Below, piece by piece: positions 1 to 64,000 of a stretch of 64,000 nt of DNA; the first letter of the stretch is position 1, and every line of letters begins with the position of its first letter. The notes beneath the pieces are model-generated. The model was not told where the DNA came from. It saw nothing but the letters and a program-made list of their open reading frames with translations, and searched no databases. Source of the DNA: Mastigias papua (Eukaryota; Cnidaria; Scyphozoa; Rhizostomeae; Mastigiidae); NCBI GenBank assembly GCA_964019165.1, contig OZ025283.1, forward strand, positions 2,425,501 through 2,489,500, in the 5' to 3' direction. A program made the position numbers and the translations under genes.

Positions 1-1346
1 TACTCCTTCAACTAACTCCAAATGAACCGCTCTCATAGAGAGGCACGTGTATAAACACACATAACACTTCATCACGTCTTCGTTCTTCCCTGGTACCAGT
101 AATGGCCCTGCAAAATCCAAACCTGTGTGAGAGAATGGTGCATTGTCATCAACCCGATAACGAGGCAAATCTGGTAGAACGCTACCTGTAAAAGGCACAC
201 CTTCTGCCCTTTTGCAAACAACACACGGCCTTATAACCTTTTTCACCGCTTCTCTTCCTCTCAATACCCAATATTTAGTTCTAATGTGATAAAGCGTTTC
301 TCTTAATCCGTTATGAAACACTAGTTCGTGACTTTCGCGAATGATCAAATATGTATAAAGATAATCTCTGGGAAACAAAATTGGCCGTTTACTTGCATCT
401 GCAATAGAAGCGTTATTAATACGAGTTCTACAGCGCAAAATGCCTTCATCGTCTAGGAACAGATTAAACTGACTAACAAATACTGGAGGTTTAGAACATA
501 CTTTCGAATTGCTCTGGATAAACTCGATTTCTTTCGAAAAACATTCCCTTTGAGCCTCTCTAATCACAATATTTTCTGAACAGCGCAACTCTTCCCCTCC
601 CAAGGGACAAAGTTTTAGTGCTTCTTTCTTAACAATGGCCTTCAAATTCGACACATACCTAAGAACCCAAGCATAAACTCTTAAAAGTCTGGTCTTAGTG
701 CTAAACCTTTCCATACTTACCAATGGTGTTTCCATGTCAATCGTAGCTTGTTTACCTACGAACACATGGGTTGCCTCAATTCTCACCTTCTCCTCCGCAG
801 CTACAGCTGGGTCACCTTCTTGGTTAGATTCAAGGTGAGGCCATTCCGAAAAAGGCAATACCAAAACATGTGGGCCCTCCCACCATACTTTATTTCCACC
901 AATATCTTTACCATAAATACCCCGTGAAGGTAAATCGGCAGGATTCAATGAACCTGGACAAAAATGCCACTCTTCTCGGTTGGATACCTTCAGAATATCT
1001 TGCACCCTGTGCCAAACAAAGTGTTTCAATGGCTTATTATTCTTAATCCAACATAAAGTTGCAACCGAATCTACCCAATAATGTACCTCAATGTGACCTT
1101 GGCCTAATACTTCCTGCAGGTTCTTTTTTACTGTATCAACTAAAGTTGCTAACAAAAGAGAACCCATCAACTCTAAACGTGGTATTGTCTGTTTCTTACT
1201 TGGCGATACTTTCGCTTTCGATGTCACAAATCTTACCTGTACCTCCCCCGTCTCATATTCAACACGCAAATACACAACCCCTGCGTAGGCACTTTCACTC
1301 GCATCTGAAAATCCGTGTATTTGTACATTTCGTATTTTCTTGCCTT
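1..1346 (-). pseudogene. BEL1 pol: RNase H, H2C2 finger and integrase part (partial at window edge)
   Basis: Minus-strand frame with no stop codon from 1346 to the window edge, about 449 codons, which I checked codon by codon. It opens with the RNase H motif HGFSDASESAYAGVV, then IPRLELMGS, YWVDSVATLCW and NPADLPSRG (RNase H active-site acidic residues), a zinc H2C2 region (ESHELVFH...CVVCKRAEG) and the start of the integrase core (TGLDFAGPLLV with the first catalytic Asp). It runs out of the window after RAVHLELVEG. It is the continuation of the frame at 5143-5707 on the other side of Harbinger H1, and the two parts are in phase once one TAA target copy is counted. Confidence 0.85.
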
Positions 1347-1349
1347 TAA

Positions 1350-1400
1350 GACTGCCCTCACATGAGAAAACTCAAACCGACCTGAAACTCAGATCGGTTT
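1350..1400 (+). repeat. H1 left terminal inverted repeat
   Basis: Pairs with 5093-5142 on the opposite strand. Shared core CCCTCACATGAGAAAACTC, then CAAACCGACCTGA and CAGATCGGTTTGA. Further copies of the GGTCGGTTTGAG block lie inward to about 1545, so the subterminal DNA is itself repetitive, as is common for Harbinger transposase binding regions. Confidence 0.85.
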
Positions 1401-1614
1401 GAAACTCATTTCGGTCTGCGGTCAAAGCCCCTGGTTCAAAGGTAGAGTGCTCACATGACGAAGGCGAAATGAAACTCAGGTCGACCTGAAATTCGTTTCG
1501 CTTTCTCAGGTCGGTTTGAGTTTCCAGGTCGGTCTGAAATTTTCATGTGAGCAGAAACTTTTTTCGTTTCGGGGCGAAATGAATTTTCAAAACACGAGAG
1601 AATGGCCTTCTGGG

Positions 1615-3521
1615 ATGGACATCGGTAATTTAGCAATTATGGCGGCCAATTCTGGAGAAATGAGCGCGAATAAAAGGTATGTTAGTTTTATGCATCAAAA
1701 CATATCAGTGTGTCTCCTATATTCAGTTATATTAAACCACTTTGCATTAGTGCATCTCCCGCATGCTGTTGCATTAGGCCAGACCACTCATTGTATTGTA
1801 TCTCTTAAAGTCAGTTAGGCCACTCGTTTGTTGCATTTTTCATTTTCCACATTGGTTATTTCATGGCCACTATCACTGAGTATGGGAACCTTTTATGTAA
1901 TCTCTCTGTTATTTTGGTGGCCTCCTTGAAAATCAAGTCGATTTTTTTCGAAAATATGCACCCAGGGCATCAAAACTTCCCAGAATTTTGCAGACAAGAT
2001 TTCCTTTGGTTTTACAATAGGCTGACTCCAGTATCTCTAATATTAGAAGGGGGTGGAAATAGAAGGGGGGGTCCTCATGTCAGCCAATTATCAATAGAAG
2101 GGGGTTTTCATGTTGGCCAGTTCTCAATAAAAAGGGGTTGCTAACAGAAGGGGGTATGCATGTTGGCAAATTTTCAGTTTAGTAGAAGGGGGTGTTAATA
2201 TGCAACAGGCAGGGGGCAAATTTTATTGAGATTAATAGACAGGGGTCCCGTATATTATAGACAATAGATTAGTATTTTTACAACTGTTTACAAAGCTTGA
2301 CATTTATTCTCCAGATTGTCCTCAAGCAAAGTTGTAGCAAAATTTTCTCAATCCTATGCTGCTAACAACTTCCCAGACAGTGCCAATGAAATATTAAATG
2401 AAGAGCAAGAGACACTCTCAGATGCCTCACAAATGTCAAACAGTTCTTCTGAGCCAAAGTCAAGGCGATGGACATGGAATGATGAAAAAATTACAAGCTT
2501 GATTGGTTGTCTTTATGAATACAAGGTGAAAAAAGACTTTGAAGGCAAGGACATTGAAGCTGACTTGATAAAATTTTATGAAGATATTCGGCAACTAATG
2601 GCAAGATTGTATCCATCAGAAGACTTTGGAATGGAAGAGATTGATGAATTACCCACTGATGCTGATGACCAAGAAAAATTACGGTTACAGAAAATTATTG
2701 CAGAGCAAAAGAAGCAAATTAAAACTGGTTATGGAAGGATTAAAAGCAGAATTAAGATTATCAGACAAAACTTTAAAAGGGCTGTGGTTGCAGGAACACG
2801 GTCTGGCAGTGGAAAGATAATTATTCAAAATTGGGATGAACTTCTCATGATTTGGGGTAGTTGCCCCTCTGTAAAAAGAATTGATGGCCCTGTCATGACT
2901 AAAACCATGAATGAGGTAGAGTCAGATGATTCAACTTCAAATGATATTCCACAGGATAATGATGAAGAAATTCTAGAAGAGCCATCTGCATATCCAAAAA
3001 GGAAAGCTAGACCACTGGATAGTTCGGATGAGGAAGAATCATCAAAGCCATTGCAATTAAAAGATAAGAAGCGCTCAAAGATGGAAAAACCACTATCTTC
3101 ACGGCAACGAGATGAAGTTATGTTAAGGGTTGCTAGAGAGGAGCTTGAGTTGAAGAAAAAAAATGCTGAAATCTTACAAAATTCAGCAAAGGGCATGGAA
3201 GCAATGGTTGGTCAGATGTCAAAATCATTGACTGCTCTTGGACAGCAACTTGGAAATGGCCTTGCTATCCTAGCCCAAGCAATATCAACCAATCCAAACC
3301 AACAGTTTTTGCATCAGCAGTCACAACAGCATTTCATGTCACCTGTTTTTTCATATTGCCATCCAGAAACACAAAATAAATTTCAAAAGAATAGTACTAC
3401 ATTTACATCCATGCTTGGTGGCTCTGCCACGCAATTGGAGGAAGAAGAACAGAGATATGCAACAAGTGATCAACAAAGAGTGGAATACTCACAACAGAAA
3501 ACATATCAAAATTTGAACTGA
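1615..3521 (+). CDS. Harbinger H1 accessory Myb/SANT-like DNA-binding protein (two exons: 1615-1676, 2315-3521)
   Basis: Exon 2 encodes about 400 residues with a Myb/SANT-like domain near its start (RRWTWNDEKITSLIGCLYEYK, with the spaced tryptophan), an acidic/basic middle and a C-terminal coiled-coil segment (REELELKKKNAEILQ). Harbinger elements usually encode such a protein; it works with the transposase in nuclear import and DNA binding (family knowledge). The open frame has no ATG at its start. An upstream exon ending AATAAAAG|GTATGT at 1676 joins the acceptor TTCTCCAG|A at 2314/2315 in phase, giving a start at the ATG at 1615. Earlier in-frame ATGs (for example 1580) are possible. No stop or frameshift in exon 2. 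It faces the transposase relic at 4066-4970. The intron holds G-rich tandem repeats. Confidence 0.75.
2040..2200. repeat. G-rich tandem repeat in the H1 Myb gene intron
   Basis: Imperfect copies of AGAAGGGGGT followed by CATGTTGGCCA-type sequence recur five times between 2045 and 2200 with a spacing of about 15 to 50 bases. Lies in the inferred intron 1677-2314. Confidence 0.6.
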
Positions 3522-4065
3522 ACAAACTAAGATGCTAACTTGAAAAGTAAACAAGAATTGAACATTAAATATGACTGATCTACTATTGTCTACAAAATTT
3601 TTCATTTAAAATTTATTTGGAAAGTTATCACGACTTGTATTTGAAAGTAAGATTCTGCATATCAGGCTGGGAATTAATATTTTCTTTCGGAGCCAGAAAA
3701 AAATCTAAAATTCCCTAGAAAAAGCTCATTGGGATTCAAGCAGGTTTTAAAAAGTTGCATAGGATTTATTGTTTATTTTGAACTTTTGAATATTCATATT
3801 CTGGCATCTTGTAATACAAACTTAAATTTTGTGTGAAATTATTCCCACTCCAATACAGCAATATTGTACTAATGATCAACTGCTAAAATTTTACACTTGA
3901 AATATTTAATGCAACATTGTATTGCATTTGTCTAAATTTTGTTATTTTGGGTTTTCTTTACAATGACAATCATTTTGGAATTGTGCCAGCAATCCTCTTG
4001 AACTTTTCAAATAAACTGGTTACTTTTGAAATGCAAATATATTTAGATTCACACATACAAATGCT

Positions 4066-4970
4066 TCAATTATACAATCTCTCAAAGTACTTCTTGAAAA
4101 TATCTCGAATAGTGTTTCCCTGGTTTGTGTTATATGTGTACAACTTATCCTTCTCAGAGTGATGATTGCAGCCTTGTTTGTCTCTGTCATTGTCCATCTC
4201 ATGAATCACAGTATCTTGACATACGTATGATTTTGCATATTCACAATAATTATGCAAAACGAAGCAACTATACACTATTGTAGGAACATACTCTATACCA
4301 AGGTCAATAGGTCTGTTAAGAATTCTCCACCGTGCCTTCAACCTCCCAAAGGCACATTCGATTTGATTCCTTACACATCTCAACTTCCTGTTAAAGATAA
4401 CTTCTCCATTGGAACTGCATGTTGCAAATTCTTTCATAAGTCCAGGCAATGAACTGTACGAACTGTAGCTGAAAGTGTAGTTGGAGCTATACCAAACACA
4501 TTACTTGTCATTCTCAGTGAGCCTTGGTCTTTTAAATAATACAAGGTCATTGCTAGTTTCTTAACGGAGCTTATAGTATCTCCACGAAATGAATCCTTGT
4601 TTGGTCTTATGTATGGCCTTAACTTCTCTTCCAATCTCATAAAGTCGTTTCTTGACATCCTAAAATTAACGATCCATTCTTCTGGCAGCATGGATCCATC
4701 TAACATGTTTTGCCACCATTTCTCAGTGCGGCCAGGATTCTTCCAGTATCGCTTTTTCTTCCTCCGCATGAATCTGCTTCGTATCTGCCTGTATTTGTGC
4801 AGGGCACGGTTCTTTTCCTCAATAGCGCCAAGAAGCTCCTGATTGAGGCTATGCTGATGCATCAAGACTTGCATCAGCAAAACAAAGTGAAGCTGCAAAG
4901 CAGAACTTAACATGCATGAAATCGATTTCAGTGTCAGGATCAACAACATGCGAGAATCGATTGGCGCCAT
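4066..4970 (-). pseudogene. Harbinger H1 transposase, internally deleted
   Basis: Minus strand. N-terminal part at 4970-4447 (about 175 aa) has the typical helix region (KRYWKNPGRTEKWWQNML, EEWIVNFRMSRNDFMRLEEKLRPYI, KLAMTLYYLKDQGSLRMTSNVFGI). The C-terminal part at 4447-4066 continues in another frame with NQIECAFGRLKARWRIL, which carries the catalytic Glu, and VLHNYCE. The segment that should lie between, holding the GxxDGTH and second catalytic Asp motifs (roughly 100 residues), is absent at the junction near 4447. The copy cannot be catalytically active. Its partner Myb-like gene is intact, so H1 may be a non-autonomous derivative relying on transposase from elsewhere. Confidence 0.85.
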
Positions 4971-5092
4971 GTTTGTTTATATTCTGATACTTTTGTGTAA
5001 TGCGCATGTGCATAGCTAGTGAGGTGAATTCAAACCGGTCTGAAAATTGTCATGTGAGGGGGACGACAATTAGCAAACATGGCCAAATCTCA

Positions 5093-5142
5093 AACCGATC
5101 TGAATCTCAGGTCGGTTTGAGTTTTCTCATGTGAGGGTAGTC
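5093..5142 (-). repeat. H1 right terminal inverted repeat
   Basis: Reverse complement of the left repeat with a G/A change at the sixth base and a few others further in. Followed directly by the TAA target duplication. Confidence 0.85.
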
Positions 5143-8100
5143 TAAGAGAATAGCACCTGGGAATTGATACATTATGCAATATCCCCAACTCTGACATAAG
5201 CATGTCATACTTACGACGCTCTTCTCCGAACAATTCCTCATCCCAGCCCCTTTTGTCTAAACAAAACTGCTGGAACAGTACCTTCAAATTGATCGTGAAT
5301 AAGCTAATGCACCCTAAAGGGTCAAAGATCTTAGCCGCTATTTTCAGCAAAGAACGCTTTGTGGGAGGCAAAGAATTAGCAAGGTCGATTACCTGTTTCA
5401 TATCAAAGTAAATTCTGTCCAAACCACTGTCCCAATTTACACCTAATATCTTTGCCTTATCCTTGTTACCTAAAGCTAAATTTGCATGTGATTCATCTTT
5501 CTCCGCAAACATTGGCTTGCTCTCATTATTGTTCAGAGCTTCTAATGATCTAATCCCTCTCAATACCTCTTTGTCATTAGAATTCCATTTCCGAAGGTTA
5601 AACACACCCTTACCTAAGATGTCCTTGGCCTCTTTGTAACCTGTCAATGCCTCTTCAGAGTCACTCGCACCGCCTGAAAAGTCATCTGCGTATAAATGCT
5701 CTAGCATACTTACCGCTCGCGGGTGACTCTCTTGAATTGACTTACGTGTTTCCGACTTGTCTCCCCTAAAATTGCTTGACTTGGGGTTAAGCCAAAAGGA
5801 AGGCGTTTCATACGGAATTCAACAATAGATGGAGTATCACTACTTACGTCATCATACCATAAAAACCTGAGAAAGTCTCTATCAGATTCCTTTACCTCTA
5901 TCTGGTGAAAAGCTTTCTCAATATCGGCTGTAAGTGCAAGTATGTGGCTCCGGAATCTTAGCAACGTGTCAAACAAATGCGGCATACACTTTGGCCCTAC
6001 TTCAAGACAATCATTAAGGGATAACTCATCATGACTACTTTTAGCACTACCATCAAACACAATACGAACCTTTGTTGCGTCATGATCTCTACGAATAACA
6101 CAATGATGTGGAATATATTTAGCGTCTACTTTGCTTTCCGTGCCTTCGGAAACCCTTTCTATTATACCACTTTTTAACTGCTCCTTAATAATTGCATCAT
6201 ATTCTAGGCACAATTGCGGATCATTTTGCAAACGACAAAATACCGATTTCAAACGTGCTTGACATAAATCATAATCAGTAGGTAAACGTTCTGAAATATT
6301 ATCCTTCCAAGGAAGGCTTACCTCATAATTCTTGCCATTGAATGTGATGTCAAACCCATCTTTCTGATCTTCTGCATTCTGGTTTTCCCTTGTTTGAACC
6401 CCCATGCTCTCTGATTTCCAAAACTGCTTCAACGTTTCAATAAGCTCCTTCTCATTGTCAACTGCTCTTTGTTCCTGTAGAAACTGCTCTGCATCACCTT
6501 TCGTGATTTCATTAACTAAGTGCTGATCTACAATACTGCAAGATACAAAATTAGAATAGATGTTCGCGTCCTTAGGCGCTACATCGACGGGGCCTGAGAC
6601 TAGCCACCCTAGCTTGCTACTTATTGTGACAGGGCCTGCGCTAACCTTTCTTATCTCGCCTGTGACTATTTCATAAAAATAGTCTGCGCCTAGCAGTATA
6701 TCTATGGCATCACTACTTGCATCTACGCTATCAGCAAACACTAATCCTTGCAAATGTGCGTAATCCCTACACCCTATTGGGGTCGCAAGAGGAGAGCAAC
6801 TTACGGGATGGGTTAGGGCTGTTATGCTAAGGGCTCTATCACCTAAATCTATATTAAATCTAACTTGACTAAACGTTCTCTTCTTAAACCGCTCAGATCC
6901 AAACGTGTTCAAATTTATTTCTTGTGTACTTTCATCAGCCAATTGCAATGTATTCTTCAATTCCTCAGTGATGTATGTCTTCTGGCTGCCATTATCCAAC
7001 AGTATTCTTGCCGTAACCCTGTTCTCCCGATTTACACCAAAAACATTTGCCCTTGCTGTCTGTAACACCACAGTTTGATTTCGTGACTCCAATCTGGTCG
7101 TTGCTGTGCGGACTTTGTTACCATTTGCATCATCCTTCTTTTTGTCTCCCTCTGATTGAGATTCAGTTTTCTTCAAACAGATTGACTGGTGATGCCTGTT
7201 ATTGCATTTTCTGCATCTGCGATTGCTTTTACAAGAACTGGATATATGCCCCCATTTTAGGCAGACAAAGCATCGTTTTTGCTTCACCAAAATTTCCTTT
7301 CGCGTGTTTGGGTCTGTGATCTTTTCACACTGATAGCAGAAATGCTCTCCTTCACAAAAACAACACCGGTTGTTCATATTGGACTTTTCCTTCGCATAAA
7401 ATGAAGAAACAGTGCCGAGGTTTGATTTTGGCCTGTGCATAACTGCCTTTTTCTCCTTTTCTCTGACAAACTCACATGTTTCCCTCGCCTCAATTTCCTT
7501 TCGTATAATCTCTAGTATGTCCTTCGTAGACCAAATGTCAGATTTGGTTTCTCTTGATACTTGTAACGTGACGTCCTTCGGCATGCGCTTCATAATAATC
7601 ATGATCAGCAAACTTCCATAGTTGTCTTGCTGCACTCCCAGAGATTCAAGACCACAAATGTGCACGTTAATAGTATCAAAAATTTGTCTCAAGTGGGCGA
7701 CGGTTTCATTTGGGCTATACTGTAAAGTCAGCAAACTGTCCATGTGAACGTGTATACTTTTCTGCTTGTGCCCGAAGCGTTCTTGTAAAATCTTCTTGGC
7801 ATCGTCATAATTTTCTTGTACGATTTCTAGCCCTTGAATGACTCTAAATGCTTCGCCTTCTAAAATTTTCCAAGTAGTTGAAGTTGTCCACGGGCGATAG
7901 ACTTTCGTTTTTGTCAATTGAGCTCTCAAAACTTTGCCAGAACGAATAAAATCTCGTGATGTCCCCATTAAATCTTGGTAAAGTTATTTTCGGCAATCTA
8001 ACTCCACTGCTTTGACTGGAAATGCTGGAAGTATTTGATGTGTTCCGGATCGCTGTCGCTGCTGCTGGTACAGGCATGATTGGCGAACTTGTTGTAAGCA

Positions 8101-8488
8101 GAATGGGTAAATTTGTAGCTCTCTCCGGCGTTTTCCCCTCTGCTTTCTTAACAAAACTCTCAATTTTATGTATAGTTTCCGTTACACGAGCTGTAACATC
8201 ACCGGACTCCTCCATAATTTTCTCAATCTCTCCAGCCGGACACTTTAATATCAATTTCTCGTCAATAACATCTAATGACTGCAGTTTCTTTTGTAGCGTA
8301 CTTTGTATCAATGCGATTTTAATCAAAATCTTTTCATCAGCCAGTCCTGGATCCGTATTTGCCAAAATATCACCTGCTTGGTTATCATACCTTGTGATAC
8401 TGGAACGAATGCCCCTACGTGCATATTTAAGTATCACTCCCTCGTCCTCATTCAGCGGAGTATCTTGTGCTTCATCCTCACCAACCAT
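5143..8488 (-). pseudogene. BEL1 gag-pol (Gag, CCHC, protease, reverse transcriptase)
   Basis: Minus strand. Gag starts near 8488 (MVGEDEAQDTP). Gag domain GEAFRVIQGLEI region about 7850; cysteine fingers CCFCEGEHFCYQCEK and CFVCLKWGHISSSC about 7200-7380; protease motif LLDNGSQ (usual D-S/T-G-S here D-N-G-S) near 6990; reverse transcriptase VRIVFDGSA, LNDCLEVGP, LTADIEKAFHQIEV and LRFLWYDD; YADDF box near 5685; connection region RSLLKIAAKIFDPLG. Two one-base frameshifts: in the T-run near 7860 (before LEGEAFRV) and near 5735 (before the YADD segment). The frame then continues into Harbinger H1 at 5142. Non-functional. Confidence 0.85.
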
Positions 8489-8520
8489 ACTGATTATTAC
8501 ACTTAGAATCAATTACTCGC

Positions 8521-8538
8521 GCCCCACATTGGGCGCCA
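8521..8538 (-). other. BEL1 primer binding site, tRNA-Lys type
   Basis: Two bases inside the LTR. The plus-strand bases GCCCCACATTGGGCGCCA equal the 3' end of animal tRNA-Lys (CUU) including CCA with one mismatch (A for G at position 8). Position and match fit a minus-strand primer site. Confidence 0.8.
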
Positions 8539-8540
8539 TA

Positions 8541-8890
8541 TGTTGTGATGTTTGGGCCGAGTCAACGATTCAAAGTATAAGACAATGTTTGGTAATATTC
8601 CTCTATTATAATCCAAAAACGTAAGATGATATATAAGAATACAAACTAAATATGTAGTACTTACAACCAGCGTTGTACACCTCTTTGCGTACCTTTAAAC
8701 TCTTCGACTCTCTTGTCGAATGCTTTATTTGTCTCACTGTTGCCTTAATTGCATTCAGCTAGCACTTCATGCTAACTACACTTTTTACCGAACTAACTAA
8801 TCTAAGGCAATACCTGATTTATATACGAGAAGGAAGTCACAACCCGTGTGAGTACACGTGTACCCGCATATTGTCATTTCCTTCACAACA
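8541..8890 (-). repeat. BEL1 5' LTR
   Basis: Bounded by TGTTGTGAtG at 8541 and the inverted TTCACAACA ending at 8890, so the LTR starts TGTTGTGAAG and ends CATCACAACA on the minus strand, 350 bp. The primer site lies immediately inside. The second LTR would be left of the window, so the length cannot be confirmed by comparison. Confidence 0.75.
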
Positions 8891-9525
8891 TAAAGCTTTA
8901 ACCTTTAGAGGACTGACTTTTTTGACCATTGTATGACAAGGAAAAGTAAAGTGCTTCTGGGAATGTTTGACGAATGCAATACATAGAAAAGTATATATTT
9001 TCTGACTTGTGAAGTATAAAATATTCTCCTGAAAATTTTGTATGGCATATTCATGATCACATGGCAGTTAATTATTCAAAATGACGGAGAAAACTTCTAT
9101 TTCTATACATATTTCTTATTTTATACTAGCACTATACAAAATAAACATACTAAACTCAAAATAAATAAATATTATAAAGAGCTACAGTACTTATCAATGG
9201 GTACTGAGGTGGATTTTGAGCTATTTATATTGACCATAAGAATATCTACGATATGTTTCCAAAAACTGCTGCATATAAGTTTCTTATAAAATCTAAGTTA
9301 CGGCCCATGTATTGTAGAACATCTTGTGTCTAAGTAGCAGGCAAGTCAATAGGTCAGAACTTTGTACCCTGGCCTTTTCTCAATTAACAGCTTTATAACT
9401 GGGCTAATGGTAATGCATCAAAAGTGAGTTTGGCTTGCAAATTCATATATTGTAAATATACATATCAATAAAACATGATATCCAAAGGGCATATATATTT
9501 ATAGGACATATATATAAGTATTATG
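8891..9525. other. Intergenic, nothing recognised
   Basis: AT-rich stretch outside the BEL1 LTR. No coding pattern, repeat pair or splice-bounded exon that I could support. Confidence 0.5.
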
Positions 9526-10000
9526 TCAAAGACATTTCTCATCCTTGTGTAGAATCTGTTCTATCATTCTGATAACATACTGCACTCTTGTATGCCAAAG
9601 AGCAAAACAGTTTCTGTCTTTGTTCAAACAGAGATGTGCATTGCACATGTCACACTTTATGTAGGACACATGAACTCCTGCAGCATGACGATCAATGTGA
9701 CCTATTTTTCCACCTTTATTCTTTTTTACATTTTCTTTACACAGTACACAGCCCTTCCTTTCACTGGAGTATGCTGGGAGGTGTGTACCAACATTTTGGA
9801 ACCTCAGCTCATGATCACTTGTTGTAGATGGGCGTCCCACACTCCTCTTTCTAGCCCGGTATCCTCTAACAAGATGATCGCTAAGCTCCTCATGGACCTC
9901 TTGGCGTGTTTTCTTTTCATGTGATAAGAAACATGATTCAACCATGAATACATTGTGGATACATAGCTCAAGAATGTAAAAGTATTTGTTGTTCAGAATT
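9526..10000 (-). pseudogene. piggyBac-type transposase, C-terminal remnant
   Basis: Minus strand, about 155 residues (9526-9945 plus some 50 bases of upstream frame). Pattern: YFYILELCIHNVFMVESCFL, then EELSDHLVRGYRARKRSVGRPS, then a cysteine-rich end CVLCKENV...CDMCNAHLCLNKDRNCFALWHT. This matches the organisation of the piggyBac (PGBD4-like) C-terminus: last helices of the DDE domain, a basic GRPS linker and a cysteine-rich zinc domain that binds the element ends. The catalytic domain is not recognisable upstream. Family call is from motif pattern only. Confidence 0.6.
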
Positions 10001-10185
10001 TGAGAGAGAAAACAAGGCTAGTGGTATGTAGACACAACCAAGACTTTGTCCGCCACCTTAACAAAACATACATACAATGATGCTGAGCCCGCTGACTTGT
10101 CAGCAGTCGCAACATTGAAACATGCCTGTTTTTTGTTTTTGTTCTTTAGTAATGTCCTTTAATATAAAAAATGTTCAATTGTCCT

Positions 10186-10712
10186 TTACACAAACTCTTT
10201 AAGGTAGTTGGGCTTCCTTACAATCCTTCCTGATTTGGTGTGGTACTCATCACCTTGTACATCTGGTGAGACTGCTTCCTTGCTGACATCCTGTTGACTT
10301 GCATGTTCTACTTTTGGCAACCTCTGTTCCTGATCGTCATTTCCAGGTGGATTGAGTACAGGTGCTTGCTGCAGATGTTTTCTGTTCCTGCTCAAGACAC
10401 GACCACTATCTGTTTCCACTTCATATGACCTAGGTCTTTGATTGCTGCAGCCAACGACTCTGGCTTTACGCCACAACTGTCCCCTATAATCAGGCTCAAT
10501 CATGATTCGTTGTCCTGTGGTAAGTGGAGGAAGGCCTTCAGCTTTCTCATTATAGTACTTAACCTGCTTTTCTTTGATCAACTCCCGTTCTTGGGATACA
10601 GAATGATTCAGCTTCGGCTGCAAGAGTCATTCAGATGTAGGTAGCAGAGTCTTTGTTCGACGGTTTAGCAGTCGCTCAACTGAGCTTGTCGACATTCCTT
10701 GGGTAGGGATAT
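10186..10712 (-). pseudogene. Ty3/gypsy integrase C-terminal fragment
   Basis: Minus strand. Begins around 10712 with IPTQGMSTSSVERLLNRRTK, a stop at about 10630, then LLQPKL, KQVKYYNEKAEGLPPLTTGQ and VRV.. SYEVETDSGRVLSRNRKHL, ending near 10186. This is the end of a Ty3/gypsy integrase: the final part of the core, the spacer with the KxYYN motif, and the SH3-like GxxVWxK domain. No LTR, RT or protease next to it, so only a fragment. It has at least one in-frame stop. Confidence 0.8.
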
Positions 10713-10715
10713 TCC

Positions 10716-11385
10716 TCAAGTCAAGCAATGAGAGGTAATTGAAAGATTAATTACTTGAGAAGAATGGGGAATAAAATACAAACAATAGTATATACTTAAA
10801 TCATCCCTTTCTTTCAGACAACTATAGAGGAGTGCTTTGCAAACTTTACAAATTATTTTACCTGGTGGTCCCCTACAACACATTTTTTGCATTAGGATAA
10901 ACTGGAGGTATAAATATATTTCATGACGAATGCTTATATGCTTTTGGAACATTATGACAGTGCATATTTCAGGTTAGCATATGCTTTAAGTTTGCAAATA
11001 TGGCTCTACGAATTACAAACCGCAGCAACCTCTCACCATTGCCAGTTTGGGAACCACTGCTTTAGAGTACCAAATAATTATCTCCCTCCCAATTAATCAA
11101 TTTTTGGATTTCTTCCAATCCACCTTTGTTATTCTGACCCCCCTATTATTACATTTAGAGAATCAAAAAATGATACCTTACATTATTTCGAAAAGCAATC
11201 TTATCAGTAGCAAAAGTGCAAAAGCAATGTAAAAAGTGAGTTGCACATGAAGGGATGTATTTGTTTGTTATGTTATTTCCTATTTTCAACCCACCCATTT
11301 CTCCATTATCCCCTTTTATTCCAGCTCCCTTTGTTATTGACTTTCCTACTTAAATAAAAACATACCATTAACTTCCATACCATAC
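10716..11385. other. Intergenic, nothing recognised
   Basis: AT-rich sequence with no supported coding region, inverted repeat or tandem array. Confidence 0.45.
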
Positions 11386-12483
11386 CTCAGTACTTTCTTG
11401 GCATTGATCCTCTTCCTTTGTACTTGAACACACTGCATGGTGATCCTTCAACTTATCCATGTCAATGTCTTGCTGGCATCCAAAACATGTTACAGTGAAT
11501 GCTTCAGATGATTGCTGCATCTAAACAAGATTGACAATTATCTGTGAAGATACTCCTGGAACCATGCTTAAATTTGTAATGTAATGATGAAAATACAACC
11601 TACTTATTTATCTTTACTAATGATTGATGGTGATATGATCTGATATTATTCTTAAACATTAAAATACAGTTACAGATAACCAAATTTTATAACTTACCTG
11701 GAAAGGGTCTATAGGTTTCACGGGAGACATAGGTAAATCCAACTGACTTGGTCTTATATAAGCTAAAGCTGACCCCAGGCCTGATATGTCTGAGAAATGG
11801 CACTGAATAGCCAGTTAATGGGGGAGACACTAGTCTCAGTACTTCTTTAGGTCCCTGCGACCTTAGAACCTCAAAACCTCCACAAGTCTTACGTTTGGGA
11901 AACATGCTTTGCAACTATTCCGGCACATGCTTTGCATCCCCATTTTGGTTAACGATACTTTTCTTCCTCCCTAAACCTGCTTCAACGCACTCCAACCTAT
12001 ACCTCTGACTAGGAGGGTACTTGTCACTCCTCTCTGGGAGGCAGAACAAATCATGTGTCCACATCTTTTTTGCTTTCTGGTTGCCCTTCCAGTTCCTTTT
12101 CCGCGAACTGGAGACAAAGGATGCGCTGGAGCTACTATTTCTTTGATTATATCTGGAGGTCTGCTGTATGGAGCAAACAGACATCTAACTTCTGTTGTCC
12201 TTTCAGCAGGTCTGCTAGCTGTCTCATTTGTTGTCCCTGGTAGCCTTTGATTGGCACTTTCTTGAAGCAGACTCTCCGTTAGCCTCAGTATTCGAAGAAG
12301 GTGATTAGTTTTGCTGCTCTGCCCTGGTTTCCTTGGTCTCCCTGATTTCCTTAGTTCATTTTGGTACACCATACGAAGACATGAAGAAAAACACCAAGGA
12401 GCATGCGATCTCAATGGGAAATTTTGTGGGAAAATATGAAAGAGAGGCTGTAAAATGAGGATGAGGCGAATCGTAGCACACAC
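11386..12483 (-). pseudogene. G2E3/HECT-like multigene-family protein, N-terminal exons, probably broken
   Basis: Minus strand. Three blocks: a leucine-rich helix region (NHLLRILRLTESLLQESANQR, about 12310-12240), a block with KMWTHDLFCLPERSDKYPPS and AGLGRKKSIV followed by MFPKRKTCGGFEVLRS and PPLTGYSVPFLRHI (12110-11760), and a separate exon 11520-11386 with a Cys2-His-Cys zinc-finger-like pattern (CFGCQQDIDMDKLKDHHAVC). A GTAAGT donor at 11697-11692 and an acceptor TTGTTTAG before 11520 bound an intron; GTATGG follows the last exon. The middle block resembles the N-terminus of a large sponge/cnidarian family usually ending in a HECT-type domain (from memory of the family). A TAG interrupts the block near 11914, a frame change lies near 12150, and the two exons do not join in phase at this exact splice pair. 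No HECT domain was found downstream. Confidence 0.45.
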
Positions 12484-12638
12484 TGAAACTTACACATACT
12501 GAAACTTAGCACACGCTGACACTTTGCGCACATTGAAACTTAGCGCACACTGAAAGGTAGAACACGCTGACAGTTAGAATATACCAAAACCCAGCACACA
12601 GTGACATTTAAGATGCACTGAAATTTAGAACACACTGG
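12475..12638. repeat. 17-bp minisatellite
   Basis: About 9.6 imperfect copies of a 17-bp unit of the form CACACTGAAACTTAGCA (for example CACATTGAAACTTAGCG, CACACTGAAAGGTAGAA). Unit length is constant through the array. Confidence 0.85.
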
Positions 12639-12714
12639 ATTTCAGTGATCTGCCACTAACAAGTAAGATGACAATAAACATTTAAAAAGTACACTTTTGG
12701 CGTGATATGCACGC

Positions 12715-13280
12715 CATACTTACAGGCATCCACCAGTCATAAACCACTGCCTATCACCCACAGTGTGATGGACAGGTTGAAAGGCAGAATCGTACATTGC
12801 AAGAAATGCTTGCTGCATTTGTGTCTGAGCATAAGGATGATTGGGATACCTGGGTCAGTTTTGCAGTTTATGCTTATAATACCAGCTGCCATGAGTCCAC
12901 AGGTTTTAGTCCCTGTGAGATAGTCTTTAATCATAGCCCCAGAACTCCTTTAAAACTGGATTTAGATATTCCTTTGAAGCACCCCTATAGTCAGTCTGAA
13001 TACAGTCATTCAGTCAGGAAAGTATTGCACAGCTTCAATCATTAAGCCAGAGAAAATTTAAAACAGAGTAGACAGCGACAACAGAACTATCAATCATCAG
13101 TTACCAACAAGTGGTCCCCATTCATCCCCGGCTCATCAGTATAGTTGAGGCAGCCAAAGTCATGGAGGTTTGGAGGTAAATGGATTGGACCATATGAGGT
13201 CTTCTCCTGGCAAGGGGTTAAGTATAGATTATGCTCAAAGCTTGGTAAGGAATTGGTTGCCCATCATGACAACCTTTAGT
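12715..13280 (+). pseudogene. Ty3/gypsy integrase fragment
   Basis: Plus strand. After an in-frame TAA near 12747 the frame reads TTAYHPQCDGQVERQNRTLQEMLAAF, containing the integrase catalytic Glu in the HPQxDGQVERxN motif, then WVSFAVYAYNTSCHESTGFSPCEIVFN, and after a stop near 13045 a degraded C-terminal domain (KWIGPYEVFSWQGVKYRL). A different gypsy lineage from 10186-10712, on the other strand. Upstream pol is missing. Confidence 0.85.
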
Positions 13281-13494
13281 TTTGTGCTGTTGCTATAAGC
13301 CAGGGGGTGACAGTTTCCCAGTGCCAAAGTCTGTGGACATCAGCTTTGTTGAGGTGGTACCCCTGCTAATCGGGCAGAAGTGCCTCCCGGGCAGAATAAT
13401 CAGCCATATCCATGCCCAGCCCATTTAAGGCAATACATTCAACCCCCTTTGAGGTTTGGAGAATATGTCAACCACTAAGTAAAGGGGGGAATGG

Positions 13495-13668
13495 TGTAAT
13501 GATTGTGTTAGCTATCTAGCTGTCATCATACCCCTGTCCCTATAGGGCACTAATGTACATGTGCAGAACTTCTTGCATTGTGTAATAGATAAGTCAGTCT
13601 GTTTGTGGAATTGATAGAAAGCAGTCAACAAATTCTTGCCTCTCTCTGGCGAACCCCTAAACGCAACA
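13495..13668 (+). repeat. Possible Ty3/gypsy 3' LTR
   Basis: A purine run AAGTAAAGGGGGGA (13477-13490) resembling a polypurine tract is followed by TGTAATG at 13495, and the segment can end at CGCAACA at 13668 (TG...CA ends). Downstream of the gypsy integrase fragment in the right order. There is no second copy to compare. Confidence 0.4.
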
Positions 13669-13675
13669 TATGTAG

Positions 13676-13698
13676 GATTGATTGATTGATTGATTGAT
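13676..13698. repeat. (GATT)n microsatellite
   Basis: Five and three-quarter perfect GATT units. Confidence 0.9.
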
Positions 13699-14188
13699 AC
13701 ATAAATGAAACTGAAACAGAGTCAATCAATATGCTACTTGTTTCATCTGAAATAGTGAGTTCCCATCAAATTCAGAGCTACCAGAGTTGAATCACTGTTC
13801 AAGACAATTAAATATCAAAAGAACCTTCTGCCTGGGATGGTAGGTGGATTCATGTTCCTGTATTCTTAAAGCAGCCAGATTCAGAATGGTGAAGCCAACA
13901 AAGAACACCAGACATAAATGAAGTCAGGAAATGAAGAAGGGACATAGCATTATTACAGGAAGTAAATGCCAAAGAATCTATTTTCAGATGTGAAGAAGTC
14001 CTACATGGAAGAGAAGTTTGTTAGATATACAATCACTGCCACAAGTCCTTGGACCACCCAATGAATACTCCAGTTTAAATGACACTTATGAGATTCTAGT
14101 GAAGCAGAACAGACTATGCCCCCCTAGCAGAGGCGGATCGAGACCTTCTCAACATTCTCAGTTGAGACTGTCAGATTGTCTAGCATAC

Positions 14189-14513
14189 TGTTGGGAAACT
14201 TCCCTCTGATTCTTCTATACATGCGGCAGAAAACTCAAGCATAAACAACACATCGATACGTTCAATCACTTTCTAATCATTTGACAACCAACTCTACGAT
14301 GCAACTGACTTCTAATGTTAACATACCCGATATTAATGCACAATGCGCAATCGCCAGAATTTGAAATGAGACACAGTAAATTGCTATACAGAAATCAACA
14401 CTACGACTAGACAAGCAATATCGATATGCATATATTGTAATCAAACCCTTAATCCGGATGCTACTAGAAGAAGAAAAATTAGTTACCCAATATGCGCACT
14501 GATTTTTCCCATA
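14189..14513 (-). repeat. BEL2 3' LTR
   Basis: Matches 20045-20369 along its length (TGTTGGGAAACTTCCC ... TTTCCCATA on plus). Preceded in element orientation by the polypurine tract. Confidence 0.93.
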
Positions 14514-14526
14514 TACCCCCCTCCTT
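14514..14526 (-). other. BEL2 polypurine tract
   Basis: AAGGAGGGGGGTA on the minus strand, directly next to the 3' LTR. Nearly the same as AAGGAGGGGGGTG in BEL3. Confidence 0.8.
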
Positions 14527-14532
14527 GATTCA

Positions 14533-14960
14533 CTATGAATCAAGCATAAGTCGCAAAATACATCTGGCATTTTTGGCCGCAGCGCGCACTGGACGGGGCC
14601 TCACGTCATTATGTTCATTCCTCCTTCCTGCATCCACGTTCCTGTCTTTACATTCACTTCTCCTACCTACCTGTTCCTTTTCGCTTGCTACACAACCTAT
14701 TTCTAAAGGAATTAACTTTTGTATTGGTCTCGTAATAAATTGTGGCTTACCTTTTCCGCACATACGCACTAGTACTCCTCTTACCTGTCCATCCTTACCT
14801 GTTATGCGCTCTTCTATTAATCCCAATGTCCACTGACAGCGTTTAGTTGCCTCGTCTTGTACAAGAACGACTTCTCCCTCTTCGATGACCGCTGGGGCGG
14901 GTTTCTTCAGCCTTTGATGCTCTCTTAGTTCAACTAAATATTCTTTTGACCATCTGTTCC
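14533..14960 (-). pseudogene. BEL2 pol C-terminal tail
   Basis: Continues the integrase in a new frame after a one-base shift near 14960: WNRWSKEYLVELREH, EEGEVVLVQDEA, then LIEERITGKDGQVRGVLVR and FITRPIQKLIPLEI. Equivalent to the BEL3 segment WKRWRNEYLLGLRETH ... RPLQKLFPLEI. This is the BEL integrase C-terminal domain with the GDxVLV-like strand. Confidence 0.8.
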
Positions 14961-16765
14961 AGATTAAGCTTTCTCTGAAGATATAAGAATCTTTTGGTTA
15001 CACTATCGTGTGAAATTTCACTTTCAGTGTCTGAGATATCATTCGCTTCAACGTTTAAAGAAAACGGTGACAGTCTACGTCCATATAGTAAGTGGGATGG
15101 GGTTAGAGCTTCTCCTAATTTGTATTGATAGGTTAAAGGTCGTGAGTTTATAGTAGCTTCGATTTCTGTCAATGTTGAGTACAATTCGTCTTGAGTAAGC
15201 CTAGAATTTCCTAACACTTTACGTAGACACCTCTTTACACTCTGGATCATATGTTCAAACATACCTCCAGCCCACGGGGTCTTGGCGAGATTAAACCTCC
15301 AATCGATCTTCCTTTCATTCATAAAAGTAGTCACGCCCGTATCCTTACCACACTTCTTAAAAAACTTTGAAGCAGCCTTGAACGTTTTTGCGTTATCAGA
15401 CACAACAAGGCTTGGTGTACCCCTTCGTGATGTAAACCTCTTAAAGCAATTTAAAAAGCTCAATGTTGTTAATTCGTTTATCAATTCCAAGTGAATAGCT
15501 CTAGTCAAACAACAGGTAAACAACGCAATATACGTTTTTATCATACTTCCTTTATGTCCCTTACAATATAATGGGCCGGCAAAATCCACGCCAACCTTAC
15601 TGAAAGGTGGTGCGGCATTTATTCGAAAATCTGGTAGTGGTGCCATAGGTCTTGAACTGTAAGGCCTACCTTCTAGTTTTCTACAAATGAAGCATTTGCC
15701 TATTACTTTCTTTACAAATTGCCTCCCCTTAGTCACCCAAAATCTGGAACGCAACTCTTCCAATGTACTTTTTACTTTACTATGATGTACCCTTTCATGA
15801 ACGTCCCATACAATAAGTTCTGTCAGTCTATGTTCTCTTGGTAATATTATTGGGTACTTTGCACTCAATTCAAGTTCCGAGTTTCCTAATCTACCCTGAC
15901 ATACTAGCGTGCCGCCACTTTCAATGATTCCTAGCTGTTCCTTATACTTAGAATAATCCTGACTGCTTTTTAAGGCCGATTGTGCTTCTCTTATCCATGT
16001 TACTTCTGCATCCTTAATCTCACTCAATTTAAGATTGTCTAAATTTAATTCTTCTCCATTCCTCTTTCTCTGTAAGTTTGATACAAATCTCTGTGTAAAT
16101 GCAGTAACTCTTAAGAGTTTTCCATATGAGCTATACCTATCTATATCAATAATTTGACTTATACCTTTCCTCTCTGTTATCACTGTGGTGGCTGAAACAG
16201 TTTGTTTTCTTTCCTCACTCACTTCACTTGACTCTTCAATGTTGAAATCTTTAGGCCACCTACTCTGCCCTTGCCTTAACCAAATAGGACCCTTCCACCA
16301 AAGTTCACTTTCTTTAAGATACATTGCACTTACCCCTCTTGAGCCTAAATCTGCTGGGTTATCTAAGCTTGCTACATGATTCCAATCCTGTTTCTGGGTG
16401 TTAGTTAAGATTTCATTAACCCTGTGCTGAACAAAGGTTTTCCATTCCCCTTTGTTTTGTAGCCAGTACAGTACAGTCATACTATCAGACCAATATCTCA
16501 CCTCGTCTATTTTTGTCTGCTTACTTAGTGCCTTTCTAACTGTATTCATCAGGGTTACCAAAATTCTAGCAGCCATAAGCTCTAACCTTGGGATACTCAA
16601 GGATTTCAATGGTGCTATGCGAGTTTTTGAACACAATAGTGTAGAATGAGTACCCTCACTTGTCTCACAAACTATATATACTGTGGCACAGTATGCCTTA
16701 CCACTAGCATCTGCAAATCCATGTAGACTAGTCTTAACTACCTTCCCCTGACAACCATGTAGCAT
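14930..16765 (-). pseudogene. BEL2 pol: RNase H and integrase
   Basis: 611-codon open stretch. RNase H motifs LHGFADASGKAYC, IPRLELMAARIL, VRYWSDSMTVLYW, NPADLGSRG. Zinc H2C2 domain HERVHHSKVK ... CFICRKLEG. Integrase core VGVDFAGPLYC (first Asp), VVSDNAKTFKAASK (second Asp), WAGGMFEHMIQSVKRCL (Glu retained). RNase H degrades the RNA strand during reverse transcription and integrase inserts the DNA copy. Separated from the RT segment by a frameshift near 16766 and from its tail by another near 14960. Confidence 0.85.
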
Positions 16766-17325
16766 AAAACGTGATGTTGATATATTCTGATTCTATCTAG
16801 CCCTTGCAACCACTCTTTCCATCTACCTAATTTATCTTGTGGCAAAACTTGGTCCCAGTCACATTTACTCAAGCACAAGTCTTGAAAAAGAATCTTTGCT
16901 GTTACCATTATAGGGCTTACTAATCCTAGAGGATCAAAGATAGCTGCCAGCATGCTCAATATACTTCTTTTTGTAGGGACAACTTCACATGATTTATTTA
17001 GCAAGGCTTTCAAGTCAATTAACAATTCATCCTTTTCACTATCCCAAGTCAACCCTAAAACTTTTGTCTTAGCTCTTAAACCTGTTGACACTGCTGCAGA
17101 TTCATTTTCTTGTCCTATACCTTTTACTTTTGAGCCTTCTTTCACATTCTCATTTTCAATTATTTTTGTAGCTAACTCTTCATCATTTGTCTTCCATTTC
17201 CTAAGTCTGAATCCACCTTCACTCATTCTCTGTTTTGCTTTCTTATACAACTCAAAAGCCTCAATAGAATTCTCACAGGATGTCACAAAATCATCAACGA
17301 AGAATCCCTTTTCTAAACAGTCCAT
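16738..17325 (-). pseudogene. BEL2 pol: RT palm end and connection region
   Basis: 195-codon stretch in the same frame as the upstream RT segment, separated from it only by an in-frame TAG near 17364. Contains the polymerase box FVDDFVTS (usual Y/F-x-DD) and the connection motif RSILSMLAAIFDPLGLVSPI. It ends in a frameshift just before RNase H. Confidence 0.85.
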
Positions 17326-17361
17326 AAATTCTGGGTCTTCTTGTAAATATCTATTGACATG

Positions 17362-18951
17362 CTAATGTATAACAGCATTTAATAAGAATGGTGAAGATTT
17401 CACTGCAAACACCACTCTTTTGAATCTATAAGTAACAATTTCCTTATCAATAGAGTGTATGTTGTTAACCCATAAAAAACGCAAATAGTCTCTATCATCT
17501 GGGCTTACTTCTATATTGAGAAAAGCTTTCTCAATATCTCCAATTAATACAATTGCTTTTTCACGGAACCTAAGGAGGATGTCAAGCATAAGTGGAGTAA
17601 GTGGTGGTCCTGTATGTAGACAATCATTTAGAGATACTCCACTTTCCCTGTCCTTACATGAGGCATCATAGACAATGCGAACTTTGGTTGTTTCTACATC
17701 CTTGCGTACTACAGGGTGGTGTGGTAAATAAGAGACATTATCATTTGTATCCATAGCAGTTACCTGTTCTATTATGCCATTGTCTGCTTGCTCTCTGATA
17801 AGTCTATCATACTCACTTAAAATATCTGGAGACTTACTCAATGACTTTAACTGTCCCTTCAACCTTCCAAGGGCATTCTGATAGTTTGATGGCACTGGAC
17901 CATGTCCAACCTTCCAGGGCAGATCTACAGAGTACCTTTCACCATTAAATCCTATATTATCAATTTTATGCACATAAACATCATCCTCAGCCCTTATGCC
18001 AAGGGAATCTAAGTCCCATAATCTGCTCAAATTTTTCTCTAACTCATTCTTTGCCCTTCTACTTGGACTCATTGAGTCTGCCACAAACCCTACAAATTTA
18101 CATTCAGATAGAGAATTTAATTGCTCACCTCTTAATGGTCCTGAGATGACCCATCCCAAACTGGTTTTTACAGCAACTGGCTCCTGTTGCCCCCCTCGTA
18201 TGACTTGTCCTTCATGAAATTGCCAAAGATAATCTGAACCAATTAATAGGTCGATTTCAAGGAAATCTTCTTGTCTTGAACTATCTGAAAAAACTAAATT
18301 CTGAAGATGAGGATAATGTTTAGTCACTTTCTCAATATGCTCATTCCTAATGTTCGATATCTCCTCTATCAGAAATGCTTCAACACTTACCTTTCTTCCT
18401 CCCTGCAATGGCAATAATGGTATCTCATAAATACTTCTGAGAGCTGTCTCTGGTTCACTCCTCCCTATCACCTTTATACTCAAACTCTCCTCTCTTATTG
18501 GCTTCAGATCCAGCCTATGGACTGCCCTCATACTTACAAACGTTCTCTGACTACCAGTGTCGAACAATACTCTCAACTTTCCTTCCTTCTTTCCTTCCAC
18601 AGCAGCCAAGGTGGTCTGTAAAGCCACTCTCTGCTTGGACGAAGAAACCGTGGTACCAACCCAAGACGCGGCGGTGGGGCTTAGGGACGGGGTAGGCGCA
18701 GCAGCTTTTAGAACATCTATTTGCTTATCCTGCACTACAGCACTGCTACAGCTACCAACATTACATATCAAATAATGATGTTTGCCTTGACAAAATCTAC
18801 ATTTTACCCTCTTCTGGCAATTGAACGATTTGTGTCCCTTGTTCAGGCATATGAAACACCTTGCAAACTTCATAAGTACCTTCTTTCGTTCTTCTGGTCT
18901 AACTACGTAACTGCATTGATCTGTCTTATGCTCTCCAGAACTACAGAACAC
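17362..18951 (-). pseudogene. BEL2: zinc fingers, protease, RT N-terminal part
   Basis: 529-codon stretch opening with two cysteine fingers (CSSGEHKTDQC and CFICLNKGHKSFNC), then the aspartic protease motif LRVLFDTGSQRTFV (standard DTGS), a BEL linker LGWVISGPLRG, and RT motifs VRIVYDASC, LNDCLHTGPPLTP, LIGDIEKAFLNIEV (catalytic Asp) and LRFLWVNN. Closed by an in-frame TAG at the position of LLNAVIRHH. An in-frame TGA near 18957 separates it from the preceding gag linker. Confidence 0.88.
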
Positions 18952-19102
18952 GCATCACTCTGTTCCATCTTTCACAAACAGTGCACTAGCTGTAGCAATC
19001 CGTTCCTTCTGCTGTTCAGAAAATGTTCTAGAACTAGTGCCAGGCTTCTGCAAATGGGAGGGGTTGTTCTGTACCTTGAAAATTGACATGTGACTCTCTC
19101 TA

Positions 19103-20020
19103 CTATCTCTCTTTCTTTAGGGCCTCGAGCATTTCTTCCAAGTCCCACTCTAAGTGATCGCCTTCTCCAAAGCGAATCATGTTCAATCTGATAGACTCTG
19201 GCAATTTGTCCATAAGTACCGGTACTACGATACTTGAATAAGTATCCTGGTCTACATCCAATGCTTTAAGTCCGCGAAAATGAGTTTCTACATCATCATA
19301 AAAATTTTTTAACCTCACCTGGCTTCTTTCGTTGAATACAGGTTGCATATTCACCAATTCATTGATATGGGCTCTCTTACTAACGGTTGGTTTCGCGTAT
19401 CTTTCTTTGAGGATCTCTACGGCAGACGAATAGTTCGCTTCTGTCAATGACAATCCCGCAATGACTCTCCTTGGCATTTCTTCCAGGAAGCTGCGGAGAT
19501 ACTTAAATTTGTCAATGTTGGCTAAATCTGGGTCGTTATCTATGGCACTTTTAAATGAGTCCCAAAATTCACTCCAATCTTGCACTTTGCCAGAAAACTT
19601 TTTTATCTCGAGTTTTGGCAACTTAACTTTAATTTCCCGACTCTGGCTTGCCATAGACTTAATGCCTTTCTGCGCGCTCTTCACATTTTTTCCTTTACGT
19701 TCTATCTCCAACAAGGCTTGTTCTACGCCACTCAGGCAGTATAACACTTTGTCTCGAACTTCTTGGGCTTCTTCTGCTTCTTTTTCGTGACCATCATCAT
19801 CTACATTGTTGTCAAGCAGCCCCTCAAGAATTTGTTCGTCCACTTCCTTGAGGTTTCCTAGTTTGTCATTAAGGTCAGTCTGGTATTGTTTTAATCGACG
19901 CACATCGTTCTCCTTAGTACCTAAAAACTCCTCGATCCGCTTGATTTGTTTCGATACTATACCGCGCGTGGTTCTTCGCTTCTTTTTCAGTCTATCGATA
20001 TGTTCCATTTTCCGCTGCAA
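19103..20020 (-). pseudogene. BEL2 gag
   Basis: 305 codons beginning MQRKMEHIDRLKKKRR, highly charged coiled-coil N-terminus, then LPKLEIKKFSGKVQDWSEFW and AHINELVNMQPVF, the DUF1759-type Gag region of BEL elements, ending KKER at a one-base frameshift near 19110. Aligned motif by motif with BEL3 residues after its GTG-initiated start. Gag assembles the intracellular particle. Confidence 0.85.
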
Positions 20021-20023
20021 CGT

Positions 20024-20041
20024 ATCCGGCTCGGTGGACCA
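20024..20041 (-). other. BEL2 primer binding site
   Basis: Minus strand TGGTCCACCGAGCCGGAT three bases inside the LTR. Its complement ends ATCCGGCTCG..GGACCA, close to the 3' end of tRNA-Tyr but with two differences in the acceptor stem; the tRNA is not certain. Confidence 0.65.
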
Positions 20042-20044
20042 CTA

Positions 20045-20369
20045 TGTTGGGAAACTTCCCTCTGATTCTTCTATACGTGTGGCAGAAAACTCAAGCATAA
20101 ACAACACATCGATACATTCAATCACTTTCTAATCATTCGACAACCAACTCTACGAAGCAACTGACTTCTAATGTTAACATACCCGATATTAATGCACAAT
20201 GCGCAATCGCCAGAATTTGAAATGAGACACAGTAAATCGCTATACAGAAATCAACACTACGACTAGACAAGTAATATCGATATGCATATATTGTAATCAA
20301 ACCCTTAATCTGGATGCTACTAGAAGAAGAAAAATTAGTTACCCAATATGCGCAATGATTTTTCCCATA
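20045..20369 (-). repeat. BEL2 5' LTR
   Basis: Pairs with 14189-14513. Followed by the CATAC duplication. Confidence 0.93.
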
Positions 20370-20374
20370 CATAC

Positions 20375-22385
20375 AGATTTTTGAACCGTATCAACCTCTC
20401 AACTCAAATCGAGTCTCATTTCTCAAGGTTGCTGACCCCCATACCCACTGATATTTGCTGCACACTTGGTATACCTCAACAAAGTGGTAACCTAGCAATA
20501 GTGATTAAGTAATGAGATTGCCTTCACACATGTCAATAATCCTGTAAGGTATCTAGGCAGTTGCGAATGTTTACGTGTAGTTTCCATGCCAATTTGAGAA
20601 GTTCCTTTGCATCTTCAGAATGTGCTATGCAATTGTCTTACAGCATGAGCATCGAAACAGTACTGATTTTTGGCCACTTGAGAAGGTAGATCTATGCTGG
20701 TTAGACAAGGTCCAAAATACATAGCAACAGCTTTTTTGTGGTACTCTTTTTATATGAGGTAGGCCTGGACGATTGTAAAACTAACTCCTTGCATGTCCTG
20801 GGGAGAAGGTTCTCTGAGAATCTTGAGCATTCAGGGGGTGGGTATACGTGACTGTTTGGATTTTTCTGTGTACCCTGGCATGTGAGTTATCTGTTGGGTG
20901 AAGTAGCCCAGAGCAGGAGAAAGCTATTCTTCCTTAGCACTTTCTGACATAATGGAATTGTCAGAAGAAGTTAAGCAGCTGTTGATGAAGAGAGATGTTG
21001 AACAAAGTATGATGGTAAAAGATGGTATATAGTGCTAGTTTGCAACTTTCTCCAGGTACGTGTTGTCACACAGGATGGCTTGATCGCAGGTAGTAGTGGA
21101 TAGTCATACTTTGTCACAGGCATGCAGGCAGATTCTCTACTCCCGGTTCATTGAGTAAATATGGATAAAAGAGAAACTGCCTACCCCCAATAATATATGG
21201 CTATATTTTATCTTTTTGACTGTTTTACAATCATTCACAGCAGTCTGTATTCGCATATGCACTTATTGGTCACAAGATTGCTGGTTGAATATGAGTCTGG
21301 CCGATGTCAGTTGACATTGGGTATAAACAAAGGGTGGGAGAGTGGAGTGTTAAGGTCAGGCTAGGTTGTGTGTGAGAAATACTATAGGTCCCCACTGGAC
21401 AGATATAACGAAGAGTCATCCTACCTTCTGCTTACACGATCACATTTATGTTTGTAGATGCTGTAGGGGTATGTTCACAAACCGATTAGTGTTTCTTCAT
21501 TGTATTCACTTAGAGACAACCTTCCAGAGATGCCTAGTAGCTAATCTTTGATACAGGGGACCTTGTCACAGCAGAAGCTCATAATAGTTCAGCTTTGATA
21601 CAGAGACACTTGTTCAAACAGAATGACATAGTGGCTCATGGGACTTTGTTTTGAATGTCATCAAAGTAGAAAGGCAGTTGCTTCGCACAGTTGTTGGCAA
21701 TGTTGTTACGTCAAGTATTTCTTTATATTAAGAACTCTTCTCTGGAATATCACTTGGAAGTCTGGAACATGGGTGACTCCATAGTGTGGGGTTCCAGCTG
21801 TAGATAGGGCATTGATGCCTTGTCAAAAACTAAAAAATTCCTAACAATAGTTCTTATTGACGTAGAGGTTAGTGTTGAGTCTGTAAGTAAAATGCCTTTG
21901 AAATTGTAATAGTCCTTGATCTTTCAGTGATACTTGTCAAAACTATCATACTTGTTTGGGTGTAGTCTTTGGGTGTGGTTTTATATCTTGAACCTTTGAG
22001 AATGTCAGAAAATGTGCTGGATCTGCCCCTGCCCCTACTCCCAGGCACTGTTGACTGTTTAATTTAGCTGTATTATTCTACTAGTTGTACTTGTTTCTTA
22101 GTCACAAATAAATGGCTTTCTTTGTCTCAGTTCTTGTCAGTATCAAGCACTCGTGCAATAAAAACACGTGATTAATACATAGTAAACAAATATTGGCAGC
22201 AGGAAACTCTTGAATACATGACAAATGTTGCTCATATGGCATACAGTTTCTATTCAAAATGACTAATTTCCTGTTCGTCCAATATGGTCAAGTGAAACGA
22301 TTTAAGTGGCAAATAGGGGAATCTAAGGCAAGATTTCATATATTTAATACTCATCTACACCACACGTGAGAATAGCTGAGACAAA
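20375..22385. other. Non-coding, interior of the putative hAT-type element and flank
   Basis: No protein pattern found on either strand. The last 200 bp before 22031 is the repeated hAT-like terminus; 22032-22385 leads into the Tc1/mariner copy. Confidence 0.45.
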
Positions 22386-22508
22386 ATGGTATTTCACGCA
22401 AGACTTAATACGAAACTTAGAGCGTATATCTGCTACCTTAAGCTGCATTCACACTGGAAGCGTCACTGTGCATCAAAATGAATATGGTGTGTTCACATAC
22501 AATGCGTC

Positions 22509-23852
22509 ATGATGCGTTTTTATGACATGCAGTTCAAAATGTTGTCTACTCACAGTGACAAGCTTGTTGCTTCAGCTTTGCAAAACCAGATACTTGCCGC
22601 TGTTTTGCTTCAGCGGAAGCAAAGAAAACGGTCTGTGTGGGTTCGTAGGTTGTGGAGGGATCGTCAGCAACAGGGACATTTTTCCACTTTACTTGCCGAG
22701 ATGAGATTGCAAGATCACACAATGCATTTTTACTATTTTCGAATGCTGCCTGCACCATTTGATGATCTGCTTCGCCTGGTAGGACCATCATTGACCAAGG
22801 AAAGATTTCATTTTCGAGAACCGTTGCCTCCTGGCTTGCAACGTGCAGTTGCTCTGAGGTATCTTGCTACTGGTGAGTTGCAAGCATCGCTGTCTTTTAA
22901 GTATCGACTAGGAAGATCAACTGTATGCAAGATACTCGATGAAGTGTTAAACAAAATTTGGGTCACACTGAGTCCCATTGCAGTTGCATTTCCTAGTTCA
23001 CCTGATGAATGGATAAAAATATCGAGAGATGTCTGGAATCTGTGGGGCTTTCCTTTATGCCTAGGGGCAATTGATGGCAAACACTGCGTGATCAATTGCC
23101 CTTCCAACTCAGGTAGTAGCTTCTTTAAGTACAAAGGCACCTTTAGCTTAGTTCTAATGGCAGTAGTTGACGCAAGCTACACGTTCACACATGTAGATGT
23201 TGGTGACTATGGCAGACAAAGTGACTCGCGTGTTTTCAGCAATACACAATTTGGTACATCATTGAATAATGGGAGCTTATGTCTCCCTCAAGATGACAAT
23301 GTGCCAAATGTGACAGCAAAGGCAAGGTATTGTTTTATTGGAGATGAAGCCTTTCCATTAAAGGATACATTACAAAGGCCGTACCCCGGCAAGAATCTAC
23401 CAGAGAAATTGCGTATTTATAAGTATCGTCTGTCAAGGGCTAGACGGGTTGTTGAAAATGCTTTTGGTACTTTGTCGAGCAGATGGAGGTTTTTACGGTC
23501 TCCTATACAAACACAACCAAATAAAGCAACACAAAGTAGTCTTGCCACAATAGCACTGCATAAGTGGCTAAAGAAGCATAACGATTGTCAAAAATCTTAC
23601 GGTCGTCTATATTGTCCACCTGGTTATATCGATTACAAAGATTGCCATGGTATTGTGCACAAGGGGACATGGAGATCAGATATTTGTGAAGCAGGAGCCT
23701 TACCAGAAATCAGTCAGATTGGACCAAACAATTTTTCCAAGGCTGCTGACAAATTTCGTGCATTGATGGCAGATTTTCTTGTCTCACCTCAGGGTGAACT
23801 GCCTTGGCAGTATGACTTTGGTAGACGAACCACTTATGAGCCTGTTCAGTGA
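22509..23852 (+). CDS. Harbinger H2 transposase (HARBI1-like, DDE)
   Basis: 447 codons, uninterrupted. N-terminus has the family pattern RKRSVWVRRLWRDRQQQGHF, then a helix-turn-helix region (ALRYLATGELQASLSFKYRLGRSTVCKIL). Catalytic motifs: GAIDGKHCVI (first Asp, about residue 190), a conserved HVDVGDYGRQSDSRVF and FIGDEAFPLK (second Asp region), and RVVENAFGTLSSRWRFL (Glu). Length and motifs fit a complete PIF/Harbinger transposase, which cuts the element ends and targets TWA sites with help of the companion DNA-binding protein. Start chosen at the first ATG; a second at 22512. It lies 68 bp inside the left inverted repeat. No broken motif seen, so this is the best candidate in the window for an active DNA transposase. 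Confidence 0.9.
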   Translation: MMRFYDMQFKMLSTHSDKLVASALQNQILAAVLLQRKQRKRSVWVRRLWRDRQQQGHFSTLLAEMRLQDHTMHFYYFRMLPAPFDDLLRLVGPSLTKERFHFREPLPPGLQRAVALRYLATGELQASLSFKYRLGRSTVCKILDEVLNKIWVTLSPIAVAFPSSPDEWIKISRDVWNLWGFPLCLGAIDGKHCVINCPSNSGSSFFKYKGTFSLVLMAVVDASYTFTHVDVGDYGRQSDSRVFSNTQFGTSLNNGSLCLPQDDNVPNVTAKARYCFIGDEAFPLKDTLQRPYPGKNLPEKLRIYKYRLSRARRVVENAFGTLSSRWRFLRSPIQTQPNKATQSSLATIALHKWLKKHNDCQKSYGRLYCPPGYIDYKDCHGIVHKGTWRSDICEAGALPEISQIGPNNFSKAADKFRALMADFLVSPQGELPWQYDFGRRTTYEPVQ

Positions 23853-24372
23853 TTTATTAGGAAATTTCCACAGCACAAGTGAAACATGGAGTTTTTGAAA
23901 AATAATCCAACATCTTATATATTCTAAAAAGTCCTTCAAGACAAATAAGCAATTTTGTGACAAAACATAGCTATTTACTACTAATGACAATCAAACTTCT
24001 TATACATTTGCAATACGTGTTACATTAATATTTTTATTCTAATTCTAATACAACAAACCTGACTTCATATGGGCTTCGCTTTTAAAACAAAATAAACGTT
24101 GATCCATTTCTTGGGCAATATGTGCAGCATTATACACAAATGCAAACTTCAAACACAACAAACTATAAGAACACATATGTAGAAAATAAAGCTTAAGGAT
24201 TAACATCAGTAACTGGCTCCTGTTGCCAAGCAACCTCGTGCAATACCAACTGTAGTTTAAGTTTCTCTGGTAGGGAGTTACTATTTTGAGTTGTTTGCCA
24301 ACACTCTGGCCAAACAAGTCATCTTCATCTGGCTGTTCCCTCTGGCTTGCGGAATATAGGAATTTGTCCGTA

Positions 24373-25600
24373 TTAGACCTTCATTAACAAGTCACTGCTA
24401 TCTGTATCCTTTTTAGGCCGTTTTATAGATTTTGACCCACATAAAGAAGGACTCTTTTCATGTATGGAAGTCTTCTGTTGTTGTTCTGAAACTGGGGTAC
24501 ACGGTGAACTTATTGTTGAGTCCAATGAGTGCTCTCTGTACTCCTCACTTGTTTTAGCAACTTTTGAGACACTGTCAGATAAGTCAGTTTCTTCCAACGT
24601 CTCACTTGAAACTATGTCAACGGAATCTCTTTGACTCTCTTCATTAACAGCATGGAAGTTCCCTTGTGTATCCCTGTGTCTGATATATGGTGATAGGAAC
24701 TCTAAATGCTTGTAGTACGGCCAAGATGGTTCTATTGATATACCCCCCCCCACTACCAAATGGCTTGTATTCCCTTTTTACCTTCATGTAGCGATCTCGC
24801 AAACTTTTGAATGTCTTTTTGAGTAGGGTTATGTCTGGAAAGGATACCAAGTACATTCATAAGCAACGGAATGCAAGGATCTGTTATTTACCATATTTAA
24901 AAAGAAACCTGTTGTGTACATAATTTGCTTTTCTCCAAAATCTCAGTGACTACAAGAACAAACGTAGTCACTCTAGGATGCCAGGAAGTCACACACCTAT
25001 CGTAGTTGTATTATGAGTTTGTAATATCTGCGCAAGGTGTTTGTAGTATTCTGATTTGGCAATGCTTTATAAGATATTAAAACCATCTGAATGTGTTTTG
25101 CAACACATTGTGTTCATCTGCTTCTGGTATATTTTCTACGTGGATAGTTGTGTAATGCAAAAGGGAAATGATAAACACCCTAATTATTTCATAAAACGAT
25201 TTTGCTACCTACATTCGAAAACAGTTCTATAAATCTATAAATGTCTCCGTTTTGGAAGTGAGAACTTTAATGTTTTATTGAAAAATGTACTTTTCATTTG
25301 ACTCATGAAACAATACCTATGTCTTATTACAAGAAACCTATATTGCATGACGTGTTGGCAATTTAAAGTTCGAACTATGTTGAATACTTCGTCCAGATGA
25401 AAAACAAGTAGTATCTTCTTACAATTCACAAGTAAATCCTTGTCGTTGTATGTCCTTCCAAATAACTCAGCACAAATTGCACTCCAAGCATTCTCACGTA
25501 AAAGGTCATCCTTGTATTCCTTTCTACTGGTATCGTACAAGCATGGGAAATTCTTTACTGCTTCGATAAGCTGCTCCTTGTTTACTTTTACCGCTGCCAT
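24373..25600 (-). CDS. Harbinger H2 MADF-domain DNA-binding protein (exons 25600-25423 and 24834-24373)
   Basis: Minus strand. Exon 1 starts MAAVKVNKEQLIEAVKNFPC and carries the first part of a MADF domain (LIEAVKNFPCLYDTS, NAWSAICAELFG). A GTAAGA donor after 25423 and an acceptor TCCTTTCCAG before 24834 join in phase into LLKKTFKSLRDRYMKVKREY, completing MADF. After KPFGSGG the frame changes inside a run of nine C (plus strand, 24743-24751) and continues PYYKHLEFLSPYI, followed by a Ser/Glu-rich tail ending near 24373. The frame change could be a real mutation or a homopolymer base-call error. MADF proteins of Harbinger elements bind element DNA and assist the transposase. Convergent with the transposase. 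Confidence 0.8.
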
Positions 25601-25890
25601 TTTGTCCTACCTCACTGATTTTCCTCCCAACTCTAGTGCATCAGCAGGCGTCAAAGATGACTTTATCTCACCTTGACGCTAGGTGACACATCGCTTGACA
25701 AAACGCGATGCGCGCGCAGAGCTTCAAAAAACGCACACCTTATAAGGGCAGCGTCAAAAAAAATGCATCCAGTGTGAATGCAGCTGTAGACAAGAGGTGT
25801 CTTTGTTGTACAGGGAGATTGCTCGATGCTGGGGTATCTCACCATCAAGTGCCGTGAGGATATGTCTGGAGGGCTTCTCTAGCCACCTTA

Positions 25891-27020
25891 AGCTTGGCGC
25901 ACACGAGAGCAAAATGCGTCAGCAAAGTGTCATGTGTGGCATTTTGCTTACGCATTTTGCTCCCGTGTGCGGTGAGACTTATACAGGATTCTGATCGCTC
26001 TCGACCAATATCAGGATATCAAACATGTTTGATACTTTTGTCATTCGTGTCACTTTGCTTCTCATGTGCGCCAAACTGAAGCATTTTGCTTACGGCTTTT
26101 CGCAAGAGAGCATGCGCTTAAGTAGTGGGGCGAAATTGAAAATGTTGAAATAGTAACTTTTGTGGAATGCACTAAGTGATGAGATAAAATTAATAACTTC
26201 TGCAAAAAAATTTAAAAAGGAAATATGACACTGGTATGGCAAAAAATGTACGTGCCACATCTGCACATAGCACGTTTCGTTTACTGGTTCTCTATCTTTC
26301 TGTTAATTCTTTATTTTAAGTCTATTAATGTAAAAATAGTATTGTATTGTAAATACATAGTTGGTATTAAGTAGTTTTTACCTAGTATTCAAAACCAACT
26401 GTAAAAGAGTATTGAATATGAATATGAATATGGCAGGCTACCAGGACGATTCAGTTGTTGAACTTGACAAAGAGGCACTATGCCTGATTCTTCTCCTAAG
26501 ACATCAACGGCAAAGAAATCAGGCATCAAGAAGGAGGGTGTGGGTGCAGTCATGGATGCATAGGCGACCAATAAAAGGGGTCTTGCACATTTGGTTAGAG
26601 AGCTATATGCTGAAGATCCCATGAAATTCCGCCACTTCCATCCCGGCAACTTTTTCCAAAGTGCACTACCATAGTGTTCTATTACCCTACCACCTTCTCT
26701 TCATTTAGGGTCTCACTAATGAATTCAGTCATGTTTCTTTCTCGGGTGCTTGGCTCGCTATCGGGGAAATCAGTTTTTGCACCACTACTTCAGCGCATGC
26801 TCTCTTGCGAAAAGCCGTAAGCAAAATGCTTCAGTTCGGCGCACACGAGAAGCAAAGTGACACGGATGACAAAAAGTATCAAACATGTTTGACATCCTGA
26901 TAGTGGTCGAGAGCGATCAGAATCCTGTAAAAGTTTCACCGCACACGGGAGCAAAATGCTTAAGCAAAGTGCCACAAATGACACTTTGCTGAAGGAGTTT
27001 GCTCTCGTGTGCGCCTAGCT
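25891..27020. mobile_element. 1.13 kb Harbinger-derived element with about 240-bp terminal inverted repeats
   Basis: Ends AGCTTGGCGCACACGAGAGC (25891) and the complement of AGCTAGGCGCACACGAGAGC (27020). Similarity of the two arms extends for about 240 bp (25891-26130 against 26780-27020), over 90 percent by eye. Target duplication TTA at 25888-25890 and 27021-27023. The core holds a fragment of a Harbinger transposase. Arms contain repeated AGCAAAATGC/AGCAAAGTG words in both orientations. Inserted in Tc1/mariner copy 1. Confidence 0.9.
26430..26665 (+). pseudogene. Harbinger transposase N-terminal fragment
   Basis: Encodes LLLRHQRQRNQASRRRVWVQ, then after a frame change LVRELYAEDPMKFRHFHP, the standard N-terminal (R)RRxWVxPWLxRR ... 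LVxELxxEDPxxFRxFLRM pattern of Harbinger transposases. The rest of the protein is absent; the core is too short. Confidence 0.7.
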
Positions 27021-27679
27021 TTACTAAGAAGAGAACAGGTCAACCACCACTGATGACCAAGAAAGTCAAGGCCACATTTATTCGAACATTCCACAAAATG
27101 AGAGATGAGAACCTGAATGTCACAGTCGAGGATGTCACAAAAGATTGTGAAATCACAAGTATCAGCTATAGAACTCTTATATTACAATCAAAACGTTTAC
27201 CAGGGGGACGTTCATTGCATCTTTTGGTGGGCATCTCACATCCAACAGGAGTGGTTCTTGCAGAAGAATATGAGAAGATCAACAGACCTTGGTTGGCCAG
27301 GTTCATGCAGGCAACTCTACAGAAGGAAGGTTTTAATGGATTGTGCAGTGCTACAGGCAAGGAGAAATTGCTGCTAGTTATGGATAACGATCCAAACCAA
27401 AAACGTAAGATAGCGAAAGATGCATTGCAGGAAATAGGTGCTGACCTTGTAGAAATACCAGCTAGATCACCAGATTTAAATCCAATAGAACATATCTTTC
27501 ATACTATTAAGCATAGTCTTAGGGAGGATGCATTAAAGTACACAATTATCAGGGAGGACTTTGAATCATTTAAACAAAGGTTCTTGAGTACACTTCTCCA
27601 GTATGATGTGTCTGTTATTGACCGTACTATGGAGACAATGACCCTTTGCCTACAGAGAATTGCAAAGTCTGGTGGATAA

Positions 27680-29017
27680 AGAACTAAATACTGAGTTCAT
27701 TGAAATTACTTGCAATAATGTACGCCTGTGGAGCAGCATGCTACAATTGTTGGAAGGCCATGTTGTCCATGTTGCTGCTCTACAAACAATATACAATCAA
27801 GATATTGAAGTGTGCAAAGGCACCACTATCTTTTGTCGAGGGCTCCATGACAGACGATCACAAAACAAAAATGATAGCTGTTCGGCTTCAATGTGATATT
27901 AAGTGCCAGAGAACAGTTCCTTCCTGTGAATACTGTTTTGTAACATTGGTTGTACAATAACTATAACTGCATGTAATAAATGCAGTATTGTCCTTCGCAG
28001 TATGCATGCTTTGCATTTGCTTCAGATTTGTAACCAATTGCTACCACCAATGGTCTACACAGTGGTCTACACTTTCTTTAGCCCCCACTACCTCTTCTCG
28101 TGGGAAGTATTGCCCTAAGAGCTATTCCCAAAAGATGTGCTTTGCATGCTAGTATGTACCGGTTTTGTGCTATATACAAACTAGTAACCTTGGTCAGCAG
28201 AAAAGTGAAATAACTCAACGGTCTACACTTTGTGAAATAGATTAGATATAAGATCACATTATTTCACTAAAAGTATAAACTGTTGGCGTTTTCCTGCATT
28301 TCTCAGCCATCACACTGTAAATGTGTGCAATCTTTGGCTGGTGCAATGCCCGTATAGTGCCACTTGGGAAAGCTATTATGTCCATACATCTGAACGTTCA
28401 AATCTCTTCAATTGCATTTATTTTCGTGTTTTAAAGTGTGTAGACTGTTGTGTTGATGGTTGAGATATTAGCCATGACGTCAGTGTGTAGCCTGGAAATG
28501 AAGAGGAGGGATATTTCATGAGTCAGTAGGTCCCCCTAGGTAAGATATATCTTGTTTTATATAAGAAACAAACTTCCTCCCTTCAGCCTGGATGCTTCTT
28601 ACTATTTTTTTCAACTTCAGCCTTACATGCTCCTGAAGTTTTTCTTTAAGTCTTCACATATTCTATAGCAAGAAAGCAACTGTGAGACCAGACATTCAAT
28701 CTTTTGTTAGGCCTATGCACTTTTGAGAGACAGATCTAGATTGCATTTTGTTGCCAGCGCATTTGCAAATTTTCTTGCAAAAGCAGATTTTTCACGGTTA
28801 CTTTGAAGCTCAGTCTGCCTGTTTCTTAGTTGTCTCTGAATGTTTGCCTCATGTCAGCCTCATGTTTCTTCTATATTTGTTTGTTATAATACAGATGTGT
28901 ATATAGTTTGCAGACAGATAGGAAGAAGAGACCATTTTCATGGTATCATACTCAGACTTCACTTGCTCATAGTACTTGTACATACTACCATTAGGTAAGG
29001 ACAACATATCACATACA
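27680..29017. other. Intergenic, nothing recognised
   Basis: Between the two Tc1/mariner copies. No coding pattern; the presumed ends of the two elements must lie here or just beyond but I could not pair them. Confidence 0.4.
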
Positions 29018-30094
29018 TCAATACGTGGTCCAATACCCTCCATTGCTAGCTATTAATTTTAGGTGATCATGCTTTGTTGCTACCATACAATTATTTCTTG
29101 AGGAATTGTAATTAAAAACAGTTTGCAAAACCCTTATCTTAAATTTGTTGAAACTTTCTTTCTGTATCTGTCCTTGTAATGCTCCTCTAGCCAACTCATT
29201 TTTAGTGCTATTGAGCATGTTTTCAATTGGATTTAACTCAGGTGATCTTGGGGGTATATGTACTACTTCTGCTGCCATATGATTTAATGCATCTCTAGCT
29301 AGCTTGTTTCTCTGACTTGGATCATTATCCATCACAAAAAGTAGCCTCTCTTTGTCTTTCTACATAGCACAGTCAGTAAGGGTGTAATGTAATGTTCTAT
29401 GAGCAAATCCTGCAAACCACTCCGCATAAAATGTTGTATATTCTTCTGCAATAACAATGCCAGTTGTGTACCCACCGTTGATTAGAAGGTGCAGTCTTCG
29501 TCCCCCAGGTACGTTCTTTCAACCTATTGTCGTGTATTGTAGACTTTCACTCCATTCTCCAAATTCTCCCTCTTGGTGTCAATGCGTGTTTATAGGAATT
29601 GTCGTTGTGCATGAACGACACACCATCCAGATATACCAGGACGTGATCTGTCCAGAATTCATGGTCATATATTTTAAGAGCAAGTCTGGCAAAATGTGCT
29701 CTTCTCTTTCTGTCTTTCACTGACAGTACCCATATTGCCTTGGCCTTAAGGCCTTATACTCATGTTCATTCATTACTCGTACTACTGTTCTGTAACTGAT
29801 GTTGGCTACCCTGCATTCTTTTGCTACATAAGTCACAGTTATGTTTGGATTGTCATTCCTTAACGTCTGAAATGGTCTTATAACCTGCTTCTTTTCACTT
29901 CTGCTCATAATGGGTGGACGGCCAGTTCTCTTCCTTTTTTCCTTTATCTCTTCTGCTTCCTTGCAGATATGTACAGCACTGGATGCAGAACCATTACAGT
30001 GTGTGGAAAGTCTTCGATATGATAAAGAGCCTTCACCTCTCAAATAACATAACTAGGCCCTCAATTTTTCACTGATTTTTGCACGGAACACCAT
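29018..30094 (-). pseudogene. Tc1/mariner-type transposase copy 2
   Basis: Minus strand. Starts MVFRAKISEKLRA then a TAG, then LCYLRGEGSLSYRRLSTHC and SSAVHICKEAEE (helix-turn-helix), KRTGRPPIMSRSEKK, ISYRTVVRVMNEH, a degraded middle with DHVLVYLDGVSFV (first catalytic Asp), and MMDNDPSQRN (second Asp) and IPPRSPELNPIE (Glu), again DD34E. Several stops (near 30055, 29717, 29600 and 29530). Same family as copy 1, opposite strand, and it supplies the reference for the pieces missing there. Confidence 0.85.
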
Positions 30095-30830
30095 ATTCTT
30101 TTATCATATCGTAATTAAGTTGCAAATAGCATGCATGTCATTTTATAAACATTTCTTTGTAATACACTTACCAGAAAACACACACCAGTTACCCCTACTG
30201 TGCATAAGTCCAGGTGATAAACAATGAACTGTTAGGAGTTAACTTAGACATGTGTGACTTACATCTTCAGGTTGTTGTCTGGAACATGTCTTTGTATCAA
30301 ACTACACAAAGAGAAGGTGTAATATATTCTCATATTGTTTGTTATGTTGCTATGGAGACTGACTGGCTGTTGTATATTTGGGTTACCTTCCTTGATTTAC
30401 AATCCATACAGGAGTACATGTGACATCACAATCATCATAAATTGTAACTGAAAATGGGAGACAGGGTAACCCCCTCTCATTATCACAGGAAATAGTCACC
30501 TAATTGAGATTTTGACAATGGAACTGAGATCAGCACCCCTACTTACCCATGGTTGAATACAGGTATAAGCTTGTGTCTTGCAGGTTCCAATATAAATTTC
30601 AGACAATGCCTGTCAAAAGTCTTGGAACAATCTATATTCACAATTTCATACTTCCCTGTATACTTAGAAAGAAATTTGGTGCTTTCCAAAGAGCTATTTC
30701 TTGATGGAAGCTGAGATATACCAAATATACAGTTAAAATTAGATTGGAAGCAAAAAACCTCATAGAACATTATTCACAAGAATGTACAGTGAATTTAGTC
30801 ATCCTAATATGAAAGCCTTCTATTTCCCTT
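30095..30830. other. Intergenic, nothing recognised
   Basis: Only short open frames without family motifs. Confidence 0.4.
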
Positions 30831-32190
30831 TCAAGCAATGTGTCCAATGACTTCGTCAACATCTAACTCAATTTCTCTGTGGACGTTAAGCATCGCCAAG
30901 CCATTGACATGAGTTTCTGATAAGGAATTTCTAAGATAGGTCTTCAATCTCCTTAATGTAGGCATTGATCGTTCACATGAACAGGTTGGAATGTACATAT
31001 ACTGCACTTTTGACCATTTGTTGGATGCGAGATGCAGCTCCAGAACTTCTGTCAGCCATATTGCCAGCACCATCATAGCCCTGCCCATGATATAATGACA
31101 TAGACAGTCCATGGCCTTGGATAGTATGCAATAATTTGTTAGTAATCATCAAACCAGAGAGACCATGATCTAAAGGAATGAATCCAAGGAACTCTTCCTG
31201 GTGGAACAATTTCTATCTATGTATCGAAAAACAAGAGACATCTGCTCCACATTTGACCAATCTGTAGCTTCATCCCCTAAAATAGCAAAGAACTTTCCTC
31301 TTTGACTTCATTCACAATTTGTTCCATTATCAATTCACCACAAATGGTAATTATATCATTTTGCACAATTTTATAATGATATGTAGCATTCCTTGGAAGT
31401 CCATGCATATTTTGCAGCTGGATATTTTCGCTATATGTTGCCCCATATTTTAAGATTTCCTGACACTTACCTGGGTTTGCACTGTCATCTTCATAGTACC
31501 TTGAATCATCACGATGACCTCTAAGTGGGATGTTCTGTTTCCCACATACTATTATTCGATCAACAATAGGTCTAAGATACTGCCTATGGTCTGCCATTTG
31601 CTCCCTCTTACATGTATTCATAAGGAGATCGACTGAGGTGGTTTTGTTTTGCATAAAAGATTTACATTGGAGAACTCTCATGGTAGCTGTTCTATGAACA
31701 GTTGATTTATCTTCATGTTCTCTTAACCTTTGCAATGCAGAGGACCAAGTGTTTAATGGGGCTTGGAATAAATGTAGCAACTTGGAGGCATTATGAGTGC
31801 TTTCTCCACCAGAAAGAACACAGTTTATGCAAAGAGCTCCACTGAGCACTTCTGACTAAACAAGCCAAGGAAGCTTTGAAAACCAGCTGTATTGAAACTT
31901 CTTATTACTTCTGTCGATTAGACACTCATATGTCTGCTCTGGTTTCAAATGGTTGGACAGCAAATCACATTTTACATTGTCAGCAAGAGAAGAAGCTTTG
32001 TCAATAAACAGTCCAATGTCATTTGAGAACTGAGGAGTAACACTGCTGTTCAAGGAAACTGGCTGACAAACAGATACAACCGAAGAAGAGATATCTGCAA
32101 AAGAGGGTCCAGGTTTATTATTCACCTGGACCTTTTGACTAGTAGATATGCTTGTGTCTAGGCAGGGATCTGCACCTATTTAGGAATTGT
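30831..32190 (-). pseudogene. hAT transposase (ZMYM1-like, TTF finger/DUF4371 type)
   Basis: Minus strand. From the N-terminal side: FQYSWFSKLPWLV, stop TAG near 31853, GALCINCVLF (TTF-type finger region), a DUF4371-like domain, GDEATDWSNVEQMSLVFRYI (first acidic catalytic region), GQGYDGAGNMAD, a gap, then the C-terminal dimerisation motif CERSMPTLRRLKTYLRNS and GLAMLNVHREIE. These are standard hAT motifs. Frameshifts near 31305 and 30990 and the TAG break it. An acceptor-like TTCCTAAATAG precedes the block near 32178, so upstream exons may exist. Confidence 0.8.
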
Positions 32191-32526
32191 TAAGTGCTTC
32201 CTCTTACTAGACAGGAGGATACATGGAAGCTTAGATGGCTTCACACAAGCCTCAAATTCAGTGAATACAATAGTCCATAGCTCTTTGTGGAACCAGCTGC
32301 CTTCAATTTTGGAGAGACAGCAGACGATTAGCTACTACAATGACCATTATTAGTTGCAATACTCCCAGATATCCCCTCTACAGCACTGGACACCAAAGTA
32401 GCATCTGTGCTACCTTGCAATGCACTTTGAATATTTTCAGGTTGACTGTATGCTAAATATAGCCTTGCAGCATTAACAAGAATAGGCTTAAAATAACCTT
32501 GATCAGAGGAATGAGCACGAGACTTA

Positions 32527-34195
32527 CAGAGAAGAAACATAGTGATTTTTCTTGGAAGGAATGATGGGCTTTTGAAGGTAGTCAAACGGGATTGATGCAC
32601 AACAAAAAATGTGTAAGTGTTCAAGACACCATTTCCTTATCTGTCTTGGTAAAATGGTACACTTGAACATGCAATATAATGAGCTGGTACCACTTTCAGC
32701 AGCAATAGGAATATATGATTCTATTGGCAATTGGAGAACACTGGATAGTGCTGGCATGCATAGAAATGATGAAAACTGGAAGTTCTTTGCATTTAATTTT
32801 GCCTCTGCTATGACAGCTAATTTTTCCTCTCCCTGCTTCATACTATCAAGGGCAGCATCTGACAAACACATAGCAAAGGCAGTTTTCAAGCGTGTAAAAG
32901 CACCAGCTCTATGCTGTTCTTCAATCAGAGGATGTTTACAATAATATAATGGGTTGCAATATGGCTCAATACTTGTAAGGCATCTTAAATAAATGGATAA
33001 TTTGTCATTTCCAACCAGTGCAATAGAAGTTGCATCATATAGGCAATTGCCATTTGCTGTTGTTCTATAGATAAAAAATTAAGAGATGCTTATAGATATG
33101 AGTATGTTACCAAATATGTTTACTGAAAAGGTTATCCTGTATAAATATGGTAGATTATTATTATTATGTTACCAAATCACGGGAGTGAGTCAATGCAATA
33201 ACCTATTACATTGGACCTTAAGTCTGTTAGACACTAAGTTGGGATGACACATAACTTGTCACAACTATGTCAGAACCATGCACAGAACTATGTCAACAAA
33301 TAAGTACAAAGAAATTTAAGTCTCCTCAGTTCCTGCAACAGAGCTCTGAATACTATTCTATTGACAATAACACTAAGAAGCTAGATAGACTTTTACACTG
33401 AGAGTATACTTTGAAGTTGATGAGTACAATGTTAATGGCATATATGCTATCTAATATATCAACTGTGTCAACCAAATGGTGAATGAACAGAAACACCAAT
33501 AAACATAACTAAGGGAGCAAGTTACATCCCATCAATTATATGACAAAAATGCATTGCAAAGCCATAGCTAAATTCTGTAGAAGTTGGCACATCATTCTTA
33601 TGACTGTCATCAGTTGCAAAAAGCATTACCAAATGAAACAGCTTTTAGCATTGGGGGTATTACAGAACATACCATAATACCGAAAAAGCAGATACTATAC
33701 CCAAAGCTGGACACCAAGGAATGTTGATATAGGGTATAGCTACTTCCAAAAGTTCCTGGAGCACATTACTGGTAAACCCCAAGAGATTACTTGCTTACTG
33801 GTTCATTTGGATAAAACTAGGATGTGGTACTAATTGCCAACAGTAACCACCGCAGACAACATTGCTGACGATGAAGACTTTGGACATCATACCTTAGAAG
33901 CACATTACTTAGCATTAATAAGGACAAGAATATAGAATAAAATAGCACAGAGACTTTAAACATACTTGACAGGCTTACGATTCTCTGTTCTCCACTTGTG
34001 GCTCTCTGGCAACTGTAGCATTGAGAACTGGCACACTTCTAACTCAGGGTTACTATGGTGTGTTGAGGCAGCTATTTCATCTTGCAATAAAGTAATACAT
34101 TTATGTCGAAGATTCTGGATCTCAAGTGATTTGCAACCATTACAAAGTGCTTCTGTAACTTCTCTCACAACACCCGAGTCACAGAGAGCAGCCAT
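32527..34195 (-). CDS. Two-exon gene with OTU-like motif (exons 34195-33966 and 33064-32527)
   Basis: Minus strand. Exon 1 starts MAALCDSGVVREVTEALC (77 codons, no known domain). Donor GTATGT at 33965-33960 and acceptor TTATCTATAG at 33065 bound an 900-bp intron and join in phase into TTANGNCLYDATSIALVGND, the G-N-C-L/F box of OTU-fold cysteine proteases and of vertnin-like proteins, followed by YLRCLTSIEPYCNPLYYCKHP. The downstream part LHIFCCASIPFDYL is not recognised. The frame stops at 32524, but a GTAAGT right there may be another donor; a related frame continues at 32575-32328. The gene lies just upstream of the hAT transposase on the same strand and could be part of that element. Catalytic function is not claimed: the matching His was not identified. 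Confidence 0.6.
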
Positions 34196-34302
34196 TTTAC
34201 GCTAGTTTGAGATCATACTGTTATGGGCCTCGTTTTAAGATCCATTCCAGTCAGTCCATGATTTCTTGAGTCCATGAGTTCTTTCACGATGTTTTACTAT
34301 TA

Positions 34303-35102
34303 GAGAGTTTCTGGAACACTACGCAATGACCTACTACGCCTCAGGGGAGACTAGGTCCCAGCGCGTTTTCGGGGATTCCTCCGATTGCTGTGGTGTAGTA
34401 GATAGTTTCACTACTTGCGACTGTCCTATTTCACGTCGTAGTGATATACATGATTTCAAGGTACGTAATATACATTATTTCTTACCATACTGATTTCATT
34501 ATTCCATTCTGTCATCTATTCTACTAACAGGCTGAAACTAACTGCTGATATTTGTTGTCTTGTCTCAAAAGAACAACTTCAACAAGGAGAATAGAGATAG
34601 AAGATGGCCTTGACCAGCACCTCCGAAACAAGAGGTGGAGCCCACAAAAGATTACTGACGTTTGTATTTTAGTGACATTACCAGACAAAGTTAACATGTA
34701 CTTATTTGCATATTTTGGTTGAACCCAATCGACCTTGAGGAGTGATGAGAGTATCTACATTGGCTTCAGCATATGCGTATGAAGAGACAAAGTTTTGTTT
34801 CATTTATAGCCCATTTGGCCTAGTCATGTATTGAGGACTGTACTTTGTAAATGCCAGTTTAGCAAACCACAGAGTTGTATTTACTTTTATAAATTCTTCA
34901 TTACTGATTTGCCATCATGGTAAATCAAGGTAGGCATATTTTAACTCCATCCTCATGTTTATTTACGTTGGTGCCATTGCTGAGGTGTCTTCATGCTTTG
35001 GACAGTAGTTGTTGCTCCTGAGCTGCTACACCTTAGACCAAGTAGTACTCAGTCTCCTCCTGAGGCGTAGTAGCTCGCTACGTAGTGTTTCGGAAACTCT
35101 CC
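34303..35102. mobile_element. 0.8 kb inverted-repeat element (MITE-like)
   Basis: Left arm GAGAGTTTCTGGAACACTACG ... CTACTACGCCTCAG (34303-34370), right arm its complement (35050-35101), about 60 bp each with a handful of mismatches. No coding capacity. Target duplication unclear. Confidence 0.6.
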
Positions 35103-35612
35103 ATTCACAATGCCATTGTGGCTGGCGCCAAGACCTAAGCTACATCATCTGAGCTTGTGGTTAGTGGAGGGGTAAAATTTAGAATTCTGATGTTGCTCAC
35201 CGTGGCTCATGCCAAAACAAAGATATAAATGCAAACTTCTGATTGGTAGAGAGCGATTAGTTAAATTGAACATGTTGCTCACTGTGGCTCCCGGCATAAA
35301 AACCCATGATAAAATATGGACTACTGTTGCTCCCGCCATTTTGTAAAAATACAAAATCCTTGGAAAAGTACTGGTTGTCCTACCCAACAATACTGTATCT
35401 TATTGGCTCAAAGTTGTAGTGGATGTCCTAAGGCCATTGATCCATTCAGTAATGTAATCTTCCAACGATAAGCTTGGATATAAGGAACGGGAGAACTAAT
35501 GACTCCAAGACTATGATAGTTTTATTTTCATTCACATTTAGGTTCAGACAGCAGTTCCACTACATGTGGTGCTAAAAATCTGACTGTGGCTTAAGCGACA
35601 CTCGCTACACCT

Positions 35613-35626
35613 TGGATCTGCCCCTG
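35613..35626 (+). repeat. hAT-like terminus
   Basis: TGGATCTGCCCCTG, same as the right end at 22018-22031. Could be the right end of the element that encodes the hAT transposase at 30831-32190, whose left end was not found. Confidence 0.35.
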
Positions 35627-37250
35627 CACTCCTTCAACGTGCTCTGCAAGCCTCTGTATACAATTTACATGGTGGATCATTTTAATTCCCTTCTCCATGT
35701 GGGAAGTGTAAAGTGTCCTACAGTAGCATATATGTGGAGACAGGGATGTCTTCCTTGAACGTCTTTTCAAGCTATCCCAAGCTTCTTTTGGTGTTTCTGC
35801 TTACCTCACATATATTTGCATCTTGGGCATCACAGATAAACTCATCAATGTCAAGTTGAGGTTTTCACTGATCATGATTAGCACTGCCAGACATAGTTTT
35901 AGTTCTGTGTATAATATCCCAGAGATCACTTACCACTTAGGCTGATTTTCATCTTGAAGTTGCAATTAACACAAGTCTCTCCACGTAACTTTTCCACTTT
36001 CAAGCCAATGTCATCAGTGGGCATTGCCATTTTGCAACAGATTCCCAGCTAGAACTTTTCCACTTGCAACATTCTTGTTTGATCCTTAAGAGCAACTTTC
36101 GCAGAGTATTGTAAATATAGCTAGATATCAACAATGCCCTCTGGCCCATAGCCTATTAAAAGTTTAGTAGAAAATGAATGAGGCAACACAGCAGATCTAT
36201 ACTCACATAACATATCAATCATAGTGTAAAAAGTGCCTGTGAATCAGCATGCAGTAAAAAAACAAAGCAACTGGGAAAAGATTCACATGATATTACCCAA
36301 CAGGAAAACCCACTAGGGCAGTCACTTTGGTTGGGCATTTCATCAATTAATAGTCTATGTCTCAAAATTGCAGAAATTCTGTCTCACATTACCTCTTACC
36401 TATTACCCCTACTGCCTCCCTACTACCATGATTGTTGCATACTTCCATATGGAGTTGCATAAAGCCACCCCACTAAAACATATGCTCTGGTGCCCCTGTG
36501 ATAGTCTATGTTGCAGAAGTTTCTTTGTCCTGGCATCTATTACCGAGATTTCTTCAAATAGCTAGTGCCTAGTAGAGCTGTAATTTCTCAGTTTCATTAA
36601 ACGTCAGCCTTCTTTTCTACCAAAAGTTGTTCCATCATTTACTAAATTGTTGTCACTTTTGCCTTTCAGTTTTCCGTGAAGTGTCACCATTCTCTTATGG
36701 ATATGTCCAATACATTCCTCCTTTACTATTTTCTCTATACTATATATTCCCTTTACCTTTACTATCTTACAATCTTCTCATTCTTTGTTGTTTCAGAAGT
36801 CTTATGTCAAAATCCCCTACATACACTATGATTCATAGCTTTCTCGTCTTTACTGACCTCACAAAAATTTCCTTTGCTGAGAAAATGTCCATTGCAGATG
36901 AACCAGTGTGGTTAGCCTTGCACTCATGGTCGAAAGTGAGATTTGTCTCCTCATTGGGCAACTACAGCTTTATAACTGTGTAGTTTGTGGTTAAAAGATG
37001 CAAGTAACCACACTTTTAAGGGACCTAAAGCCGCATATGTTCCATTTCCCATCAAAGATTCAATTGGCATACTGTACACAATCTTCCCTTTGATCTTGGA
37101 TTCTAACTTCTCTAGCTGCATCCATCCATGCTTTTTCAGCTTCTTTGGCACTAGGCTTGAAACCTTCGCTAATAGATTACCATGTGTGTTTTGCTTCATA
37201 TTGTTAGGCAAGTAGTACACCATTATACACTATCAAACCTTCTCGCTATC
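35627..37250. other. No recognised gene apart from a possible exon
   Basis: Only the weak exon candidate 35934-36030 was noted. A 90-codon minus-strand frame at 36951-37223 has no family motif that I recognise. Confidence 0.35.
35934..36030 (-). CDS. Possible first exon, unknown small protein
   Basis: Minus strand ATG at 36030 opens MAMPTDDIGLKVEKLRGETC with a CVNC pair, ending at a consensus GTAAGT donor (35933-35928). A second block at about 35860-35800 reads DIDEFICDAQDANICE before a GTAAGC donor. I could not find an acceptor joining the two in phase, so this remains weak. Confidence 0.22.
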
Positions 37251-37259
37251 ACAACTAAA

Positions 37260-37593
37260 TTTCTCAACAATAGATTTTACTAAGGTAGAGGCTAGTTTTG
37301 ATTCTGTAAGCAAAGTAATATAATAATAGTATAATACTAATATAATAATACTAAAGTTGACTCTTTATAGCGCTAATAAAAAATAAAAAGCTTATCTATC
37401 TTTGGTGCTTTACAATATCTACTGTCCAATGCCCCAAGTATCTAAAAGTGCTATCAAATAGTCCTTGATGTCTCTGCCATAGTTTTCAAGGCTATGGTAC
37501 TTGTTTGGGTGTGGTCTTTGGGTGTGATCTTTTGGTGTGGTTTTAAATTTTGAAAGTTGAAGAAGGTCAGAAAATTTGCTGGATCCACCCCTG
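37260..37593 (+). repeat. hAT-like terminal repeat, second copy
   Basis: Resembles 21840-22031, including CTTGTTTGGGTGT..TCTTTGGGTGTG and the end TGGATCCACCCCTG. Supports a dispersed element family. Confidence 0.55.
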
Positions 37594-38051
37594 GCCCCTC
37601 ATAAGAGTAGATGTCTACCAATAGTGGTACTTGGGTGGGGGCTGGAAGGTGGGGACTCCAGGGAACAAGTCTACACTGTACAAATGGTCTTCCTATCTAG
37701 TACTAATTGACATCTTAAAACTATATCATCATGTGCAGAATGATGTATGGAAGTCATTAATGGTATTTATTACAAATGATATCAGGAAGTCGCAGAATCA
37801 CTGAATGAAATTATAAGTTCATTGATTACTGGCATCACACTATCAACCATCTGTAGTTTATACATATGGAAAAGTTTGTGATACTTTAGAAGTGAAGAAC
37901 AGTACAAGCCCTAGTTTTATTCAAAACTCTTGCCCAGGTGAAGAATATTTTCCAATACCAAAGGAAATGAAGCAACGAAGAAGGAAAGACAAGGAAAGAA
38001 AGCTTCATAGTTAGGCCAAGTTCTAAAGGAAGGTGAAGGATTTACTATATG

Positions 38052-38384
38052 GGCCGATTTATAGTTCATTTGATCATGCATGATACAACATTCCATTTCA
38101 CGTAACACATGTCAAAACAAACAGGGCACTTCGTAGTTGTGATCGTGTCTTAGCAGGAATCCCTATTTTGTGACATCTGTAAATCCATTTTGCATGATAC
38201 AAGTCTGAAAAGTTGAACGGAGTTCAACTCTGTTATTATTTGTATTATGCAAGTGGACAACGCAATATGGGGTCCATCTGAGTGACATTCTGCACTGCCT
38301 CATCATTATCAGTTTTGCGCGTTGAAATGGTGGTGATGATGATTGGTCGCATGATACAAGCATGATACCAACTATAAATCGGCC
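38052..38384. mobile_element. 333-bp MITE
   Basis: Ends GGCCGATTTATAGTT (38052) and its complement (38384), with a second inverted word GCATGATAC inside both ends. Non-coding. Target duplication not clear. Confidence 0.6.
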
Positions 38385-39278
38385 TTATCTTTGTAAAACC
38401 TTCCAACGTTCTCAACTATCGTAAGTAATAATCATTTACTTGGAACAAAATCCTCTATGCTTGTACCATCCATAAGAACAACAGCATTTCAAAATAATGT
38501 AATAGCAAGGAAGGTACTCTTCATAGCAAAAGTAAAAGTCTATGCGTCAATAAAGAACATCAGCTACACAACATAGTTTTATTTTAAGCAAACTATTGCC
38601 GATATTCTGGAAGCAAAGTGCAAGTGCAAAGCAGGACAAGGAGGTGTATGCAAGCATGTAGCTGCTCTCCTTTATTCATTGCTAGACTGCCTTCATTTAG
38701 GACTGGCAGAAATACCACCTGATATTACTTGCACTCATGTAGCACAGAAGTGGTAGGTTCCATCTTCAGCTAATCTTACTCATATACTGGATTTCAAGTT
38801 TACTGACATTACTTGTGAAAAGGCAGATGATGGCAAGAAGCAAAAGTGCCATATTCTACATGGGGAGCGTCCATTCTGTGCCTTACCTAGTTATGCTGAT
38901 CAGATCACACCATAGCACAGTTGAAGGCCTTGCATCGGATCTTAGGAAGGCTGGGAAGGCATCACGTCTTTGGCATCAAATGGCTATCCACGGTGCACAC
39001 TGTTTTTTGCATCATGCAATGACACTGTTAGACTGAATCAGGATGTTGAAGCAATAGGACATGACAGTAGGCACCCATTTATCAATCTCTTATGTATAAC
39101 AATGGAGAATGCTATTCACAATGTCATTCTTAGTAATACTACAGAAGAAAGTTCTGAAATAGTTGGAGTTTCAAAGGAAAAGGCAAGTGAAATCTGTATC
39201 AATACTTTGAAACAAGTAGATTGTACTTGTTGGTATCTGGAAAAGTCAAAAAGGATAACTGCATCCATGTTTGGTAAT

Positions 39279-39791
39279 TGTTGGGAAACTCCCTTGAGTG
39301 CGCGCAGTAATTTGCATGGTGATTGTAGCAAATACCATTGTTTGTAATGTTCATTCATTATATATTTTTTGGCATACAGCAAGCTCTCGTGAGTAAGGAA
39401 TTTTCCTTTCTGTATTGTAAAAGTACTCCATTGACGTATTAGCCTCACATGCATGTATATGAGTAAGCGGTTACGGAAACTGAGTAAGCAACCAACCCTT
39501 AACATGGCAAGGTGCTTAATATAAAAGTATTGTTAGTAGATTTAAGGGCACATATTTTGTTTCCTGTTATTTAGAATGTGATTGGTTGAAATTTACTATT
39601 GTGTGCATGTTATTATAACTAAACATATTTTGAAGTATGAATCAGTAGTTGTTGGGAGTTGTGTAAGAAAGATGTAATGTGGGATAAAATATGATGGAGT
39701 ACAAAAAATCAAACTGGAGTATTCTATTGTATATGTGTCTTCTTGTGTCATAAATGCCGAAAAGAATCAGAGTAGATTGAGATCTACAACA
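39279..39791 (+). repeat. BEL3 5' LTR
   Basis: TGTTGGGAAACTCCC ... ATCTACAACA. Identical length to the 3' LTR. Confidence 0.97.
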
Positions 39792-39793
39792 TT

Positions 39794-39811
39794 TGGTCCA
39801 CCGAGCCGGAT
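39794..39811 (+). other. BEL3 primer binding site
   Basis: TGGTCCACCGAGCCGGAT, the same 18 bases as in BEL2, two bases inside the LTR. Likely tRNA-Tyr type, not certain. Confidence 0.7.
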
Positions 39812-39909
39812 GCATTATGAGTCAAGAAACATAAGATGTCGAAGAGAACGAAGAATTCGATTTCTGGAAAAAGAAAAGAAGCGTCTTTCGAAGGAACACG
39901 ACGAAACTG

Positions 39910-42900
39910 GTGAATAAAATTGTTGAATTACAGGGAGGAGACGATGAACCGGACACCAGGAAATTGAAAAAGTTTTGCGTACAGTTGAAGAAACAACGGG
40001 ATGATCTGGAGGATTTGGACGACAAAATTTTGGAACATTTGTTGAAAAATGAAGATGAAGACGTGTGTGACAAAGATATGGATGATTCAAGTGACTACAG
40101 GGATAAGATTACAGATGCATTGATGTTTATGGAAGAAAAATTAGGAGAAAATAAAGAAACCGCGAGTGTAGCTTCGGGGAGTAAACATAGCATCGCCAGA
40201 AGTGTCTCGGAAGAAAGTCTTGTTTCGAATGAGTCACAAAAGTCAACGTCGAGTGAAAGGACGAAGAGACGAGTGAGGGTAAAACTGCCGAAATTGGAGA
40301 TCAAGAAGTTTTCCGGGAAAATTCAAGAATATCAAGACAGTTTTAGGAGTGCTATCCATGAAAATGACGAGCTGGCGGACGTGGATAAATTGAAGTACTT
40401 GAAGGGATATCTCGAGGAGCCGGCAAGATCAGTGATTGGCGGATCACCAATGACGGATTCCAACTACACAATCGCCGTGGAATTGTTGAAAAAGAGATAT
40501 GCGAAACCGAGTATGATTCAGCACGCCCATATTAATCAATTGATCAATTTGCAGCCTATTTTCAATGAGGACAACGTCACAAGGTTGCGAAGTTTCCGGG
40601 ATCAAATCGAGGCACATTATAGAGGGCTGGAAGCCATATCAGTGGACAAGCTCACATACTCCAAGATCGTAGTTCCTGTGTTGATGGAAAAGCTGCCAAA
40701 ACAAATCCGTATTGGTATGGTTAGATCTGCAGGAAAGAGTATGTTGGAGTGGTCAGTGGATGAAATGATATCTGCACTCGATTTGGAGTTGGAAGTTCAA
40801 GAATGCCACACATCGTTACTGAAAACTGGTATTGTTGGTGCTAGCAGTGAAGGAAGGCGGCCTAAAGAGGTTTCGAAGATGGGATCTAGTGCAAGTGCAC
40901 TGTTTACAACTGAGGATGGCTGGAAGAAGACAAATGAGAAGTTATGTGTTTTCTGCTGTGCAGAAAATCACGACTCAGGTGAATGTACCAAACATAAGGA
41001 CCCTGAAGAGAGAAAAAACATTCTCAGAAAGCATTTTAAATGTTTTATTTGTCTGAAGGGGGGTCACCGATCATTTGAATGTAGATCCAAGCTTAGATGC
41101 AATTTCTGTAAGGCGAAACATCATGCCGCAATTTGCAACAACAAGCCTAGGCCCAGCGGGGTAAGCGAGAATAAGGAAGCGCAGCAGCTAAATCCCAATG
41201 CGACAACCTGGGTGGGAAGTTTACATTCCGGGAATAGTGTGGCCTTACAAACAGCCTTGGCAAATGTGGATGACAAAAAAGAAATGAAGGTCAGAGTGCT
41301 TTTTGACTCGGGCAGCCATAGATCGTTCATTACTGCCAAGGCTGTAAAAGATTTAGGTTTGAGGCCAGTGAGGAAAGAAAATCTTGTCATAAAAGCATTT
41401 GGAAGTAGGGAAAATGAGCAAGTGAGAGATATCGTAGAATTTTCTCTTGTTTCTGTAAAGGGAGGAAAGAGGGTGAAAGTTTCTTGTGTTGTAGTAGATG
41501 ATATTGCTAGTATCAATAATGTTCATGTAGAAAAAGTAAAGAAACTTTACCCCCACTTGCAAGTAATCTGGTTTTCAGATGTTTCCAGGTATGATGACAT
41601 TCTTAGCATCCAGGTACTCATTGGTTCAGATTATCAACGGGAGTTTTTGGAGGGAGAAGAGAAACGAGGGGGGCCACATGAGCCTGTGGCCATCAAAACT
41701 TCTCTTGGATGGGTGCTATCTGGGCCTGTGAAAGGTAAGAAATTGAATTCCAGTATTTCTGTGAATTTTGTTTCATCCTTTGAGCCAAAAATGAGGAAAA
41801 TTGAAGAAGAAGTGAATAAGCTATGGGATCTTGACAGCTTAGGGATTAGAGCAGAAGATGAAGTCCACGAGAATCTTGTTGATAACATTGTGTTTACCGG
41901 GGAAAGATACTCAGTTTCATTGCCCTGGAAAGCAGGTTATGGTCCTTTGCCTTATAATTATCAAACATGTGTAGCAAGGTTGAAAAGTCAGGTGAAAAAA
42001 CTGAGGCAAGACCCTGAAATTTGTAAGAAATACGATGAAATTATTTCAGAACAGGTTGATACAGGTGTGGTTTCAAAAGTATCAGACATGGAAAAAGCTG
42101 AAAAGATTTCTTACCTACCACATTCAGCAGTTGTCAGAGAAGAAGCTGAGACAACAAAGGTAAGAATCGTTTATGATGCATCTTGTAAAGATAAAAATAC
42201 CGGGACATCATTAAATGATTGCTTGCATGTGGGTCCTTCCTTGACGCCCCTTATTTTTGACATCCTGTTGAGATTCCGAAATAATAAAATTGCACTCATA
42301 GGTGACATTGCTAAGGCATTTTTAAATGTGGAAGTTGATCCAGCTGATAGGGACTGCCTAAGATTTCTCTGGTTAAACGATATCACTGCTGAAGAACCAG
42401 AGATTATTGTTCTGAAATTCAATAGAGTTGTATTTGGTGTTAAGAGTTCTCCATTCTTACTAAATGCTGTATTGCGACATCACATACTTACCTTTCAGGA
42501 GATGGATGAAGATTTTGTAACTCAGTTGTCACATTCTTTTTATGTTGATGATCTTGTGACAGGTTCCAACAGTGCAGAAGAAGCATATAATCTTTATGTC
42601 AAAGCACGGGAGAGAATGTTGGAAGGAGGCTTACAGCTGAGAAAATGGAAGACAAATGATGAAAAACTTCGAGAAAAAATTCTTCAGAATGAAAAAAGTG
42701 TGTGTTGTGTTGACCCTGAGAAAGAGGAACAATCTTTTGCCAAGGAAACTATAGGGCCTATTCAGGAGACAGGAGGGAAAACGAAGGTACTTGGCATAGT
42801 ATGGGATAATGAGAAAGATGAGTTACAATTTGACCTGACCAAAATGATAGGAAATTTCCAGGGAAATAAACCAACAAAAAGAGGTATTCTCAGCACATTA

Positions 42901-45354
42901 GCCATGTTATTTGATCCATTGGGCTTGACAAGCCCCTTGGGGGTCACTGCAAAAATCTTATTTCAGGAATTGTGCCAAGAAAAGTTGGATTGGGACACTC
43001 CAATTCCAGATAGCAAAATTGCAAGATGGCAAGAATGGTTAGAGGAATTAAACCAGGTAAAGTACATAAAGGTCCCTCGGTGTGTTTATGACAAAGGTGA
43101 AGGTGAGATATTAGAATGCCAACTGCACGGGTTTGGAGATGCAAGCCAAAAGGCATATTGTGCAGTTGTGTACATTGTTTACAAAACCACCCAAGGTACT
43201 TACACTGAACTTTTATGTTCCAAGTCTAGAGCTGCTCCACTAAAGGGTCTTAGCATTCCACGCCTTGAATTGATGTCTGCAAGAATACTTGCAGTCTTGA
43301 TGAACAATGTCATTCAGGCTTTATCTTCACAGGTGACCATCAGCAAGGTTAAGTACTGGCTTGATAGCAAAACTGCACTCTACTGGATATACAACCAGGG
43401 TGAGTGGAAGCAGTGGGTGCAGTTTAGGGTTTCTGAAATATTGAAGCTATCAAAGAAAGCAGACTGGGGCCATGTAGGGGGTGTTAACAATCCTGCAGAT
43501 ATAGGTTCGAGAGGAGTAACTGCAACAGTTTTGAACAACAGTAGATTATGGTGGGAAGGTCCAGAATGGTTAATAAATGGTGAAAGTGAATGGCCTACCA
43601 GTTTAACACTTGAAGATTCAGCTGACATTAAAGATGAGAGAAAAAAGGCACTCATGTTGACAGTGGTAGCAGAGTGTTGTGAAAATGTCAGTAATGTTGT
43701 GGATATTGAAAGGTTTAACTCATTGGAAAGACTGCTGAGAGTAACAGCATGGTTGAGGAGATTTATAGATAATCGTAAGAAAAAGAGAGAGAAAAGAGAC
43801 TTGAAGAAAGGGAGTTTGGAGGTGCATGAAATTGAGAATGCAGAAAAGATGTGGATAAAGGATGCACAAAAAATGTTGAAAAAGAGTCCTGATTTTGAGA
43901 AAACAAGAGTTCAGTTAGGATTGGTAGAGAAGGGTGATATTTTAGTCTGCCAAGGAAGGTTAGGGAATTCAGACCTTGAGATGGAATCCAGGTTTCCAAT
44001 TATTCTACCCAAGGAGAACAGGTTTACTGAATTGGTTGTGTTACAATGTCACCAAAAGGTCCATCATTTGAAGGTTAGAGCCACATTGGCTGAATTGAGA
44101 TCTAAATTTTGGATTACTAGGGGGAGACAGTATGTTAAAAAGATTTTGAAACCATGTTTTGTTTGTAGGTTGTTGGAAGGAAGGTCTTATCATGCACCTG
44201 CTACAGCAAACTTGCCAAGCTTTCGTGTGACAGAAGCACCGCCCTTTAGCAGCACTGGTGTGGACTTTGCTGGTCCATTATTGGTTAAGGAGAAAAATGG
44301 TGAGATGGTTAAAACTTATATTGCTCTTTTTACGTGTTGTATCACTAGAGCTGTTCATCTTGAACTGGTGAGTGATTTGAGTACCTCAACATTTTTAAAT
44401 TGTTTACGAAGATCCTGCGCAAGGAGAGGTACACCCAGACACATTGTTTCAGACAATGCAAAAACTTTTAAGTCTGCAAATAAAGTTCTCTACAAGATAC
44501 TAAGCAAACATGAGGTTGGAGAATTTTTTACATCAAAACACATCATATGGAAGTTTAATCTAGACCGCACTCCGTGGTGGGGTGGGGTGTTCAAAAGGAT
44601 GGTCGGGACAGTAAAAAGGTGTTTATGGAAAGTTTTGGGCAATGCTAGACTTACCCAAGATGAAATGAGTACTGTGCTTGTGGAAATAGAAAACACAGTG
44701 AAGTCCAGGCCACTAACTTATTGTGATGAAGAATATGATTTACAGGTACTGACACCTCATTTGCTTGTTGGAAGAAGAATATCTGCATTATCTGACAATG
44801 TTGATATTGATTTAGATATTGATGAGGATGCAAATGATTATAATCTCTCAAAAAGGTTCTTGTACTTGACCAGAAAATTAGGCCACTTTTGGAAAAGGTG
44901 GCGTAATGAGTATCTTTTAGGTTTGCGTGAGACACACAAGATGCAGAAGAATAAGTCAAATGATATCTCAAAGGGAGACATTGTACTTGTGTATGAAGAT
45001 AACCAAAAGAGAAATGTTTGGAAAATGGCCATTGTGGAGGAGCTGATTAAAGGGAAAGATGGGGAAGTCAGAGGAGCAAAGGTTAGAAAAGCAGCAAAGG
45101 GTAAGCCTATAATTTTGAATAGACCTCTTCAAAAGTTATTTCCTTTAGAGATTGAGCGAAAAAATGCAAGCAAGGAACGATTGAATGGCGAAGAAGGTTT
45201 AAAAGAAACTGAGGAAGGAGTGAATGAGGAAGATAGGAACCCTGGGAGGGAAAGACCGCACAGGGCAGCAGCCAAGGATGCGCGCTGGAAGACGCAGCTT
45301 ATGCTTGACCTGCAAGCAGCTCAAGGAGGGGGGTGTGTTGGGAAACTCCCTTGA
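39910..45354 (+). CDS. BEL3 gag-pol polyprotein
   Basis: About 1815 codons without stop. Gag with charged coiled-coil N-terminus and LPKLEIKKFSGK; CCHC fingers CVFCCAENHDSGEC and CFICLKGGHRSFEC (about 40950-41090); protease VLFDSGSHRSFI; RT VRIVYDASC, LIGDIAKAFLNVEV, LRFLWLND and the YVDDLV box; RNase H LHGFGDASQKAYC, IPRLELMSARIL, WLDSKTALYW; H2C2 finger; integrase TGVDFAGPLLV and IVSDNAKTFKSANK. The third integrase catalytic position is Lys (44593-44595 AAA) where BEL2 has Glu. No ATG opens this frame: it can begin at GTG 39910 or upstream in the same open stretch after TAA 39832, while ATGs at 39820 and 39836 lie in other frames that stop early, suggesting an indel near the start. The stop falls inside the 3' LTR. 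Probably not autonomous. Confidence 0.9.
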   Translation: MNKIVELQGGDDEPDTRKLKKFCVQLKKQRDDLEDLDDKILEHLLKNEDEDVCDKDMDDSSDYRDKITDALMFMEEKLGENKETASVASGSKHSIARSVSEESLVSNESQKSTSSERTKRRVRVKLPKLEIKKFSGKIQEYQDSFRSAIHENDELADVDKLKYLKGYLEEPARSVIGGSPMTDSNYTIAVELLKKRYAKPSMIQHAHINQLINLQPIFNEDNVTRLRSFRDQIEAHYRGLEAISVDKLTYSKIVVPVLMEKLPKQIRIGMVRSAGKSMLEWSVDEMISALDLELEVQECHTSLLKTGIVGASSEGRRPKEVSKMGSSASALFTTEDGWKKTNEKLCVFCCAENHDSGECTKHKDPEERKNILRKHFKCFICLKGGHRSFECRSKLRCNFCKAKHHAAICNNKPRPSGVSENKEAQQLNPNATTWVGSLHSGNSVALQTALANVDDKKEMKVRVLFDSGSHRSFITAKAVKDLGLRPVRKENLVIKAFGSRENEQVRDIVEFSLVSVKGGKRVKVSCVVVDDIASINNVHVEKVKKLYPHLQVIWFSDVSRYDDILSIQVLIGSDYQREFLEGEEKRGGPHEPVAIKTSLGWVLSGPVKGKKLNSSISVNFVSSFEPKMRKIEEEVNKLWDLDSLGIRAEDEVHENLVDNIVFTGERYSVSLPWKAGYGPLPYNYQTCVARLKSQVKKLRQDPEICKKYDEIISEQVDTGVVSKVSDMEKAEKISYLPHSAVVREEAETTKVRIVYDASCKDKNTGTSLNDCLHVGPSLTPLIFDILLRFRNNKIALIGDIAKAFLNVEVDPADRDCLRFLWLNDITAEEPEIIVLKFNRVVFGVKSSPFLLNAVLRHHILTFQEMDEDFVTQLSHSFYVDDLVTGSNSAEEAYNLYVKARERMLEGGLQLRKWKTNDEKLREKILQNEKSVCCVDPEKEEQSFAKETIGPIQETGGKTKVLGIVWDNEKDELQFDLTKMIGNFQGNKPTKRGILSTLAMLFDPLGLTSPLGVTAKILFQELCQEKLDWDTPIPDSKIARWQEWLEELNQVKYIKVPRCVYDKGEGEILECQLHGFGDASQKAYCAVVYIVYKTTQGTYTELLCSKSRAAPLKGLSIPRLELMSARILAVLMNNVIQALSSQVTISKVKYWLDSKTALYWIYNQGEWKQWVQFRVSEILKLSKKADWGHVGGVNNPADIGSRGVTATVLNNSRLWWEGPEWLINGESEWPTSLTLEDSADIKDERKKALMLTVVAECCENVSNVVDIERFNSLERLLRVTAWLRRFIDNRKKKREKRDLKKGSLEVHEIENAEKMWIKDAQKMLKKSPDFEKTRVQLGLVEKGDILVCQGRLGNSDLEMESRFPIILPKENRFTELVVLQCHQKVHHLKVRATLAELRSKFWITRGRQYVKKILKPCFVCRLLEGRSYHAPATANLPSFRVTEAPPFSSTGVDFAGPLLVKEKNGEMVKTYIALFTCCITRAVHLELVSDLSTSTFLNCLRRSCARRGTPRHIVSDNAKTFKSANKVLYKILSKHEVGEFFTSKHIIWKFNLDRTPWWGGVFKRMVGTVKRCLWKVLGNARLTQDEMSTVLVEIENTVKSRPLTYCDEEYDLQVLTPHLLVGRRISALSDNVDIDLDIDEDANDYNLSKRFLYLTRKLGHFWKRWRNEYLLGLRETHKMQKNKSNDISKGDIVLVYEDNQKRNVWKMAIVEELIKGKDGEVRGAKVRKAAKGKPIILNRPLQKLFPLEIERKNASKERLNGEEGLKETEEGVNEEDRNPGRERPHRAAAKDARWKTQLMLDLQAAQGGGCVGKLP
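45323..45335 (+). other. BEL3 polypurine tract
   Basis: AAGGAGGGGGGTG directly before the 3' LTR; the gag-pol frame reads through it. Confidence 0.85.
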
Positions 45355-45848
45355 GTGCGCGCAGTAATTTGCATGGTGATTGTAGCAAATACCATTGTTT
45401 GTAATGTTCATTCATTATATATTTTTTGGCATACAGCAAGCTCTCGTGAGTAAGGAATTTTCCTTTCTGTATTGTAAAAGTACTCCATTGACGTATTAGC
45501 CTCACATGCATGTATATGAGTAAGCGGTTACGGAAACTGAGTAAGCAACCAACCCTTAACATGGCAAGGTGCTTAATATAAAAGTATTGTTAGTAGGTTT
45601 AAGGGCACATATTTTGTTTCCTGTTATTTAGAATGTGATTGGTTGAAATTTACTATTGTGTGCATGTTATTGTAACTAAACATATTTTGAAGTATGAATC
45701 AGTAGTTGTTGGGAGTTGTGTATGAAAGATGTAATGTGGGATAAAATATGATGGAGTACAAAAAATCAAACTGGAGTATTCTATTGTATATGTGTCTTCT
45801 TGTGTCATAAATGCTGAAAAGAATCAGAGTAGATTGAGATCTACAACA
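45336..45848 (+). repeat. BEL3 3' LTR
   Basis: Copy of 39279-39791; differences are A/G, A/G, A/T and C/T single bases. Confidence 0.97.
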
Positions 45849-46381
45849 GTAATGTAATAAATAGAAGACAGATATTCTTTCTTACAACACTACTGAAACA
45901 GATACTTGAGAAGCCCATGGGCAAAGTGAGACATTATCCTGTTCCATTGAGATGGGGGATTGAACATGACAGTGTAGTAGCCATAGAAGAATACGTGAGA
46001 AAGAAAAAGCTACCTTTGACAGCAATGACAAGCTGTGATTTTGTTATAAATCCAAAATGGCATTTGCTTGGTTGTAACCCAGATGGTATTATTGTTGGGA
46101 ATGGGTCACCAGATACTTGTATTGAAGTAAAATGCCCTTACAGTAAACGAAACTGCTCAATCAAGGAAGCTGCATTGACTGATAAGAGCTTTTTCATGAA
46201 TGTGCTAGAAAACAAATGTGACTTAAAAGTTGGCCACTTTTATTATTATCAGTCTCAGGGGCTAATGACTATTCTAGAAGTAGCCTGCATTGATTTTGTA
46301 GTTTTCGCAAACAGAGATATTCATGTTGAGAGAATCTTCAGGGATCAGACTATGCACTTGTTTTGTATTTATTTTGTATAA

Positions 46382-47249
46382 ATAGAGAACTTCTTCCTGA
46401 CTTCAAGTAGTACTATTATGACACCTAATAGGAATACAGTATCTTAATCAACACCTACATGTAGTGGAGACATGAAGTTTGTAGGGTGACCATAAATAAC
46501 CCATATTTTGTTCATTTCTGGATCCATTGACAATAGAAATACTGTACTTATTTTATAGTTCTAAATGGTTTTATTCTAAATGTACAGATAGCTTGTATTG
46601 ACAACAATACATTTGTTCACACCAAGGCAGAGCAAAAGCAAGACAGAGCAAGAATATTACCTTGCATATATGTCGTTGCTGCAAAATGAAGCAAAGACGA
46701 TCAATGGACCAGGTGTATTTGATAAAATGAGTAAATACCATGTGTATTATGAACAATACCTTACTGAAATCCTGTAAGTAGTGACTGGAGTGTGTGGAAG
46801 TTTAACCTGAACGCACTTAGAAGTCTTGTTCAGCTGATAACAGGTTGTCAGATTTAGTACCTTAGTTTGCGTAGTGACATCAAGTTTGTTATATCCCAAT
46901 AGCAAATCGGAAGTAGATGAACTCATTCCAAAGAAATTATCCTTATATTTTGCCAACTCATTCCACAACTGTGACATCAACGGATGATATTTGCCAAAAT
47001 CTGGCCAGTCTCTTTACTAAGTTGATGAAACCCCAAAATTGTTTTATTTTCAAAAGTAAAGAATAGTTGAGAAATATTCTCTTTGTGGATAAAAGCATTC
47101 TTTTTCAAAGTACATACACAAGTGCCTTGGTAAAGTTCAAGATACATCAAGGTCAGATTCATGGCTTTTTCACTCTCTGCATGGCATTCTGTTCTCTTCA
47201 AGTGCTCCTGCTCATTCCCTTCGCTTTGCTTTACCTTAAGTTTCACTCT
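46382..47249. other. ISL2EU interior, degraded
   Basis: Between the two convergent ISL2EU genes. Minus-strand frames at 46747-47246 may be remnants of the transposase C-terminus but carry no motif that I can fix. Confidence 0.35.
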
Positions 47250-49027
47250 CAGTGCGCCTGCAGCCTTACGAACTTATTTCTCCTTAGGAAGGGAGGAATA
47301 GTCCGCTTGACTCCCTTGAGTAAGTCACAAGCTATACCAAACTGTTTGCCAGCCATACTTGTGTCACCTTCATCTTAAATGTCCAGAATACCACATGCCA
47401 TAGTTATGTGTTTATCATTGATTCTTCCAGCATATAAATCAGAAACAAAAGCAACTGCCCAACTTGGTGCTATTCCAATTAAGCCTTTGGCTGTATTATG
47501 GTGTTTATAGTTTGAGAATGCTACACTCTGTGATCTAACAGAACTGGACATTTTACGATAAAGTTCTATACAGTCAATAATAACACGTGATTGATTCATG
47601 AACTTGAGGGCCAGATAGGAGCATACGAAAATAACTGTGGAGGAAATCATACCAGACGATACACATTTTTGACATACGAGACTGTGTAGACGGAAATGGT
47701 AGGCAAGATCATCTTCAGGCAATCCAAGTCTTAATCTTACAAGTACTCATAAGTGCCTAATTGCCATCCCCCCTGCTACTTAAGGTTTTGAAAATTTTCC
47801 AATCCCCCGCTGTTATTAGGACTCCACCGGCACTTATTTTTAACATATTTTGTGTTGTCACTTGACTAGTAGACTGTGCAACAATGTGTCATCCTTAAGA
47901 AAGGAAAAACTACAAAGGTTTTATCTTCAAAGATGGAGACATTTCTAAGCATAGTGCAATTTTGGTCAGTGTGACGTGTTCTGAAACCATTTAGTATATA
48001 TGATAGTCCATGCGATGCAACTATTCTAATACATAAAGGAACACAACAATGAGTCAAGCAAAAGACACTTTATTCATCAGTTGGAGAAGTATACATTGGC
48101 AGAGACGCAAAAACTTGGGGAATGCATTGAAAAAGGTGTAAAAAAGAATACAATGCTCAAGTGGAATGTTTCAAGGGAAAGCTTTGATATGATGCCAAAT
48201 GCAAAAAGTTTACACCACAGGATATTAGGAATTTATGTTACACTTTCATAGCTATATCATTGTTCTATTGATATTGTTTGAACTGATTTTCCATTAAGGG
48301 GTCATTCACTATTTACTTCATGCTAGGGGGTGGGTGGTTCTTCAGGTTTTTTGTGACACAGTATGACGGTAAGTAAGGGGGGTGGGTAGTACTTATTTCA
48401 AGTCCATAGCATCACGTATTAAAACAGTTTGAAATAACGTTTTATTTGAATTTGTTACTAAAGATGTTGTTTTCTGTTTTTATGTCATGTAAAGAGTGCT
48501 TTATTAAAACTGTTTCAAAACCATTTGGATGTGGATTTCACAAGTTTCAAACCATTCGAGTTTCAAATTCAAATGTTTGAAAAACATAAGTTGAATTACA
48601 GTAATGTAGATATCGAAAATACTTTTTCGCTTTGTTTTGCTTTGAACATTTGAATGTTTTGCAGTTTTCGGCAGTGAAATATGACGACTCCAAATGATCA
48701 ATATGAGCTCAGCTAAAAGATTTTGCAGCCGCATCAAGAGTCTGTTACAGCATATAAATAAAGGTTTGCTTGTGAGAACAAACACGCTGCTGTTATAAAG
48801 TTTTCACCAATGTGGCAAAAAGTAAGAAAGGAATTCAAAGCTTTCTCTCAGCTAAAATCTCAAGCCCAGTCTTAGATTGCAACATGGAAGGATGACACTA
48901 AGTCAGCTTTAACTCGAAAAGGCACCATCTGTTCCCGTTGGAAAAACTCTGCAAATAAAGGTAAATCACTGTATTTGTAAGCCTCAATGAACACTCTTCA
49001 AAGTAAAATGTCCAACCCAGGCACTAA

Positions 49028-49769
49028 AGCCTGAAATACACTGTCAAATGTATTGCATCCACTTTATTGGATTGCGATACATTGGATGGTGTAGACGCAA
49101 AAAATGGATGATATTTGGCTCTTCCAACAAATTGGAACATAGATTAAAAAAGTTGGACGTGTTCAACTTTCATCCACCTTTTTTCCATTGTTCCTCCTAA
49201 TCCCTATTGTTCTTCTTGGTGCTAAGAGGACATTTCCCAACTATTGTCACGTCTTCATCTTTCGTGCACATGCTTGCAAAGTGAACACGAAATGAATATT
49301 GCAGGTCTGCATAACTGTTGGCAGTAGCTAGAAATTGAGTATATGCAGCCAGCTTCATTTGCGCAGGAGTTGCATCATGACGTAAAGTGTCTTATTTTTG
49401 AATCTCTACTTCAACGAGGCTTAGGGGCTAATAGAAAGTGTAGAGTGACATCTATAAAAACTGTTTGACTTCCTTGTCATTCTCCAGCCACAATTCCTCT
49501 AAAAGAGTGTTACCTACACCAAGCTCATTATGTTGGGTTAGCCCCAAACCGATCTTTGCCTTTTCTGGCACTTTCTTTTCCGATACTTGCTAGTGATGGC
49601 AACTAGAAGTGCTGCAGCGAAACACTCGTCCTCAGAATCCATGATGAAATGAGGAAGTTGTACAGAAATCGTTCCACTGTATTGGATGAGTGTAAACAGG
49701 TGTTGTCATCCAATAAAGTGGATGATCCATCTAATCGAATCCAATAACTTGGACAGTGTATTTCAGGCT
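49028..49769. mobile_element. 742-bp Harbinger MITE
   Basis: Ends AGCCTGAAATACACTGTC (49028) and its complement (49769), target duplication TAA at 49025-49027 and 49770-49772. Inside the ends, TCCACTTTATTGGAT is also inverted. The minus strand core reads KRKCQKRQRSVW and, after frame changes, ELGVGNTLLEELWLENDKEV, an N-terminal Harbinger transposase fragment. Confidence 0.85.
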
Positions 49770-50569
49770 TAAGACTCGCATCACAGTTGTATACCTCTTC
49801 CCAATCCAGACCTCTTGCTCAACTAGAACTTTTACTCCTGTTGCAAAAACATAGGGCACTACATTGTCACAGACTTTGCTTGGTTTGTTTCAAAAGCAAG
49901 TTGTATGATTGGCTAAAAACCAAATGTTTTGCATTTTGGATTGTTAAACAAGTATGTTACTGCCGAAAACAATGTTCACATTTTTTAGAAAAGTGTTGGT
50001 TTTACTCAGATGTTTGGTCTTTAAACCATTGTTTTTAAATGTTTCGGAATAATTTCATATTCAGCCCTCCTAGGTACTTTGGTAGAGGTGGGACGATACC
50101 CCTTGTAGGCCTAACTCCAAATGTGTGGATATCATTTCAAAATAAAGTAAACATGCATCACATACTGTACATGTGCAAGGCGTAAACTCCCAGCGCTGTT
50201 TTATAATCTTTCATCGTTAAAACAAACTAGTTAGATCTCCTTTCTTTGTGTTTTTAGGTGCAGCTGGTTAATTGAAATTTCCAGTACCGGCTTCCACCTC
50301 TTCTCCCATTCTATAGTTAATGAAACTTTGGTTAATGAAACTTTGACAATTGCTGATGCAAATGAAGATGAGGGTGGGTTGGCAGAAGAACAACCCTGGA
50401 AACACAAAAACCAAATCACCTCTAAGCAAGATGAGCTTCGCAAACAAAGTAAAATAGTAAATGAGATATTGGTGGTTTATTCAAGAGAAAAGAGCTCAGC
50501 CAGTTGACCGAAAGTGATTGAGGTGAGATCAAAACACTTAAGGAAAACCTGGAAAAGTTAAAGAGAAAA

Positions 50570-52368
50570 CTTAGAGAACTGAAGCTCAACTGACGACATC
50601 CATAAAGTACAGAAATGAACGAAAACGAACGCTTGATGCGTTAGATGAAGCAACAACGAAGAAGATAACTGGGAAAGGAACTCCAGTACCGGGCCGCCCA
50701 CACAGGCATGATAACACCGAGTTGATTGAAGCAATACGTCAAAGTGCGATACCTGGTTCTGCTGCACATGAAAGACGATGCAACAAAGTCATAGAAACAG
50801 TTAAATCACTTGACCAATTAACAGAAGCATTGAACCATAAAGGCTACACTTTACAGTGTTCCTCTGTTTACCTTTTCTTGTTCCCAAAGAACTCCAGAAC
50901 TATAGAAGGAAGGAGACATATTCACACTTCTCCTGTTAAACGTTTTAAGTCACCACATTCAACACATGCAGCTCATGTTTCTACAAAGTTTGCAAGATCC
51001 AGTATCAAGTCTGTGGAAGAGATTGCAACTATTTTAGGACCCAAAGAAGTTATCATTCATTATATGGATGACAAAGCAAAAGTTCTGATAGGTATCACAG
51101 CTGCCAAGAAACAAACACTGTTACTAATGCACATGGAATATCAAGTAACATTACCTGAATATGATTTCAGTGTTGGCTCCAAACATAAATTGATTCCTTC
51201 AGTTATTGGTGATATGACAGTCATTAAGAGTAAGGATCTCACTAATGATGGTGTTACTTATTACGTCCTATGTACATCACCATTAGAAGTGCAAAGCAGT
51301 CTGGTTCTTCTGCCCTCACTCACCTTCATGACATGAACAGGGCATGATCCCACCTGAATGCACCGAAAGTTTCCAGAACCAACAGTTGCAAGACAAGAAA
51401 GTGATGATAGTTACAGTTGAAAGAGGTCCAGATGAGATGAGAATCCTAGGTATTCAAATACCATTAGCTGCGCCATTGAGTATTTCTGAGAGCATGACCT
51501 TGGTGCTTATTTCCTTGCAACAAATGCACCAGGAAGGAGTGCCTTTAACCAAGTTGAGAGACGAATGTCCAACCTCAACAAGAAATTGAGTGGTACTCTC
51601 CTCCCCCATGACCATTTTGATACCCATTTAGATAATAACAACAAAACTATTGATGAAGAATTGGAACTTAGAAACTTTGAATCTGCAGCTGAAATTCTTG
51701 CTGAATTGAGGTCAAAATTGGTGATTGATGGTCATCCAGTTGTTGCTGAATTTATAAATGAGGAGCAGTTGGAAATTACAGTCACAATGCAGAGAAATGG
51801 AACGCAAAACATGTCAGGGGATCACAATATTTTTTACAAATCATGAAATCCACCAATGAGGCATGTTGCTCGCTGTTTCAATCATCCTACTTAAAAATAG
51901 TGAAAGATCGATTTTTGCCACCTCCTATCCCAGTAATTTACTCTCAAAATGGTGTTATTGAATGGGCAAAAGATGATAGGGAAGCTTCATATTTATCCTT
52001 ATGTCAAATCAGTGCATTGAATGCTAGCCCTATGCTCACACATGCAACAACCAAATCTTGCAGACAATATTTGCAAACACTGCAGTCTTTATTTGGGAAG
52101 TATCAAATCAAGGCAATACCACTCAGCATACTGCCAAACAAAGGATTGGCTACCAGTTGCCAACAGAACAAAGGGGAGAAAAGTACAACTGCAACAAGTT
52201 GCAGCCTGTCGCCAAAATGAATTGTTGTGTGTGATTGCGAGTCAAGAGCTTGAATGGCATGCAATTGATGATGTTGATTTTGATGACAAGTCAGATATTC
52301 CAGAGGTTGTTGCCAAAAGTGGAGCCCCCATCCTTAATGATATGGATCCAATCTGGACAAGTGATTGA
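50570..52368 (+). pseudogene. Unclassified transposase-like protein (DDE/RNase H-like suspected), frameshifted
   Basis: Plus strand, pieces in three frames. KYRNERKRTLDALDEATTKK and GKGTPVPGRPHRHD, then HYMDDKAKVLIGITAAKK, LLMHMEYQVTLPEYDF, KHKLIPSVIGDM (50722-51336); VMIVTVERGPDE (51344-51589); ATNAPGRSAFNQVERRMSN and LLPHDHFDTHLDNN, SKLVIDGHPVVAEF (51520-51846); SSYLKIVKDRFLPPPIPVIY (51843-52220); ELEWHAIDDVDFDDKSDIPE (52230-52368). I recall related proteins as repeated sequences in sponges and cnidarians. Acidic residues in xDDKAxVxIG, VTVxxGPDE and PHDHFxTHLD are candidate metal ligands, but this is inference. At least three frameshifts, and GGPDE is changed to RGPDE. Confidence 0.6.
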
Positions 52369-53014
52369 TCAACTTGTATCTAAACCAAAGAAGCGATTGA
52401 CTTGATATTTACATTTTCTTAATTTGTTATATATTCAAAAGAAAACTTGCATTACTTTAAGTTTTCATGAGTTGCATATGTACTGGAATTTTGTTAAGAG
52501 AGGGGGGTTTTCTCTGTCTAGAGTGATGTCACACAAAGGGATCTCACATGAAACCATGACAGAGTGTAACAAGGGGGATGGGTGGTTCTAAAAACCCAAA
52601 CTTAGTGTGACATAATTATTGAACAGCCCCTAATAGTTACTTATTACACTGAACTATTGAAGCTATAGTTGCTAGACAATTTGCTTCTTAAATGGAGAAG
52701 GCAAACCAGCTACGAGTTCTTTTTGACATCCATTGATTAATATGATTTTACAAAACCACCCCTGCTAAGTCCGACAACCATTAAGTGAAGTGTCCAACGA
52801 AGTCCAACCCCCTAGTTAACTCTGACCCCCCCCAGCCATTAGGCACTTACGAGTACAAGGAAAAACTTATGCTCTGCTGTCAAGCATCGTTATGGGGCTC
52901 TCTTGTTGTACTTGGCATCTCCAAATTTCTCATGGTTTGCAGCAGAATCATGATACAACAGATTGTTTACAACAATCAAAAGAATCTGAGTAAAGCTTGG
53001 AATGTCACATAATC

Positions 53015-53615
53015 CTGACATCGAGTATAAATGTAAACAGTTTATTAGTTCCTTTGATTCTCTCCAGATCCAGTTCTTTATTATTCCTGCAGGCAAGCAA
53101 TTTGAGTTGTACATTGTTCATTAGTGTCATCAGAAAAATAACAACGCAGTTAAACTTTGGTCAGCTATTAGGACAATGCTCAATGTTGATAGCAAAGCAA
53201 GTTTGTGATGCAATCGTTTTCAAACAGTTCCGTTTTCACAGATCTACACGTAGTCACTAATCCTGCACTTTCATAATTAGTCACTTTGGAAGGCGTTTTC
53301 AAAAAGGTGCGTTTTTGATGACTGAAAGTGCTGGATACATGTGGATGGGAGGTGAAAACAGATAGAAAAGTTGCGTTTTTACAAATATTTGTATACGCGT
53401 GGACGGGGCCTCAGACTGCCACATATTTGAGATATTATTCACTATACTTTTCATTCATAAATCCTATCTGTGGAAATACGAAAGCATTGACTGAATGGCA
53501 CTATCCTTGCATGGATCTTCATACTTCCTGCATAGTGGTTGTGGTTGTTCTTCTTCCAGCTCCAATATCCTGTCCTCTGCTTGTCTCTTTAAGTCCCCAA
53601 ATAGCTTTTTGACAT
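53015..53615. other. No gene recognised; degraded transposon DNA
   Basis: Probably the remaining N-terminal side of the ISL2EU transposase and its end. The motif GTGGACGGGGCCT at 53399-53411 resembles ends of common invertebrate MITEs, but no partner end was found. Confidence 0.35.
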
Positions 53616-53910
53616 AACCTATGAAAGGAATGGAGGAAGTCTTACAAAATAGCTATGCAGCTACCTTTGCATCAGCTTTACAATCTTCAAAATATACATC
53701 AGTTCTCTGTAACAGCTATGTGGATGAACTATGCTTTGTTACCTACCATATGTGCAACTGGTTGTTATTTTTCTTACAACAAAACCACCTTTCTTGTACT
53801 GTGCAAAGACAATCTTGTATTCAAGATTGCCTTCTCTGTTGACAGCCTGCTCTCCCAGCATTGTCAGTGAATTAACTGCCGCAGTCATAAGCCTAGAAAA
53901 TAAATGAACT

Positions 53911-54910
53911 CAGGGCCTGATTACATGAGCCAGCTGACCCACTTGTAGCTCATTTACGGCTCAGTGAGTTTTCCCGGTGCTTTGGTCAAATCCCAAATAA
54001 AGACAAAATGCGATTATATGATGAGAGCTAGAGGCGGGTGTAAAGCGGGTTGGCTCACTTGCCGACCTGGCTCGTTTTCACGAAGAGGGTCAACCCACTT
54101 GAACCAAGCTGGCTCGCTCATATAATAGCAGGTCCCAGGACAGAAATGGGCTGGTGCATGCGCAATGGCATAAAACTAAACACAAATGGTAGCGTATTGG
54201 CTCTGTGACGACAACATAACTACTGCTTTTCAAACAAATAGACTGAAAGCAGTAAAATGTATAGCTGAAAATACAAGTATGAGTAGTAAATTAGTAGGGA
54301 CACACTGAAACCTATTGGATAGTATATAACAACAGTGGAGTTCAAGTGCTAGGACCTTTAAATATCAAGGCTCACAAATTGCTGAGATTTATGAAAAATT
54401 TAAGAATACTGCAAAGTTCAAGTTTCATCAAGGCTTACGTGTTTTACTTATTTGAGTTTTCTTTAGATAACAAAACAAAACAAATGTGAACTTCATTTAT
54501 CGGGTCTCTGATTCATTATACAATAATGCGACTCAGCAACTCTTCAGGAAATGTCATTTACACACATTTCATAATAAGAATATATTCTATAGGAGTATTA
54601 ATGCTCAAACATTACTAAAATTGAAGAGTAATTAAAGAATTTTCTTAGGTTCACATTCAAAAACTTTTAAAACTATTAAGGCTCGGCAAAAATTTAAGTA
54701 TTCGTATAAAAAGGTTTGCAATCTTGATAAAGTAATAATCTAACACTGCAGTTGTTTGCTGTATGCATCTGCTATCTTTAGTGATTTCCCGGGTTGAGAA
54801 TGGGTTGGCACAGAGCTGGCCCATTCTCACATTTGTCATATAATACCGAGCTGGCACCGGGTTGTAAGCGAGTCAGCACCGAGCCAGCCTGCCTCATATA
54901 ATCAGGCCCT
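53911..54910. mobile_element. 1 kb MITE with AGGGCCTGATTA ends
   Basis: Left CAGGGCCTGATTACATGAG (53911), right the complement of GAGGGCCTGATTATATGAGG. GCTGGCTCG and CATATAAT words are repeated in both orientations near each end (54010-54130 and 54830-54900). No coding capacity. It lies inside the Kolobok-like transposase, whose frame resumes on both sides. Confidence 0.75.
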
Positions 54911-55926
54911 CAGTTACTCATTCCACTGGATGGAATGTAGGGCTGAACTTCCTTTGGAGAAGTGGAACGGGGTGATACAAGAGACAAGATACTTGCAAGG
55001 AGTATCAATATTGAGATATAGTATTCACTACTTGCTTTCATACTTTGAAATGAGACATGAAACATCAACCAACTGATGTGATGTTTGGCAGAGGTTTGGC
55101 CACATGGTGATAATCTCCTTACACTTGATTGCTGCTGAGTACTCTGCAATAGCTCATTCAACCTTTCATAAACTTCAGTTCCTACAAGCAGACATAACAG
55201 ATGAGAATTTCAATGGTACATAGCATGACTTTAATGAACACACTTGAACAAAATACTAGTCATAGTGTCACTTTTGTACAGCAAAGACAGTTAAGACATT
55301 TACATTGACATAGCATAGATGTAATGCACAAAGCTGGAAAAATGAATTGACTTGCCAGCTTCAAACCATTCCCTAGGATCATCATCTAGTGAATCTGGAC
55401 TGCAATTTGGGTATAGGTCATAGTGGCCTTCGTGTATATCACAGATATGATCAGTAACAGAGTTTGATTTTGCTAGGATCATATCACCATTATCACCAGA
55501 GCTTGCTGCACACCAATATATATGGTTAATTATGCTTCTACTCCACCTATTGACCAGGGAGTAAGTAGGTCTCTTCCCCAAAGCATCCAGCTTCTTTGAG
55601 AGGCCTGTTAAAAGGAGATGGCAGAAGTGAAGTGCAAGTAATAAGCCTTTCACTATTGATTTATGAGTATATTCAATTGGATAAAAGAAATAAATGATTT
55701 AAGGATGAATCACTCTCTTGTGATATTGTGTACTCTACTTCTACGTATTGTAGTGCTCACCTTTTGCAACATGCCACATATCAAAACAGTGTTTGATATG
55801 TGCCACACATCAAAACTTCTCCCTCGGCCATTTTTGACTTGATTAATGTCCATCAGTTACTATGGCAGAACTATTGATTGCCTTTTCAGTCCAAGTTTCT
55901 AAGTCTGTCATATTCATCATAAGCAT

Positions 55927-55980
55927 TAGGACAAAAAAGCTTTCAAGCATTCTAAAAGAATGGTCCTGCTTTTTGGGCTT
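55927..55980. repeat. Diverged duplication, unit 1 (unit 2 at about 56607-56650)
   Basis: GACAAAAAAGCTTTCAAGCATTC..AAAAGAATG here and GACACAAAAAGCTTTCAGTATGC..AAAAGAATG at 56607, both followed by a CTTTTT and an AGCT/GGCT. A third weaker copy of the neighbouring CATTTCATA..GACAACT words lies at about 56853. Suggests local tandem duplication before the MITE arrived. Confidence 0.5.
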
Positions 55981-55982
55981 TA

Positions 55983-56439
55983 CCATAAATCCTCAAATAA
56001 GCCCCTGGGGGCTTATTTCTAAAAATGACTATTTGGGTGGGGGCTTATTCGAGGGGGGGGCTTATTTCAAAGTCTGGCATTTTCCTCACATGTTGACACA
56101 CAACAACATAAGTTTCTCAATCAACTACATTTTGAGCCTCTAACTATAGAAGCTGATATCGTTAAAAGAGTTACAAAGTGTTTTGTGAAGATGTAGCATA
56201 CCTTATAATGTTTCTATTATGAAGAAAGTTGCATTTCTCTTTGCTTGTTTGCCGCTATTTAAAGGAAGTTATACTGTACACCTATTTTCCTATGAGGCCT
56301 TCTTGAAATATGATATTATTCTACAATTATGCTTCCCTCAAATAAGCCCCCATGTGGGCTTATTTACAAAATGATTTTTAGGTGGGGGCTTATTTGAGGG
56401 GGGTTATTTTGAGGTGGGGGATTATTTGAGGATTTATGG
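55983..56439. mobile_element. 457-bp MITE flanked by TA, Tc1/mariner-like
   Basis: Ends CCATAAATCCTCAAATAAGC (55983) and its near-complement (56439), TA on both sides (55981-55982, 56440-56441). Inside, AATAAGCCCCC/GGGGGCTTATT blocks repeat in both orientations at each end. Non-coding. Confidence 0.8.
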
Positions 56440-57174
56440 TAACTCTGGGTTAACAGCAAACTGGCACTGATGAAGGCAATAATGAGGATGTAAGAACTGA
56501 ACACCATATTCAAAATATCATTCAAATCTATCTGCATCTGACTATATATCTGAGTTCACCTTTTGATCGTTTTTCAACATTTCATATTGTGACAAGTCTT
56601 GGACACAAAAAGCTTTCAGTATGCTAAAAGAATGTTACCACTTTTTAGAGCTATAGTGAAGTTAAGTAGACTAACTGACTATTCAAGTGATCACTTTAAT
56701 GAAATCTGTTATGTCTGCTAAATATGTTTTTGCAACAAATGAAATCTCTTCTACAATTTACAAAGCAAGCATTTCTTTGTCAGGCTGAACTAACAAAGCT
56801 TTGATTCAGTAAACTTTATTTTGATTCACATCTCAATCATTTTCTGATATTTCATACTCTGACAACTGTTGGATGAAACAATCTTCAACAAATCATCTAT
56901 CTTCTAACAGTCACCAGGAACTGTTTTCTTTGCCAGGTCAATGTAGAGTCTTTTCCTCTCGTAAGCCTGGTACTCACTGCGATATAAAGGTTCTTAAATG
57001 ATCTTAAGTGTGTTTATCTATGCGAGTTTAAGTGTTCTTAAAAGGCTGGTATAAAACCCAAGATCATACTCACTGTGAGTTTAAGTGTTTTTAAGTAATC
57101 TTATATGTCAATAAAAAAGTGGAAAGCATATATCAAAGTTACCACTGTTGATGCAAATCAGTGTAAATAGCCAT

Positions 57175-58471
57175 GAACAGGGAAGGGCTGAGGAAAAGAT
57201 TGACCTTTTTAGCAAGACTGGCACGACTTAGAAAGATGAGGCAAGTGAGAAAAAAGGAAATAAAGAACATCTTGATATGAGATACTTTTGAAAACTGGGA
57301 CCAGTTTGGTGCTTTTGAACCATTGTATAAAGAACTGATAAAGGACCAAGAGCTTTTCTTTCGCTTTATGAGAATGACACCAGAGAGATTTGAGCATCTC
57401 CTTAGCTTAGTTGAACCAAGAATAGAAAAGCAAGACACAGATTTTCGTAAAGGAATAACACCTGCGGCAAGACTGGCATTAACATTGCGCGATTTAGCTT
57501 CTGGAGAAAGCCAACAATCAGTATTATTTTCGTTCAGGATGGGAAGGACAACTGTTAGTCAAATTTGTCAGAGACCTCTGATGCACTCTTTCAATCCCTA
57601 AAGGAGCCCTATATTAAGTGTCCTAACTCTCCAGAGGATTGGAAAGTGACGTCTCAGACATTTGAAGAATACTGCAATGTCCCACATGCTGTTGGTGCTA
57701 TAGTTGGGAAGCAGTTGAAAGTAGGATGAGGTTCCAGATGAAAATAGTACACTATACCATAACTACAAGGGGTTTTTTAGCATTGTATTACTTGCTGCTT
57801 GCGACACTGATTACTGTTTTACACTTTTTGTCATAGGAAGCTATGGCAGTAACAATGATAGTGGAGTACTAGCCAAATCATTAATAGGACAGTTACTTGA
57901 AAATGGCAATATGAAATTGCCTCAACCACAGAGTTTACCAGCTTGTTCATTTGAATCCCTTGCGTACTTTTTGCTTGGAGATGACATTTTTCCCTTAAAA
58001 ACTTGGCTAATGCGGTGATATCTGGCAATCACTTTATCAGAGGAACAAAGAGTTTATAACTACCATCACTCAAGGGGTCGTCATGTCATTGAAAATGCTT
58101 TTGGGATTCTTGTAGCCAGATGGAGACTTTTCCTCACCTCCATTCGAGCTAGTGTTGAAAATGTTGAAAAGTATGTTTTAGCCTGCCTAGCTTTGCATAC
58201 TTATCTTTGCCAAACTAGTAATGCATCATACACCCCAAATGGATTTGCAGATTCAGAAGATAATGACGGTACCATCTACCTGGGGGAATGGAAAAATCAG
58301 CTTGAGCGAAATGATAGTGAGATAAACTGCATAAGAACAATTAGAGGAAACCGAGGATCGAGACCAAGAGAAGAAGCAATATCAATGCACGATGCTCTGA
58401 AAGAGTATTTCAATTCAAGTGAAGGCAGTGTTCCGTGGCAGCTTTTGACATGTAAGAAGGACATACAATAA
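57175..58471 (+). pseudogene. Harbinger H3 transposase, broken
   Basis: Plus strand in pieces. RLTFLARLARLRKMRQVRKK, then FGAFEPLYKELIKDQELFFR and FMRMTPERFEHLLSLVEPRI, RLALTLRDLASGESQQSVLF (57323-57601); CNVPHAVGAIVGKQ, where GAIDGKH is expected, so the first Asp is Val (57703-57705 GTT); NYKGFFSIVLLAACDTDYCF and IGSYGSNNDSGVL; YFLLGDDIFPLK; after a stop near 58018, GRHVIENAFGILVARWRLF (Glu) and the tail to 58471. At least three frameshifts or stops. Related to H2 but a separate lineage. Confidence 0.85.
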
Positions 58472-58708
58472 ATGATGGAAAATTTACTTATAAAGGTAAC
58501 ACTTGCAAATAAACTAGCAACACAAAACTTCTATGCAATACGTTTTCTGACTGTTCACTGCTTGATAAGCCCAAAGCTAACCATTATAGGCATAGTTATA
58601 CCCTTGGTTTACTTGGTAACTCTGCGAAGACAATTGTACTGCTTGCCTTGCATGGGAAGGTCCATGGTAGAAAATGATGCTCTCATACTGAATTTATTCA
58701 TTTGATGT

Positions 58709-59035
58709 TTAAAGATTATGTTGTTTTGCATACAGCTTAAGGTCCTTCTTAGCCTTAAGCACTACTGCAGATGATGGGCCAGATTTGTTGGCTTTCTTTA
58801 GAATAGCTCTCTTTTGCAGGTATCTTTTCTTGAAAACATCAGAATACTGTCGGGCAAACTCTCCATCACTTGTAAATTCAAGTGCCATTTCCACATCCTG
58901 CCAGGCATTTCTGACAGCATCACGTTCTTTATAAGCTTGATGCAATGTGTCATATAAAATGGGATATTTTCTCACCAATTCAGCAAGTTTGTCTTCATCA
59001 AGCAAAGAGAGATTTTTCTTCTGGCTAGCTATAGC
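58709..59035 (-). CDS. Harbinger H3 MADF-domain protein, exon
   Basis: Minus strand. Contains SLLDEDKLAELVRKYPILYDTL, then NAWQDVEMAL, FARQYSDVFKKRYLQKRAIL: a complete MADF domain, followed by a basic tail ending KQHNL at 58709. No ATG at the beginning of the frame, which is open to a TAG near 59038, so the start must lie on another exon; the region 59040-59215 has an open minus frame (VLKSRKMVMIDSIEVDIRDP) that may belong to it. Facing the transposase, as in H2. Confidence 0.6.
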   Translation of the reverse strand, partial: AIASQKKNLSLLDEDKLAELVRKYPILYDTLHQAYKERDAVRNAWQDVEMALEFTSDGEFARQYSDVFKKRYLQKRAILKKANKSGPSSAVVLKAKKDLKLYAKQHNL

Positions 59036-59412
59036 AAAGGTCTAATTTTTTTGACTTGCAATCCTTGTTTTTGTTCGTTTTATCACTAGTGAAAGAAGGA
59101 ACTTCAGCTTTGACGTCAGAAGATGGGTCTCTAATATCAACTTCAATAGAGTCAATCATCACCATTTTTCGGCTCTTCAGAACTTTAAACTCACGTATCA
59201 AAAAAGTTTGATCTGTGGGTCTACCTTTTTTGTGATCTTAAGTGTGTTTAAAGCGAAAAATTTAAACCCACACATCATACACACTGTGATTGTAAGGTAA
59301 ACTCATGTAGATAAACACACTTAAGATCACTTAAGAACACTTAATATAGCAGTGAGTACCAGGCTATAATGAAAAATCCAATGAAAATAATAACGTAGCT
59401 ATCTGATGTAAA

Positions 59413-59453
59413 CAGAGGCGGATCCAGGACGCCGCACACACCACCTGTGCGGC
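59413..59453 (+). repeat. hAT-like terminus with short hairpin
   Basis: CAGAGGCGGATCCAGGAC followed by the palindrome GCCGCACACACCACCTGTGCGGC (59431-59453). The CAGRGG start is hAT-like. No matching right end found. Confidence 0.35.
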
Positions 59454-59684
59454 AGTCAAACCTATTACGTACCATGACGTCATCGTTGCTTTCCGAGTAG
59501 TGAAGACGAACACGATAGACTTTAAAGAATGTAGTTCTACATCGGATTTTTGGTCCGGCACCTCAGACAATAGAGCAGCCTTTTGGTAACAATAGAGCTA
59601 TTGAGGCCTTGCTTTGTAGAACATGTCAAAATTCATTGTGTAAGATGTCAGTTCTATTCAAAGTAATTGTCTAGCCTTCAAACA

Positions 59685-59870
59685 ATCGAGCGGCATTTCA
59701 AGCATGAGAACAATAGGCAGTACTGTTTGATCAAAAAATCGAGCGGCATTTCAATCATGAGAACAATAGGCGGTACTGTTTGATCAAAAAATCGAGCGGC
59801 ACGTCAAAGGTGAAAACAATAGACGGTCTTTTTGATTAAAAATCGAGTGGCAGTCAGGAAAGTCGTGCTG
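59685..59870. repeat. 53-bp tandem repeat
   Basis: Starts of ATCGAGCGGCA occur at 59685, 59738, 59791 and 59842, each followed by GAACAATAGGC and CTGTTTGATCAAAAA. Three and a half imperfect units. The core CGAGCGGCA also occurs inverted at 59880 (GCCGCTCGA). Confidence 0.85.
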
Positions 59871-61768
59871 TAGTGCAATGCCGCTCGACTTACATCTCGT
59901 GCACGTCTATAAAGATGTGGTTACGGAAGACAGGCTAACTGAGGACAGTATCAGTCTGTCCCACTTGTATTATACGCGTACTGGGTGACAACACGGAGTT
60001 TTATCTGAGGGTTTATTCACTAACGTCTACTAAGTCACTGGATATCTTATTCACGAGATCCAATGCAATGAGTTTGGAAGTTATATCGAAGCTCATACTT
60101 GAATATGGTGGCCTAACTGAGATAGGTCCGCTTTAAGATTTGTACCAATGAAGAGACTATGCATCCTCCCCGGCAAAGCGGATATTTCCTGTTAGGTATT
60201 TAATTTCACTTTATGAACCAAGATGGCATCATCCAACGTGACAGTTTGAAAGTAGATTTTTCCCTAAGCCCATTAGACTATCTTCATTTAGATCCACTGG
60301 CCTATTTTGTTTGTTACATTGCAATTGTTTTTGCTTCATTGTATTTACTTATATAGCTGACTGTTTACTATTATTTAGTCTATTGTTTAGCAAATTGTGT
60401 AACTTTTGGAACTTTGAAACACCCAAATCATCAACGTGAATAATACCAGTTTCATAAACACCCAATGTTCTCTTGTTCGGTGTTTTGTCTAATGTCTAAA
60501 TTGCCTACACCCCAATCATTTAGGAAGAAATTAAGAGCAATTCACACTGAAAATTTGAAAAAGTAAGAACAGCCAGCGGTAACCTCAATTGTACTGGTTC
60601 TTATAAAAAGGAGTGTATCTCCATATCTTTAGATTGGTGGAGTTGCAGGTTGTCAGCTGTCTATCAGTGTTTTTATGACCTAGTTTCTCCTAAGAATATA
60701 TGCAGTGAGAATGCTAAAAGGTTCCTTTTGTGTAGAGAAGGAAATAGCACCAAAGAAATTGATTCTTCTTTTAAACCATGCCATACTGTGTGTGCCAGTC
60801 ATTATTGTGATTACTTACACTGTTACAACATATATGGATTTCTCTGGTTACTCAAAAGAAAGCAGATAAAACTTTCTTTCCCATGTAAACTCTATAGACA
60901 TTACTTTTTATCACCATACTTTACCTCCTCATTGAATCTTTTCTCTGTTAGTACTATTACTTTTTGTGATAATGATGTAATGTATGGAAGGAGCCCTATC
61001 AATGCCCCCCCCCCCTACTAGTTTGTGCAATTTTGCTATCATCAGTTTTTATGAACTGTGACACTAGATGATTGCTTCATATTTGAAATTGTGGAGAAGA
61101 TTTAGAAACCAGGTGCAAAGGTTAGATGCCCTATGTGTCAATCTTAAAGAATAGAAGGTTTATCCCTACATTGTTACATTGTTATCATTGCACCTTTGCC
61201 CTTCTTACTCTGGATTCACTGGTGCTGCTTTTTGTCTCCAATTGCTTTCATTTTGTCAAAGAATGGATATGAATTCCTTCAGATTCCATATGGTAATGAA
61301 TGCATCTTATATACTTATTTGACCAAATAAGGTAGAAGGAGCTTGAAAAAATGTTCACATTCACAGACTATCTCCTATGACTACAAGCTGTTTCCTCAAA
61401 ATTTTGAAATGTCATGTTGAACACTTGACCAAAACTTATAGGCAATCAGTTGACAATATAGTTGAAGCCAATAAGCATTTGTCTATACTGAAGGCACTCA
61501 TCTTGTGTGCCAGACAGAACATCCCCATCATGGTGGTGATCAAGCTATTACAGTCAGGAAGACTACTATAAAGTGACTTAAGTCTACATTGGCCAGTCCT
61601 ACTATGGTGCTAGGAACATACACTCTTCTGTTTTGTTATCCAAGCAAGTAGAGGTCCTGACTTGCATTATATAATGCAATGTACATACATGAAATGCAGA
61701 AAAATGACTTTTAATTGAATGGTGGAGCCATCTCATCAAAAGTACATTGATTACTGATTTAGTAAATT
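59871..61768. other. Intergenic, nothing recognised
   Basis: AT-rich. The 123-codon plus frame at 60650-61021 has many Cys/Tyr/Phe residues and no known motif; I see no support for it as a gene. Confidence 0.45.
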
Positions 61769-62202
61769 ACTAACGCTGTGCCTCCATAAAAGCTGCATGG
61801 TCTACATTTTAGATGAGCAAGGATCAAAAACGCTCGCATTGGATCACGAGGTGACATCATTGGCCTCTGTTATGGAGCACATTACTTTCAGTCTTGCATT
61901 GTGCAAATCGAAGAAACTTGCAAGAAAATTTGTGCCAGAAATGCTCTGATACCTGCGCTAGGCTACGGGGCTTCTCGACTTTCAAACTTTTCCTGTACAG
62001 CCCCGTAGCCTAGCGCAGGTATCCGAGCATTTCTGGCACAAATTTTTCTTGCAATTTTCTTCGATTTGCACAATGCAAGACTGAAAGTAATGTGCTCCAG
62101 AACAGAGGCCAATGATGTCACCTCGTGTTCCAATGCGAGCTTTTTTGATCCTTGCTCATCTAAAATGTAGACCATGCAGCTTTTATGGAGGCACAGCGTT
62201 AG
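61769..62202. repeat. Near-perfect long inverted repeat (204-bp arms, 26-bp loop)
   Basis: Left arm 61769-61972 and right arm 61999-62202 are reverse complements with about six differences, including one single-base gap. Loop 61973-61998. Arms begin ACTAACGCTGTGCCTCC and meet at GCTAGGCTACGGGGCT. The minus strand of the right arm reads open as KSCMVYILDEQGSKKLALEH and beyond, not a family I recognise. Confidence 0.95.
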
Positions 62203-64000
62203 TCTTTCCAAGGCTAATCTACACCTTTTGAACTGGGGTAAGGGGAGCACGCGTTTAGCGGGCTATCAGTACTAAGCTAGTCTCCTGTATATGAAATAAG
62301 CACATAATTGCTCAAACTGTTCTGCACATAAGACATTAGTGAACAACGTCACATATTGTCTCCTGCATGCTTCAATTTTACCGTAGATAGTGTTGTAAAA
62401 TCTAGCGGTATAACTGTAACAGTGTTTAACATATACGATATAGACCATCACTTGACAGGAATGACCACGGCTCTGACCTAGTGGGTGATCACGGATCTTC
62501 TCCACACAGGTACACAATTAAATCTGAGCCATAATCCTGTAATATGGTTGCATCCAGTAATCCTATGGTAACTGGTATATTAGCTTTCTTTAGCCATTAA
62601 ATTAGCTTGTATCAAATTATAATAGCTCAGAAGACTCCATAGTGTTACTTCATAAAAATAAAAGAATACTGTTATGTACAGGTAACATGCTATACAATAT
62701 TAATCTTCAAATCGGGTTTCGAGTACTTACAGTACTTGGGGTGGGGGGAGTTGATGGTAAGGGGCTCGGAAAAATCAAGTTTACACAATAGATATGATCA
62801 TGCTATCTAATAGTAAGTAATCCCTTTAAACTGAATCATCATTTACAGAATGATCTATGTAAATCATTAATGGAATTTATAGCACCTGTTTTCCAGCAAA
62901 GAAACATTCAGGATAAAGGAACCCCTAATTTGACTCCTCAAAAGCTACACTACGATCCATAGTGAAAAGAACTACAAAGTGCTGTAAATAAAGAGTACTG
63001 GGAGTCAGTTACAAACTTTACTGGAAGTAAGTAAGGCATCAGCTACAGGGACTGAGAGTAATATGAAACGCCCCTCAAGATTTTGGAGAGAATGCACACG
63101 AGATTTTCCTCAACTAATGCAAGAAAAGAAAACATAAACAGAGTATAAAACTGCAATAATCCACAGGCTACATTTGATAACATCCTAGCTCTAGCCTAAA
63201 ATAACTGTGTTGCAAACATAAAGAGCTATGTAGAAGTTACAAACAACATCTCAACTTAGACCTGTCTCAACTGTAAACAATGTCAGAGTGGCCTAGCATA
63301 GCTGAAAGTAAACAGCACGCTAAAAATCCTAGCAATTATTAAATACTCCTGTAGGAATCTGCGGAATAACTTCCAGAACCTCTGCAGTCACAAATCTATA
63401 ATGTAGTTGTTCGGAAACAAAGGATCGAATGTATCTGCGATTGTGAGATGAACTTGGGAATCCCCTTGAGTGTTTACTGACAAACTACACCAGAATGAAG
63501 ATTGAAGGATACCAACACGCTGTATGGCTAACACTCAAGAAACTTAGCAAGTCATGTAGTTTGCTTGTAATCACACATGACATGGAAGATGAACAACAGC
63601 CTCTTCATTGCTTAAACCATAAGGGGGGGGATACAAACCTCTCAGAGTTATAATAGATAACACAACGAACAACCTCATACAGGAAAAACACGGAAAAACT
63701 TTGGAAGGTAGAAAAAACAATTTCAGTACGCTACTGGTTGATATTTTATCACGCCTTACTTTATTTTCCTCAAAACAAAACTGGGACTTCACATCATGTA
63801 AAAACAACCCAAACTGAAAGCTTCTCGAATGTTATCCCATGTCAGGTAAAAAAACGTAAGAAATAAGCGAAATACACCATGATATACCACAGAATACAAC
63901 GTGAAAATATCTTCTATATGGTTTATCACAACTTACCGGCAAAAGCACTATGGTTTACCAGAGAGAATCGAACAGCTAGGGAAGATCTGTCATGGCGATA
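62203..64000. other. Intergenic, nothing recognised
   Basis: No coding pattern, splice-bounded exon or repeat pair found. Homopolymer C and G tracts only. Confidence 0.45.

Follow-up and report, generated by a model that had tools for sequence, protein, structure and literature searches.

A decayed DNA transposon, likely of the Zator superfamily, with a transposase resembling that of ISAzo13 and 3-bp target duplications

Introduction

Zator, a superfamily of eukaryotic DNA transposons, reportedly goes back to Bao et al. in 2009, and we take TP36 to be the transposase family modelled in Pfam as PF07592 (DDE_Tnp_ISAZ013). Excerpts of published accounts describe Zator as the eukaryotic counterpart of bacterial ISAzo13, with 3-bp target duplications in both (PMC10045372; PMC5718144 also treats it as a eukaryotic relative of ISAzo13), and relate the Zator transposase to TP36 (PMC7386202).

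Here we analyse a window of 64,000 nucleotides (the whole stretch of DNA examined, C21:2425501-2489500 of a genome of 347 Mb in 172 contigs), in which positions 48298-52630 form a 4.3-kb unit with inverted GGGG...TTCA ends and a degenerate transposase gene inside. With a probability of about 0.88, we read this unit as a decayed DNA transposon that has an ISAzo13-like transposase and 3-bp duplications, likely belongs to the Zator superfamily, and is predicted to use a cut-and-paste, RNase H-fold (DD43E) enzyme.

The unit and its broken gene

The features of the unit, in window coordinates, are as follows.

48295..48297, unstranded: left copy of the target duplication, TAA
48298..48315, plus strand: left terminal inverted repeat, GGGGTCATTCACTATTTA, aligned with the ends of other copies
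48681..48960, plus strand: putative first coding exon of about 93 codons, interrupted by in-frame stops in this copy and open in the copy on contig C6 (L015)
48961, plus strand: putative donor GT, splice sites picked by eye
48961..50257, plus strand: putative intron, GT...AG, holding the nested element
49028..49769, unstranded: nested repeat of 742 bp, present in further genomic copies, whose ends are inverted (AGCCTGAAATACACTGTC) and flanked by TAA at 49025-49027 and 49770-49772
50258..52368, plus strand: main transposase exon with a putative start, broken by frameshifts and in-frame stops
51067..51069, plus strand: first catalytic Asp, in MDDKAK, equal to D275 of relative P0001; role predicted from fold and conservation
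51419..51421, plus strand: second catalytic position, in VTVERGPDE, Glu in this copy; equal to D393 of P0001, Asp in 55 of 58 relatives
51556..51558, plus strand: putative catalytic Glu, in NQVERRM, equal to E437 of P0001
52613..52630, minus strand: right terminal inverted repeat, GGGGCTGTTCAATAATTA, aligned with the ends of other copies
52631..52633, unstranded: right copy of the target duplication, TAA

The original prediction of a DNA transposon with GGGG inverted ends and TAA on both sides is borne out. The ends agree at 13 of 18 bases. When the whole window was scanned for GGGG/CCCC pairs separated by 3-5 kb, with an equal flank of 3 bp and 12 or more identities in 18, this pair was the sole match, against a mean of 0.04 pairs expected by chance (100 first-order Markov simulations of the scan). 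The conserved protein blocks that had been proposed are present, spread over different reading frames of a gene broken by frameshifts and stops; one of them, written as VTVxxGPDE, occurs here as VTVERGPDE, and the pattern masks the second catalytic position, the motif being VTVDGGPDE in P0001 and most relatives.

A second copy of the transposon lies on contig C6, with 85.5-87.7% DNA identity, and it is there that the first exon was recognised, as about 93 open codons followed by a GT donor; the window subfamily probably has an intron. Because the C6 copy runs unbroken past the point at which the window carries an additional 742 bases, the TAA-flanked segment at 49028-49769 is, on this alignment, a later nested insertion. 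This repeat, presumably a non-autonomous element of Harbinger type, accounts for 41 of 43 matches in a genome search; these 41 further matches are 81-95% identical to its first part, some lying side by side. Judged from its sequence, the window copy is dead and unable to make the enzyme, with frameshifts, stops, the second Asp replaced by Glu, and the nested 742-bp element.

Searches of positions 47900-53000 against Rfam gave no match at the gathering score, and a tRNA search gave none. A G-rich block lies just inside both transposon ends (48326-48341, GGGGGTGGGTGGTTCT, and 52573-52589, GGGGGATGGGTGGTTCT), in the same orientation rather than inverted.

Protein relatives and a predicted DD43E triad

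Using a read-through of the broken window protein as the query, we scored 7996 candidates, of which 359 matched at E up to 0.001 and 120 of these were listed; the nearest relative, P0001 (723 residues), shows 74% identity across the entire query. The original prediction had looked to sponges and cnidarians for relatives. Cnidarians (Hydra and Paramuricea) are indeed named among the 120 listed of the 359 matches, together with the mollusc Gigantopelta, the hagfish Myxine, the spider Parasteatoda and many insects, such that the family extends beyond the groups first suggested. No relative was confirmed in viral_contigs, genome_contigs or plasmids, where one search gave only E 2 or worse, and at that sensitivity no close prokaryotic or viral relative is seen in these collections; the transposon end pattern had no match in viral_contigs.

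In an alignment of 58 relatives chosen from those listed, the residue equivalent to D275 is invariant (58/58), the D393 position is Asp in 55, and the E437 position is Glu in 57 with one gap; the last two triad residues are 43 apart in 53 of the 54 relatives with an intact triad. Together with the predicted structure, whose fold matches include Mos1 and Metnase, this conserved triad agrees with the earlier suggestion of an RNase H-fold transposase with three acidic residues, and we describe the enzyme as having, by prediction, an RNase H fold and a DD43E triad. A Foldseek search of the predicted structure against the PDB gave no match reaching E 0.001, and the family profile, compared with the sequences of solved structures, gave 17 matches at chance level, to integrin and ribosomal protein L32, the best at E 0.049.

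Remote kinship to bacterial ISAzo13

PF07592 is the sole Pfam transposase model matched at E 0.01 by any of the 58 relatives, eight of which match it and 50 of which do not. The best match, that of P0029 (E 9.2e-7), scores 28.6 bits against a cut-off of 26.9 and is the one relative above the Pfam threshold; the coral protein P0098 falls just under it (E 9.2e-6). The NCBIfam model for the ISAzo13 family transposase, NF033519, is matched by five of seven relatives tested (E 1.5e-10 to 0.0057), P0001 and P0002 giving no match. Among copies in the same genome, L018 matches NF033519 only (E 6.9e-5), and for L020 neither Pfam nor NCBIfam gives an ISAzo13 match. Since the best NF033519 score among nine proteins of the animal family is 40.7 bits, against a curated cut-off of 200 bits that none of them reaches, the family is by these scores a distant relative of bacterial ISAzo13 and not a member of it.

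For a more sensitive comparison, two full-length bacterial ISAzo13 transposases (L002 and L006, found by a motif search and matching PF07592 at 387 and 442 bits) were joined with 23 homologues from 120 listed into a profile of 25 ISAzo13 transposases. The animal family matches this profile at E 7.7e-7, in an alignment of 249 columns that pairs the catalytic Asp, DHDF, DGG and final Glu blocks of the two, and at E 1.8e-5 in the reverse comparison; as controls, ten column shuffles gave E 0.10-0.58 and a reversed profile gave E 0.019. Profile matches to single bacterial sequences in hhalign were weak (L006, E 0.0028; L002, E 0.059), and E 0.25-0.54 was obtained for three further RNase H-type sequences of the window. 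The claim that the protein fits no known superfamily, which was to fall with a match to one, is not upheld at the level of the family, whose relatives match ISAzo13 profiles in two libraries and in profile-profile comparison; taken alone, P0001 has no Pfam match, the pieces of the window protein reach Pfam only at chance level (best E 0.045), and neither matches any family.

The likeness to ISAzo13 takes in a related catalytic domain, a last triad spacing of 42 against 43 in animals, the DHDF block and 3-bp flanks. For the two bacterial elements, with ends GGAACTGTGCA and GGAATTGTGCA, these flanks are TTA and TAA if the arms are taken to exclude their outermost A...T, which then belongs to the flank; the inverted-repeat arms as found start one base further out, and so read the flanks are not identical. 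ISAzo13 transposases, in contrast, have about 400 residues in a single frame, whereas the animal relatives used mostly have 550-800, with a predicted long-helix N-terminal part and, in a few members, a weak C2H2-like C-terminal match; the window subfamily also differs in its probable intron, and the sequence similarity is remote.

Copies, target duplications and empty sites

Searching the genome at the protein level gave at least 67 matches, of which four longer than 500 residues are free of stops (L018, L019, L020 and L021; 36-43% identical to P0001). Because L018 and L019, both with open genes, are 99.5% identical over 3785 bp at separate loci, their sequences suggest recent movement. L021 (G000:C15:4090947-4092473), another of these four, shares about 98-99% identity with L018, but AFNPIERRMSP, including the catalytic Glu, is lost in frame and similarity ends short of both L018 ends.

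Five copies have both ends, and four of these carry flanks identical at exactly 3 bp and of differing sequence: TAA in the window copy, GTG in L018, AAG in L019 and TTA in L020, the C6 copy having ATA/AAA. The target rule is therefore 3 bp and not TAA, and the TAA duplication originally proposed holds, among these five, for the window copy only. Left out of this count were copies for which we found a single end, either upstream of the gene (L024 and L031; no right end of L024 was seen in a 1.7-kb stretch, L048) or downstream of it (L025, L026, L030 and L036), or no end matching the patterns used (L021, L022, L027, L028, L032 and L033).

The empty-site check that had been proposed succeeded for L018. 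With its flanks joined through one GTG as a 176-base query, 22 genome matches were obtained, of which 18 span the junction unbroken and two are the filled L018 site (query 1-88 and 86-176, overlapping in GTG). Among eight spanning sites checked, GTG occurs once in L049, L050 and L051, TTG in L052 and CTA in four more diverged sites. The other two matches (query 1-93 and 90-176) flank an interruption at G000:C11:8603705-8605347, a repeat copy interrupted near the L018 target place by an insert of about 1.5 kb.

The GGGG inverted repeats are likewise upheld by the alignment of copy ends: eight animal ends all read GGGGYYRTTCA, and with two bacterial ends added GG.....T.CA is invariant, a short likeness that would fit kinship. 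A third subfamily has the end GGGACCATACATTTATGACGTC downstream of its gene.

Harbinger elements make TWA duplications and Tc1/mariner elements TA as a rule, and the TAA flanks of the window copy could point to a transposon of either type. The fold matches to Mos1 and Metnase would suit the Tc1/mariner side, for which an excerpt of PMC7386202 gives TAA duplications in Fot-type pogo elements. We consider both origins highly improbable, as other copies carry GTG, AAG and TTA, of which GTG and AAG contradict them, none of the 58 relatives matches DDE_3 or DDE_Tnp_4 at E 0.01, and window control sequences of both types stay off the family profile (E 0.26 and 0.54, the latter for the window's own Harbinger-type ORF). 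Tc1/mariner, the group of Mos1 and Metnase, differs from the family in its usual TA duplications and in giving no sequence-profile match. Membership of Tc1/mariner and pogo (TA, or TAA/TAAA in Fot-type elements) was set aside on the GTG and AAG duplications, and that of PIF/Harbinger (DDE_Tnp_4-type) on the Pfam and profile results.

Discussion

Assignment to Zator draws on ISAzo13 kinship and duplication length, with Zator compared by its published description. The host is eukaryotic, its window carrying BEL/Pao- and Harbinger-type genes, and the 347-Mb genome holds five complete copies with matching terminal inverted repeats; the transposase is related, remotely, to TP36/ISAzo13, with one relative above the Pfam cut-off; and a 3-bp duplication is seen in four of the five copies, alongside empty sites with a single GTG. 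As far as the excerpted descriptions go, Zator shares this host range, DDE transposase kinship and duplication length, and no difference emerges among these features, which makes membership likely.

Alternatively, the family could be a separate eukaryotic lineage from ISAzo13-like elements, independent of the Repbase Zator families and forming an unnamed superfamily or clade. Similarity to ISAzo13 is indeed remote, the family is large, conserved across animals and has its own conserved blocks, and the name Zator appears on none of the 120 listed of the 359 relatives. The absence of that name from automatic annotation says little, however, and the excerpted Zator traits (eukaryotic, TP36/ISAzo13-related, 3-bp duplication) are those of the window family. 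We regard such a lineage as unlikely, and find equally doubtful its fuller form, in which a large animal-wide, ISAzo13-derived lineage apart from the named Zator families was recently mobile here and kept at its tips the bacterial trace GG.....T.CA.

For a Zator-type element, we infer that a working transposase would bind the GGGG...TTCA ends and cut the element out, by cut and paste rather than copying; the excised element would be joined to staggered target cuts 3 bp apart, and gap filling would leave the 3-bp duplication. If the unit at 48298-52630 is, as is likely, a decayed copy of an already described superfamily, proteins that are 'uncharacterised' in many animals, with cnidarians, molluscs and insects as well as a spider and a hagfish among the hits, gain a likely identity as Zator-type transposases, which comes with ends, a 3-bp duplication and a catalytic triad. 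L018 and L019, open and nearly identical, would be good subjects for transposition assays.

Other elements in the window

A scan of ten longer frames showed that the window also carries BEL/Pao-type retroelement genes, a Harbinger-type DDE_Tnp_4 gene and a DDE_3 gene. The BEL/Pao-type element at 39279-45635 looks like a young insertion: its direct repeats of 300 bp show 100% identity, and it has one frame of 1839 codons. Just beyond it, a 182-codon frame at 45833-46381 has a YqaJ viral-recombinase domain (PF09588, E 7e-8).
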